Part shown: positions 1 to 64,000 of the stretch, one piece after another
Position numbering within the stretch: position 1 is the first letter of the stretch
Layout: each line of letters opens with the position of its first letter
Assembly: GCA_038363925.1 (NCBI GenBank)
Contig: JAQQWL010000003.1
Coordinates: 868,001 to 932,000, forward strand
From: Apiospora phragmitis
Taxonomy: Eukaryota; Ascomycota; Sordariomycetes; Amphisphaeriales; Apiosporaceae
DNA: 64,000 nt
Reading direction: 5' to 3'
Position numbers and translations under genes: made by a program
Notes under the pieces: generated by a model
Databases searched by the model: none
The model's input: only the letters and a program-made list of their open reading frames with translations
What the model was told of the DNA's origin: nothing

Positions 1-293
1 GAATTATGGCAAAGAAGGGGGTAAATCCAGCGAGTTCCACTATTTCCGATGTTCCTCGTTTTTTTATTAAAATATCTATCAGATAAAAATTTAATAGTTT
101 TAGTATGTATCTCTATTATTAAGACGATGATACTTAGAAAAGGGTATTTGCGTAATTCTGTACCATACGCTCCGCTAATGAACACAGACAAAGAGATTTA
201 TGATCCATGAACAGAAACTTCAAATATATAAATAACACAGGGACATACACAATCCTGCTTCCCACGCGACTACCCAGTACACAGTCCTGCTGC
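1..293. other. AT-rich left edge, no gene seen
   Basis: Short AT-rich stretch with T and A runs around positions 58-120. The open frames here are short and antisense to, or downstream of, the dioxygenase gene. It probably serves as that gene's 3' flank. Confidence 0.5.
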
Positions 294-1354
294 TTACATG
301 CCCGCAATATCGACAGGAACCTGCACATCGTCCTTGATGTACGGGATCCCCGTCAACTTGAACACCCGCTCGCTCAGCACCGCATCGTTGAGCGGCCGCG
401 TCCGCACCACATGGTCCGGCTTCCCGTCGCGCTTGGCCTCGTTCCAGCCCGTGTGGCGCGCGTTGGGCCAGTGCGTGGTGCCGACACGCCGCTCGTACGC
501 GTCCTTCTTGCGGAGCAGGTCTCTCCTGCGTGGCGCACGCGACCGGCATGTAGCACGTGTAGATGGCGAGCCGGTCCTGCTGGGTTTTCGTCGGCACGTT
601 ATAGTGCGGCGTGCGGCTGTCCCAGACGATCAGGTCGCCCGGGTCCGCGCTCGGCTTCACCCACTCGAGCCCCGCGTCCGCCAGGTACTGCATCCCCCGC
701 TCCGTGAAGCCGTACCACTCCGGCGTCCAAGCCGGGATGCGCTTCCTCGTCCGCCATGTCGCAGTGGAACTGCTCGCTGAGCCGGTGGCCCCCCTTGCAC
801 ACGATCAGCCCGCCGTCGTCGGGCCCGTTGGGCTGCAGGTTCACGAGCCCCTGCAGGCAGCGGAAGCCGGGCTTGGCCGGGTCCTGGTCCTGGTGGGGCC
901 AGGGCCTGTTCTCGGGCAGGTGCTCCCGGTTCGCGAAGCCGTAGTTGATGGCGTCGAACGACACTAACAAATTCTTGGTGTCGTACACCTTCTCGAAGGC
1001 GCCGTAGACGCCCGGCTCGCCGCGCACGGCCCAGACGAAGTCCTCGTGCGCCGCCGCGTAGTTGAGCAGCATGCCCTTCTCGTTGACGACGGGCAGCTTG
1101 TCCGGGTGCACGGTCGAGGGGTCGTGGCGGTCGTAGCCCAGGCCGAAGGACTCGAGCAGCGCGAACATCTTGTCGGCGTACTGGTCGGCGCGCTCGCGCG
1201 GGACGGCGCCCTTGATAACGGCGTAGCCGTCGCGCACCAGGTCGTCGCGCCAGTCGCCGTAGACGGGGTCGGTGCCATCAAAGGTCATCTTGCGGCTCTC
1301 GACGCTGAGGTTCACCGTCGAGGCCGGCGCCGTGGTCACTGTTGTGGAGGACAT
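294..1354 (-). CDS. Phytanoyl-CoA dioxygenase (PhyH) family protein, frame broken
   Basis: Predicted Fe(II)/2-oxoglutarate oxygenase; substrate unknown. The start chosen is the ATG giving MSSTTVTTAP; an ATG 18 codons upstream is also open. About 220 residues are continuous and include DGYAVIKGAVP near the N-terminus and the iron-binding H-x-D in PWPHQDQDP, followed by GGLIVCKGGH. The reading frame then changes near 735. The second segment has the distal iron His in WDSRTPHYNVPT. Another change near 535 leads to the end VPVDIAGM-stop. All three segments are recognisable PhyH sequence with GC-rich third positions, so the gene was recently functional or the breaks are sequencing indels. No intron consensus explains the changes. 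It lies tail-side of the Zn2Cys6 regulator on the same strand. The family call is sure; integrity is not. Confidence 0.8.
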
Positions 1355-2023
1355 GGTGGGTGGTGATGACTGGGTTGAAGGCGTTGGATAGTTTTTGCCT
1401 TGGATCACTTAAACTAAACCAATAATTGTAATTGAAGCCTCCTGTTTCTGAATTCTTGCTCGATCATCAGCCTTGAGTCCCAACCGTCTTTCTTATCCTG
1501 AGATGAGTGGCTGCAGCAATACTCCACCTTTTCCCCATACCCCAGGTCCCAGGTCGATCCTTCGGTTCGGAATGTGGGCGCTGGGGACTTCTTGAGCCGA
1601 ACCGAGAATGTGAGACACCATACCCCACCCGATCAACCCGCTACGGATCATGATGGCAAACCGGAAGACCCGAACCGAAAGGTTCAAAGGTTCAGACTCT
1701 CATCTACCCCACCTTGCGATCATCAACAGAGGAGAAGTCCCAAGACATCCAAGACCCTTTTGGTTTATAATCATGTGAGAAGTGTTTGAGGTGGCAACGT
1801 CAGATGTTTTGTTTTAGGTACCGTCTCCATTGGATGCCGGCCTTGTATGTAAGAGCGAGTCCAGGTGAAGTTTGCGCTCACCGAGCGGGCTAAGGTCAAG
1901 GATGAAGTCCAACCACAATCCTGGAGAGTATAGGAAAATATGTGAACAAACGAACGTACAACAATCCATTCACAACGTGAGAATTGCTAGTCATATGCCA
2001 TTGCAATTGTTCAGTAGATAGTT
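1355..2023. other. Intergenic, dioxygenase 5' flank and regulator 3' flank
   Basis: No coding signal seen. Contains the presumed promoter of the dioxygenase (minus strand) and the 3' region of the regulator. No clear TATA box or palindromic operator was recognised. Confidence 0.4.
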
Positions 2024-2157
2024 TTACTCCATCTGAATGAATCGTTCGTTATCATCGATCAAGAACTCGGTTCCCAGCATCGGCCAGAGTTCGTCCAGAG
2101 GCAGACCAGCAAAGGGGTCGAACAACGCACCACTGTCCGACTGCGCCCCCATCGTAG

Positions 2158-2198
<41 letters not shown>

Positions 2199-4441
2199 GT
2201 AGTAGTTGGCACCGACAAGTCCGACGCCAGGGCTGCCGAAACACCATTCCTGGAACCGTCCCGAAAGACACTACCACCATCCAGCCCAGGTTCCGAAGTC
2301 GTAGTATCTGTAGTAGTGACACTATGAACCTCCCGATCCCGCCCAGCCTCGCGGCAGACAGCCTGCACCCGCTCGCGCAAGATCGCGCACCCCCGAATAA
2401 AAGCCGGATCCTGCCGTAGGCGGCGGTACTGATCCTCGCAGTACCTAGTCGCCTCGCTCAGCAGCTCGCAGTCGGCGCGGGCCATGCGCCGGCGCGGGTG
2501 CCGCAGGACGTGGAGTGCCAGCACGACCGCGGCCAGGAACGGCTGCGTGATGGTGAAGACCTGCGAGTCGACGCGCGCGTCGGCGAGGTCGAGCACCTGC
2601 CGCACGAGGGCGCGCCCGGCCGCGATGGCGAGGTTCTGGCTCTGCAGCAGGCGCGCGCGCGTCGCGGCCGACAGGGAGTGGGGGTACAGCTGCACCTCGT
2701 CGGCGTACGACGCAGCCGGGAAGATCAGGGAGGCGCGGAACAGCGTGATCTGGGCTTGGTGGTAGTGGATGCTGAGGAAGGCTGCGAGGTGCGGCTGGGC
2801 GCGGTGGTGGTCCAGCACTGACGTCTCTTGTCCGGGGCGTAGGCTCTCGGGAGCGACGCGGCCCAGTCCGTCAGTGCCTTGTCCAGCTTCCCCGTCTCGT
2901 TGAAGAGGACGTAGGACGATGTCTGGCGTTTCCGGTAGATGTGCTCGCTTATCCGGCCCAGGATCTGGGACAGGAGACCCAGATCCCGAAGTAGTCTGGC
3001 GGCTCGTGTGCCGCGTAACTTCGCCGAGGGAGAACTTGGTCACAGTCATAGTCCGCGATGGCCGATGGCCGACCCGTCTCCATCTCCATCAGCTTCTCCA
3101 GGCTGTAGCACGTCCACCAAAGTCGTCCGTGGAGCTGGAGGTCGGCTTTGTATCCAGGCTCGGTTCCGCGCCGGGGCCGAGTATCGTGCGTCGAGATGTG
3201 GCGGTGCAGACCGATGGAGTGTGCCGTCCGTATGGCCTGGCCGAGAACGTGCCAGCCCTGGCCCTCTTTTCCCCTTCCGCGCAGCGCGATCACGATGAGG
3301 AGGAGTGCCTGGACGCTTCCGATGTAAGGCAATGCCACCAGGTGCCCGTAGAAGCTGTACGCTGCGTCGAGGAATATCGTGCTGGTCTCGGTGATGCTAC
3401 CAGCCGCCTCATCCGCAGCGATGCTTATTATCAAGTAGATAGATACGAGAGCGGGAACGTCGCTTGGCTGTATCACATACGCTAGTAAGTTGTCCGTTCC
3501 CTTCCCACTCAAGGGCGTTGTCTGCAATGATAAGAAGCGATGGATATCGGTCATAAGTGCTTCATGGTCGACGACCGGGAAGATCGGCCATATCCGCTGG
3601 AAGAACACCCGCACATGTTCCTCTATGACAGCAAGGGAGGGCAGGTTTGGTCGGTTGACCGTTATAGGCAGAGCAAACTCTTCGACCTGTGTGTATATGC
3701 ATGTCAGTCAGAGTGGTTCGATCATCGTTCGATGCTCCTGAAGGATTCGGCTGGTCCACTCACATGGCGCATGCCGAACCGAAACCGCTGGGAGACCGGA
3801 CCCAGCCCTTTCTGCTTGAGGGATAAATCCACAAATATGCAGAGACACTGCAAACTGCTTCCTCCTAAATACTACACATGCATGTATTCATTAGTCCAGA
3901 TATTCTCCTTCTATCTGATTTTGCCACGACCAACCAACCTTTACACGATGCGAGCTCTCGTCGGTATTGAGCACAATATCCGGACTCTCGGCGTCTTCCA
4001 GGACCTCTCGCCTCGCCTCTCCTTGTTGCTGGCATGATACGCCCTCGTGAGGAAACTGACGTGGATGTTGCTCAGGGTTTGCGGGCCTTCGGTCTCGACG
4101 ACATCCGGCACACTCTCGCTGTCGCCACGCGGACCCCCGGAGGCGGGCGGTTGCCTGTCGATACCGCCGCCTTCGGTCGCTAGTCCTCGATCGGCCAGCA
4201 ACCGACTGGTCTTGGCCGGCCACTTGCGGGTGACGACGACCTCGGGCTTCCGCGGGTCGGTGGTCTGGCAGACGTCGCCCGGAGGCGGCAGTTGCGGCAC
4301 TTGGGCGTCTCGGCGTCGCACCGGACCTTGCGCTTCCGGCAAGCCGTGCAGGCCAGCGAGAGCCGGATGCGCTTCGGGGGCGGGCTGCTGCGAGGAGGGT
4401 TCTTGTTGCGGTTCCTGCGACGGCGAGGTTTCGTCGGCCAT
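2024..4441 (-). CDS. Zn2Cys6 fungal transcription factor, several frame breaks
   Basis: Nuclear regulator with an N-terminal binuclear zinc cluster and a central fungal-specific transcription factor domain. It starts at the ATG of MADETSPSQEP. The cluster at about 4300-4375 reads CTACRKRKVRCDAETPKC, then CRNCRLRGDVC, giving C-X2-C-X6-C-X5-C-X2-C-X6-C. The frame must change just before it (CCCGCCCCC run) and again inside its last loop. A short exon (KGLGPVSQRFRFGMRH, about 3769-3813) is joined by a GTGAGT intron to VEEFALPITVNRP at about 3690. The middle homology domain follows (MRVFFQRIWPIFPVVDHEAL, LHGRLWWTCYSLEKLMEMETGRPSAI as two pieces of one run). Further breaks lie near 2970 and 2830. 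The C-terminus has an alanine tract and ends DDNERFIQME. It may control the neighbouring dioxygenase, P450 and tyrosinase; this is inferred from position only. Confidence 0.8.
2155..2205. repeat. CAG/GCA trinucleotide microsatellite in regulator gene
   Basis: GCA-type trinucleotide repeat with a few interruptions. In the regulator's frame on the minus strand it encodes a poly-alanine tract near the C-terminus. Such tracts vary in length between strains. Confidence 0.9.
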
Positions 4442-5945
4442 GGATAAGCTCGAGGTCGTGGTTTCTGGGGTTCGGATCATCGTCATCATCATCACTACGC
4501 ACTTTGGGGGGGGGCGGGCCCGGTCTCATCTCATGGTAGAATCCGTCCAAGCTGATGATGATGAGAGAGGGTATACCGTGCAGCAAGTGACGCCGCAGTA
4601 TATCAGTAATCGGAGCGTATACCTGTCACATATCAGGTTGCATCGACAGCTGCACTGGCATGCTTTTTACCCACCATCCCCATGTTTGACTTGCAGTCGG
4701 ATATGGGCTCGCCCAGTTCCGGCAAGGTGGAGGATCATGAACCAGATATTGCGGGGCCGGGGTGCGGAGTCGACGCCGCCCCCAAGCAACTAAACTAACC
4801 GTCTCAACTCATGTCAGGTATCGGTTATTTTCTTCTGTGATCTGACTCGCAACATCAGCTATAACCTACGGATACTTAAGCATAATTGTTATTTTAACCT
4901 CCAACTTCCCTCGATTCCGGGTGGCTAAAATCTTTTAACAACTGCTTACCTTTGACTGGGCACGTATTAGTTGCATGCACTGATCAGAATGGCGCACCTA
5001 CACAGCACAGTTGCCCTTGGCTTGGCCACGAAATCGCGCAATGTCTGCCCCTTGCCTCATCTGCGCTTTTAGCAAAGTAGACCAATCGGTCATCTAATTG
5101 CTCATACGCATCGATTTACATCCGAGCAGAAACCTCGTATTGCATAATCCCTTGCATAACTCCAAAGAGCTGAAATATGCTTTCGCCCCGCAGCCACAGC
5201 CGAGGAACGACCAATCGCCTTTCGGCGCTCTTCGCGTCTTCGACGAAGTGGCGATGCAGGGCGAATGACTATATCGGCGGGCGGAGTATGCCAGGATGCC
5301 TTGACCTCACCGAACAAGCTTGTTCGTCTGTTTCATTGACGGAATGGGTCCCCCGATAAGCGATAAGCCCCCTGTCCGTCGTAGGGCGGTAGGTAGGGTA
5401 CTACTCAGTAATATGCCACGGCCGCCTCCGCTGCAGAATCGTGACTCCGCCCTGCATAATAGTATGCAAGGTATGCCACCGTGCCTCTTCCTACACTATG
5501 TATGCTCTTCGGCCTCGGGCGGTGACGGTCCGTCTGCACCGATGATTGGGGAAAACTCCTCTATACGCTCTACATTTGCGCCGGGATGATTCCAAGAAGG
5601 ATCCATGATCCGCTCTTGCAAGGGGTAGATGACTCCATCCTTCACAGGAAACCATATCTTCCGTGAGCCGCACGCACAAAATCTGCCTTTATGCATGCCT
5701 GTGACCATAACCTTAAGCTTTAACTGCCGTACACCATCTCCACCTTCTGTGTCCCGAGTCTCGGGTCCCTTCCCGCCCGTTATGTAAGAACTCCATCATT
5801 GCATATCTACCACTAGTGGACCATACTCTATATCTCGTCAACGCCAAGTATTTAAGGGGAGGAATCTCTCGTTGCTTCCCAAAGTCTTCATCGAAATATT
5901 TCTTCATCAATCTGTCAGTTTCCATTGTCTTAATACTTTGAGAAC
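4442..5945. other. Long divergent promoter region, regulator and P450
   Basis: About 1.5 kb between two divergently transcribed genes. Open frames of 60-90 codons exist on both strands (for example minus 5496-5708), but none has a recognisable motif, consistent codon bias or supported introns. Most likely regulatory sequence shared by the two genes. Confidence 0.4.
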
Positions 5946-7952
5946 ATGGCCGATTCCATCCATCAGTTCCGCGACAGGATGCTCTCCTCACCTCTCGAGG
6001 TGGCGGGGAAAGCTTCAGTCGTTTCGTTCACTATGGTATGTATGCCTTCTTTATACCACCAACCCCTTCAAGCCGTGACGAGCGATGTGACCACAGCCTG
6101 CTAACGCCAACAACCACCCTCCTTCTTCACCAGATCCTCGTCTACTTGGCCGGCCTCGTCCTGTACAACCTGTTCCTGCACCCGCTGCGCAAGTTCCCGG
6201 CCCCACGCTCTGGGCTATGACGCGGATCCCGTACAGCCTGAACCAGACCTCGGGCGCCTCGCACAAGCGCATGCTGGCGCTGCACCTGCGGTACGGCCCC
6301 GTCGTGCGCGTCGCACCCGAGATCCTGTCCGTCAACCACCCGGACGGCATGAAGCAGGTGCGCGGGCACCGCCACGCGGGCCAGCCGGAGCACGGCAAGG
6401 ACCCGCTCCACGTCGCCGCCAACAACGCCGACAACATCCTCGGCGCGGGCCGCGAGGAACACGCCCGCTTCCGCCGCATCCTCGCCCACGTCTTCTCGGC
6501 TCAGGCCATGCACGAGCAGGAGCCGCTCATCAGGGTCTACCTCGACAAGCTGTTCGCTGGGCTCAAGCGGGGAGTGCGCTGGCGGGACCAAGGCTGTTGA
6601 TCTGCTGAAGTGGTACAACTGGACCACGTTCGATATCATAGGTAAGTAAAATCGGCAACGTGTTCCTCGTTTTGGGGGGCTGGGTGCATGTATATGCTTA
6701 ATAGTAGTCGTTGCTCGAGCTTTACCCTCTTGTTACTAACATGTACCGCACCTGCATAAAAACAGGCGATTTGTCCTTCGGCGCGCCCTTCGGGTCCCTA
6801 AGACACGAACGCCTACCACCCTTGGGTGTCCAACATCTTCGGCAGCATCAAGAACATGAGCTTCACCGTGAACGCCAACAGATACCCCTTCATCGCCCCT
6901 CTCCTACAGTACTTCGTTCCGGCCGAGGTCAAGACCAAGTGGGCTGAGCACAAGGAATTGTCCATCAGGAGCTTGAGGAAGAGACTGGACACCGACACCG
7001 ACCGCCCGGACTTCGTCGACAAGATGATGCATGCTCGGGGAACCAAGGGAGGCGTACGTTTAAAGACCCGATCTTCCCCCCTAACATGTCTCTTGTACTG
7101 ACCAACCCCTAGGAAATGACCTTCGAAGAGATGGCCTCCCACTCCGCCCTGCTCATCATCGCCGGCTCCGAGACGACGGCCACGCTGCTGTCCGGGGCCA
7201 CGTACCAGCTCGCGACGCACCCGGAAGCGCTGGCGAAGCTGACGGCCGAGGTCCGCGGCGCCTTCGCGAGCGAGGACGACATCAACATCGCCGGCACCTC
7301 GAACCTGCCCTACCTGCTCGCCGTGCTGGACGAGTCCCTGCGCATCTACCCGCCCGTGCCCGGCGGCAGCCCCGGAAGATCGCCAAGGGCGGAGACACCA
7401 TCATCGACCATTTCGTGCCTGAAGATGTAAGCAGCAATAACGGGGACCTATCCCCTCCCCCTCCTCCCCCTTCTGCTTCTTCGCCCGTTTTTGTCGCAGT
7501 GCGCTAATAAGTTTGATTATGAAATCGTTAGACTATCGTGGAAATCTGGCAGTGGACCTTGTACAACAACCCGAATTACATCAACGAGCCCGAATCCTTC
7601 GTCCCGGAGCGCTGGCTCGGCGACCCCCGTTTCAAGAGCGATCGACTCGACGCCGTGCAGCCTTTCTCGGTGGGCCCGCGCAACTGCATCGGAAAGAAGT
7701 GAGTAATTGCCTATTGTCCTCTCAATTCTCTCCTTCCTGCGCGGAATCTTGAAATAGATATGTTTTGACGCATGAGCTTACAATGCAATCAGTTTGGCCT
7801 ACGCCGAGATGCGTATGATATTGGCGCGAATCATCTGGAATTTCGACCTGAGCATCACGCCGCAGAGCCGAAACTGGGCCGAGGACAACAAGATCTACTT
7901 CCTCTGGGAGAAGCCGCCGCTGGAGGTGGCCTTGACGCCGCGCCGGTTCTAG
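5946..7952 (+). CDS. Cytochrome P450 monooxygenase (CYP65-like), frame broken
   Basis: Membrane-anchored heme monooxygenase of the fungal type near isotrichodermin C-15 hydroxylase; substrate unknown. Exon 1 is 5946-6035 (MADSIHQFRDRML) and a GTATGT intron ends at 6133. The second exon supplies the N-terminal anchor ILVYLAGLVLYNLFLHPLRKFPG. Landmarks seen are RHAGQPEHGKDP, the I-helix IAGSETTATLL, the K-helix ExxR in DESLRIYPPVPGG, and the heme loop FSVGPRNCIGK, split by a GTGAGT intron after GK. The C-terminus LEVALTPRRF-stop fits the family. Frame changes occur near 6205 (a missing G in CCGGCCCC), 6575, 6810 and 7370, all in G/C runs. Each break restores an expected family motif, so indel error is as likely as decay. 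It is divergent from the Zn2Cys6 regulator and upstream of the tyrosinase. Confidence 0.85.
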
Positions 7953-8934
7953 AACGGGCTCGCCCGGAGACCGTTCCGGCCATACCCGTACCAGGGCTGG
8001 TGGGGGGGGCACTGCGGTACATGGGATGGACATCGCAACTCCCGATTGTAAAAGAGAAAGGAGATATGAGGACTCTTGACGAGCATAGAGATTCGTTTCC
8101 AAGCTAGTTCAAGGTGGGGAAAAGTAGACAGATCGGAAGCAAACTGGGCCTCCATATCATAGCTAACATCAATATTTGTTTCAACTCTTCGAGTACGATT
8201 TGGACCTGAATTACATATGCCTATGGACTGAACAAGGTATTTGCCCGAACTACAATCTATCAGGGTCCGTCAGCGTGGAGGCATCACTGAACTCCAGCAA
8301 TAGTGGTGTGGTCGTACACGAACTGTGCATTCCGGGCTACTGGGTGTGTGTAGTGATTGCTGTTGCAGATGGTTAATATATAAAATTCCTTGAAGTCGTT
8401 AACAGCCGGGCTCGTAATATGCAAGGTCATAACCTGGGAAAGCGAAGCAAGCAATCAGACAAATGCCTGGCCCTTTAACCTCCACACTGCGCGAATAGCG
8501 GGCCTCGGTGGCTTGAGACGTGTGACCCTGACGGTCTAACCGAGTGCTTGGCCTGCCGAACTCCATAGCACACGGTCGTCTAGATCGATTACCCGAACGG
8601 AAATTTTATACGCTTCACCCGCTGCCTGCAGTCAGAGCCGTATCCGACGAGTCTGAGGTGATCCGGCCGTCGGGCCTCTAGGGAAACTACTAGATGCCGC
8701 AATACACGATTCACATCTTACTAACCGAATTCTCGATGATTCGCCTACAAAAGTAGTAGTCTCACGACATTATGATGAAGGAGCGTTCTCGGACCTGAGA
8801 TGCAAAAGCCCACCAGATGTAGTTGATTAAATAGGGGTAATGGCCGGAGCCATTCCTACTATCTGCAGCGGCTTTATTCCCCATCGCGAGCAAGCTAAAG
8901 CCTTCAGATCTCAACAGCCATCGAACGATCCAAT
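7953..8934. other. Intergenic, tyrosinase promoter region
   Basis: About 1 kb without coding signal; small open frames (for example 8176-8376) have no recognisable motif or splice structure. The right half should hold the promoter of the tyrosinase gene. Confidence 0.4.
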
Positions 8935-10842
8935 ATGAATTTCTCACAAGTTGCTGGCTTTGCAGTATTGGCTAACGGGGCTATTGGAACGACGACATTG
9001 CAGTCTCGGGACGATGATGCGTCCAGTGCCGAACACGAGGTCAAGCAGCTTGTCGCTGCCATCGAGAGAAAAGCCTTCGCGGATCTTGGCACGCATGACA
9101 AGAGCTCCGGCTGTACTGCTGAGACGATTGTCTATCGACAAGAGTAGTACGTAAAACGTCACCATCTACTTCTTCTATGTATACCGGGAATCAAGGCATC
9201 AATCAGCAGGAACAAGGACTGACAGTGACTGAACGTGCAACTTCAGCGGTGATCTTTTGAAAGATGAGAGACTCGACTACATCAAAGCGGTTCAGTGCCT
9301 GATGAGCCTACCTGCCAACATCCCGTCAGATTATGCACCTGGCGCGAAGTCCCGTATAACCAACAGCCCAATGTTTTTCTTTCATTCATATTATCTCCCT
9401 TCACACTGCTAGGTTTCCGAGTCACGAACCGAACAAGAGCAACGGTGACTAACTGACTAACAACGACTCTCTCCAGTACGACGACTTCATCGTGACCCAC
9501 GTCAACCACACTCTTGATTCGCATTACACCCGCAACTTCATGGCGTGGCACCGCTGGCTCATCTACACGTACGAGACGGCCCTGCGAGACGAGTGTGGCT
9601 ACAAGGGCTACCAGCCGGTAATGGTTCGGACCAACTGCTCCATAATTTACTATAACTGACATATTGCACACCACATCCAGTACTGGGACTGGCCCAAGTA
9701 CGCCCCGCCCCCAAGCCTCCCCCCTCTTCAACGACGACCCCCACAGCCTCGGCGGCAACGGCGCGTGGGACCCGGCCCTGCCCGCCTCGGTCGTGACGCT
9801 GCCCGAGGGAGTGACGCGCGACCCCTTCACGCTGCCGCGCGGCCTGGGCGGCGGCTTCGTCACGACGGGGCCCTTCGCCAACCTCACCATCAGCCTGGGC
9901 CCCATCGCGGAGCTAGCCGGGGGATCGCCTCCGAATCCGCGCGCCGATGGGCTCGGGTACAATCCGCGGCGGCTGAGGCGGGATGTGGGGCCGGCTGTTA
10001 ATGAGCGGTATGCTAACTATACTACGGTTTGGGGTGAGTAGTATTTCACTTTGCGGAGGCGAAGGAGGGGGGTAAGGGAAGTGAGAGTATAAGACAACTA
10101 CTTTTGTTATAAACATGACTAACACACCCCCTCACACGTGGGAGAGAAATACAGACCTCCTTAGGAAGCCGAACAATACAGAATACCGTCTCCTATCAGA
10201 GGGAGGATTCAACAATGGGGAGATTGGTCCTCACGGCGGCGGGCACTACACGATCAAGTAAGTCTCCCATGTGTTGGTATACAAGTAGGTCGTTTTTATA
10301 TCCCCGATCCAGCTAACCCCATGGTACTTCGATAGTGGCGATCCCGGCGGTGACCTGGTGAGTTATTACGTGCTTTCCTCCTCCCTTTCCAAGCCCCCCT
10401 ACCCGTTGCCACAAAACGGCAACCAGGCGGCTATCCCGATCTCCTTCCATGCTTTTCCTCCCACAAATTAACAATGGAAACTGATATGGGATGCACGACC
10501 GGTCAGTGGGTGTCTCCAGCTGAACCGGCATTCTGGGTTCACCACGGGAACATGGATCGAATGTGGACATTGTGGTAAGCCGTCCCCGCCTTTCCCAGGC
10601 CCCCAACCGGTCCGGTATCACATGCGCAAGCGTGCAAGTATCATCAGCATGCTGCCGCTAACAACGTGGTGATAATGTCCAGGCAAGCCATCGACCCCGA
10701 AAACCGCACCGTCCTTCTAGACGAGGGAGATGATGAGCACGACCTCGGGCCCGCTTTGCTACTTCTGAGTGAAACCAAATACGGCCCTGTTGAGCTTCGT
10801 TTCTTCACTTTGGCCAGGGGTATAACGAATAACCAAAAGTAA
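8935..10842 (+). CDS. Secreted tyrosinase (type-3 copper), eight exons
   Basis: Predicted extracellular di-copper phenol oxidase. The N-terminus MNFSQVAGFAVLANGAIG looks like a signal peptide, followed by ERLDYIKAVQCL. CuA ligands are the His residues in VTHVNH, SHYTRNF and AWHRW. CuB ligands are in PHGGGHYTI and FWVHHGNMDRMW. Exons by GT-AG sites: 8935-9146, 9247-9353, 9477-9617, 9681-10033, 10155-10257, 10336-10357 (only 22 nt, encoding most of NGDPGGDL), 10507-10574 and 10683-10842. The join of exons 2 and 3 is out of phase and a C-rich run near 9710 shifts frame before SPLFNDDPHSL, both suggesting small indels. After CuB only about 50 residues remain, ending in a non-family-like tail (LARGITNNQK). 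No typical C-terminal shielding extension is seen. Confidence 0.85.
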
Positions 10843-11032
10843 GAAGTGGCAAAATGATTTCACACAGCAAGTTGCCGCCGCTTGTGCAGCAGACAGATTC
10901 TTATATAACCCAAGCAAGCTTGACTTTATATAGCCCGTACAAAGTGCCCAAGACACCCAGCGCCTCTAATCCATAAACCAGAAAAGTCCCGCTCGGAGGA
11001 TCGGGTGTGTCGCAATATCCATACAAAATCTT

Positions 11033-13315
11033 TTATGCGCTCTCCCAGCCCTGCTCCCGTTTGTACCACTTTAGGGTATCTTTCCCTGTTTGTACGCGCA
11101 TGCCGATACGCGCATCGAGAGTGAATGATCCCCAGTTCGTGACCTTTTCGAGCCATTCCTCACACAAAGCAGTCTGATTCCTGACCCAGTCCGTGTCTGA
11201 TAATGGCTCCTTCTTACTGCTGATACTCTGGGTATCACTGGCCGGCACGGGTTCTCCCGATTTCTTCCGCTGGATCCTCCACCAAGTGACTGCTGCCATT
11301 TCGTAAGCGGCCGCCGGCTGCGCCCAATCATCCTTGAGCGGCCCCTTGAAGAGTGCCCTGTGTCACTGTGTCAGTAATAAAACTCCTACAAGAAAAAGAA
11401 ATCAACCGCAGCATGGGGGAAAGTACCTATCAATCTCAAGAGCACCAGTCAAAAGACTCTCTGCTTCATCCAGCTGGCCCCCACATCTCCGGATAGCGGC
11501 CAGACAGACGTCCTTGATGACTTGTTCATCGCACTCGGCCATGATCTTAGCTTTGGCCTCCTCGGGTGCGGTAAGCCGGTCCCAGCTCAACATCTGCTCG
11601 GAAAGGTCGAGCTCGGCCTGCGCCATCTTCTTGGTCCCGTTCCAAAGGAAGACCATCTCCTGGCCTGGACTCAAACCTGCCGCATCGACGAAGTCGATTC
11701 CCAGCAGCTTCTGGCGCTCCTCCCACTTACTGACCTTGCGAGAGACGTAGACCTCGAAGGGCATAGGCCGGGCCATGAAGCGCTTCATACCAGCGGTGCT
11801 GCGGCCCTTCACCAGGAGTTCCTCGGCCTTCCTCTTGTGAAGAGCGATTTGGGTCTCATCCTTGACCTTCGCGTGGAAAGCACTCCGGTAGGTTTCCAAC
11901 TCAGCACAGCCAGCAAAGTAGTAGTACAGTGAGTGACTCCAGTCATTGAGTTCGATGCAACGTAAGAAATTGTCCCGAGTCTGCGGATAATCTCCAACGA
12001 ACATGGTGTTCAGAGACAGCTCGAATGCGTTGAGAGCTTCGACTTGACGCATCTTGGAGTCGGTATTCTTAAGCAGAATCGCGATAGCGCCGTGCAGGTC
12101 CCTGCTGTTAGAAAGCCCACGGGCTTCTTCAAGACGCCAGAGCCTTGAATCCGGGTAGCGTGATCGCATCTTGGCCAGTAGCTCGGCGCATCGCTTCTTC
12201 GGGTACCCGACGATAGCTCCTCGCTCAGTCTCCTCCTCGGATGGCAGAATATCGGCAAAAGCCAACAGACCGTTATAGTATGCCAGAAGCACAAGCGCTG
12301 CCACCGCTCCGTTGATGTTGTCGAACCGTGTACTCTGCCACATCATGGTCACGCCCCGTTCGCGGTCGCCCCTAAAACCTATGATGAGAAGAAGCCGAGA
12401 GAAGGCCGGCGGGACCATGGATATGATTAGCAGAAGGACGCCGAAGCACATGTTGGCTCCACTGTGCACGAAGGCGTCAATGGGGTCGGTAAAGATCTCG
12501 GAGTCTGGGCCTTTGCTGAACTGCTCATCGGCGGGCTTCTCTGCATCGTTGATTGACAGGCCTTTCAGTTGTTTCTCAGTTTCCCCTTCAACCTCAAGGT
12601 GACCCTGGTATTGTGCGGGCTTTTGTGACTCGGGCAACCCCTCTTCAGCGGCATCAACAAAATCAAGATCAGAGTCTTCGGTTTGGTCACCGCTCGATGC
12701 AGCATTTGGAGGTGTTGTCCCCTTGGCGGCTGCGCTTGGCAATGAAGGTTTGCTCCCGGTGGACTCAACGTGCAGCCCCTTCGCTTTGAGGTACGCAGTC
12801 TCTGCCTCCATGATCGAGTCCAGAGTCAGGAAAGCCTTGCGCAGCTTGTAGAAGCCCTTGAGGCCTTCTGTCAGGCTCTCATGCAGTACTCCGACGACGG
12901 CGCTCATCAGCTGTGCCTCGGCATGCACCAGGGCGTACTGACTGCCAGGAGGATGGATCTTCGCTGCTTGTCCATTCGTGGCAGCATCCTTCTGGGCCTT
13001 CTTCATCTCATTCCAGGCATTAGTTTCGCAGTTCGCTAGGCGTTTGCTAGCCTCGGCCATCATCTCCTTCTCAAAGCCGAGAATACTCCGCATAAAGGTC
13101 GTGATACCCAAACCCAAGTCATGATAGGGCGAGCTGCCCTTCTTCAGGTCGACTTCAGCCCCATCGATGTCGTCATTCATGATCTTGGCCGCGCTGGTCA
13201 TAGCATCCTGGATCTGCGCGATCTCGGCCGCCTGGAGATCGATCAGCGACTCCGAGGGGCTGGGATTGGCGGTGGATCGAGGCGTGGCGCCCCGGAACCA
13301 GCTGCGTAAACTCAT
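11033..13315 (-). CDS. Mitochondrial outer membrane protein IML2 (TPR-39 family)
   Basis: Member of the Iml2/TTC39 family; the yeast protein is linked to inclusion-body clearance and lipid droplets. Exon 1 (13315-11427) encodes MSLRSWFRGATPRS and a helical N-terminal half with LGITTFMRSILGFEKEMMAEA and SQYALVHAEAQLMSAVVGVL. A charged low-complexity segment follows, then a hydrophobic stretch CFGVLLLIISMVPPAFSRLL. TPR-like helices come after it (RDNFLRCIELNDWSHSLYYY). A 69-nt intron (11358-11426, GTACTT donor) splits the codon after ALEID. Exon 2 ends GKDTLKWYKREQGWESA. Total length about 737 residues, normal for the family, with no frame break. It is divergent from SEM1. Confidence in the family is high. 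Confidence 0.92.
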
Positions 13316-14692
13316 CGTGAAAGCGCGCCTGGTTCAACCCGGTGTGGAATGAGTGAAAGAGGGAAAGGATCAGAGGGGGGTATTGACCGCTGCGGGAGAT
13401 CTGGTCGGGCGGAGCTAACTGCGCGTAGCATTTAAAGGAGAGGGCTATCCGGTGCGTCTTTGGTGTGGGGCGTCTTTAGGGGTCTTTTTGCTTTCTTCCT
13501 ATGTAGGACTTGCAAATGTCCGGTAAATCCGAGCGCCAGGCAGGATGGAATAAAAAAGTGACGCTCCGGTTCAATGAGACGCGGCAGACACGGTTATGGC
13601 GAGGAGCACTTGGCGCATAGCCATGCGTATGTGAGCGAGGTATGCGTTATTGGCGCGAGGGGGGATGATACGCCAAAATGCGTGTTTGTGAAAGGACCCG
13701 TCTCGAGTGTATCCGCAATTAGAGCATGAGATGGGCAAGTAGGGTGTACCTGTAGATCCATGTATCACCTCCGTGGGGATGACGTCTTGACTCTTTGGGC
13801 GAGAGAAGACCCCGCCAGGCTGGAAATGGGCTTAGAGGACAAGCAATGTCATCGAGTCAGCTTCGGATTCCGCGATCAAGTCAGCGCGGCCAATTGGAAG
13901 AAATCAAACAGCGGTCGGCAGCATGATAAGTAGCTGAAGCCCGTCATATGGTACTTGGGCTGTGCAGGTCGGCGAAAGAAGCAACGGGCCGTGGGGGATG
14001 GAAAGGATGATCTGGTCTCGTGCTCTCTCTGGCAGGAAACAATCAGACCAAACACCGGGAGCAAACAGAATGGCACATCATATTGACTTTGATCGGTACA
14101 GGCTTCACTGGGACAGCTGATGCTCACTAACGAAGCAGGCTGAATCGGGGCGCAAGATAGTCAAGTAGGCTGCCTGACTTGCGCATCAAATGCCCGTTGG
14201 AAATGGATCCTGCGCCAGAATCATCATCAATCTGGCAGCACAGCACAGCGCAGAGCGTAGCCGAAATAGGGAGGTGAATGGTGCTTTTTCAGTTTGATTG
14301 GTTCAAAAACCAAGACGATCGGTCACTAACTTCGCCGTACGCCGAGCCTTTAGGTGGGCTGGTGGGCTAAGCCTGCGGGCTACCTTAGGTACCTAAAACC
14401 ATGATGCGGCTTGAGGGCCCAAGCTCTGCTGGAAGCTCCTTCCCTACCGCTCAGGTAATCATTCATTCAATCCAATCAGCCATTCCATTCCGATAGCCTC
14501 ACCCCAACCCAGACCAGCCCAGTCTTGTCAGCCAACTGCACCACACTTTCGATCCGATAGCTAGCAATCCGACACAACGAACCGCGGTGCTCCCAAACCA
14601 CAAACAGCAACGACAACACATCAAGCATCCTTCCTTTCTCTTCTACCAGAGGGAAGAATCAATAGCCTAAACCACATCCATATCCACCCATA
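13316..14692. other. Divergent promoter region between IML2 and SEM1
   Basis: About 1.4 kb with no convincing gene. Near SEM1 there are repeated CCA/ACA-rich and pyrimidine-rich stretches typical of fungal 5' leaders. A minus-strand open frame at 13876-14127 has no recognisable content. Confidence 0.5.
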
Positions 14693-15387
14693 ATGGCGTC
14701 AACAAGCACACCCAAGCCCGACGAGAAGTCCAGCTCGCCCGCCGGCTCCAAGCCCGAGCAATCACAAAACACCAAGACGGCCGGCGCCCTCGAGGAAGAT
14801 GACGAATTCGAGGACTTCCCCGTAGAGGGTATGTTATCATGGTTTTTCACACCCGCACAAACGCACACAAGAGTCTCGTGGCTTTCTTGTTGCCCCTGCA
14901 TCCCAAGAGCAAGCTGCACCATTATCACTACCATTCCCGTGCGACTGGCTGGGGATGGTTGAGATGTATCTTGCATTTCCCCCCGAATAAAGCCAACCAA
15001 ACTACTAGTAACGTAACTAACCTCCTCTTCTCCAGACTGGCCAGCCGAGGAGACCGAAGCCGCCAACCAGCAAGGCAACAACACGAGCGGCGGCACGGCG
15101 GCCGACCACCTCTGGGAGGAGAGCTGGGACGACGACGACACAAGCGATGACTTCTCGGCACAGCTACGGTGAGTAGCAAAACCTCTTCCACTTCCACGCG
15201 CAAGACACAACTTCCTCATCTATATACCATACTACCCACTTCTTTACCTATTTTAGGACGTGTTTTTCTATCTCTCAAGTATCCCTATTTGCAGCAGCAG
15301 CAGAAGAAACAACCATGCTAACCAGAGTCGTACGCACCCATCTACAGGGAAGAGTTGAAGAAGGTCGACGCCGCGAAGCGAAGATAG
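14693..15387 (+). CDS. SEM1: 26S proteasome lid subunit SEM1/DSS1 (Rpn15)
   Basis: Very small acidic disordered protein of the 19S proteasome lid, also found in TREX-2 mRNA export and BRCA2-type complexes. Three exons: 14693-14828, 15036-15168 and 15348-15387, with GTATGT and GTGAGT donors. The product is about 102 residues. The N-terminal half is Ser/Lys-rich; the diagnostic acidic motifs are DDEFEDFPVEDWP, spliced exactly at the VE/D codon, and HLWEESWDDDDTSDDF. The last exon contributes only EELKKVDAAKRR. All splice phases agree and the frame is intact. It is divergently arranged with IML2. Confidence 0.95.
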
Positions 15388-16305
15388 GATCAGCCTTAGT
15401 TTGGAAGACTTCGACCCCGCACAACGAACTTGACAACTCTCCCATTGAGGCGGAAACCAGTGACGTGCACCGGGGTGCTTTGAGCTTTGTGCCAGTGTTG
15501 CGCTGCAATGGCGACTTCTGAAGGACAATGATGGGGAGGTCGTAAATTAAATTATTGCCAGTCAGCTCTTCCATACACGGAGACCCCGCAAGATGGCCGA
15601 ACTCGCAATCCGGCATCAGACGCGATGGGAAAGGGGGTCGACCTTCTGTAGGAGAGGGGGGAACAGAAGTTTAGATTTGATGGCCTCGCAAGAGAGCTTC
15701 TTAGACGAATGAAATGAACAGCTGCATGCCAGTTTCAGTATGCTGCACAACACATGAGGGACTATACGCTAGGTAGTCATCCCAATACGGTATTATCATT
15801 GACAGTGCCTGGACCCGAATAGACATCATGTGCCATAAGCATGGTGTTTCCCAAACCGAATATTCCGTCTAATCTATTCCATGGACGTTGGTGTGATATA
15901 GATGATCATTGAGGGTGGGAGTGCCCTAGTTACAGCCCCCCTAGAAAGGGTAATATCTTGTCGATACTACCACGTTCTCAGCTCAGATCAGAACTGCATT
16001 AGCAGGTATGCGAAAAGCGAAAGGTCACAATCTTGTCAGTGAAAGTGGAAAAAGAATTATTATGTGCATGGGGGTATATTTTTATTATATTCATGTTTCG
16101 TTAGCACTATAGTTACTGGACCTCGACCTCATGCCTGCCGGGAGCGAGCGACTTGCTTCCCTCCCTACCTGCTGTTGGATTGTTCTTATTTATCCCTTTG
16201 AGAGAGCATCAACTCGTCTAATTGATCGTCAGGTGTCATAACTTTTTTTTTTTAATCGTCAACAACGTATTACAGCTTCATCAACAAACTGCGAGGCTTC
16301 GCATC
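15388..16305. other. Convergent intergenic region, SEM1 and PGK 3' ends
   Basis: Contains 3' untranslated and termination regions of two converging genes. AT-rich patches around 16050-16090 and a T run near 16243 could serve polyadenylation. No gene seen. Confidence 0.5.
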
Positions 16306-17805
16306 CTATTTGCTGCTGAGCGCGGTAACACCGGGCAGCTCCTTGCCCTCGAGCAGCTCGAGGAGGCACCACCACCGGTGGAGACGTGGGAGCACTTCTC
16401 CTCGGCGCCGTACTTGGCAGCGACGGTGGCCGTGTCACCACCGCCGATGATGCCGATCTTGCCTTGGCTGACGGCGTTGGTGAAGGCGTCGAGGGTGGCC
16501 TTGGTGCCGTTGGCGAACTTCTCGAACTCGAAGACACCGGCGGGGCCGTTCCAGAGGATGGTCTGGGCGCTGTCGATGGCGGCCTTGTAGAGCTTGATCG
16601 ACTCGGGGCCGCAGTCCAGGCCCATCCAGCCCTCGGGGATGCCGTCCTTGTCGGTGGCGGTGCCCGTCGTGGCGTCCTTGTCGAATTTGTCGGCGGTGAC
16701 GTAGTCGACGGGCAGGACGACCTCGACGTTGTTCTTCTTGGCCTTCTCCATGAGCTGGCCGACGGTCTTGGAACCGGCCTCATCGAACAGCGAGGTGCCG
16801 ATGGGGACGTTGTAGAGGGTCTTCTTGAAGGTGAAGGCCATGCCGCCGCAGATGACGAGTTTGTTGACCTTGTCCAGCAGGTTGTCGATCAGCTGGATCT
16901 TGTCAGAAACCTTGGCACCACCGAGGATGGCCAGGAAGGGGCGCTTGGGGTCCTCGAGGGCCTTGGCGAAGTAGTCCAGCTCCTTCTTCATGAGGAAACC
17001 GGCGGCCTTCTGGGGCAGGTTGACACCGACCATGGAAGAGTGAGCACGGTGAGCAGTGCCGAAAGCATCGTCTGGGTTTACCGGTTAGTTATAGGTGTTT
17101 TGGCACAGGCAAAAGGGGGAAACTGGAGGGGGAACTCACTGATGAAGACATCACCGAGCTTGGTCAGGCCCTGGCGGAACTCCTCAACCTTGGCCTTGTC
17201 GGCCTTGGTCTTGTTGCCCTCCTTGTCCTTGGCGGAACCCTCCTCCTCGAGGTGGAATCGCAGGTTCTCGAGGAGAACGACCTGGGCGTTGTCGGCCTTG
17301 TTGACCATGGCCTCGACCTCGGGGCCGACGCAGTCGGGCGCCATCTGGACGCTCTTGCCCAGCAGCTTCTCGAGCTCGGGCACGACGGGCTTCAGGCTGT
17401 ACTTCTGGTTGACCTCGCCGTTGGGACGGCCAAGGTGGGACATCAGGACAACGGCCTTGGCGCCATTGTCGATGGCATATTTGATGGTGGGGATGGCACC
17501 AGCAATACGCTGGTTGTTGGTGACCTTCTTGTCGGCATGAGGGGGACGTTGAAGTCGACCTGGAGAAGGAAGCTTCGTTAGTTCACAATGCGCATACAAG
17601 TAGTATTGGTTGGTATTTGGCATGGTAGAGAGCACGCTGCGGCATTAGATGGAGTGCGCGTCGAGCGAATTCATGGTGATTGATACTTTGCTCAACAAAC
17701 TTGGGATGGCGGGGTGGAGGAGGGGTATCGTTTGCTTACACGGATGAGCACCCGCTTGCCCTTCAGGTCGACATCAGTGATGGAGAGCTTGCTTGACAGA
17801 GACAT
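16306..17805 (-). CDS. PGK1: Phosphoglycerate kinase, two small frame breaks
   Basis: Cytosolic glycolytic enzyme converting 1,3-bisphosphoglycerate and ADP to 3-phosphoglycerate and ATP. Exons: 17805-17740 ([22 protein letters not shown]), 17559-17140 and 17071-16306. The introns have GTAAGC and GTGAGT donors. Conserved blocks are [76 protein letters not shown] and [17 protein letters not shown]. The frame is broken near 17,540, one base short right after VDFNVPL. It breaks again near 16,360, one base short in TGGGAS just before [11 protein letters not shown] and the end VTALSSK. PGK is normally single copy and essential, so these are best read as sequence errors. Confidence 0.96.
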
Positions 17806-17839
17806 GATGGAGGTATGTACAGAAAATCGACGATGTGTG

Positions 17840-17905
17840 TTGTCTTGATTCTGGGATGGGAAGGGGAGAGAGGGTGAGAAGGAGAGGGACAGTGTCTCTT
17901 GAAAT
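17840..17905 (-). promoter_or_regulatory. CT-rich core promoter of PGK
   Basis: On the minus strand this is a long pyrimidine (CT) tract ending about 40 bases before the PGK start codon. Such CT boxes just upstream of transcription starts are typical of highly expressed glycolytic genes in filamentous fungi. No TATA box is obvious. Confidence 0.65.
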
Positions 17906-18806
17906 AATAACAGCACGAGGGAAAAGCACGCAGCAACGGGATTGGCCTGCAGCGGCCTTGTCGGAGGTGAGGGGCAGCTCCCCTCGGATTGTCGCGCCAA
18001 AAAGCTGCTGAAGCCACTGGCATGGTGGGGTGATATGTTCACGCTGGAGCTTGCAGTGCCTTGGTGACGTGACATCTCACTCGGTCCTTCTTAGCTTGCA
18101 AGTTTCAACTTGCCAGATGTTTACAGTATATCGGACCATTTTGCTGGCCATCCAGCCACATTGGTCAAGCTGGTCCTGCCCAACAACATTAGAACCTTCG
18201 TGATGGCTTGATTTTGCAGATAGCTTGCTGGTTCCTGTTCTGGTTGGTTTTTGACTCACCCAGTCGGACTCCGCCGGTTTGTCTTGGCCGATTCTAGATT
18301 CATTCCCAATTCCCAATCCTGTCAAAAGGCTCAATACATTTCATAGAATTCACGCATGTCCGCTGTCATTGGATGCGACACATTAGGTAGCGTTGGCCGT
18401 TTCTGATAAGATGCATGCTGACTGCCTTGTCGTTTTGCGTCGCGGTGCTTGGCGTTCCGGTTGTCCGTACGCAGGGTCCTGTGGCGTCTGCAAAATGCAA
18501 AGTCTACGTTGTTCAGATGCGAAACATCATGATTATAGGTTAATGCTTCATTTTCGTCATAAATACATATGGAATAGAGCAAACTAAAAGAGTAACGCCG
18601 TTTATGCCCTTGCACAATCGATTCCATAGACTCGACCCCCGTAACGCCGCGAACCGTAGTAGGGCCGAGAAAGTGCCCTTTACCGCTCGGCCAGCGGCTC
18701 AATGCGCATGATGAATAACATGTTCTCCAAAGATCGGGGCGGGCAAAAAACGCCCAAGACCGATTTGGCAACCGGGCCATCCAGACTCTTCAAGTCCCCA
18801 TAATCC
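17906..18806. other. Intergenic, PGK upstream region
   Basis: Contains PGK upstream sequence and the 3' flank of the Mpv17-family gene. Open frames here (for example minus 18331-18780) lack motifs or coding bias. No RNA gene recognised. Confidence 0.4.
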
Positions 18807-19671
18807 CTAGGAAAGTCGAATGTTCGAAGCCCGTGGAGAGTTCTGCGTGGTTTCTTGCACGTCCTCAGCCGCATTGGACAGCGACAGATAGGCTGTCCAC
18901 GCAATACCAATAGTGGAAACGAAAGGCTAGCAGCACCATCCGGGTTAGTATCCACTTCGACAAGAGGTTCATGGTGATTGATATAGAGCTCTGCCACTTA
19001 CCAGCTGGAACTGCACGGGCATGAGCCTGAAGTTGATGACCTGCACGGCCGGCCAGACGAGGAAGTTGGCCTTCAAAGTCGGGATGTACATGTCCCTCAA
19101 CTTGTGCGCAATGGCCCTCTTACCACCGCCCTCGGCAGCCGTCATGACGGTAAAGAAGCACGCGATACCGAAAGGCGCGAAGATGAGCTGATCGAAGGCC
19201 ACGCGCTTCATGGCCGGGCCGAACGCACTCGTCTTGGTGATTGGGAACGTCCGCGACAGGAACCCGAACCATTTGAACTGTAGCGGCGCCATGGCGAAAC
19301 CGTAAGCCATGAAGCGGGTGAGGCGCTCAAAATCAAACGGCGGCGGAAGCAGCTTCGAGTCGGGGATCAGGTCGCGCTCGTAGAAGGGGTTCTTGCGGTC
19401 GAGATCGTGGATTTCGATGGCGACGTTATCATTCTTGGTCAAGCCCCCCTTCTTATGGAGAGCACGCTCGCGGACGGACGTGATGGTTTGGGCGACGGTA
19501 TCGGCGATGCCTCCGAGAACAGCATTCGTCACCATCATGGTGAGAACTGCGACCGTACAGTCAGCAAACCGAATAGAGACCTGATTGATGGGACCGGTTG
19601 GAGGACAACATACTTGGTCGCTCGTCATAGTAGGCATTAAACCTTGACATCAACCTCGCTGTGATCGTCAT
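18807..19671 (-). CDS. Mpv17/PMP22-family integral membrane protein
   Basis: Small multi-span protein of the Mpv17/Sym1 family, found in mitochondrial inner or peroxisomal membranes. Three exons: 19671-19614 (MTITARLMSRFNAYYDERP), 19546-19002 and 18926-18807. The first splice, GTATGT to GTCGCAG, gives the family-typical run YYDERP then ILTMMVTNAVLGG. Later landmarks are GFAMAPLQFKWFGFLSRTFP, FDQLIFAPFGIACFFTVMTA, LKANFLVWPAVQVINFRLMP and the last-exon segment PFVSTIGIAWTAYLSLSNA. The central loop of about 60 charged residues is longer than in human MPV17. The frame is intact at about 240 residues. A single long ORF reading past the first intron (from 19637) is an artefact of intron read-through. 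Confidence 0.88.
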
Positions 19672-21629
19672 CTCGATAAAGAATATAACGGTATGGAGGA
19701 GAGGCTAAGAGGTGGTGAAGACGGAGATGGTCAGCCTTGAGGTTTGCAGATGTAGGAAAGATGTTGCTAGCAGGGTAGGGTTAAGTCAATGATGCCAGTG
19801 ATTGAAGATAGTCTCATTCGATTGCAATATTCGGCGATGGACAAGTTGGGCAAGACATGTGCATTGACTAGAGAACGGGAGGGCAGGAACTCACGACTCG
19901 ACCGAAAATAAATCTGCTATTAACCGCCCTTGCAACACGGCGACGTGTGAGTTCCCAGGTCATTTTGGATGGATGCAACAGGTTGGCCTTTGTTTTTTAT
20001 CTTTTTCCGTTTTTACGACTATGGGACACCGGCCCTCAGCACTGGAGCTTTGGAGAGTGCGAAAAAAGCTAAGCGTTGGCAAGTCGCTTGTTTTTCGCTT
20101 GCTGGTGACGAAGGTGCTCCGTTGATTTTCGCAAGAGATGGATTCAGAACTGTCTCTTGGCCCTGAGCTGCCCGTCTATGACGACAGTTTTGACAATTTG
20201 GTCAATTTCCGGGTGGGAAGGCGATCAAAGGCCCAGGCCAGCGCTGTCGCAAGTCGTAAGCGGGGCTAAAGGTCCGATTCAGGTGATACCGGGTTTCTTC
20301 TATCTGTCCTCTCTCGTAACGTCAATTTCTATGGGGAGCAGGCCGATTCGATCGATGAATTCGCGGAAAGGAGGGAATAAATAGCGACAAATCAATCTGT
20401 GGCAGCTAGTTGAGGGAAATGACGAGAAGTTGGAGGGAGGGTAAGTTCTCACTTCGAATGGGAATCTATCCGACACTCAGCTTAAGGGATTGGCTGATGA
20501 AAGCAGGCAGTGCAGCAAGCCCAGGCAAATGGGAGGGTGGTCGGAGCTAGTTTGACAATGGGATTGGAATTAGTGAATGCCTTGCAGCCTGTAAGGCCTG
20601 CAACCCGGGGGCCTGTGGATGCCTGTCGCATGCCAGGCCACATATGCCGGTTATGTAATAAGCGCCTCTCGGGTGCCATTAGCGCCCGGGCAGCCTGCAA
20701 CGTTGGTGCAACACGCTTTGACGGGAACAACGACATGCTACTAACTTCCTCCTCGTTCATGATCATATATCTATTTACCGGCCTGTCTAGAGAATACAAC
20801 ATCTATCTGTTTCTTATTCCTCTGAAATCGAGTGTGGATTGTTTAAAAGAGCCTGTTAGATTTGACTCCAGATGTGGCTGGAGATCACTACCACAAGGAC
20901 CCTAGTGGACAAACTCAACCAAAGTTCAAGACATTAAACCCCCTTCTGACACGAGTCCTCCATGCTCATCTGTGCAGCGTCTGAAATTAGAAACTGCACA
21001 GCATCTGCATCCAACAAATCTATTGGCAATTGGCACGTCCCACGTACAGCAGCAACATAACCTACCAATGAGACTCTATCAAATGCAAGGCAGTCGATAA
21101 TGGCATGCTGGTCATGAAGAAGAAACCTAATCAAACCCAAAGGCAATCTACACGTTCATTTAGATGAATTGTTATCAAATGGGATGGATGGATTTGACTT
21201 TTGTCCAGTATGTCACCTACGTTTCGTGCTGACAGAACGTGGAAGTGAACCCGATGAATATAATCTGGTCCTACGACGTTCAATGTTCATTTTACCATTT
21301 TTCTGTGCACCTCGCATGAGACCAGCGACCATGTAACGCAACACTACAGCTTGCACAGTGCTATATCGCTCTTTCGATTTTCACAATGAACAGCAATTGA
21401 ATATCGGGGAACCGAAAAGCAGCTAGATTATGATGCAAGAATGAGACTGCTATGGGAACTCAAAAGCACCCGCCCGCCGTTAAATCAGCCTGGGTATGCC
21501 CCCAAATGCGCCGCTGTCAATAGCAGATGATGATGAAAATGAACACCACCAACCGGTTGGTAGAGAAGTTAACCAAAGATGTGCGCGACTATTTCCCAGC
21601 CTCATATCCGCTCCAGATTGCCTTTTTCC
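19672..21629. other. Two-kilobase intergenic region, no supported gene
   Basis: Several open frames of 60-130 codons occur on both strands, including minus 20934-21146 and plus 20510-20905. None has a recognisable domain, splice structure or codon bias like the neighbours. The right part is 3' of the small secreted protein gene. Confidence 0.4.
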
Positions 21630-22224
21630 TTACATAGGCACAGGCAGAATGAGGAGAAAATGAAAGAAATCATCCCCAGCATCGACGAAATCGATGGTAC
21701 AGGGGGCCACCGCCGCCGTCGCCGTCGCCTCAGACGGCAGGCATGTGGGACACCCGTACGTCTTGCGCACCACCACGGTGGGCGTGCAATCGCGGGTCAT
21801 CGTGATCATGGGGTACGGCTGCCGCGGCAGCTCGTCCTGGCGGCAGGTGCTGGTGGGCGGGGCGCAGACGAAGCGCCTGTCCTCCGCCCGCTTCCGGCAG
21901 CCGCCGTTGAAGACGGGCATCATGGTGGTCACCGTCTCGACGGCCAGGCCCGTGCAGCCGGGCTGGGGGAAATATTGAGTGGACTCGGGCGCAGCGTAAT
22001 AGGGCGGCTCCTCGTATGGTGCAGCCACGACTATGCTGGAGTGGAAGAGACGACGAGGTTAGCGATGTTTGCCCTTTTGGGCTGGGGTAGGTGCGTCGCG
22101 ATAAGCCCTTGGCGCGGGGAGTGACGCTAGGGGCGGGCTACGACGGGCGGAGTCCTTTTACTCACTTGGGGAGCAGCAGCCATGCTGCGGCTGCGATGGT
22201 GATGCGATAGCCTGGCAGATGCAT
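21630..22224 (-). CDS. Small secreted cysteine-rich protein, unknown function
   Basis: Not recognised as a named family. Two exons: 22224-22166 and 22035-21630, joined by GTGAGT to CCAG, with exact phase giving LLLPNIVVAAPYEE. The product is 154 residues. The N-terminus MHLPGYRITIAAAAWLLL is a probable signal peptide with cleavage after VVA-A. The mature part has eight cysteines: one before TGLAV, GGC, FVC, STC, RDC, YGCPTC (two) and APC. An even number and spacing like this suggest four disulphides. A short hydrophobic tail (FHFLLILPVPM) ends it. Candidates are an effector-like or cell-wall protein; nothing in the neighbourhood indicates which. Confidence 0.6.
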
Positions 22225-22860
22225 TTTGTCAAACTCGATCAATCAGTGTTTCAGATGTTGGGTTGTAAAGAAGCACTATCTATGGAAAAGGACAGTAGTT
22301 GCGAACAACTAATATTTATAAGGAGTAGGTATATCAAGGTCTGTCTTGGATTTCGGAGGCACCAGGATACAGGTCACGATCCATTTTGAGCAACTTGCTT
22401 GCTCGCATCTTGTTTCTGATATCTACAATACTTACAGCAATGTGGTACGCATTTCGGTTTCGAATCGAAGTGAGCAATAATACGTTATTTCAACGTCACT
22501 TTCCTGACGCGACCCGATTTATATGCTTTCGCGACCACGACGCACTCTCACCCACGATGCTGCAAACCTAGCACTCGCCTATACACTGAGCTGGTCCCAT
22601 ATTCGGTTTACTGTGCAATTGGGATCAGTGCCGTGTCGTGTCCAGTGAAAATGCGACACAAATCGGCCAATATGTGCTCCATGTAGGAGGCATGAAGTCT
22701 AGATAACAGCTTCATGTCCACCCCTTCTGTAGGCCACCCAGGCGTATCGAAAGTCCTAACATTAGGTTAAGGAAGCTTCAGCCATTGCCTGTTCCTTTGC
22801 ACGTCTATCTGAATAGGCCAAGGCAATTTTCCAATATGGAGTTGTGTCTGTGTCGGTGGT

Positions 22861-23375
22861 TCAGGAGGGTGGCAATTTTCGGGCGTATGGGAGGCGATGG
22901 AGACTCATAGTCAAGTCAGAATCGGCACGGTTGATTTCGATGATGAGGCAACTCCAATGTGATGGATCGTCCTCAAGCAAGTCATAGTACGCATGCCTAG
23001 GTGTGGTATTATGTGCAAATAGTACCCTCGACAATGGCCACAGCACGATTGCCGGGGCGCCTAACCACTACGGAGAGGAAGTATATAAGCTAATAATGGC
23101 GAATAGATAATATTGGTACGGCTTACATTGCCACGTTGCTTGTGCACGAATGCCGCAACCAGGGAGGCATGTATTAAGGTGCCTGTTGCATTTTCCAGAG
23201 CCGAAAATTGGGTTGGGGAAATCTTCTCAGGAAAATTCAAAACGTTAAGCTTTGCCAAGAGCTGGCACGTTGGACATCCCAAACTTACATGGCAGATGGG
23301 GCAATATATGAAGAGTACGGGAAGGTAGCATCGTGAGTGTCGCTGTCGAGTTTCTTTATTACTTGTCAAGGACAT
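22861..23375 (-). CDS. Possible small two-exon gene, unknown product
   Basis: Not recognised. Exon a (23375-23127) ends AFVHKQRGN at a GTAAGC donor. Exon b (23067-22861) starts WLGAPAIVLWPLSRVLF after CCGTAG, in phase 0, and ends KLPPS-stop. A second possible in-frame intron of 66 nt (GTAAGT, branch-like CTTAAC, ends AAG) lies inside exon a. The joined product is about 151 residues with two moderately hydrophobic stretches. Support is limited to splice signals and uninterrupted frame; it could be chance. Confidence 0.35.
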
Positions 23376-24083
23376 GCTGGCGACAAGGTTAGCATTTCCG
23401 AGCAAGGGTACGACGTAGGATATATGTACTTGGCCTGTCTGCCGCGCTTATGGCATGTGGTCGATATATTGAAGGCTGGCCCTTTTGGAGGTGCGTGAAC
23501 CATGATCAGAGTTACACTGGAAGCAGCAGGGTACACTAAGCGCATCAAAAGAGTGTGCAGCTTGTGGCCACCAGGTTTGTTGGTTGTATGGCATAGATCG
23601 TTCAGCGGGTGGTCATCACGTCTGGTTTGTGCCATTATTCAATGCATTTGGATAGGCAGTCTCAATATCTGAGACACCATACCATAGTATTACTCGTATT
23701 AGAAACGTATCAAGTGGTGTCTGCATCGCGAGCAATTAGGTTTGTTGTTGCTGAAGATGGGATGAATAAGAGTTCCGATTTTGACGGGATCTCGTTTCCC
23801 GGATAACTAGTGGAAAGCAAGAAGGGGCCCGATGACCGGCTCAACTCATGCGAAACGAAAGAGTTAATACAATACAGCAGACGATGGAAATAATGCACGA
23901 GAGACCACCGATTCCGAAAGAGAAAAACTACCAACATTCAATTCCTCTCCCAGTTTCCGGTCAAGCTTCTTGATCTTATGAGGGACCTCAAGGTCGAAAT
24001 CTAAAGAAATCACCCCGAACGTCGTTTCAAGAGCATTATATCAGGGAATTCTACGAGCAGACTTCTCCTAACCTCTCGCGAAA
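23376..24083. other. Intergenic, acyltransferase promoter
   Basis: No coding signal of note; presumed 5' region of the downstream acyltransferase gene. Confidence 0.4.
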
Positions 24084-25482
24084 ATGGAGTCCGAAAGAGT
24101 CATCCCTCTGCATGACTTTGATACCATGCCGGTGTACCCCAATATGGTCCTCAGTCTCATGTTGAAATACGACAAAGTCCTCGACCCACTGGTCCTGCGG
24201 GACAGTCTGATCGAGCTGGTGAGCCGTGAGGGCTGGTGTAAGCTTGGATCGAGACTGAAGCGAAATGTACCGTATTTCCCTTGCAAGCTTCCACCTACTT
24301 CATTAAGCGTGTCTTGTCAGTAATAGGATGGCTTTGTCTAACCCCAGTATCAGGAGAATGGGAGGCTGTTGTACCATGTGCCGGCAGAGTTTGACGAGAG
24401 AGGACGCCGGCGATCACGTTTTCCCACGTCCCGTACGACATGAACGTGGAAGAACACCATCTCGGCTGCAAGATCCCAAGCCACCACCCGGACAAACCTA
24501 GCGTAGTGGCGGATCCCGCCACGTTTGACCCCTTGGCGCGCCGCGCCGACGCCCCGAAGGACCTGGAGGACTTCATCAAGCGCGACTTGCCCCAGCTGGA
24601 GCTGCACGTAGTCTCGTTTCGGAACGCCACCATCGTCAGCGTTCAGCTGCCTGCATCGCTCCTGGACGGGATGAGCTTAGGTGCCCAGGGGCTCTTCCGG
24701 GGGTGGATGCTGGTCCTCCAGGGGCGCCAGGACGAGATCCCGCCCGTGTGCGGCTTCGACCAGGACCTGCTGAAGGGCCTGGGCAAAGAGCCGACGGAGA
24801 AGCACAAGTGCCACCATTTGCGCATGGGTGTTCTCTCTATGCTTTGGTGGTTGTTTAAGCGCGCATTTCAGATGCTGTGGCACAGTGAAGAAGGACGAAT
24901 CGTCTGCATTCCGGGAGGGGTTTGTGCAGCAATTGCGGCAGTCCGCCTTAGACGAACTCGCCGCGCAGGCCGGAGGCAAAGGAGCGGGAGGAGCGGGAGG
25001 AGACGCAGCCAAGCCCTGGATCAGCGAAGGCGACGTGCTGGTGGCCTGGTGGACGCGCTACGCCACGCTGCACCTGCGGCACCGGCCCGACCAGACCATC
25101 AACGTGGGCAACGCGTACAACATCCGGCGCGTGCTGTCGGGCAACCTGCTGCCGGCGGGCCACGCCTACCTCTCGAACGCGTCGCTCGGCCTGTTCATGC
25201 TGCCCCAGGTGCGCGACGTCTTCGGGCGCCCACTGAGCTGGCTCGCGGCCCAGATGCGCCGCAGCATCGTCGAGACGGGTACGCGCGCCCAGATCGAGGC
25301 GCTCGTCGCCGAGGTCATGCCCGACTGGACGCGGCCCGCCACATTCCGCATGTACGGCGACCCGGGCATGCACATGGTCGTCTTCACCAACTGGACGCAG
25401 GCGCAGTTCTACCAGGTCGACCTCGCGCCGGCGGCGGCCGCGGTGGGCGACAAGAAGAAGGCTGTTGACCAGCCGGGGCAGG

Positions 25483-25516
<34 letters not shown>

Positions 25517-25694
25517 CGTCGTGCCCAGCTTCGTCAGCTACCGGATATCGAGCACGTTTTGGCCGATGCGAGACAGCTTTTGCATCATTGGGAAAGACTC
25601 CGCGGGAAGGTATTGGCTGGGTGGTGCTCTGCAGAAGGGCTTGTGGGCCAAGATTGACAGCGAGCTTCAACAAGGGAATGCCATTGGCGCTTGA
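24084..25694 (+). CDS. BAHD-type fungal acyltransferase lacking catalytic His
   Basis: Member of the fungal transferase family related to trichothecene 3-O-acetyltransferase-like and plant BAHD enzymes; acceptor unknown. Exon 1 (24084-24266) encodes MESERVIPLHDFDTMPVYPN and the typical DPLVLRDSLIELVSREGWCKLG. A short intron ending CTAACCCCAG leads to YQENGRLLYHVPAEFDER. The catalytic segment reads VQLPASLLDGMSLG where the family has an HxxxD motif, so Ala sits at the His position. Later family segments are GWMLVLQGRQDEIPPVCGFD, ISEGDVLVAWWTRYA and VVFTNWTQAQFYQVD. Frame changes occur near 24,395 (extra GA) and near 24,915 (G run before FVQQLRQ). A glutamine repeat precedes the last 60 residues. 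It may be catalytically dead or use other chemistry. Confidence 0.75.
25485..25514 (+). repeat. (CAG)10 microsatellite encoding polyglutamine
   Basis: Ten perfect CAG triplets in the acyltransferase reading frame, giving a poly-Gln run between the VDLAPAAAA segment and the C-terminal domain. Confidence 0.95.
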
Positions 25695-26170
25695 GGGATC
25701 GCATCAAGCCGTTGATTTATTGGATATCATAAAGGCTGGGACAGCGCCTCGCCGCCATCCATCCATTGGGCACTGGCTGTAATAAATTTTGCCGATTGCA
25801 CGTTCATTCGGTCTTGGTCCAAAGGACATATGTAGCATCTTCTCTATTCCTGGCAAGTGGGTAATCGAGAATCATCCGCCCTGCCGGTTCCCCGCTTCAG
25901 GCGATGCTAGTTCCTCCTAAACGGTTGCCAATGCCAAGATACTACTTAGTTCAATCCCAACACACAACATGTTTCTTTTTAATAATTCAGAACCGAGTAT
26001 CAGAGTATGCTTATATGATTACTTCCTTCAAATCTGAAATCTGTTCTGCCACCTGGAGGAAAGCTGCATCAGCGCGCAAGAAAGTTTGCTGCTGGAATGC
26101 ATGTTTCGATTGGCTTTCCTTGTCCCCGGAAACGGCTCGTCCCGGCTCCGCCAGGCAGAAAGAGGATCAT
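25695..26170. other. Intergenic, F-box gene promoter
   Basis: Short region between two plus-strand genes. The F-box reading frame is open upstream to an earlier ATG at 25904, so an N-terminal extension of 89 residues is possible. That extension has no domain and less typical codon use. Confidence 0.4.
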
Positions 26171-28260
26171 ATGCGCCCGCTATCCGGTCCCGTCATATCG
26201 ACTTCGGATGCTCTGAGTAGTCTACCAACCGAGATCCTTGGCCAAGTGGTTGGTGTCATCTATCATGAACACCCACGAAGCCTGGCAGCACTGGCACAAG
26301 TCAACAGGACGTGTTATGTTGCGACAATGGCTTGGACACTCAGAACCATCCGCTTCCAGGTCACAAAGCGGCAGCAGTTGCGGCGCGACGTGGACAACTT
26401 TCTCCACGTCGTCAAATACATACAGGGGGGAAGACACGTACGGTCGCTCGAAGTGAGAGGCTGGTTGGAACCAACAGTCGAGGGGACGAGAAAATTCCCA
26501 GCCGCCAGAGAGAACCCTTCTTACAGGGTCATATATGCTATGGCACCACCAGGGACGTTCTCGATGAACCTATGGACACAGACTTCGGGGTGGGATGGGC
26601 CTATCGAGGTATTGCCCGAGGAAGACAAAGCCTGGGAGCCTGTCGTTGACCTCCTCAAGGCGCTCCCGCACCTCAGGGACTTTGTATTTAACAGCGAGCA
26701 AAACCAATTCCCGCCTAGTTTACTCCAAGCCCTGCAGGAGCACCATCCGGCGTGTCGACTGCACCTTCCCCACTTCCGTTTCCGCAGCCTGCGAGAGGGA
26801 TCTGACAGACTCGCACGAAATGGCCATCGCCTGCTCGCCGCTATTGCACAGCCTCGGTGTCAAATGGCTGGAGCATGACTCCAAGGCAAATCAGGATTAC
26901 AACCTACAGGCCGTAATGCGCCTCGTCGCGGGCCTGGCCCCGAATCTGAAGCGCGTGAATCTGACGCATTGCCGTCCCATTACCGATCCAGCGCTCTTGA
27001 GGCCGAGACGCCCCGCAGGACCCTGGAAAGGGTTTAGCCCAGGATCATGGGGTCAAAGTGCGGGTACGGCAAGGCAGGCCTCCTTGCAATCTCTCAGTCT
27101 CTGCGGCATCGAACCGATCCGAGCAGCCGACCTGGCAGAGTGGCAACAGCTTACCGCTTTTGATAAACTGACCGATCTCAACCTCGGGCCTGGTCTAACT
27201 GGAGAAGCGCTCGAATGGGCCACTCTAAATGCCTCTTTTCCCAGCTTGACGCGTTTGGACATCAAGCTCGAGAGCATCGACGTAGACGAGGACAATCCTG
27301 ATTCTGAATCACCAGCATCGCCGTTCTTCGCCAATCTACACCCCCTCGAGTCGCTGCGGCTATATGGCCACATTGACACCGGAACGATCGGCAGCATCCT
27401 GCTGCAGCATGGCCCAACCCTGCGAAAGTTAATTTTGCATCCTTTCGGGGCCTGGAGCTGGAGACCTGGCAACAGGCATCATCCGGTAGATTGTGGTCTC
27501 GACCATATCCTGCAACTGCGTGATGCCTGCCCGCTCCTTGAAAAGTTGAGCTTGCCTATCAGGCGACAGAAGGGCGGGCCCGCCGAAGTCGAGATCTACC
27601 GCGCGCTCGGCAGCATACCGAGCCTCACCCATCTTACGCTCGACCTCAACTGCTCCAACCACCATGTCGCGCTAGGCGAAGGGCCTGGGCGCCGTTCGCG
27701 GACCCCTTCAAAGACCTGCGTTTCGATAGACACCAGGACTTCCCTTGACCGCCCCGTACGCAACGGCGACGTGTGGGAGAAGCTACTTAACTGCGCCGTG
27801 GATGAGGCGCTCGCACGCGCCATCTGGGACGTCGTGGCGGAGGGCAAGGATGGCCCGGCGCTGCGCTCGCTCTACCTCCGCCCGTGCGGCGGGGCCAACT
27901 TTGGCCAGGTCGGGCTCTGGGACATCCTCATAGACGCGGTGGGGCACCTGGAACGCTGCTATATGCTGGAGCGCAGCGTGCGCGACGAAGGTGCCTTGGC
28001 TGGCCGAACTGGGCAAGTGGCGGCGGCGCCCAGGGTGGTGGAACTAAACCGAAAGGTGAGGGAGGCGCGGGACGAGCGGTCGAGGGGAGAGCAAACGCTG
28101 CTTCCTTCGCACTTGGGCGCAAGAGCACCCCGATCAGCCGCCGCCGGAGGACGACAGTCACTTAGAGGAGGTGCTGCGGAGGATGTGGCCGGCGAAAGAG
28201 GGGAGCTACGATTGGAGGGACAATTGGGAAAGCTTGCCGCTTGAACTGGGCCAGAGCTGA
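26171..28260 (+). CDS. F-box protein with leucine-rich repeats, frame broken
   Basis: Likely substrate adaptor of an SCF ubiquitin ligase. The F-box is near the start: ALSSLPTEILGQVVGVIYHE followed by LAALAQVNRTCYVA. LRR-like segments follow, such as LKRVNLTHCRPITDPALL, FDKLTDLNLGPGLTGEAL, FPSLTRLDIKLESID, LESLRLYGHIDTG and PLLEKLSLPIRRQ. The frame shifts near 26,790 (CGAGAGGG). Two more shifts are needed around 27,690-27,760 (segments DPFKDLRFDRHQDFP and NGDVWEKLLNCAVDEAL). Another before 28,095 reaches the acidic C-terminus EDDSHLEEVLRRMWP and DWRDNWESLPLELGQS-stop. All segments keep GC-rich third positions. A total length near 690 residues fits fungal F-box/LRR proteins. Confidence 0.75.
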
Positions 28261-28474
28261 GTTCGCTTTACCAAGGTAAATTAAAGCATCTGACAAACAT
28301 CTGCTGAGGTCTATTTTAACTTTGACTAAACGTTGTTAGGTATTCATGTCTACGTGTCTCTCGTTGTTGATGACAAGCTTGATTCTCTTTGCCCATAATG
28401 CGTCTCATTCACCTTGAATGCTCCTGTTCTCACCCCTGATACGACATCTGGCAGCCCATGACGTGTCAACTGTA

Positions 28475-29319
28475 TCAGTTGGTCGTAAGGAGCCCTCGAA
28501 AGATCTGCACCCCTCCGACGGGGCTCTGGACGTAGCGGCGGAACTCGATCTGGGTCCCGGGGTCGCAGCGGGGCCGCCTCACTTGGCATGCGGATGGCGG
28601 CTTTGATGCGGTCCCGGATCGCGCCGCTCTGCTCGCCAGAGGGCATGGTGGACACGGACAGGGGAGTGGAGGGGTCGGTGGAAGGGTCTAGGAACTCATT
28701 TTTGAGGATGCAGCACGAGCTCGAGCTCGAATAGAACAGGAAGTGGTCGTACTTCAGGCTGATGGGAATCTCTCCGAATATGCGGACGAGCCTTTCCTTG
28801 CGGGGGTCGACCTTCGGCAGCGGCTCGACGGTTCTCCCATGGTATAATCGCGGCTGGGACCAGTCGTCAACGGCTGGGTTTTGGTCGGCGAAGTCGCCTG
28901 GCCTGTATCTGGCGCGAGCGGTTGTGTTGTCGGTGTAGGAGTAGACGGGTAGGCGGCGCGGAAACAAGGTGTTGGCGACGGCGTGGCTCTCGCTGTTGGC
29001 GTGGAATACTGGACGGAAGAGCTGCTGGTGCTCCCTGGTGAGGAGGACGCGGGAAGGCTCGCAGTCGAACACCAGGCTGCGATAACCGTATTCCTCAAAT
29101 ACGGCTTCCTCCCACTATAGTAGTGTTACACGCGAGTCAATCAGTCTGTCCACCGCGTTGATGCTCCGCTACCCAATCGAACAGGAGGGAGATCCGACTT
29201 TCATCGCTTTGGGGAGCCATCATGACCACGTGAGGGTTGGGTAGGGCTTTGCTTACTATTTGCAGCCGGAGCTCGTATGGCAAGTCGGGGAAACGCGAGA
29301 ACTAGGCGGCGGCCGACAT
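28475..29319 (-). CDS. 2EXR-domain protein, start disrupted
   Basis: The fungal 2EXR domain has no assigned biochemical role. Its hallmark is visible at 29,293-29,215: FPDLPYELRLQIVSKALPNP followed by HVVMMAPQ. The second block is LFRPVFHANSESHAVA. Between them a probable intron lies near 29,100-29,160. The only near ATG in this frame (29319) is followed after five codons by a TAG, so the annotated start is uncertain: a nonsense change, an indel or an upstream exon. The end requires one frame change near 28,560 to reach EFRRYVQSPVGGVQIFRGLL and stop. It is convergent with the F-box gene. Confidence 0.55.
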
Positions 29320-29939
29320 ATTGGACATGTGTGTTCATCTGCAGCGAATGTAAAGTATGGAGCAAAGGTGGCTACATTATGTATCGGGTAGAAAGATGGG
29401 AGAATAACTCTGTATTTAGGTTCAGTAATGCGCTGGTTACTTCTGGTTGGAGAGCATGTTTAGAAAGATGGATACTTAAGGTATGTAGTAGTGACGCTCT
29501 TTTAATAGGAGTGTGGGCTTCATCGGAGAAACTTTTCGTAATGACCATACTTATGCAAAGCGGAGTCATTGCTGTCATTCGATGAAATAAAATCTGCTGG
29601 TTTTTCATTTTAGTGGTCATGACTTTCATTTGAAACCATAGAGCAAGCTATCACGCACCACGAGAGTCCCCCCTTTTAGCAATGGTCGACTCGTCGACGC
29701 TTGGGGGGAGGCGTAGCGTCGCGCCACTCGCCTCTATGAAACGGTATTTCAAAGGGACAACGGAGGAGACGATGTATTGGATAGAGGCAGAGAGACCTGT
29801 CAAATGTCAGCAGACAAAAGCCCCCTGTAGCAAGCATTACCTCTTCAGTATCCTCGACTTGCTCTTCCTGTATACGCAACAGCACGATCATTCTGATCAG
29901 GTTGCCGAGGTGGAACAGCTCCATGGCTACGCCGGCGGA
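29320..29939. other. Intergenic with possible decayed coding tail
   Basis: AT-rich and without clear genes. The minus-strand frame that begins with the aldehyde dehydrogenase-like peptide continues to 29676 but loses any family likeness. Confidence 0.4.
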
Positions 29940-30050
29940 GGCTTGCCGGCCTCCCTCCCCAGCAGCGGGCACCTCGGCCAGGGGCCGACCGGTGCTGGAG
30001 TCGACGGCCCGGCGGGTCTCCGCCGTGGTGGTGAGCTTGTTATTATGCAT
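29940..30050 (-). pseudogene. Aldehyde dehydrogenase 5' fragment (relic)
   Basis: The minus strand encodes NNKLTTTAETRRAVDSSTGR then PLAEVPAAGEG. This resembles the extreme N-terminus of fungal NAD-dependent aldehyde dehydrogenases (INNK..TTAETR..I.P.TG.PL.EVP). No catalytic Cys, Glu or Rossmann region follows; the downstream frame is unrelated. A truncated remnant next to a short-chain dehydrogenase is the simplest reading. The match is short, so confidence is modest. Confidence 0.4.
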
Positions 30051-30215
30051 TCCGAGTACAACAACCCTTAATAGTGGTCACATCAAGGGATGATATGTCA
30101 TATTGTCTCATTGCACCTAATATCCAAAACAACACGAGATAGCGTTGATCCATTCGGACTATTGCATCCACATATGAAAGTACCTGTTCCATCCAAGGCT
30201 CCAGTCTGTAACCAC

Positions 30216-31235
30216 CTAGTAGAATATCGATTTGCCACTAAGCTGGGTCTTGCAGGAAAGACTCATTCCACCGTCCATGATTACACCAGTCCCAGTGGTG
30301 AAACTGGATCGTGGGCTGCATAGATACACGGCCGTGTCAGCAACCTCTTCCGGTCGGCAGAGACGACCCATTGGTATGCCCGAAAGGGTGATTCGGCTAG
30401 CCCGGGACTACTTCCATGGCTCGCTGGACCATCGGGGTATCAGTCCACGTTGGACATACACAATTAACTCGAATCCCATGCTCTATATTATCAATGGCTT
30501 TGAAGAGATTAGCGTGGAAATATGCTATCGGGGTGGTATATGAGAATGACGTACCTGCGGTCTTGGTAATGCCCAATACAGCATGCTTGGAGGTAGTATA
30601 TTGCATCATACATGGAACCGAGATGTAGGAAGACACGGAAGCAAGGTTTACAATGACTCCGCGGCTTAGGCCTCGCTCCGGATGCTTCTGATGGACGGGC
30701 TTAGGGTCTTGCGATTTCATAGCAGCTGAGATTAGACTGGTCACGAGGAAGGTTCCGTGAACATTGACCTCAAGGAGGTGCTTAAAGTCTGAGAAATTGG
30801 CCGCTGCAATGGGGCCAAATGTTCCTCCGGGTATCTTGGGGTTGATTCGTTAGAAAAAGAAACGCGTAATCTAGTTTTGATTGAGGATAGAATTACCCCG
30901 GCACAATGTACGGAATAATCGACGCGACCGAATAGGCTGATCATGTGGGAGATAGCGCGCTTAACGGACTCCTCCTGGGCGACGTCCAAGTGAATAGCCT
31001 CGGCGCGGAACTCAGAATGGGTGGCGATGGCCTTGATTGCCTCTGCGGTCTCTTTGGCGCCGTCCAGGTTGAGATCGGCAACCAAGACGCCGCTTACCCC
31101 TTCCTCGGCCAAGGCATAGCAGCTGGCCTTACCAATGCCGCTTGCTGCAGCTCTTCGTTAGTCCAATAGAGCCCCAAGATGGTGGCAATCAACTTACCCC
31201 CGCCTGTAACGGAAAGCGTATCCAGTGACATCCAT
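30216..31235 (-). CDS. Short-chain dehydrogenase/reductase (SDR), frame broken
   Basis: NAD(P)-dependent oxidoreductase of the classical SDR family; substrate unknown. It starts MDVTGYAF; the cofactor loop TGGGSGIGKAS is split by a GTAAGT intron, with one extra C just before VTG. Landmarks are VLVADLNLDGAKE, LDVAQEESVKRAI, DYSVHCAG (intron follows), LLEVNVHGTFLVT, and the catalytic tetrad region NLASVSSYISVPCMMQYTTSKHA with Ser, YTTSK Tyr and Lys. After KTA a GTACGT intron leads to GIRVNCVCPTWTDTPMV. The frame then shifts twice near 30,390-30,410 before MGRLCRPEEVADTAVYLCSP and TGVIMDGGMSLS. Length and order are normal for the family, so the breaks may be technical. An MFS relic lies divergently upstream. 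Confidence 0.8.
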
Positions 31236-31528
31236 GATGGTGGTGATGGTAGCTGCGATGCTTGCTTGAATTCCTTGCTGTGTTCAGACCCCGACTGCAA
31301 GAAAGACGAAACTACCGAGCTTGCCCAAAGTGAAGAAGGGGATGAGAAGATAATGCTCGTGTCACCCGAGGAAGTGGGCAGCCTTAAATGGCTAGATGTG
31401 AAAGTTCGACTTGATAGGACCCAGTTGGTTGGTGATCAATGCGAATTTGCTCCCTTGCATACGTGGTGTAACGCTGTGTTAACCCCAACCATCCCTTACT
31501 TGGCAGACGCTAACACCTCTGTTCTAAA

Positions 31529-32367
31529 ATAGGATGTTTGGTAACCTTTGCCAAACTAAGTGACTTCTTTGGTCGAAAACACATGTGCATATCTGCTTTC
31601 TTCATCTTCGCAGCGTTTTCGCATGCATGTGGTGGCGCTCAAACCATGTTTCAACGGTAAGTTAGATGCATAGCAAGTTACTAAGACCAGAAGCTAGATC
31701 CTGCCATGTTTCTATCGTATTAAAGAATATGTTCCAGGGCATTGGAGGCTCAGGGATATACGGGCTCGCAACCATCATGCTTTACGATCTGGTACCGCCA
31801 CCTAAGTTCCCCCTTTACACCACCTTTCCGATGATACTATTTGTGACTGCACTTGTTTTGGGACCTGTTCTTGTTGGCCTCATCACTAACAGAGGTTCTT
31901 AGAGATGGGGTTTTCTATTTAAGTAAGGAATGGTTGCTATTTCATATTCAGTCCAAGGTTCTGACAAATACTCAACCTGCCCCGGTTAGAATACTCCCCA
32001 CCACACTCTTCCTCGATTTAAGGTGCCAACTCGAATCAGTTGCGACCCATGAATCACGACGGGCGAAGTATTTCGGTCTTATGTAACCAGGCTAAATCGA
32101 ATGCTTCTAACATTTCAAGCTATGTGTCTTCTCAATCAAGATTACTCGTTAATGAACCCTGGTATGCTGATGGCTGCTTGTCCGCGGATCCTCCCAGGGG
32201 CGGTTCAATTTCTGGTCTGCTCACATATTTCTGGTGGGTTTTATGCCGCTCTCTATTTGGTGTTCTATAGAGATCGAGATGTTCCGGGTGGAAATTTCTA
32301 TACTGCTGGGCTTATATTTATCATTGCGTTTGCCCCATGGCATAGTGAGGCAGAGACGATGCCTTAG
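31529..32367 (+). pseudogene. MFS multidrug transporter, decayed
   Basis: Recognisable blocks of a 14-spanner type major facilitator: GCLVTFAKLSDFFGRKHMCI then a GTAAGT intron, next NMFQGIGGSGIYGLATIMLY and LVLGPVLVGLITNRGS. At the position where the family has a Trp after the ITNRG motif there is an in-frame TAG, followed by RWGFLF. A TGG to TAG change in a CpA context on the other strand is what RIP produces. Beyond 31,950 only hydrophobic frames without clear family blocks remain (about 32,101-32,367). The N-terminal membrane spans are not identifiable. Unlike most frame breaks in the window this is a nonsense substitution plus loss of both ends, so true pseudogene status is likely. Confidence 0.65.
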
Positions 32368-32882
32368 CGACGACACGGGACCAGACTGGCCATCCTGAGC
32401 CAGGTAGCTCGAAGGTATAGAGTGACCGGTACTCGGATGGAGATCATGGGTAATGTTGTGAAGTGGGCGGTCATGTTGGCTCATCATGGTCTCCTACAGA
32501 TCTTCTATGGTCTAAAACTAGTCTCTAATAATAGTATTCGATTACTATATGAAATACCCATGCGGACCAACTGCCTAACATCCCCACAGTCGATGCATGC
32601 TTGACTTACAAGGTGCATGTGGCTTAGGCGTTGCCTAGACCAAGAAACCAATAAGAAGAGTGGCAGTATGATCCCAATCCCTGTTCACCTTGCATATATA
32701 GGTTGTAGCCGCCCACCTAGCCCGCTTTTATATACCTTAGACCACCCCATCTTTTGCTGGCTGCCAACCCTCCTCGTCTCTCATTACCCCCTTATCACTT
32801 TGATCACAGAGACTAGTCACCACCGCCTCTACTACGGAGGAGTAGAGAAGCCCCCCGACATCATCCAATCAGCTGCGAAGTA
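32368..32882. other. Intergenic
   Basis: No coding signal; contains TATATA-type sequence near 32,695-32,735 that could belong to the promoter of the downstream membrane protein gene. Confidence 0.35.
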
Positions 32883-33700
32883 ATGGCATCCAACTCGGAA
32901 GACAAAGCAACGACAGCTCCTCAAGGTATGCCATTCCCCAAAGCACCCTCCCGTGCCGAGCCCTGACGGTCCCAATGGTCTGATTGATTGATTTGCGTTT
33001 GACAGGCCGGGCCGCCCCGGATTACTCACGTCGACGGCCCTGATCAGAAACCAAGCGTCTTGTTGGATCACGTCTTGCTGTTTCATATGGTATACATACC
33101 GTGGGTGGCCTACAATATTTACTGCAAAATGGATGGCTGGGGCAGTATCGACTGGACAGACGCGTTCATGCTTTTGCTTGCGCCTCCAGCGGCGGCCATG
33201 TTGGCCTCAGTTGGGCCCAAGATTATATATCAGGATATCAACAGGTTACGGGAATTGAACTTGGTTAGCTATTGGCAAACACGTAGACATTTAATACTTG
33301 TCCAAGAGAAAGGAATCATCATGTTGGGCCAGAAGATAGTGTGCCTAGGTAAGCGGAGACGACGGCGGCGTGTCTTGGACCAAGAGGGCCGAGGACGCCT
33401 TCTCTTGCAGCATGGGAGCCGAGGTCCGACACATCGGCACGTGGAACGGCAGCCCCGTCTTCGTGTACGGGCTGATGAAGAGGTCCAACGATGACTTCAG
33501 TCGCAGCGAGCACGGCCACAAAGTCTTCGGCATACGCCGTGCCGGGCTTCGGCCGGGACTGCCACTTCGCATGGAAGGAGTCCGCGATCTCCATGATGAC
33601 GCTCGAGGGCGCATTGGAGGCGGATGGTACGTGCAACACCGACTTCCTGGATGAGGACAAGCTGTGGGTCCCGGACCATGACGGTCTGCAGAAATCATGA
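32883..33700 (+). CDS. Hypothetical membrane protein, frame broken
   Basis: Not recognised. It starts MASNSEDKATTAPQ and a GTATGC intron ends TTTGACAG near 33,004. The next segment has two likely membrane spans, LFHMVYIPWVAYNIY and AFMLLLAPPAAAMLASVG. After a less clear stretch (33,290-33,380, possible intron) comes a GC3-rich coding stretch AEVRHIGTWNGSPVFVYGL with SNDDFSRSEHGHKVF. One extra base near 33,530 precedes AYAVPGFGRDCHFAWKESA and the end DHDGLQKS-stop. Strong third-position GC on this strand shows the plus strand is the coding one. At least two frame adjustments are needed. Confidence 0.5.
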
Positions 33701-34446
33701 GAGAAAGGAATTCCATTTTGTCGGAAGACAAGAACAATATCTAATGTTTTGTTTCTTTTGCTTTAATTCAATGCCGAGGCAACCCAGCTGGAGCTACCGT
33801 CCCACAAAGACCAGAACAGGTAGAACAAATGATTATCCCTTATTACCCGTGATACCGTAATTTGCACAATTAATGTGAGTTGCCAGCTCGATTGGAAGAT
33901 TTGCTGCAATAGGCGAATCGAACAAGACAAGCTTAAACGACAAGTTGGAAGAAAAGAGACGAGGTGAAGCATATCTTCTTATTAGGAAACGATGGCATGC
34001 ACTAACCACGATGAATTGAGCAGACTGAATTACTATGCTGACGCTGACCGCTTCGTTACTCGGGCATATAAGGGTTTGCTCAGGTGACCACACTTCACAC
34101 CTGTGGAGTTGCAAGTAGGAAATTCGGAGGCAAAGTAGCTGGCAGTAGGACAGCTGTCTGGCAATTGGAAGATCGGAAAAAGCATAGCTGAGTTCATATT
34201 GAAGCTGGACCAAAATGTGAACCTGACCTGGCGAGATTGTGAGCAGACCGTGTTGCAGCCTCTTGCGCTCTTTCCTTCATGTTTGGGACAATTGAATTTA
34301 ACGTGATAGTAGGCAACCTCCACTTAAGTAACAAACGAACCACCACTTCGTTCCTTGTTTGGCCCTTAACCAATCTATCTTTGCCACACACATCACAGTC
34401 AACGTAGTCACATGCTTTTATTTATGGTCTACTTTCCTCGCCAGTC
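33701..34446. other. Intergenic
   Basis: Moderately AT-rich, minus-strand open frames of 65-126 codons overlap each other without recognisable content. Presumed 3' flank of the membrane protein gene and promoter of the next gene. Confidence 0.35.
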
Positions 34447-35323
34447 ATGCCTTTCTTCCCAGATCTTGATTTCTCTCGCCGAGGCAGACCCAGAACAACA
34501 CACAGACAAGACAACCGTCATGTCATCGTGGCCGCCCAACACTTTCCTCAGTTCTCCCATCTTCCCAAAGAGATCCAGTTCATGATCGTGAGTCCAACCC
34601 GAGCCTGCCCGGCCCCCCCCTCCCCGAAAAGACCTCACAAGACCAATGTAGATCGATACCTACGAACCACACCTGTACGTGTAGTGGAAACTTGCTGTCA
34701 TCGAGGAGAATAAGGGCCGAATACTATGCCTCCACAAGGATACCAACCGTATCATTGCAACCATCTCTAATCTGCTGGGACCTTCCCAGTATTCCGCACC
34801 ACCAAGGAAAGCCGAAGCATCGCCACCATGGTCTACTCTACCCTGATCGCCATTGTTGAAACCCACTGTGATGCCATGGTGGTGAAACCTCGCATGGATC
34901 AATGCGAAGCACTTGGTATGATCCGCATCAGTTGGGAGCACGACATCTTCATGCTAGGGTTTGGGTTTCACCACATACCAAGTTCACAAGGTCCCTGGAT
35001 CTTTAGCAGGTTCGCATCGGCGGAATTATCGGACAGCGACTTCAAGAAAATAATTAACGAATGTGATTGAGTATCAGACTCACCAATCGCCACCGGGTCC
35101 ATCATCAACAAAGTTCGACAACAACCAATTCCCCAACGTTGATGCATACTATCACTGTGAAAAAATCAAGGGAAATATTGCTGTCTGGTATGCGCTAGGA
35201 GCTTTCGACAGGTTACGAGGCAGCTCTGCCAGTCGCATTGCCTCTTCCCCTGTCAGATTCACAGATTGGATAGTTGGCCCTACGAGCCTCAAAAGCTCGC
35301 AAGATCCGCAAGAAGAGCCTTGA
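34447..35323 (+). pseudogene. Second 2EXR-domain gene with premature stop
   Basis: It starts MPFFPDLDFSRRGRPR. The 2EXR hallmark FPQFSHLPKEIQFMI ends at a GTGAGT donor, and the next exon begins IDTYEPHLYV after CCAATGTAG. An in-frame TAG follows LYV where the domain normally continues, then the frame is open again (WKLAVIEENKGRILCLHKD, TNRIIATISNLLGP). After one more frame change come MVYSTLIAIVETHCDAMVV, WEHDIFMLGFGFHHIP and VDAYYHCEKIKGNIAVWYAL, ending at 35323. The order matches a full-length 2EXR protein. The nonsense codon could be a RIP-type change or an error; I lean to decay because at least two independent lesions exist. Confidence 0.45.
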
Positions 35324-35697
35324 GCAAATCATGACGGGCAGGTGAGGGGTGAGGCTGGAGTTTGAATTTGGACGTTAGTCGAGACATCTACTCAGCCATG
35401 CCATGTGCATAAACGGTCAATCGGATAGATTACTCAGCCAAGATGTATCTGGCCATAGGGCTAATAATGAACAGTGGACCGATTGAGCATTGTTTCTAAA
35501 ATGGCAATTAAAGTCGAGTGTACGTGGTGTGAACATCAATTACGACATTTCATGTAAACTCAAGTGGTACACCATCACCCGCCAAAACCACTGTAAATCA
35601 ACTGGCCGCAAACCATGTAATCCAAACCCACGCCCCGACCTCTTTCTTTCCATTTTTCAAAAGCCATTAGGTACGTATTCTACCTACCTTATCCAAC
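35324..35697. other. Intergenic
   Basis: No gene seen; 3' flank of two converging genes. Confidence 0.4.
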
Positions 35698-35985
35698 CTA
35701 GACCAAGACCTCCAGGGCCGCGACCCCGAGGCCGACGAGCCCAGCCGCACCACCAAGTCCATTCAGTCCCCCCACAACGCCTATAGTCGCCGCTGCGGCC
35801 TTCGAACTCAGGGCGGTGCTGGTGGTCGGCAGCGTCGTCGATCCCGTCGTAGAGACGACGGTCTTGGTGCTGATACTGGTCGTGGTACTGGTTGCGGTGG
35901 TTGTGCTATCGGCAGAAACAACCGCACCGCTCATGGCGGACGCGAGGGCCAGAGCCAGGGTGGCAGTGGTGGGTACGGCGACCAT
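35698..35985 (-). CDS. Small Ser/Thr-rich GPI-anchor-like secreted protein
   Basis: Single-exon product of 95 residues. MVAVPTTATLALALASAMSGAVVSA is a clear signal peptide shown here in two parts (MVAVPTTATLALALA and SAMSGAVVSA). It is followed by a low-complexity Thr/Ser region (STTTATSTTTSISTKTVV) likely to be O-glycosylated. The end is Gly-rich and hydrophobic (GLVGLGVAALEVLV) after small residues SSKAAA, matching a GPI-attachment signal. No cysteine occurs in the mature part. An in-frame ATG 51 codons upstream would bury the signal peptide, so the internal ATG was chosen. Role: probable cell-wall or plasma-membrane surface protein. Confidence 0.65.
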   Translation of the reverse strand: MVAVPTTATLALALASAMSGAVVSADSTTTATSTTTSISTKTVVSTTGSTTLPTTSTALSSKAAAATIGVVGGLNGLGGAAGLVGLGVAALEVLV

Positions 35986-36768
35986 TTTGAGTTGAATATT
36001 CTTGTGGCTTTCGATGACAGTAGGTAAATATGTGACGGCAAGGTTTGTGGATGGTTTTAAGATTAGGGGTTTTTGGTTCTTCCAAACACGGTTGTAGGAG
36101 TAACAGGATCTTTGCGAACTCAGTAGCTTGCACGTCAAAACTTTGCTTTTCCTCGTGTTTCCAAAGGAGAAGCTTTCACTGGGCGAGGGTGAAGCTTAAA
36201 TAGACAGATGACTGGCTGTTCCGGAAGAAAAGGGGAAACGTGTTGGGTGGATATGTTTTAATGGGTTCGATCGAAAGCAAACTATTGTTTTTTTGGTCAG
36301 GGTGCTCGCCTTGCTTGCTTCTCGTTTCTGCGAGACGGGCGGGCAGTAAAGTTAATATGAGCACTTTTCCGGATCCAGACCTCCTCACTTTGCTGGAATC
36401 GGCCCCAGGTATCTGTTTCAGAGGAGAGTAACACGCGTGGTACCCTCTAGCATTGTGTGGCCGTGAGGTTGGAGGGGCTGGAGGTGCTACAAAACATCAT
36501 GACCAATCAGAATATATAAACAAGCAGTTGTATCAAGCGGTGAACGGTCTCATATCTGGTTTCTAAGCTCAATAAGCCACAGCTGGTAGCACGAGTGTAG
36601 CGAACACCACATGGAGTCTACGTTCTTCCTCGGGAACAAGCAAATCCAATCCACCCTCGTATGTTGGCCGAAATACCGTCCCGTAATCATAGTGCTACAT
36701 GTCCTCCAAAGAGTTATCTGTTTGCAGGCGGCTGGCATGATTGCAAGTTCACACAGCTCCATGCAAAA
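35986..36768. other. Intergenic
   Basis: Promoter side of the GPI-like protein and 3' side of the FAD monooxygenase. No supported gene. Confidence 0.4.
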
Positions 36769-38144
36769 TTAGCTGGATGCCTCCGGCCTTGGGTCTGAGT
36801 TCGATTTTGTCGCTTGTTGGTTCGCCAACCAGGCCTCCGCGCCATGGTAGTCGCAGTTGTACTTCATAAACTGCGCGGGGTCCAGTGTGACCGTGTTGGA
36901 CGCCTTGCTGTCGGTCGCCGGCCTAGCCTGCTGACGGGAATACAGCTGGATGAGACTAGCGCGCTCGTACCGCGCCGCGACCACCGACCGCAGCGCTGAC
37001 GTGATCTCGGTGACACTCGGGCGACGGCTGCCGCCGACATGCTGTCTGAAAAAGGCCTGCAGCGCCTCGGCATCCTCCATGCTCTGCGAGGCCCCCTGCC
37101 CTGCGTCGGCAGCATGGCGTGCGCCGCGTCGCCCACGAGGATGGCGCGGCCTCGGGTCCACGCCGGCAGCGGGTCAATGTCGCGCAGCTGCCACAGCGCG
37201 ATGTCGGGCGCGCGCGCGAAGATGGCCCGCAGCCAGTCGGGGAAGTCGGCGTAGCTTGCCATCAGCTTCTGGCGCGAGCCCGTCTCGACCCAGGACACGG
37301 TCGATGACGCCTCGTTCATCTTCTCGTCGGGCACGAGCGCCACCACGCCGAAGACTCGGCCGCCGCGGCCGGGGCCCATGACGACGCGCTTGTCGTGGCC
37401 CATGACCATGGTGGTCGAGCCTTCGCGACTGGAGCGGCTGGTGTCGATCAGCTTTTCGGGTAGGTCGAGGCCTTGGAGGTTCTCGATCGGGATCAGTAGG
37501 CGGTAGGCGGAGATGCCGGTGGGTATGGCGCTGCGCTCCTCGCCCAGCACGGCGGTTCGGATCGCGGAATGGATGCCGTCGGCACCTATGATCAAGTCTG
37601 CATCGAGCGTCTCGCCGCTCTGTAACGTTACCGTCCCTGCGTCGGGATCGCAGCTGGCCACAGCGCTCGCCGTCCTCACTACCGCGGGCTCTCCTGGTAA
37701 GTCGGGGCTCGTCGCCGCGTCAAGCAGGCCCTGGTGCAAGTCCTGTCGGTGGTAGAGCATCCGGTCGGCACCAAACATCTCGGTCTCGAGCCGCATATCG
37801 CGCACCATCTTGCCCTCTGGGTTGAAGATGCGGAACGCGCGGTCGGGCATCGGCTCGGCCTGCTCGAGGAACTTGTCGATGCCCCATTTCGAGACGATCT
37901 TAGTGGCATTGGGCTGCAGCGATATGAGGGCGCCGACTTCGCCGAGCATGCGCGAGCGCTCGAGGACCGTGATTTGACGGTTCGGGGCCCTGAGAGCAAT
38001 TGCCTAGAGCTGGTTGTTAAGTGGGGGTTGCTTTTCCCACAGCGCAGCAATGAACGCAGGGGAAACAGGCGAGCTAACCGTTGCGAGACCAGCAATGCCT
38101 CCACCCGCTATGATGATTCGAAAGTCTTCGGTGACACTCCCCAT
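36769..38144 (-). CDS. FAD-dependent monooxygenase (salicylate hydroxylase-like)
   Basis: Flavoprotein aromatic hydroxylase family; substrate unknown. Exon 1 (38144-38079) is MGSVTEDFRIIIAGGGIAGLAT with the dinucleotide-binding GGGIAG motif. After a GTTAGC intron, exon 2 begins AIALRAPNRQITVLERS at 38003. Landmarks are LGEVGALISLQPNATKIV, LYHRQDLHQGLL (the conserved RxDL region), the DG motif in DADLIIGADGIHSAIR, and the GD motif in RAILVGDAAHAMLPTQG. One base is missing right after that (near 37,100), where the family continues QGASQSMEDAEAL, which is found in the next frame and runs to the stop at 36769. Length about 430 residues is normal. The neighbouring gene on the same strand is another FAD enzyme. 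Confidence 0.85.
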
Positions 38145-38545
38145 CTTGTCGTCTTATTCTGGGCAATGGGCAATTCTTAGGTCAATCGCAATTACTACGC
38201 ACGTAATTCCTGCATTTGATAGCATCCATTTCAAACATCGTTCAATGTTGCAACTTCATTTCATCATGTTTGTTGGAGTTGGAGTCAACCAAGCTCGGAA
38301 GCTACTCCGTGCTGCCCCTCCCCCGCCCCCATCTGTCCCGGTCTCAAACGAACCGAACGAATCCAAGTCAAGTCCCCGACGTGGGGTACCCCAGATTATT
38401 CGGAAGACCCGCGATTTCACAGGTACGCATCGTAAGAAAGATTGGTCCCATTTCTGACAGAGTATCCACCGTTTACGATCATTTGGAGCACTAGGACTGC
38501 ATATTCTACTGTACAGCTTAGAGAAGGGGTGGTATCGCAGAGCGC
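38145..38545. other. Intergenic
   Basis: Short spacer between two minus-strand FAD enzyme genes; promoter of the monooxygenase. C-rich patch near 38,310-38,330. Confidence 0.4.
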
Positions 38546-40044
38546 CTAAGACTCCGCCGCCTGTAGGTGCAGTGCTCCCCGAAACGCCTGCTTGAGCCTA
38601 TCCTCCTTGACCCGAAACGCATCCGGGAACCAATCCTTTAACTCGTCATCGTCTCGGCCATCAATCATAGCTGCCAGCGCCTTGGCACACATCCAGCACA
38701 GAACCATGCCGTGACCTTGGAAGCTAGCTGCCATCCATAAATTCTCGGCACCGGGGACAGCGCCGACGAATGGACAGCCGTCTGGACTGTAGCCCATGAT
38801 ACCGGTCCACGCGCGGCGAATGCGCCCGTCGCAGTGGTCGTCGCCCCAATTGTCCCCAAAATAGTCCGGGAGGCATTCGTGGAGGTTCTCAGCTATCACT
38901 CCGTTGAAGCCGGTGTCGTCAGTCGTTCCATACTCGGACGCTGCACCGTCAGTCAAGTCATGTAGACCACCGCCAATAACTATGTCGCCCTCGAAGCGAG
39001 ATCCTGGGGGGCGTGGGATCATGTAATCGTAGGAGTCGCCATGTATGAAGCTGTAAGTGACAGTTAGCCCATTCTGCGGCATGTTCTGGCCGGGCCGCTG
39101 GGCAGTAACATGGCCGCGAAGCGGGACGATGACTCCTTGAAACTGGTTGAGTAGGTGCGCCGTATAGCCATTGGTAGCAAGTATGACCTTCCGTGCCGTG
39201 ATTGCACCGCGCTCCGTCTCGAGCCTCCAACCATCGCTACCATCGCCATTCGTCATCTTCTCGACATTGAGGACGGGCGTGTTCGTCAGCAGGTTGAGCC
39301 CCCGCTCCAAACAAAGCTTGAGAATACCAATGACAAGCCGGTAGGAGCTCATGCTGCCGGCCTCGTAAAAGACCCCGCCCGCGATGTCCTCGTCGCCGCC
39401 CCGGCCGCAGTAGAAGCGGTCGCGCACCTCGTCCGCCGTCAGGAGGCCGTACTCGGACGCCGGGTGCCCCGGCATGGCGTCGCGCAACGCCTGCACGGCC
39501 CGCTGGTCCTCGGCCCACTGCGCCGCGTCGTAGACGACGTCCACCGTCTGGCATGGGTGCGAGTCGCAGTCAATATTGTGCTCGCGCGCGAAGGCGTGCA
39601 GGGCGCGGATGTTAGCGAGCTCCAGCTTGGCGACTTTGACGGCTTCGGCGATGCCGTGCTCCTTGGCGTGGTGCAGGAATGTGCGGTAGGACGCGGCCTT
39701 GGTGTGACCACCTACAGGGACGCTCATCAGCTGCTGTGTGCTCTAGTGCGCGCGGGGTTTAGGGGTGTAGGCTCACCATTGCGGCCTGTAGCGCCGGAAC
39801 ATGCCTGTCGCGCTTCGAGCATGACAATGCTGCGAGGGGCGAAGTTCTCATGGCGGGCATTCTGGAGCAGATTCCATGCGATGGCGGCGCCAGTGATGCC
39901 GCTGCCGACGATGACGACGTCGGCGGATTCCGGCAGGCTTACGGTGGTGCGGAGATCGGCAATGTCAGCTGGGGGGTCTTGCCAGTAACTCCGCGTTGGA
40001 TTGTCGCGAGGTAGCGTGACAGGACTTGATGCGTTCTCTTCCAT
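38546..40044 (-). CDS. FAD-dependent oxidoreductase, DAO family
   Basis: Amine or amino-acid oxidising flavoenzyme of the glycine oxidase/gamma-glutamylputrescine oxidoreductase type. Exon 1 (40044-39777) has MEENASSPVTLPRDNPTRS and YWQDPPADIADL, the FAD loop ADVVIVGSGITGAAIAW, and MLEARQACSGATGRN. The codon for Gly is split by a GTGAGC intron; exon 2 (39711-38546) starts GGHTKAASYRTF, the conserved continuation. Later segments are GGVFYEAGSMSSYRLV, ARKVILATNGYTAHLL, RFEGDIVIGGGLHDL, the C-terminal FAD contact WTGIMGYSPDGCPFVG, and MAASFQGHGMVLCWMCAKAL. About 477 residues with no frame break, one of the intact accessory genes. Confidence 0.9.
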
Positions 40045-40689
40045 GTTGAATCAGTCGTCTCAGGACAGGGTACTTTCTTGAGGAGGTATGTCAAGAACTC
40101 GAGGATCAAGTAGGAATGGTTAGGTGGCGCTGGAGCAATTGGAGGCTGCCCCCGCAAGTTGAGCTCCAGCGATAAACGACCACTGTGCAGCAGTGAAACA
40201 CGCCTGCCTGACCGCAGCAGTCAGTCATTTGCACCACGTTTAATTTCAGACTGCACCAACAAGACTAAACCGCTTCACGTCCAACGCAGCTTTGTTTTGA
40301 TATTATTGATTAATCGTTTCGTAATTAGTAGGATACTCAAGGAAATGGCCATGCACCTATATGAAAACAAAGAAAGCAAAAATTCCAACGCTATTTTGAC
40401 ATCCAGTCCAGGAGGCGCCCAGCATCTCCTTCGTGAATGGTTCTAAGAAACATTTCGAGATCTGAAAGTAGCGGAACCCACAACCGCATCCAAAGACGAG
40501 AAACCCAGCAAAAGCAAAACTCCCTGTTTTAGGCCATGGCCGGATTGACGGTCAGCCTGGCCACGACGTCCAGTAGAAATCCTCATCAGGGTATTGCTAC
40601 TAGCCCGCTGCCCACCGCCGCAGTCGCATGGCAAGGCCAACACCCCTTTCCATGCGGCAGCGGGTGCTTATTGCACCATTTCCGCCCTC
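40045..40689. other. Intergenic
   Basis: Promoter of the DAO-family gene and 3' flank of the Cys-rich protein gene. No supported gene. Confidence 0.4.
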
Positions 40690-42187
40690 TCAAGACGCAT
40701 CATGCCCCCCAACGGCAATCGTATTATCACCCTTTACCTTCTTCTTCGCGCCCCCCTGCTTTCTCCTCATTTTCTTGTCCTTGAAGTCGTCAACGACATC
40801 CTGGGGGTACGGGAAGCCGGGATTGTCGAAGCTGAAGCATTTATGCGCGCCCGCCAAGGTCTTCTCTCCCGTCTTGTTCCTGATGCAGAACCTGCACTTC
40901 ATGCTGTCGTAAGCTATGGGGTCCTTAGCCACTCTGCATTCCCTTTTCGACCTTGCGCACTCGTTACAGCGCTTCGGGGCAACTTGTCCACGTCGTCCTT
41001 CAAAAGACGGTCCGCCTTCTCCTTCTCCTTGTCTGTCTTTGAAGGGCGGTTTGGATTGGCTGGAGACTGCGCTTTTGGCTTGGCTGGAGACCGCCCTTTC
41101 GGCTTGTTGCTGGTGGCGACGGAACCGCCTCTTTTTGCCTCTGGCGTACTCGTTGCTGGGCTGCTGTGGCTTTCTACCGTGCCTGCGGTTTGAAAAGCCC
41201 CATCTTCGGCATTTTCCTCGCCTCTGACGAAGTTGTCTCTGACGAAGTTGATTCTGCCCTCCTTCTCTTACGAGCCTCATCCAAAGTAACCAGTGCCGTC
41301 CTTGCCTTAGGAGCCGCTGGTGGACCAGCCGTGGTGGCGGCTGCTGCGGGCAATGAAGTAGATGCCGTGCGAGCGACTGGGCCAGCTGCCGTCAATGGAA
41401 ACACCGGAGTAGATTGGGTCAAGCTCGTACGAGTCGGGACTGCCGGCGTCGATGGTCCCGGCTGAGGTATGATGGATCGGTCTTCTTCTCCAGCTGGACC
41501 TACTCCCACATTCGCCCCAGCCGATTTGGCGTTCTTTCTGCCACGCCATGCGTTCTCCCACAGCTCGTCGTACGACCTGTCGTACCACCAACCCTGGTCC
41601 TTTGTGAACAGGTCGTACCCGGCGCAATCCTCGAATGCGGCCCACAGGCGCGGGACGACGCATTCTTTCAGCCATTGGAGGTGGACGTCCGGAAGACGAA
41701 AATCGACCCAGGGGGCCTCAACCTGTTTGAGTTCCCGCTTGGCCCGCTCCGCTAAGTACCACATGAAGTCGATGGCATGAGAGGGGCTTGTGGGCCGCCA
41801 GCCCGAACTGCTGGCGGTGACCATGTCAAGCTTCTTGAGTGTCTGTGGCGCACGGAAGACAAGGTCCATTCTCTGCCACGCCTGCCGGAATGCGGCCTCG
41901 AGACGCACATCGTCCCCTCGTACAAAAGCGATGACATAGTCGTGCGAGTCGTCCAGGAAGCCTGCCATCGCCTCGGGGAAAGCAGTGCTCAACTTCTCGC
42001 CCTTCATATGGCGGCGGCTGGGCTCATATTGTTCCGGGTCTAAACGCAGTGTGCAACCATTTTCGTCATGGTATCTAGGATCTCTCCATGTGATCCCCTT
42101 CTGCCCGTCTGGGTCTGGTGTTGGTAGTCTTGGTCGTGGTGGTCCGTACTGGGACTCTGGGCTCCCTGCACGATAGCGGGAGGCCAT
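40690..42187 (-). CDS. Unknown protein with atypical six-Cys module, frame broken
   Basis: Not a named family to me. The first 310 residues run from MASRYRAGSPESQYGPPRPR through an apparently folded part (PWVDFRLPDVHLQWLKECVV, CAGYDLFTKDQGWWYDRSYD) into a Pro/Ala/Thr-rich linker. A frame change near 41,215 leads into a Ser/Pro/Lys-rich disordered stretch. A second near 40,975 leads to KRCNECARSKRECRVAKDP, then MKCRFCIRNKTGEKTLAG with AHKCFSFDNPGFPYP. The cysteines are spaced C-X2-C-X6-C-X13-C-X2-C-X15-C. The first half matches a Zn2Cys6 cluster, but the loop and last spacing are longer. The C-terminus is Lys-rich (KKMRRKQGGAKKKVK). It could be a DNA-binding or structural zinc protein. Confidence 0.6.
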
Positions 42188-44459
42188 CTTCGCGAGTAGA
42201 TGGTCTGACTAATCGAGTACAGCTAGTACTCGTAACCAGGAGGTTGGTCTGTGTACGGGTTGTCCAGAACCAAAGGCTGGCGACTTGGTCGAGCGTCGGT
42301 TATGTCAGTTTCCCTCGGGACAGTTGGATAGTGAGAAGATGGTGGAGCTCGTGGAGTATTTCTTACAGGTCTAGGGTACAATAGCCAGCGAGCACGCACC
42401 TACATTGAAAATACCCCCAGCGTGATACCAATGATTTCGGACCTGTCCCTGAGCAGTGATCGATGAAGGAAAGTTGGCGAGAAAGACCAACATTCGCGGG
42501 TAGCAAGCCCGTACTATATACCCCAGAAACATTTTTCTACTGATCAGACGTAGCCGACGGCGAGCTCTTTGAGTGAACGTTCTGCTCGATAGACTTTGTC
42601 TCAACTATGGGCGGTTGGTGCTCCCTTTTACCATTTATGGCAAAACTGGGTCGACTATAAACTTAACGGTTAGCGCAAGCAAATCTGCTATACACCCCTG
42701 CTTTCCTTCGCTATGACCTGAGTATACCTCAGCTATAATCTATGCAGTCCTCAACATCTGCTATGCATACATATCATCTCGCAAGATCTACGTCCTTCGC
42801 AGAAAAATACCACTTATACATGATCAAAAAGCAGCCAGGCAGCAGCCTAACGAACTTGAAGTTTCCGTGCTCAAGACCCCATCATATAAGACATCTTTCT
42901 CATGATTGATCAGCTTACCTAGTGAATACAAAAGAGGGTTTATGGATATTCGGGTCTCACTGAATTAAGTACAGCAGCACCACGTGCCCACCAAGCCGTG
43001 TGTTTATCCCGGAAGTCCCATAGGATCCGAGGCATCTCCGGTGAGTCAAGACCTCCACTTTGCCTTGGTCATCCCTTGTCGACTTCCGGAGTAATCTTGG
43101 TAGGCTCAGTCTGCGCGCATATCTCCCTCCCCTTTCCTTGTTTTGGGACTCGTAAAGAAAAGTCACAAGGGTTGTTCCCGTCTCGATAGACTCATATTTC
43201 ATCAAAAGCTGTAGAATAGCGGTATTCCCGTGCCAGTCTCTGGAGTTCGCTGGTAGGTATGTTGAGGGCGTTATTCAGATGTCGACTGTCATGTGTCTGC
43301 TTCGAACGACACAAAAGCCAGGTTGGTTGAGACGATAGCATTCACCTGGGAGGGCCTCCGGTGATTGATTCAGTGGGGAATCCATACCAAGTCCATCCAA
43401 ATACGAAGGCGAGACCGCTCGCTCTATGGCCGGGTTTTTATGCTGTGGATTCCTTTCTTGGCAGGATTCAATTTCGTGTGCATGGTGGTGACTTCCTCCG
43501 AAATTGAACAAGGTTGTCGTGGCTGGACTGTCGTTGCTGCCACTCTCATTCTAAGTGACATAAATTCGGCGCACTATCTTTTTCATCGGAGAAACAATTT
43601 TCCCAGGTTTTCTGCAAGCCTCGGATGGATTTGCGGTCTCCCGGCATCTTCAATATTGCTCACAGTGAAGTAAGTCACCTTTCGAATATAATTCCCCTAT
43701 CATCCATCTTAAACGATCCTCAACAGTATGATTACATAATGACCTGTAAACGTTACCACAAGCGATTGAGCAAGGTGTATTTGCCCTCTGCCTTTTTTTG
43801 CCCTGGCGAAATTTCGACAAGACGGAAACAGGCCAGTTCTTGACCCATAACCTTCAACCAGTCGATTTAACATGATCCGACAAACCCACACTCCAGCACA
43901 CATGCAGCATAAGTTGAGACCACATATATGCAAAGTTGATTCCATACCTCTGGGATCATGTCGTTACTTCCAACCGCTTGCACCCGATCATGCCGGTACA
44001 AGCAACGGAATCCCTGCGCCAAGCGACGTAATCTCGTACGGTTGGCAGCGACGACGACGAGGACGACAAGTAAAATATCAAACACCACTCTCTTTTTTAT
44101 CGGCTAAGAAGACGCAGGTTGTTGCGAGGAGCCCAATCAATAATTATTATAATGGGTTAACGTCGTAATAAGCTCATTGGGATGGGGCGATTCTGGGGAA
44201 GCTCGCTTTGGCTCGAAATTGGCCTGGCCGTTCAACGACACCATTGAAGCTTGAAGCTACCGCCGCGGAATCCCCCGTTCGAAAAGCACAGGTCAATGAC
44301 CTCCATTCTATCCAATGTAGCGGGTGCGGCTAACGGGGTGGCGCACTCACGAGAATGGCACAGCGAAGTGAAGTAGACTTCCATGCATCCAATCCCACTC
44401 GAATTGCTGTGCGCAAATTAGCTGACCTTGGGGCATCCTAGTAAATGCCAAGAGAGACT
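42188..44459. other. Gene-poor 2.3-kb region
   Basis: No supported gene. Open frames such as plus 43365-43673 and minus 43275-43511 have no motifs, and their codon use differs from neighbours. Composition is more AT-rich than in flanking genes. Confidence 0.4.
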
Positions 44460-46070
44460 TCAAGCACTGTCTCCCATGGTGTACTTCGAGTGCTGTCTCC
44501 ACGCAGGTCCGTAGAGAAAGATCAACACGGGGATTGGAGCAAACGCGAGGCCGACTGTACCGAGCACAGTACACCCGAACCCAGCGCCCAGCTGCTTGAT
44601 CAGCGACACCGCAGCCAGTGGCAGGAAAGTCGCCGCGACGCAGCGCGTCACGATCATGGCAGTGATGGCAGAGGCGGAATAAAGACCAAATACATCTACC
44701 ACGAAGGTGAACACAGGCATGAACGCAAAGTTCATGGCGAAGCCGAACAACCCAGACGTTATCAGCACTACCGCCAGCGGCAGTCCCAACTCCGCGGTCC
44801 AACCGTACATTGTGAATGTTATGGGCAGAGCGAAAGCCCCAACTATGATGATGGGCAGTCGGTATTCAGGCCGCCCGACACCATTGTTGGCATCGCGAAG
44901 CTTGATGTAGATTTTGTCAAGAAGCGCATTGCACACCAGTGTACCGACAATTGAACCAAAAGCTGTGGTACGTCAGAAGTTGCCATGGGTTGAGCTGTCG
45001 ATGATCAACTTACTGAAAGGTATAAATGCTAATCCAGTCTGGGCAGGCGTCAAATGGTAAGTCTGCATAAGGACGTCAGGGTAAGTTGTCGAGAAAATGT
45101 AATAATAGCTGAAGGTCATGGCCCCAAATAGGCAAATCAATTGCAGGACGAATGAATCGGCAAATACGAGCACCGGTCGCATCATCGCGTCCCACAGCTT
45201 GCGAGTACTCTGCTCGTCATCCATGAGGTCGAAGGCGGTACGCAGAGCCTTGCCGCCAGTCTCTTGCCGTAACCTGGCAGCCTTGCGTCGCAGGATTGGT
45301 ACCTTGTACGTCTCTTTGAAGCCTGTCAGAAGGAAAGCTTCGCATACGCAAGCAAGTCCAACGTTTAGCCACACGACGGAACGCCAGCCAATGGTTTCAG
45401 CCATGGCACCGCTAATGAGAGGTCCGACAGCACCGCCCGTGATTGGAGCCAATTGGACCAAGCTCATCGCTGACCCACGCTGCTCGGTGACGAACATGTC
45501 TCCGACAATGGCGGGATTCAGCACGTTCGTCGCGACGGCTAGCCCCGTGAGGAACCTGGCTGCGATGAAGAGCGGCGCCTTCTGGCTGAGGGCAGCCAGA
45601 ACGGTCGCTCCGATAAATCCCACGTTGGCCGCATTGATGACCGGGTACCGCCCGAACATCTCAGAGAGCGGCGCCATCAACAGGGGGCCGGCGGCCTCGC
45701 CCAGCTCCCAGATGGTGACCAGCAGGACGCTGGACGATTTGCGGGGGTCCCCTAGGTCGGTGGTGATGCGTGAGGCAATGGGAACCACCGAGATGCAGGT
45801 GAAGGTCCTGAACAGATCAATAGTTAGCTAACATGAGTGCGCCAGGGGATATGGGGTCTTATTTGATTCGGTGACTTACACCGTGAATGCCATGAAGGCG
45901 AGCAGCCCGACGATGGCCCATTTGTAGCCCGGCGCCCACTCTAGCGGGTTCTCAGCGTCCCCGCAGGGGTCGAAATCGACAACGTCGTCCCGCGCATCCT
46001 CGATCTGCCTCACGCGCTCTGAAGTCCTGTCGGGGAGTAGAGGGTTCGTCTCGTCCATGCTGCAATGCAA
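44460..46070 (-). CDS. MFS transporter, DHA1-like drug/H+ antiporter
   Basis: Twelve-spanner major facilitator, probable proton antiporter in the plasma membrane. Three exons: 46070-45880, 45807-45014 and 44962-44460, with GTAAGT donors. The start may also be the ATG at 46058 (MDETNPLLPD). Landmarks are NPLEWAPGYKWAIVGLLAFM, LGEAAGPLLMAPLSEMFGRY with the loop 2-3 signature region, LFIAARFLTGLAVATNVLNP and APITGGAVGPLISGAMAETI (antiporter-like motif C region). The R-rich central loop runs FKETYKVPILRRKAARLR. Exon 3 gives four further spans and ends HSKYTMGDSA. About 495 residues, intact. Substrate not predictable. Confidence 0.9.
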
Positions 46071-47248
46071 TATTCGACCCCTGATTAAGCCTGGAATTTG
46101 GTGAAAAAGCAGGGTGAAGAGATACGAAGAAAGCCAGTCAGTCGGTCAGCTCAAATCGAAAATGCAGCGGGTTTTGCTACAGTGGGTCGGCCCTGGTGTC
46201 TAGCGCTGACCGGCTTCGGCTTCCAGGTCGGTTTTGCTGCTTGGCGGTCTCCATCAGTGCTTAACGCCGGCGCTAAGATTAGATGTGTCGGGCCCTTCCG
46301 CTCATGTTACATTTATTTCCCTCTGTAGAACCAGATACAATATGCATTTTTCCGACCTGCTACGCCGATTGCATCGCGGCAAATATCAGTTCGATCCGCT
46401 CGGGACTCTGGAGTGCAATCTAAAAAGCGCTTGAGCAGTTGGACAAGTTCTTCCTGTCGCACCTCTAGCCGATTCGCTTCGACTCTCATGGGTAAACAAA
46501 CGTGATACGCTCGTGAGAATCGAGTCGTACCCGAACTCCGCGATGTACACATTAAGGAAGTCCAGGCATCGGCTCTTCTCCTGGTAAGACCCGCGCTGGG
46601 CTTCAACCCTTCCGCCTCATCCTGGCTACGCCTTCTGACACCGTACGTTTCCAACACAAGAGCTGGTCGGAGAATAGAACCGTTCAATTGCTTCGCCTCG
46701 GAGAACTCTTTGGCGAACATGTCCGTGTCCGTGTCCACCAGATCAGCTCTGGGAGCTTGCCGATGCCGAACTACGGCACCCTCCCCGTCTGCGGCTTGGC
46801 AGCAGTAGTGGTTCGGAGGCAACAAGTCTTGCAGACCGCGGATATCTTCCTCATTAGACGCGGTGCCGAGCAGAATCCAACCGCCCCCTCGGACGGTTTG
46901 GCAATGGGCGGCAAGCTCCGAATGCCTCGGAAGTGATCCGAGCTACCGGGGTCCAATCCTTACCCCCCTACATATGCGATCAATGCGCCCCGCCCATTTG
47001 GCCTCATGGCAAGCCTCAATGAATGTGATCAGGGACCTGGTCGACTTCTATCTCCGCGCCGAGAAGCACTGCGAGTGTGTTGGCCAATGCTTTCACACGA
47101 GAATTCATCGAGTCTTGAGATTGACCGAAGTTCTTTTGCCAAATTGTGCACACTAAAGTATATACATGAAATCAAAGTAGGTCCAATATAAATCATAACT
47201 GTTTTGTCGCCCCGTTCCTTCTAAGTACTCCTCTCTTTCCTTCCCCTC
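46071..47248. other. Intergenic with coding-like minus-strand stretch
   Basis: Between about 46,430 and 46,920 the minus strand has a frame with plausible protein character (DMFAKEFSEAKQLNGSILRP, then LVLETYGVRRRSQDEAEG). After a frame change it continues EKSRCLDFLNVYIAEFGYDS. I cannot name a family and find no start, so this may be a remnant of a lost gene. The remainder shows nothing. Confidence 0.35.
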
Positions 47249-48074
47249 TCAAGCATAGTTCTCCCCCGCCTTGGTAGTCGTCTCCGACTTCATCTGCACA
47301 TCCTTAAGCACCACGCTCGAGCCCGTCTCGGACGTGATGCGCACCCAGGCCGTCGCGGCGCCGACGCCGCCGTTGCCCTCGAGCTTGAAGAAGTTGTTGA
47401 CGTCGCGCGTCGTGGGCTTCCAGGTGGCCCCGCCGTCGGACGACACCTCCATCTTGGCCGTCCGGTACACGGCGTTCTCCACGGTGGCCGCAAACCAGTA
47501 CTGCGAGGCGCCGCCGTGCATGCGCACCTGCAGGGGCGTGGTGATGGGGCAGGGGACGTGCTCCCACTCGATGCCGATCTCGCCGAGGGACTTGTCGGCT
47601 AGCTGCGAGAACATGTCGGGGCTCATGTCGAGGTGCTGGGCGTTGCCGCCCGTCTTGTTGGTGATCTGCAATTCGGTTAGCGTCACTGAGGAAAATGCAT
47701 TTACCTTGAACTGGAGATAGAGTGCCAGCGTTCGGGTATTGCAGAGATAAGGGAGCTTTGCGTACCATAGCGATCTTCTTCTTGCCCTGGTACGTGATGG
47801 ACACGCAGCCGCCGCATTGGTAGGCGTTGTCCCAGATGGTCTCGGACACGCAGGTTGAGCCGTCGATGCCGGCCGGCAGGACGTAGTCGACGAAGGCGCA
47901 GGGGCCGTTCTGCCAGCAGCCCTCCTCGCCGCAGCTCTCGCCGTACCAGGTGCCTTGGCCCGTCTCGGCGGCGGCGGACTTGGTCAGGCCGGCGGGCGCG
48001 GGAGAAGCCGAAGTCAGGGCGATGAGGTTCATGGCCAAGGCGCCGAGGCCGTGCATGATTCGGGAAGAAGGCAT
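47249..48074 (-). CDS. Secreted expansin-like protein (EglD/loosenin type)
   Basis: Non-hydrolytic cell-wall loosening protein family with an RlpA-like double-psi beta-barrel. Exon 1 (48074-47766) has a signal region (GLGALAMNLIALTSASPAPA) and then GQGTWYGESCGEEGCWQNGP, FVDYVLPAGIDGSTC and WDNAYQCGGCVSITYQGKKK. After a GTACGC intron exon 2 (47665-47249) begins ITNKTGGNAQHLDMSPDMFS, with the barrel's LDMSPDMF loop, and continues LGEIGIEWEHVPCPI. The second half, YWFAATVENAVYRTAKMEV and SSDGGATWKPTTRDVNNFF, resembles the C-terminal CBM63-like beta domain. About 240 residues, intact. It probably acts on plant or fungal wall polymers. Confidence 0.88.
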
Positions 48075-48696
48075 GATGGATTTAGTTTGGATGATTCCAC
48101 TGAGCTATTATGATAAGAGGGTTTGTAGAGAGTGGCTGTAATGGGAGGTCTTCTCTTTCTAGCAGGACTACGTCTCCTTAAATACGTCGAGGACTCTTTG
48201 CTAGCCATTTCAAATTAAAGATCATCGTGTCGTTCCACGGAACGCATCATCCCCAGTCCCCAGTGCTGTCGTGGCAAGCAATAAGCGTCTGCTATACTTG
48301 AAACAAGTTCTCATCAATTTACAGCGGGAGGCTGCATGTTGGCGCGAGTCGTGGAAATTGGGGATCGTGCCCTGTGAGCCCTGCGCGCTGGGAACCAGGA
48401 ACGACGTGGGGTTGGAACAAGCTTCATCCAGTCTTAGCGGCACCGACGGTGCCCAAAGGCAGATTTCAGATATAAAGTGGGCGGTCGCCGACGGAAGCTA
48501 GGCCGGCGAGTTCGCTAATGTTTCCACCAATCAGCGTCAACCATTATCCCTGTCTGAACTGTCATACTTCCGCCCCTTAATCCGCCAGCCTGGCTCCTGG
48601 GTATTTAGGGTACGCCACGTTCGGATGATGCACCTCATCCCTTGAACGCCTTGCTCCATCGCCGGATCAAGTGCCCGCCTTGGACCAATGCCGGGA
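48075..48696. other. Intergenic
   Basis: Promoter of the expansin-like gene and 3' flank of the kinase gene on the same strand. No supported gene. Confidence 0.4.
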
Positions 48697-51493
48697 TCAA
48701 CTCGTCTTCGACCGCTGGAATTTCTTTGCACCCTGAGGTCTCTTGTTATCCCTCCGACCAGTCAGTTCCACCTCCCCTTTCCTCTTCGCAACGATTTCCA
48801 TGCCCCCATTCGCGACCATGAGTGGTCGCACGTGTATTGGAGAAGATGGTACTGGCATAGTGATGTCCTGCGATTTCCAAGGTGTCGGCATCGTGGCATA
48901 CTCCTTCTTCGTATGGCACTTTTCGTGCATGTCGTTGAGCTTCTTGTAGACCTGATAACACGGTATGCGCTTGTTATCCGACGCCACCTCGACGACGAGC
49001 ATCTTCTGGAAGATCAAGTTCAGGAGGTCGTGGAAATAGTCAGAACACTTGGCATGAGCGTGCAGTTCGCAGATGAACTAATTTCACAGACAAAAGTGCC
49101 ATGTGAGTTGAAATCCTTGGCAAAGCGAGCTTGGGGTGTGGTAATGCTTACTTGAACGACAGCCGGTTTCACCGTCACGCTCCAAAGATCAGGCTCCTGT
49201 AGGCTCCTGATGTCGAAGAACGTATCTGACGGCATTTCCCAGTATTCGTCGAAGGCGCATCGCGCCTTGGCAAACTCCTTTACCTTCTCTGCGCCGCCGA
49301 GTGCCCAGGCCACGAAGACCAACAACAGGCAACCCAGGGACCACACATCGGACGACTGTCGGAATTTCTCATCCCCGAAGTGGCACTCTGGGGCTCGGTA
49401 GGCCATGGTGTCGGCGACTTCGGATCGCTTCCGAGTCTTGCATTGCCACTCATGCAGCTCGGCCTGGCCAAAGTCAGCGATCTTGAGTGTACCGTAGCTC
49501 CCTTCAGATCCCTGGAACCAGAGGATGTTCTCTGGCTTCAGGTCGCCGTGTCGTCCAAATTTCCACTGCCCTCCTCGCTCATGCAGTTCATTCTCAACGC
49601 CGATGTCATCCACAGGCCTTTTGCGTTTCCCCAACTCCGGCTTGCCCAGTGGGTCCTGGCTGCTGGATGTCGTAGTTGGATGAGTGAACTCTCTGCTGTG
49701 CGCATCGACTCGTTGCGGGTACGCAGACTGCACCAATGACTCTCCTTCGTCTCCCGCAGATATAGGAAAGGTATGATGTTTGTGGAGCCGCACGAGGCCA
49801 TCGGCGATGCCTTTGCACTGTCTCGCGACCCACAAGACCGTGTCCCGATTGAAGCTGGGCCTTGGGTTGATCTCTTTCCAATACTTGAATAAGTCGCCTT
49901 GGGCGCGGTAGAAGATCATGTGATACTTCCCACAATGCTCGTAGGTAGCCAACAGAGCAACAATATGCTCGTGAGCGTTATGTCCGACGAACTTCTGCAG
50001 GATTGCCACCTCGCGATTGAACTTGGCGGGGCTTCGGTGCATTAGCTGCTTGATGGCAAAGCCACGTTTGCAGGCTTCGGGGTCGCTGAAGTTATGGTGT
50101 TCTTGGTGGATGCGGACGGGAAAGACGGTTCCAAACCCGCCTTGGTGCGCAAAGTATTCATCATCAGCGCGGTCTTTCCATGGCAAGATGTGACTATCGT
50201 GGAGTTGGTAGTGTTGGACGTCGTTGTATTCACTTTCTCGGAAGAAAGGGGCTAGCATCATCCATTGGTACCGAAGGAAGCTTTCGCTCTCCACCCTGCT
50301 CCACTTCGACAGGCTCAAAAGAGGAACATTCGTGTCGTCCGAGTGGTGTTTGGGTGTTCCACTTGGCCGGCCAATACGATGACGGCCGTAGCTGCCATCA
50401 ACAACATCGACCAGGGGTAGGTCGAGATCACTGACGTCTTCCTCAACAACTTGCAGCATATCGGACGTCTTCTTGAACATAACAAGGAGTGCGAAGACCG
50501 GTTTGTAAGATTTGAGTTTGATTCGGCCGTCACCAACCATGAACTCTTGGTCACGGCAGATATATGCGGCATACTGCCGAAGATTCTCCTCGTCGTACCT
50601 ATGGGCGAAATGCTGGCTCAGCTCCTGGTAGACGGACTCCTCGGTGATGATATTGTCCAGCTGCTTCTTGGGTATAAAGCCCATGTCCCTCTTCCAAGGT
50701 TCGGCTTGGGGATGTTGAGTGAGCTGCCGGGCGGCAAAGATCCGATCCTCTAAGGTGCCGTCCAATTCCGGAGTGTATGAAAGGGAGGTGGCGTTCTCGT
50801 GCTTCTGTCCCTTGAACTGCTGAGTACCGGCGTCGGATATCACCGTAGGTGCTGTTTGCCGAAGAGCACCATCATGTGCATAATCCGCTGGGTCAAGTCC
50901 CTCAATAACCGAGAACCGAAACAAAGCGTGGCCATCTTCCGGCTCCCTCAAAGCACCAGGGAAGTCCTGGTGGGAGGTTTCAGCTACTAGGCATTGAAGA
51001 AGGATATAGGTGTCTGCTATCCAGGAATGACTTACAGCAGATGACGCATTATGCGCACGTCGGTTGCCGCTGAAGCCGGTAGCGGCGTTCGGAGAACTTG
51101 TAGTCAGGTGCTCGCTCAAGAAAAATGCTTGTACGTGAGAGATTTAATGATGCAGATGGTCCTAGGTCATCTTCGCTGTCATCTCTATCGCACATAACAT
51201 CACCTTCGTCTGAACTGAGATCTAGGGGGGGCATGTTTATTGACGGTATCGAAGCCCAGACCGCCATCCTTGGGGACGACAAGTTCTGGTAGACTGTGTC
51301 CAAGAGGAAGAAAACGAGGCTTGGCCAACAAGAGGCCAACAGAATTGACATTATGTGGAAGACGATCGGCTCCTTCGGGCTCGTTGGCTGCAATCGGAGC
51401 GAATATGACCTTGGCCTGTTTATCAGTCGTGGCAACTGTTCGATGACTCACATCGACATTTGATTGGTCGATGTACGGTACGGCAGGCGCCAT
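48697..51493 (-). CDS. Fungal protein kinase with long N-terminal region (kinase 1)
   Basis: Serine/threonine-type kinase of a fungus-specific group. The chosen start is MAPAVPYIDQSNVDVS; two homopolymer indels (a run of seven C near 51,223 and a T run near 51,120) must be bridged to join DLSSDEGDVMCDRDDSEDD and SEHLTTSSPNAATGFSG to the main frame. The N-terminal region contains LEDRIFAARQLTQHPQ and FLRYQWMMLAPFFRESEY. Kinase motifs are HQGGFGTVFPVRI (Gly loop), FAIKQL (Lys), REVAILQ, HGDLKPENILWF (HGD in place of HRD, catalytic Asp kept), ADFGQAEL, TMAYRAPE and DVWSLGCLLL. A 104-nt intron (49048-49151) leads to a last exon (CSDYFHDLLNLIFQKMLVVE) ending in a basic tail. It is related to kinase 2 and divergent from it. 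Confidence 0.85.
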
Positions 51494-52247
51494 GATCGGG
51501 TAGAAGCGCTGAGACTCCAGGGTAAAGAACTTTAGAAGGTTGAACGTAGTCCAATTGCTGTGAGCTGCAATTGCTCTGTGGAATGGCTCAAGGGGGTCAA
51601 CCAAGAAGCAGATGCCATTCCTCGAACCTTCGACAAGGCTTTAACCAAGGATATTCATATGTCCACATTGAGGGGAAATCGTTCGGCGAGAACATGCATG
51701 CACAGAGTTATCAGTGCTAGGCAGATTGGTTATCGGGCAATCAGTCCTAAACGCTCCGCCCCCAAGGGATGGCCGCTGACGCCAAATACGGTACAGCCTA
51801 CCGATGATTCAATATCTGCATGCACAGCCAGCCATGGTCAGGCGGGCTGGACCCCAGACCCGAGGGCTCGTAAAGTGGAAAAACCATTATCGTTGTTGGT
51901 GGTGGCTTAGCTCAGCCAGCCGCTCGGTGGTCTTGGCCTGTTGTCAGTTAGGTGACCTTCCCCCTGGATGATAGGTCAGCATCCAACGTAAGAGGCCCCC
52001 ATGCCGCCTGCCATCTCGTTTACACTTGGGGTCACACCACCCAACCAAAACATGTGCACAAGTCCTTTGGGCATTCCCTGCAGCCCCAACCTCTCGGAAC
52101 CGCCACTTCCTGATCCCTTCACTATTGCCGTATGTATATATGGGCGATGGCATCCCCAGTATCATAGAGATGATCAGACACACCAATAAAGCACGACTCG
52201 CATCTTTCTCGTTAGCATCTCTCCATCCGAAACACACTCGACCTGCG
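51494..52247. other. Divergent spacer, kinase 1 and small gene
   Basis: Shared upstream region of two divergent genes. Open frames read on the minus strand here overlap each other and have no motif. A TATATA-like element occurs about 110 bases before the small gene's ATG. Confidence 0.4.
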
Positions 52248-52680
52248 ATGTCCAACGCGATTGAATTCTGGGGTTTTGCAGAGCGTAACCGCGGTGTCGT
52301 CAAATTCCCGACACAAGAACGATTGGAACAAGACCCGATCCCTTGCACCAACATCAGCTGCGAGAAGCTGGTAGCGACGCTGAGGCGACTCTATGGAGCG
52401 AACGGATATGAAGTCTCGGTAAGTTATCCTATCTATAACCGTCTGCTGAGTTGTGCGTACCTGTTCATGCTGACATGAAATGACGGAAGATAATGGACAG
52501 TTTCTATCACGTAAAGGCCCCAAGGCCCCTGTCGCAGGTTGGTTCTACCCACATCCTGCATGATACTAGAGGAAGGTGCTGACCATTTTCGTAGACACAA
52601 ATAGATGCGTGCAGGCGCAGCTTCCCGCGATTGTAGGCATGATCGGCACGGGCTGCTGGAATAACCTTACGACTTTATAA
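52248..52680 (+). CDS. Small three-exon gene between two kinases, unknown product
   Basis: Not recognised. Exons 52248-52418, 52501-52537 and 52595-52680, with donors GTAAGT and GTTGGT and acceptors GACAG and CGTAG. The second intron has a GCTGAC branch-like element. Phases agree and give 97 residues starting MSNAIEFWGFAERNRGVVKF, with CEKLVATLRRLYGANGYEVS joined to FLSRKGPKAPVADTNRCVQA and ending WNNLTTL. Four cysteines, no signal peptide, slightly hydrophobic end (LPAIVGMIGTGC). Its place between two related kinases suggests it may be part of the same system, but that is inference. Reading straight on past the first donor gives a different end (LFMLT), so transcript data are needed to choose. 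Confidence 0.55.
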
Positions 52681-53289
52681 TTGGAGAATGGCGCAAACCA
52701 AGGGCGATGGTGTATGATTCTTGATATTCATTTCGTAGAAACTTGTATGATATTGTAAATATGTGCCTACATAGCTCAGGACCGCCTCAGGGTTATGTGC
52801 GGCATTGCTGCGATGAAAGATACAGGGTCTTGAAATGTCTGTCAATGGGGAGTGACGCGAGCGGGGCAGTTCCCTCGAGCGGAGAAGGAACGCCCCGAGT
52901 TCATCGACGGCTGAGCACCTGCATGATTATTGGCGGTAAGGGCCAGACTCGGGGCTATCAATGCAACCAACCATTTTGTGAAGGCTTATGATTTGCTGGC
53001 GCTAAATGAAGCATGCAACGTGCGACCAGAAGCAAGGTGGCTTGCATACATTAATCAGAGTGCAGGATGGCGGACATCGCCAAATGCTAGGCCATCAGTG
53101 AATTTGTTGGTCCATAGAAAGAGAGAGCCTCATGGCTTTGAAATGCAAATGCGGCTGGGATTTCGGGTGGCTTGATCCCGTTGCCAGTGGCTCTCTGCTG
53201 AGGCCCGTCTAATTGAAGGTCAAGTGTTTATCTCCATTCTGACGTGAATTTCTCGCGACGATGCAAATGATCCAAAGTCAAACCCTATA
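52681..53289. other. Kinase-HET gene promoter region
   Basis: No coding signal convincingly seen; a plus-strand open frame at 52930-53175 has no motifs. Presumed promoter of the kinase-HET gene. Confidence 0.4.
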
Positions 53290-56200
53290 ATGTACGAATT
53301 ATACCCTCCAGGCCTGGCTGATCGGATTCTCGAAAGTCAGGTCTTGAGTCAGTTTGATAGCAGCAGCCGAAACTTTCTGCCACACCGCGCCGGAGATTCC
53401 TTTGTCACTGCGCCATTGATAAGAGAAGAATTGGAGCTAGCACAGGACTATGACGATGAACTTTACCACGGACTTGTTCCGTGGATCCTCGTCAAGGCCA
53501 AGAAGGTCTTCCTGACCCTAATCAGGTGTGGAATGGAAGCGGGCAGAGCTAGGGAAGCGATGCGACTTTTCTGGTGGCATGATTTCCATGATCAGAGGCT
53601 TTCGGTATCTCAATTGAGCCTCGAGGATCAACGCTCGATCTTCCCCAGAAGCCTGTGGACCAAGTTCAAAGCATACGACTTTTTCTATACCTACAGATGG
53701 GAGAACCTGGCACCCGTATTTACAAAGACACAGTACGACTACAATCTCCACGAGAAGGGGATCCTCCCTTTCACCGAGAAAGATGCGAATGTCAAAGAAG
53801 GGGCTTTCAGCTGGGTACACAAGGTCACTGTACACACAGAGCACACAGAGCACGCCGATAAAGTGGTAAGGACACCCATATACTACTCCATCCTACCGGT
53901 CCTTCATCATAACACGCCAGCAGGTTGCTATCAAGGGAGATTCGTGTGAATAGGGGTGGCGACGACTCCAAAACAGACGAGGCATGGGAAAGGGAAGCGA
54001 GAGCTCTGGCTTCCATCAACCAAGTCGATCACCCTCACATAATTCGGTGCCTGGCCGCCATCAGAAGGCAGGACAGCCGATATTTCATGTTTCCTTGGGC
54101 GACAGGCGACAGTTTGCGAGATTTCTGGCTCGAAAGGCCGAAGCAGGCTCCAGATGCCAACCTGGTCAAAGAAACGCTGGAACAGCTGATGGGACTAGCC
54201 GAAGCTCTCGGTAAACTCCACGATTTTGAGGGTAAGGGACTGGATGCCTCAGCATTCCACCTGGATGAGGATGACGGCATAACCAGGGAAGGCGGACAAG
54301 ACTCCATTCGCCACGGCGATTTGAAACCCGAGAATCTCCTCAGGTTTCTCAAGCCGAAAGCGGTACTAGGAACTCTGAAGATTGGAGACATGGGGCTAGC
54401 AAAGAAACATGTCCTGCAGACGGTCAACCGTAAATGCATCACGACTACAAGGTGCGGTACCATTCAGTACCAGCCCCCTGAGGCCGAACTAAGCACCAGC
54501 GGGGGGCTCTCACGTCTCTATGATACATGGTCCATGGGATGCATCATCTTCGAGTTCGTCATCTGGCTCTTGTATGGAAATGATGCACTCGAACGGTTTT
54601 ACCAAGACCTCCAGGGAACCTCACGTAACCCCTGCCCCTATTTCGAACTTTCGGCACCAGGCTCCGGCGGAGGCCCTGCAGTACATCGCGCGGTGCATAC
54701 CTGGGCAGCCCATTTGCAGAAAAATGATCCGGAGTGCGGCGCAGACTCTGCCATAGGTGACCTGCTTAGGTTGGTCCGGAACAAGCTTCTGCTTGTCGAC
54801 CTACCACCGTCGCGCGGAAAAACCCAACGAGCCGGCTCAGCAGAGCCCACCATCGCCATCATCCAGCCCCCGATCTCCGGGGTAGTGGGACTCGGGCACA
54901 GGGCCACGGCCGAAGGTCTCTTTGAGGGCCTGGCGACAATCGCGAACAAGGTGAGTCGGGATCCGAAGTATCTACTGACGGGAGCAGACAGAGGAAATAT
55001 CAACCTGCCGCCGCTGCCTCAGGACCAACCCACCTTCCTTTCTCCAGGTAACGGAGCTCGAAAACGGAAAGCGGCAGAAATTACTTCTGAAATCGAAGTA
55101 AAAGGACTTGGCGTGCCAGTCCCGCCAGCCCCTATCCGGGTGAGTTTCACTACACCCCATAATGGCGTCACGTTTCGGATGACAGCTGACAGGTTACTAG
55201 ACTGTAGGTTGATGACTCAAAATCCCCCCCTAGCCTGAGCTAACCCATGATCTCGCCCGACCATACAGGATGTGAGTTTATACCGCAAACACTTGAGAGT
55301 ATATTGTTCTTAATTGAGCTGACGTTATCCCACCACAACCTGTAGTATGTAAGTTTATGAACAACCTTGTCCTAGTAGCGATATTTCCACTAATGACTGT
55401 AGGCGGTACGTATCTATCTTACAGCTCGGTCAAAATGATAATGCAAGTGACATTAGTTCTGATGTGGTATTTATCAAACAGCTCGTGAGTTCACCGATTC
55501 CGCGCCACTATATGATGAATTTGCTGATTCTGGATTAGCCAGTAAGTATTGCTTCATTCCCCGTGAAGGTCACCTCCTGGAGGTAGACCAAGACATTCTT
55601 GAAGTAAACGTTCTCTAGCCCGTAAGTGCACCTTGCTCCCCGATTCCTTTCTCTTGTTCCTCTGTTAAAATCCCGTTGTCTAGCTCAAGGATTGGTCTTA
55701 TCCAGTGGACAATGACTTTGCTCAAGTGGTATCCCGAACACTTGGGCGTGACAAGCTTCTGCCGCCGAATGCAGGTGTTAGCAAGTTGTGCAATCGCTGC
55801 TTGAGACTGGACTTCTGGGTTGGGGGTTTCTCATTTGAGGTCTCTCCCTCCCAGCTGCAGCATGACCTCACCACATGCGACTTTTGTCGTATACTACTAC
55901 AGGTGTGTACCAAGTACGACATGAGCAGAGAAGCCAAGATATCGTTCATTCGGGAGCAATCCACTCTGAGGATTCTCGGTGGCCCCCCACAGCCAGTCTT
56001 GGCTATCCTACGAAGTCCAGGTACGTGACGTTCCAAGCTCTTTCTGGGGCCGACACCTAACAGTTCCTCGTCACAAGATTCCAAACCACCTGTCCCAGTA
56101 CAGCTCGGCTTCCCACAGCTTCCACCCGCCGCCACCGAGACGAGCTTCGAGATCATCCGGCTTTGGCTACAGGATTGCGACTCCAAACATGCCAATTGCC

Positions 56201-57819
56201 GTGGTCATGATTTAGTGACCGCTCCAACAAGGCTGATCGAAATTGGAGTCCAGAAAAAGCTCACTCTCCGCCTCATCGAGACGGCCGAAAGCCCCCCACA
56301 AGACGACAAGTACATCGCCTTATCCCACCCCTGGGGTGACAAGATCAAGCATCCGCCCTTCTGTACATGGCAGACCGATATCCGCCAAGATGGTCACGAT
56401 CTCCAGTCGTTAAAGCGGGCCATCCCCTTCGAAAAGATGCCTGCCACCTTCCAGCACGCCGTCACAGTCGCCCGATCTCTCGGCGTCCGCTACCTCTGGA
56501 TCGACTCGATCTGCATCATCCAAGGCCCGGATGGCGACTTTAACGAAGAGGCGAGCCGCATGGAGGACGTCTTCAGCGGCGCGTACTGCGTCCTGGCCGC
56601 GAGCCGCGCTACGGGCATGCACGACGGCTTTCTCGACCAGCGCCGCGCCCGCGACTTCGTTACCTTCGCGCGGACGCCCGCCGAGAAGGCGTTTTTCGTC
56701 TGCGAGCCCATCGACGACTTCAGCCGGGACATGCTCGAGAGCCCTCTGAATAGGCGCGGCTGGGTGTTGCAGGAGCGCGCCCTGGCCCGCCGGTCGGTGT
56801 ACTTCACCAAGACTCAGATGTACTTCGAGTGCGGGGAGGGGATTCGATGCGAGACATTGGCACGTATGCAAAAGTAAGTCAACCTACCCCTGATTGTCTC
56901 CTAAGAATGTACTGATAATCGGCTTTCTATCACCTATTAGCAATCTCGCCGCCTTCCTTGGCGATCCGAGATTCCCCCAAAAGGCCATGGAAGGCCGCCG
57001 CGGCATGAAGATCGCCTACTTCCAGGACCTCTACAAGCAGTATTCTCGCCTTGAGTTCACCCGGATGGAGGACCGCGCCGTCGCCATCCTCGGGCTCGAG
57101 AACCGGCTGCGCAAGGCCTACGGCACCGCCGGCGGCTTCGGCGTCTTCGACGACGGGCCCGACGGGGGGCTCTTCCACCGCAGCCTGCTCTGGCGGCGCG
57201 GCGTGGAACAAACTAAACCCAACATGCGGCCCATCGTATTCCCCCTCGAGCGCCGCCGCGGCACCGCCGATGTGCCGAAGTGGTCCTGGATGGCCTACGC
57301 GGGCCCCATCGACTATCTCCTCGAGCCACCCTTCGACGAGGAGATGGAGTGGGAGACGCGCGACATCCGACCGCCGTGGTCGCGACACCACCAGCAGCAG
57401 CAGCACCGCCAAAAGCGACAACGGCCCGGTCATTTCCTGTCGGCCGAGACCAGGTCGGCGACGGCCCCGCTCTTGGACGACGCACAGACGACGGTGCCCT
57501 CGCTCGCCGTGGTGGCGCGCGACTTCAACGTCGCCGGGTTCCGGGACGGCGAGGTGCAGGTCCTGTACGACGCGGACCGTAGCGCGTCGGACGGCGGGAG
57601 CAAGGCGCAGTGCGTGGTGGTCGCGCGGACCAGGCGTGGCAGCTCCCGGGCCGCGAAGAGGCACTACGTGCTGATCGTGGCGGCGGATGCCAAGGCGTCG
57701 GGGCCGGTGGGTGGGCGATCGCTGGGGGGCGGTGGAAGTATCACCGGATCGGGGTGGGATATATGTTGGGCAAGTTTATTGCGTGGGATAAGCCCGCCTT
57801 TGATGGGTTGGTTTACTGA
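53290..57819 (+). CDS. Predicted kinase-HET fusion protein, spliced via micro-exons
   Basis: Kinase part: start MYELYPPGLADRILESQVLS; a 58-nt intron (53866-53923) precedes VAIK; one extra G follows the Lys codon. Motifs: KEGAFSWVHKV (Gly-loop place), VAIK, EREARALASIN, HGDLKPENLLRF, DMG for DFG, QPPEAE for APE, DTWSMGCIIFEF. The kinase frame reaches PAPIR at a GTGAGT donor (55140); unspliced it stops at 55238. HET part: the frame opens after CTAG at 55684 (LKDWSYPVDNDFAQVV), with LCNRCLRLDFW, CDFCRILL, KYIALSHPWGD, LGVRYLWIDSICIIQ and GWVLQERALARRSVYFT. An intron (56874-56940) precedes NLAAFLGDPRFPQK. The end YHRIGVGYMLGKFIAWDK fits HET proteins and needs a frame change near 57,700. Another break lies at the 56,020-56,083 intron. 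HET proteins mediate heterokaryon incompatibility and cell death; a kinase on the same chain suggests sensing or signalling control. Confidence 0.75.
55140..55683 (+). other. Ladder of eight introns and seven 3-nt exons
   Basis: Introns by position: 55140-55200, 55204-55268, 55272-55345, 55349-55402, 55406-55481, 55485-55538, 55542-55618, 55622-55683 (61, 65, 74, 54, 76, 54, 77 and 62 nt). Between them sit exons ACT, GAT, TAT, GCG, CTC, CCA and CCC. Donors are GTGAGT, GTAGGT, GTGAGT, GTAAGT, GTACGT, GTGAGT, GTAAGT and GTAAGT; acceptors are TAG or CAG throughout. Branch-like CTAAC, CTGAC and CTAAT elements are visible in several. Every micro-exon is phase 0 and one codon, linking the kinase frame to the HET frame as T-D-Y-A-L-P-P. 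Confidence 0.8.
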
Positions 57820-57841
57820 CGTGGGAATTGCTAAGCTAAAG

Positions 57842-57885
57842 CACCCCTCACGGGCCACCCCCTCACGGGCCACCCCCTCACGGGC
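57842..57885 (+). repeat. Three tandem copies of a 15-bp GC-rich unit
   Basis: CACCCCCTCACGGGC repeated three times (first copy one C shorter), placed between the HET stop codon and the abrupt start of AT-rich DNA. Confidence 0.9.
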
Positions 57886-58278
57886 CACTTTACTGAGCTA
57901 CCGTTACCCCTGTAATTAAAGCCATTTTTACGGCTATAATTAATATAAATATATTATCTTTTATTATTTTTAATAATAATATAATTTTTCGCCTCCGTGC
58001 TATTATTTTTTATAGCTTTTATAGCGTTACGAGGCCCTCTTAATACTTCGATATCGCTAGCTTCGTCCTTGTATACGACTTTACCCTTGTTACGACTTAA
58101 CGTAATTATACGGCTAGACCTATACTCGGCACGGCGATATTATATCTCGAGGCGCTTACGAAAGTTAATATTAAAATTTATACTATTAATTAATATTAAT
58201 AAACTTACTTATAATAATAAATATTATACCGCTATAATATTATAATAATTAATACTACGAAAATAATACTATTAGAAT

Positions 58279-58554
58279 AGCAGGAACTAAGGTTTTCTAT
58301 ATTACTCTAAAAAAGGTGCTACATACCTACGCGCACGAACCCCTTTCCTATTTTATTAAGAGGGGCATACGATGCCCCTTATAGCTCGTATTAAAAATAG
58401 ATATAAATATTAGAACAGCAGGAACTAAGGTTTTCTATATTACTTTAAAAAAAGGATTACGTACCTACGCGTACGAACCCCTTTCTTATTTTATTAAGAG
58501 GGGGTATATAATACCCCTTATAACTCGTACTAAAGATAAATATAAATAATAGAA
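58279..58554 (+). repeat. Tandem duplication, two 138-bp units with hairpin
   Basis: Two copies (58279-58416 and 58417-58554) begin AGCAGGAACTAAGG and stay alignable throughout. Differences are mostly C/T or G/A. Each unit contains an inverted repeat: GGGGCAT and ATGCCCC in the first, GGGGTAT and ATACCCC in the second, so the stem is kept although its sequence has changed. Confidence 0.85.
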
Positions 58555-60136
58555 TTAATTAATATAACCTCGATTAAAACCGGAATTATTATATATACGA
58601 AAACTTATTTAATATTAATTAATAGTTACCCGTAGCGATTATAAATTAATAAGAGTAAAGAGACGGTTTTACGCCTTTATTAATATAAGGGCGACCGTGT
58701 TAAAAAGCCCCGAGAATTTCCGCCCGTTAGAGATTCGGAGGAAGAGCCGAACTAAATTAACCGTACGAGGAGGAACCCTTTTTTCGAATATATATTATAA
58801 GGAGGAGATTAAGTTTCGAATTATACGCGAGATTAATTAAGTTATATATAATTATATATTTAAATAACTTTATTATATAATTTATAAAATAATAACCCCT
58901 ATTAAAATAGAATTAATTACGATCGACGAATCGAGATCGAGCTCGAACGTATTAAATTTAAATAAACCGACGACTTTAAACCTTAAATTATTTATATATA
59001 AAAAAGTTTAAAATATCGAGATCTTTTTAATAGTTTTAAAAAAAATATTAACCTCGCTTTTTAAAAACTCGAACTTTTAAAAGTATTTTTTAAAGAAATA
59101 ACAGCCGAACTACTTACGACGTACCTCGTACGTGTAACGAGCGCTATCAGGGGTCTAAATAGAAACTTGGTAAGACGTACCGAAGGGTTTATATTTAATA
59201 ATACGAGAAAGTATCTAAACGTGCGATAAAAGTCCGCTCTTATTAATATAATATATAATAACCGTAAGAATAAATATAACGTAAAATATAAATAATAAAG
59301 TTATTTATAATAAAATTATTAAAATAATATATTTTATTAATAAATTAAAATTAATATTTAAATTAATTATTAAAATAAAGAGTATTTATATAAAATATAT
59401 AAGAAACGTTCGTAGTTATATATTTAATCCCTTTTTTATTAATTCTTTTAAATCTCGTAGATTTGCTCCGATCCTCTAGATCTAGCGCGGGATCTTAAGA
59501 TCTGTCCTAGATCTCTAGATCCGTCACGTAACCTCCGCCCTTAGTTTTCCCTTACGGGGATATTTATCCGTCCTATAGCCGTCTAAGGCGGTATTATGTC
59601 GGGCGGCGGTTAGTCGCGGAGTATAGGTAAGTTTATATTAATATAGTTAGCGGTTTTATAAGTATTAGTAATATTATAACTTAATTAGGGTATAATAATT
59701 CTATGCCGGTAAATTATAAGTTTAAGCCGTATAATTAAGCTAGGTCGTAATACTATCCTCCCTTTTTTAATTACTTTATCCTTAAAACGCCAGGTTTTAT
59801 AAATACCTTTATCTCTCCCTTTCTTCAAGTCTTTAATAAGTTCTTTTCTTCTTGCTTTTATTATAATATCTACTTATTATAATATTTAATCGTATTAAAA
59901 AACGTCGTATATTAAAATATCCGAAAACTAATCGTCGTAATAAAGTTTTAAGCCTTATTTTTTAACGGTCTATTACTATACCTTCCTATTCTTATTATAA
60001 GTCCCCTAGTTTTCTAAGTTATAAAGTTTTTTCGCTCGATTCTTCTCGTTATAAGTTATACGTTAAGCATAACTAATCGAGATATAACGTATAGGGTTTT
60101 TTTATTATTTAATTAAAAGTTATTAGTAATAACTAT

Positions 60137-60457
60137 ACTCGCTTAGAAAGTAATTTAAACGCGGCGGAAGAGGAGTTAAAACGGGCTGCTATAAAGGTCT
60201 GGCTGTTTCGGAAACAGAAGAAGCTTTAGTTCGAAAAAATAATACGCGCAATTCGTCGCGGTGTTTCGAATATAGAGGAGCTAGAGCGTATTAAATATAA
60301 AAAGGCCGAGGAGGAGGCTCGTCGAAAAACAGCGGCCGAATCGTTACTTAAAGTTATTTCTACGTTATTATCGGGCTTCTCTTTTAATTAGGATAAGGTA
60401 TACCTTAACGTCCCGTTAAAGCCGTCGCTATTAGCCGAGTTTAAAGTTATTTTTTAA
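60137..60457 (+). pseudogene. Coiled-coil ORF relic in RIP block, unknown element
   Basis: One plus-strand frame stays readable for about 105 codons: SNLNAAEEELKRAAIKVWLF, RKQKKL, stop, FEKIIRAIRRGVSNIEELER, then KKAEEEARRKTAAESLL, and FSFN, stop, DKVYLNVPLKPSLLAEF. Both stops are TAG and sit where Trp would suit, as expected from RIP of TGG. The charged heptad-like segment suggests a coiled coil near the C-terminus of a repeat-encoded protein. The element family is not identified. Confidence 0.55.
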
Positions 60458-60899
60458 ACTTTTAAAATTTTTTAATAACGTTCTCTAAATATTTCTTAAA
60501 TTTTTAGGTATTATCCTTTAATAAATATCCTTTTCACTAGATAAAGTATTAAAAGCCTCGTTTTTTATTTATTTATTAATAACTTTTTTAACTTTATACT
60601 CGTATTAATCTGTCTTAACTTTTAATTATATATCGATTTTCGTATTTTCGGGGGCTGGTTTAAGTAATAAAATATAAAATATAAGGTATATCCGTATTAT
60701 TTTAAGTAATAATAATCGATAATTAGTTTTTAAAATAACTTCTACGATTTTAAATAGTCCGATCTTTTTAAAATCTAATTTATCGCTAGATCGTTTAGTT
60801 TTAATATTACGTTATAAGAGGTAAACTTTTTCTCCTTCTTTAAAAGTTAATCCCTTTAACCTTATTTTATCGGCGTATTTCTTTATTCGTTTTTAAAAA

Positions 60900-63600
60900 A
60901 AAATAAGGTCTTATTATAGAATAGTTTGAAGTTTTTTTAATTTTTCGACTTATATAGTCGCGATTAGTATTAGCTCTCTTTTTAAAGGTTATTTAATAAT
61001 TTTCGGGTCGTATTTATAGTTTGTTCGAAATAGTAAAATACGCGTAGTTCTGTTATTTACGTTATTATATATAAATTACGTTATAAATAATAGTAATATT
61101 TAGTTATTTTATTCGTAATTAATATAATAACGTATATATTATTTTAAAATCTAGTTTATCCTTTTAATTTATCTATTTATCTAAGGGTAATAAGCCGTAA
61201 ATAACTTATACTTAATACCGAGTTACGTTATAAATAACTTTTAAAACTTAGCGGTAAATAGCTTATCTCGATTAGAAATAATCGTTTCCGGTAGCCCGTA
61301 TTAATTAACAATAGTACGGAGGAAGGTATAGGCTAGATCGCTAATATCGCTAAACTCTTTATATAATAAGAAGTAAGTATATTTCGTGAATTTATTCGTA
61401 ATTACTAGGATATTATTATAATTAACCTTAATTAATAGTTCCTCTAATAAGCGTAATTTAATTATAAAATCGAGCGCGATCGTTTTTTACGCCCGGTTTA
61501 GCGGTAAAATTAGCTATAATTCTCCGTACGGTCAATATCTTACGGACTTAGCTTTATTATATAAGTCGCATTTATTAATAATCCCGGCCACGGTTAGCTT
61601 AAAGTTTTTATAATCGAACTACTTAGTAATTCGCTTTTAAGTTTTAAATACTCTTAGTATCCGTACGCAGGATACTTATAAAAGTCTTTAATAAAGTCTT
61701 CCCGGTATTACTTAAGGATATAGATCTTATCTCGGTAAAAAACGAGGCCATTACGGTCTTTAAAGTAATCCTTAGCGTAATCGGTAAAATCAAAGGTTCG
61801 TCTTAATTACTTAAATTTAATAACCTATTTATTATTATACTAAACGAGGCTTATAACGTTTAGTTATTATAACGGCATAAGGCTACCGTCTTGGTCTTAT
61901 TTAAAAATAGTTCTAGTCTCGGATAGGACTTCTTTTTAATAGTTTAGTCGTTTATTTAATACGTCGGCGCGACCGTTTTCGCTACCCTTCCGGTAAATAA
62001 TAACGAAGTTAAACTCGGAAAAGAACTTAGATCATCGTACTTATCGTTTATTAAGTTCTTTCGTAATAATAAACGTCGTAAAATTCTTATAATCGGTATA
62101 AACCTTTACTAGTTCTACTATTCCGTTAAAATAATATCTCTATTTTTTAAATATTTTAATAATAATTATTAACTCCTTATCGTAGATTTAATAACTAAGC
62201 TCGGGTTTATTTAACTTTTTCGAAAAAAATACGATAAGGTGCGACTTTTCGTTATTATCCTATTAACTTAATTACCCTCCGATCGCATAGTTTAATACGT
62301 CGGTTTCCACTTTAAAAAGTCTAGCTAAATTTATTACGTAAAGTATTAATTCGTTAAAGATTCGCTCTTTTATTATTTAAAAAGCGGTTTCCTCCGCTTC
62401 CGTCTATTTAAATAATTCGTTTTTTCTTCGTTAAGTTTATAAAGGGTATCGTTAACTTATTAAATCTGGGAACGAAAATCCGGTAATAATTAGCTAATCT
62501 TAAAAAGGATTTAATTTTTATAGCGCTTATAAGCGTAGGCTATTCCTTAACTATTACGATTTTTAATTATTTTATTCGTATTTCTCCGGGGAATATTATA
62601 TATTTTACGAACGTAATTATTCGTTAATAGAACTCGCTTTTTTTTAAGTTTATTAATAAATTAGTGTTTTATAGCTTTTAAAGTATTAATTTTATATACT
62701 CTCTATATTATTTTTCGTTCTCGGAATAAATAAGGATATTATCGAGGTATATTACAACGAACTTATCGAGGTATTCGCGTAAGATATAGTTAATTATTAA
62801 TTAAAAATTAGTTAACATATTAATTAATTTAAACGGTATAGTTTAGTATTTAAAATATTTATATTTCGTTCGGAACACGGTTTTTTATTCTTTTCCTTCT
62901 TTAATACGGATTAGGTTATATATATTAAAAAGGTTAAGCGTTATAAAGATTTTAACGTATAACAGCTTATCACGTAAATCGTTAATTAAAAACAAAGGGT
63001 ACCGGTTTTTAATAATAATTTCGTTAAGCTTTTAATAATCGATATATATACGCCACCTAGGTTTCCCGTCCTTACTTTTCTTTAGGACGAAGAGGATAGG
63101 GAAGCCTGTTAGCGATATGGATAATCGTATAACTCTTTTCTCAAGGTTTTCCGTAATATACTCCTTTAAGGCTTGTTCGTATTCCTAGTTAAGTTTATAT
63201 ATAGGTATAAATAAAGGTTCCTTCCTATTTTTAAAAGGTATTTCGTAATCTTACCGTATATAAAGCGGTAAGCCTGTTTTTAATTTCTTATTAAAAAGAG
63301 TTTCGAATTACCGGTACTTTTTTAATAAAATTATTATAACGTTCGGCTTAGATTTTTTAATAATAATATATATTTTAAATACTTTAAATTTATTAAGGGG
63401 TCGCTTTTTAAACCGTTATTTATTAATTAAACCTCTTTTTAATATATCTTATTAAAGTTAGCCTATTTTTTAATTAATTTTAAAATTATTTACCCGTAAT
63501 TAAGGTATTTTTAAAATTATATCGTATCTTGCGACGTCCGTAATATTATACGTAATTCGTTCGTAACGTTCTCCGATATCGACCGGAAAGTTCGCGACTT
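60900..63600 (-). mobile_element. Ty3/Gypsy retrotransposon pol relic (RT-RNaseH-IN)
   Basis: Minus-strand translation in broken frames shows the order of a Ty3/Gypsy polyprotein. Near 63,000-63,120 is GFPILFVLKK followed by KDGKP and IDY. Near 62,700-62,780 is REYLDKFVVIYLDNILIYS, where the YLDD catalytic box reads YLDN at 62738-62749. Near 61,930-62,060 is an RNase H end (TKELNKR, then FNFVIIYRKGSENGRADVL). Near 61,090-61,430 is integrase (VITNKFTKYTYFLLYKE, GLPETIISNRDKLFTAKF). Many stops interrupt it. RT-RNaseH-IN order excludes Copia. Neither LTR is clearly bounded, and the 5' end (gag, protease) lies at or beyond the window end. Confidence 0.85.
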
Positions 63601-64000
63601 CTTTTCGTACTTCTTTATCTTCGTAAGCTATAAGTCCTTTATCAACGGTCTTAAATCGGTATAGGGCGTCTTTCTTTTATTATTTTAATTTTAAGCGGTT
63701 AACGATTCATAATGAGATATAGTTTCCTTACGCTCCGCTATCGAGTAATACTCTAATATAGGCTCTTTTTATACTTATTATTAAAATAATATACTTATAA
63801 ATATCTTATTTATCCGTTATTTAATATAGGGACCTTTCTTAGTCCGCCTGGTATTATCCTTTTATATTCGGCGGCGTCTATTTCTTAACCGATATCTTTT
63901 TAAGTAAGTAATAAGGTTTCGCGACCGATCGTTTTATCGTTATTATTATTCTCTCTTTTTTTATAAAGAGCTCTTTAATATACCGGTAAAGGTATTCCTA

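Follow-up and report, generated by a model that had tools for sequence, protein, structure and literature searches.

Seven putative one-codon micro-exons, set between eight short introns, join the kinase and HET regions of a TOL-like gene of Apiospora phragmitis, and the codons that they would contribute spell a motif known from the linker of kinase-HET proteins. The evidence taken together makes it probable that this is a genuine seven-exon ladder, spliced by ordinary intron definition, which supplies a T-D-Y-A-L-P-P linker to one kinase-HET protein; the motif is likely to be older than the ladder, and the ladder itself mostly a tolerated by-product. The window analysed is the whole stretch of 64,000 nucleotides taken from contig JAQQWL010000003.1, and positions are those of the window unless a genome locus is named.

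A motif search of the window for YAG-N3-GTRNGT finds the ladder on the + strand between the kinase frame and the HET frame, with motifs starting at 55198, 55266, 55343, 55400, 55479, 55536 and 55616 and a total span of 55198-55627. The motifs bound eight phase-0 introns of 61, 65, 74, 54, 76, 54, 77 and 62 nt, all of which start with GTRNGT and end with YAG (Table 1). The sequence-only reading of this DNA had described seven motifs with intron-sized spacing, and each was found in its place, with introns of 54-77 nt. The triplets ACT GAT TAT GCG CTC CCA CCC read T-D-Y-A-L-P-P and are followed by LKDW; the predicted fully spliced join is CCTATCCGG, then ACTGATTATGCGCTCCCACCC, then CTCAAGGATTGG. 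Read from the kinase exon through the seven codons into the HET exons, the spliced sequence has no stop for 1,048 amino acids, bounded at either end by a change of frame. The proposal that seven phase-0 one-codon micro-exons connect kinase to HET in phase is borne out by this open frame and by the homologues that share the heptapeptide, such that a one-codon ladder joining the two regions is confirmed at the level of the sequence.

Table 1. Modelled features of the kinase-HET gene, in window positions
Feature	Position	Strand	Description
Exon 5' of kinase core	53290..53865	+	starts MYELYPPGL, the annotated start of P0001 (comparison by eye)
Probable intron	53866..53923	+	GTAAGG...CAG; P0002 continuous there
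Kinase exon	53928..55139	+	exon begins at about 53924, frame read from 53928; ends ...PPAPIR; Pfam PF00069, E 4.4e-19
Intron 1	55140..55200	+	61 nt, GTGAGT..TAG, branch GCTGAC
Micro-exon 1	55201..55203	+	ACT = T; A or T in 43 of 56 motif-bearing homologues
Intron 2	55204..55268	+	65 nt, GTAGGT..CAG, branch GCTAAC
Micro-exon 2	55269..55271	+	GAT = D; D in 51 of 56 motif-bearing homologues
Intron 3	55272..55345	+	74 nt, GTGAGT..TAG, branch GCTGAC
Micro-exon 3	55346..55348	+	TAT = Y; Y in 55 of 56 motif-bearing homologues
Intron 4	55349..55402	+	54 nt, GTAAGT..TAG, branch ACTAAT
Micro-exon 4	55403..55405	+	GCG = A; T, S or A in 53 of 56 motif-bearing homologues, A in 5
Intron 5	55406..55481	+	76 nt, GTACGT..CAG, branch candidates only with one mismatch
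Micro-exon 5	55482..55484	+	CTC = L; L in 54 of 56 motif-bearing homologues
Intron 6	55485..55538	+	54 nt, GTGAGT..TAG, branch GCTGAT
Micro-exon 6	55539..55541	+	CCA = P; P in 54 of 56 motif-bearing homologues
Intron 7	55542..55618	+	77 nt, GTAAGT..TAG, one-mismatch branch candidates, nearest GTAAAC
Micro-exon 7	55619..55621	+	CCC = P; P in 52 of 56 motif-bearing homologues
Intron 8	55622..55683	+	62 nt, GTAAGT..TAG, branch candidate GTTAAA (one mismatch)
First HET exon	55684..56020	+	begins LKDWSYPVDNDFA...; aligned to homologues
Ordinary intron	56021..56077	+	GTACGT...AAG; acceptor placed from reading frame and homologues, probable
HET core exon	56078..56873	+	Pfam PF06985, E 1.6e-26
Ordinary intron	56874..56940	+	GTAAGT..TAG, branch ACTGAT
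Last HET exon	56941..57720	+	until frame change near 57,722-57,735; compared by eye with P0002 and P0003

Both the density of the motifs and the length of the intron chain are far from chance. The earlier estimate of one motif per about 16,000 positions is correct for equal base frequencies. Over both strands the window holds 10 matches, seven of them in the ladder, and dinucleotide shuffling leads to an expectation of 4.86 (sd 2.23) per window. Outside this ladder and a second one described below, 18 motifs occur in 584,002 strand-bases of the genome (54 stretches, with some overlap left in); at the genome background 0.013 motifs are expected per 430 nt, and the Poisson probability of at least seven is 1.4e-17. 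Chains of at least three introns joined by 3-nt exons occur at two places only, the two ladders, in the 292,001 bases examined, which make up about half a percent of the genome and are the part to which this scarcity applies. In 60 dinucleotide shuffles of those bases, the longest such chain was two in 39 shuffles, three in 20 and four in one, and never eight. The signal is specific to exons of 3 nt, given that chains in the real sequence built with exon lengths of 0, 1, 2, 4-9, 12 or 15 are at most three long.

The introns also carry branch points, which were sought as RYTRAY, the consensus quoted for Aspergillus nidulans in PMC12403724, with the A 8-27 nt before the intron end. An exact match is present in five of the eight ladder introns of the window, and the remaining three have candidates with one mismatch. 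When the two ladders are pooled, 10 of 13 introns have an exact branch point, compared with a background of 6.3% of 15,771 YAG sites (P 2.5e-10). Against the 743 YAG sites that have an upstream donor, 10.5% of which are exact, the same count gives P 3.4e-8.

The second ladder lies in a diverged kinase-HET paralogue at G000:C1:2464172-2467164, where the kinase matches best at 37% and the HET part at 41%. Its junction contains five introns (L026 791-852, 856-920, 924-991, 995-1047 and 1051-1106), all with an exact branch point, and the four phase-0 triplets between them, TAT AAT TTG AAT, read Y-N-L-N. Two exact YAG-N3-GTRNGT motifs fall within 316 nt (P about 5e-5), and intron 2 combines a weak donor (GTCGGT) with AAG as its last three bases. 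Judged by length alone, three strong introns in a chain are nothing unusual, as a chain of at least three was reached in 21 of 60 shuffles. Y-N-x-x is absent from most of the listed homologues of this paralogue, and DEYN is found at a like distance from the W in P0183, P0191 and P0193. This junction is a probable second ladder, shorter than the first and partly degenerate. If the Y-x-L of the two genes is aligned, five intron positions coincide over this short alignment, suggesting that the ladder predates the duplication. Two of the introns, 56021-56077 in the window and L026 856-920, seemingly end in AAG instead of YAG, as judged by frame and homology.

As context, a census of domain families in this genome gives at least 151 HET, at least 41 NACHT and at least 139 kinase matches. 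A third kinase-HET gene, at C2:551500-557500, has a continuous junction with no ladder and a diverged motif, and by eye no HET frame accompanies the kinase matches at C2:560243 and C16:452416 in lists of open reading frames of at least 120 amino acids. At L055 3092-3266 (+), opposite a kinase gene, two intron-like stretches flank one triplet (TCG); such pairs occur at chance level.

An argument for inclusion of all seven codons comes from homologous proteins. Of 215 matches the best 120 were listed; 106 of the listed proteins allowed the junction to be placed and 14 did not. The linker of the kinase-HET family has the motif [AT]DY[TSA]LPP-LKDW, and the heptapeptide pattern is present in 56 of the 106 placed homologues. 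The 50 that lack it are P0001-P0005, six more up to P0069, and 39 from P0071 on, which is the more distant part of the list. At the junction, Neocucurbitaria (P0006) reads RADYTLPPLKDW and Macroventuria (P0007) RPADYTLPPMKDW, and the window reads R-TDYALPP-LKDW, a match to the family motif that is obtained only with all seven micro-exons included. TDYALPP itself occurs verbatim in just one of the 335 proteins compared, P0029. A profile was made from all 101 homologues placed among P0006-P0120, whether or not they bear the motif. Only two of the 2,520 orderings of the seven residues score as high as TDYALPP or higher on this profile, namely TDYALPP and ADYTLPP, and none of 2,000,000 random draws from the YAG-to-GT codons of the genome equals or beats it. 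The exact tail is 3e-7 if the background includes the ladder codons and 2e-7 if it excludes both ladders; for a profile of the 57 motif-bearing homologues it is 7e-8, with the ladder codons in the background. The match of the predicted heptapeptide to the family is independent of the splice signals.

The predicted structure of P0013, a relative with the motif, has a mean pLDDT of 71 (42-row alignment). ADYSLPP (residues 367-373) closes a linker of low confidence, with pLDDT < 50 over 333-373, and immediately precedes the HET part. Given this location directly before the HET part, the motif may be a short docking motif.

In the proposed mechanism, ordinary intron definition would remove eight short U2 introns one after another and the seven codons would be joined, to give a single protein with T-D-Y-A-L-P-P between kinase and HET. 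Because intron definition is what PMC12403724 states for the Ascomycota, no special machinery would be needed in principle. With only 3 nt between them, neighbouring introns would have overlapping splicing factors, and therefore the introns are probably removed sequentially or alternately. Full inclusion would be the main functional outcome and the ladder largely a tolerated by-product, since leaving out any of the codons does not shift the frame and the linker around them is predicted to be flexible.

The consequences of incomplete splicing bear on an earlier suggestion, that skipping or retention decides whether the kinase alone or the kinase-HET protein is made. All 128 of the 128 possible combinations of skipped micro-exons preserve the frame and yield a fusion protein, and therefore skipping cannot uncouple kinase from HET. 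Retention could, as a premature stop follows whichever single intron is kept (eight of eight); the stop comes after 3-22 codons if the intron is one of the first seven and after 67 if it is the eighth. The suggested switch is thus supported in part. The same counts fit a ladder that is regulatory, in which the eight splicing events gate the HET part: retention would stop translation before HET and skipping would generate up to 128 in-frame linkers, as proposed for the NACHT-ANK genes of Tuber. The 3-bp micro-exons of those genes are a precedent, and the presence of junction ladders in two paralogues suggests that the arrangement has long been conserved. Stops after intron retention are common for fungal introns in general, and the conservation of the residues in about half of the placed homologues argues for full inclusion and not for variation, such that a regulatory role is conceivable but rather unlikely. 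In a more speculative and unlikely version, the ladder would act as a safety lock for a cell-death gene: eight serial steps, all obligatory, would make output of the kinase-HET protein depend steeply on splicing, in-frame skips would yield linker-length variants, and the arrangement would have been kept through duplication and across the genus for that reason.

The gene that would carry this fully included linker has P0001, a TOL protein of A. phragmitis, as its nearest database protein, and is identical to it in the kinase exon from DEAW on and in the region of the R/L junction. In the spliced reading PF00069 and PF06985 are both above cut-off in one open frame, as both domains are also found in the seven best homologues; a TOL-like kinase-HET fusion is therefore the supported reading of the gene. 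At its 5' end, no branch-point candidate was found in the probable intron 53866..53923. The codons for the VAIK lysine segment come right after 53923 and are followed by a shift of frame at about 53936; this segment is omitted from the published model P0001. A candidate intron inside the kinase exon (54951-55047, GTGAGT..CAG) was rejected because its removal creates a stop before 55139. On inspection by eye, an open reading frame at 52248-52,440 (MSNAIEFWGFAERNRGVVKF...) matches the N-terminal end of P0002, which makes it probable that the true start of the gene lies some 1 kb upstream of the annotated one. Adjoining the kinase-HET gene is a kinase-like frame of 707 amino acids on the - strand (49020-51143; 39% over its core). 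Directly 3' of the gene (57,840-58,500), a CACGGGCCACCCCCT-like repeat occurs in about three copies, followed by a strongly AT-rich stretch with repeated blocks.

The frame changes near 53936 and at 57,722-57,735 may mean that this gene copy is damaged or that the assembly contains errors. The ladder could then be real but an unused relic in a decaying gene, a reading that the frame change between kinase and linker in the C1 paralogue also favours. Both frame changes in the window lie in runs of G, however, a frequent site of long-read assembly errors. The spliced frame of 1,048 codons between them is open and all eight introns keep donor and acceptor, which makes decay an improbable explanation.

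Published gene models do not show the ladder. Among the 120 listed matches, Apiospora is represented by eight kinase models from seven species (P0001-P0004, P0008, P0012, P0019 and P0042) and one separate HET model (P0073), and in none of these nine is the heptapeptide found at the junction; look-alikes in P0008 and P0012 lie elsewhere. The R is followed straight by LKDW in P0001-P0004 (A. phragmitis, A. saccharicola, A. hydei and A. marii) and in P0005 (Paramyrothecium foliicola). Models of several species thus appear to have been published without the linker residues. Taken at face value, the exact join in P0001 and the RLKDW of P0002-P0005 would mean that a single 544-base intron, 55140-55683, is removed to give PAPIR-LKDW as annotated, with the motifs as decoys or relics. 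Such decoys would spell the family motif in order and carry branch points, and 544 nt is far above the 57-67 nt measured for the gene's three other modelled introns, which are about the size of the ladder introns; a single intron is very unlikely.

Other models end or begin within the junction. In A. rasikravindrae the kinase model P0012 ends GIR-T-V-R and the HET model P0073 starts MLSNQQPLKDW. The window sequence with intron 2 kept reads T-V-G-stop, and the end of P0012 may be explained by use of the first micro-exon and then read-through into the next intron. P0019, from A. sp. TS-2023a, continues NR-VSHP, as if intron 1 were kept, and the HET-only model P0255 of that species starts within the HET part, so that its kinase and HET are probably separate models too. 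That these are truly two genes, a kinase ending at 55238 and a HET gene starting downstream, is extremely improbable in spite of these annotations: the HET frame opens at 55684 but its first ATG comes only after conserved cysteines, such that a separate HET gene would need another start spliced in, and fused homologues in other fungi run across the junction. Outside Apiospora, kinase-HET models that jump straight to L-x-x-W without the motif occur in Kalmusia (P0041), Lophium mytilinum (P0056) and Paramyrothecium (P0005), where further hidden micro-exons are possible. In plants, micro-exons of at most 15 nt are described as often overlooked in annotation (PMC8831610).

With the ladder read as seven genuine exons, its origin can be considered. 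With its residues shared by 56 of the 106 placed relatives, about half, which come from other fungal families, the motif probably predates the ladder. Gain or multiplication of introns would therefore have placed one at each codon boundary of a motif that was already conserved, perhaps before the duplication that produced the second gene in this genome. Given the residues carried by these relatives, the simplest account is a series of intron gains at codon boundaries next to each other. Tandem duplication of a unit of intron plus codon was rejected, as the stretch contains no tandem repeat and the introns are not clearly alike: over the 78 intron pairs from both ladders the mean z is 0.16 and the highest values are 2.6-3.0. 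Ungapped direct repeats in the ladder stretch reach only 11-19 nt, one of them around the motif itself. A mobile intron family was also rejected, as a 621-base ladder query has one match in the genome, which is itself. Neither the 78 intron pairs nor this genome match revealed an introner-like family of similar introns.

The sequence-only reading had regarded such a ladder as not known to be described, which is too strong. The NACHT-ANK genes of Tuber melanosporum, an NLR type, are reported to diversify via alternatively spliced, codon-sized micro-exons (PMC3689799 and PMC4986451, citing Iotti et al. 2012), given as 3-bp long in a review (PMC10197012). Both cases involve a fungal family of self/nonself type, arrays of 3-bp exons, predicted ones here, and frame-neutral skipping. 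The window gene differs in that it is a kinase-HET gene without NACHT or ankyrin, with Pfam matches to kinase and HET families only, and in that its codons spell one fixed linker motif; the micro-exons of Tuber are reported to be alternatively spliced, whereas those of the window are predicted from the sequence.

Other known systems are less close. Flatworm micro-exon genes are defined in PMC7653826 by at least seven exons, at least half of them micro-exons, with a run of at least four consecutive. The window gene has this structure, with seven of 12 modelled exons as micro-exons, all in one run of seven and with the 5' exons uncertain, but the likeness is one of structure and not of ancestry: the genes are unrelated, and the window micro-exons are all 3 nt and belong to one short linker within a large protein. 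Xlr2 of Trichoderma, also from a filamentous ascomycete, has a glucose-regulated micro-exon of 20 nt that had earlier been missed (PMC11121469), but it is a single exon and not an array. The stwintrons of Xylariales are nested, with one intron splitting the splice site of another (PMC12403724); they resemble the ladder as complex fungal intervening sequences removed by successive intron-definition events, but the window introns are adjacent, each with its own donor and acceptor and with 3-nt coding triplets between them. Human RPS24 has consecutive micro-exons of 3, 18 and 22 bp (PMC11162997), but these are three and not seven, from an animal, and isoform-specific. In the accessible text of the openly licensed literature no ladder was found in a kinase-HET gene, and none is described there that spells a conserved motif codon by codon. 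Therefore, as far as these sources go, arrays of 3-bp micro-exons are already known, and what is new is a strikingly pure ladder in a related class of fungal gene.

If confirmed by RNA, seven 3-nt exons that spell a conserved motif residue by residue would be a natural test of minimal exon size and of how adjacent spliceosomes avoid each other. The ladder would also show introns accumulating at all the codon boundaries of a short conserved stretch, and would thereby be a sharp case in the study of intron gain. Similar hidden micro-exons may exist elsewhere in the immune-type genes of fungi.
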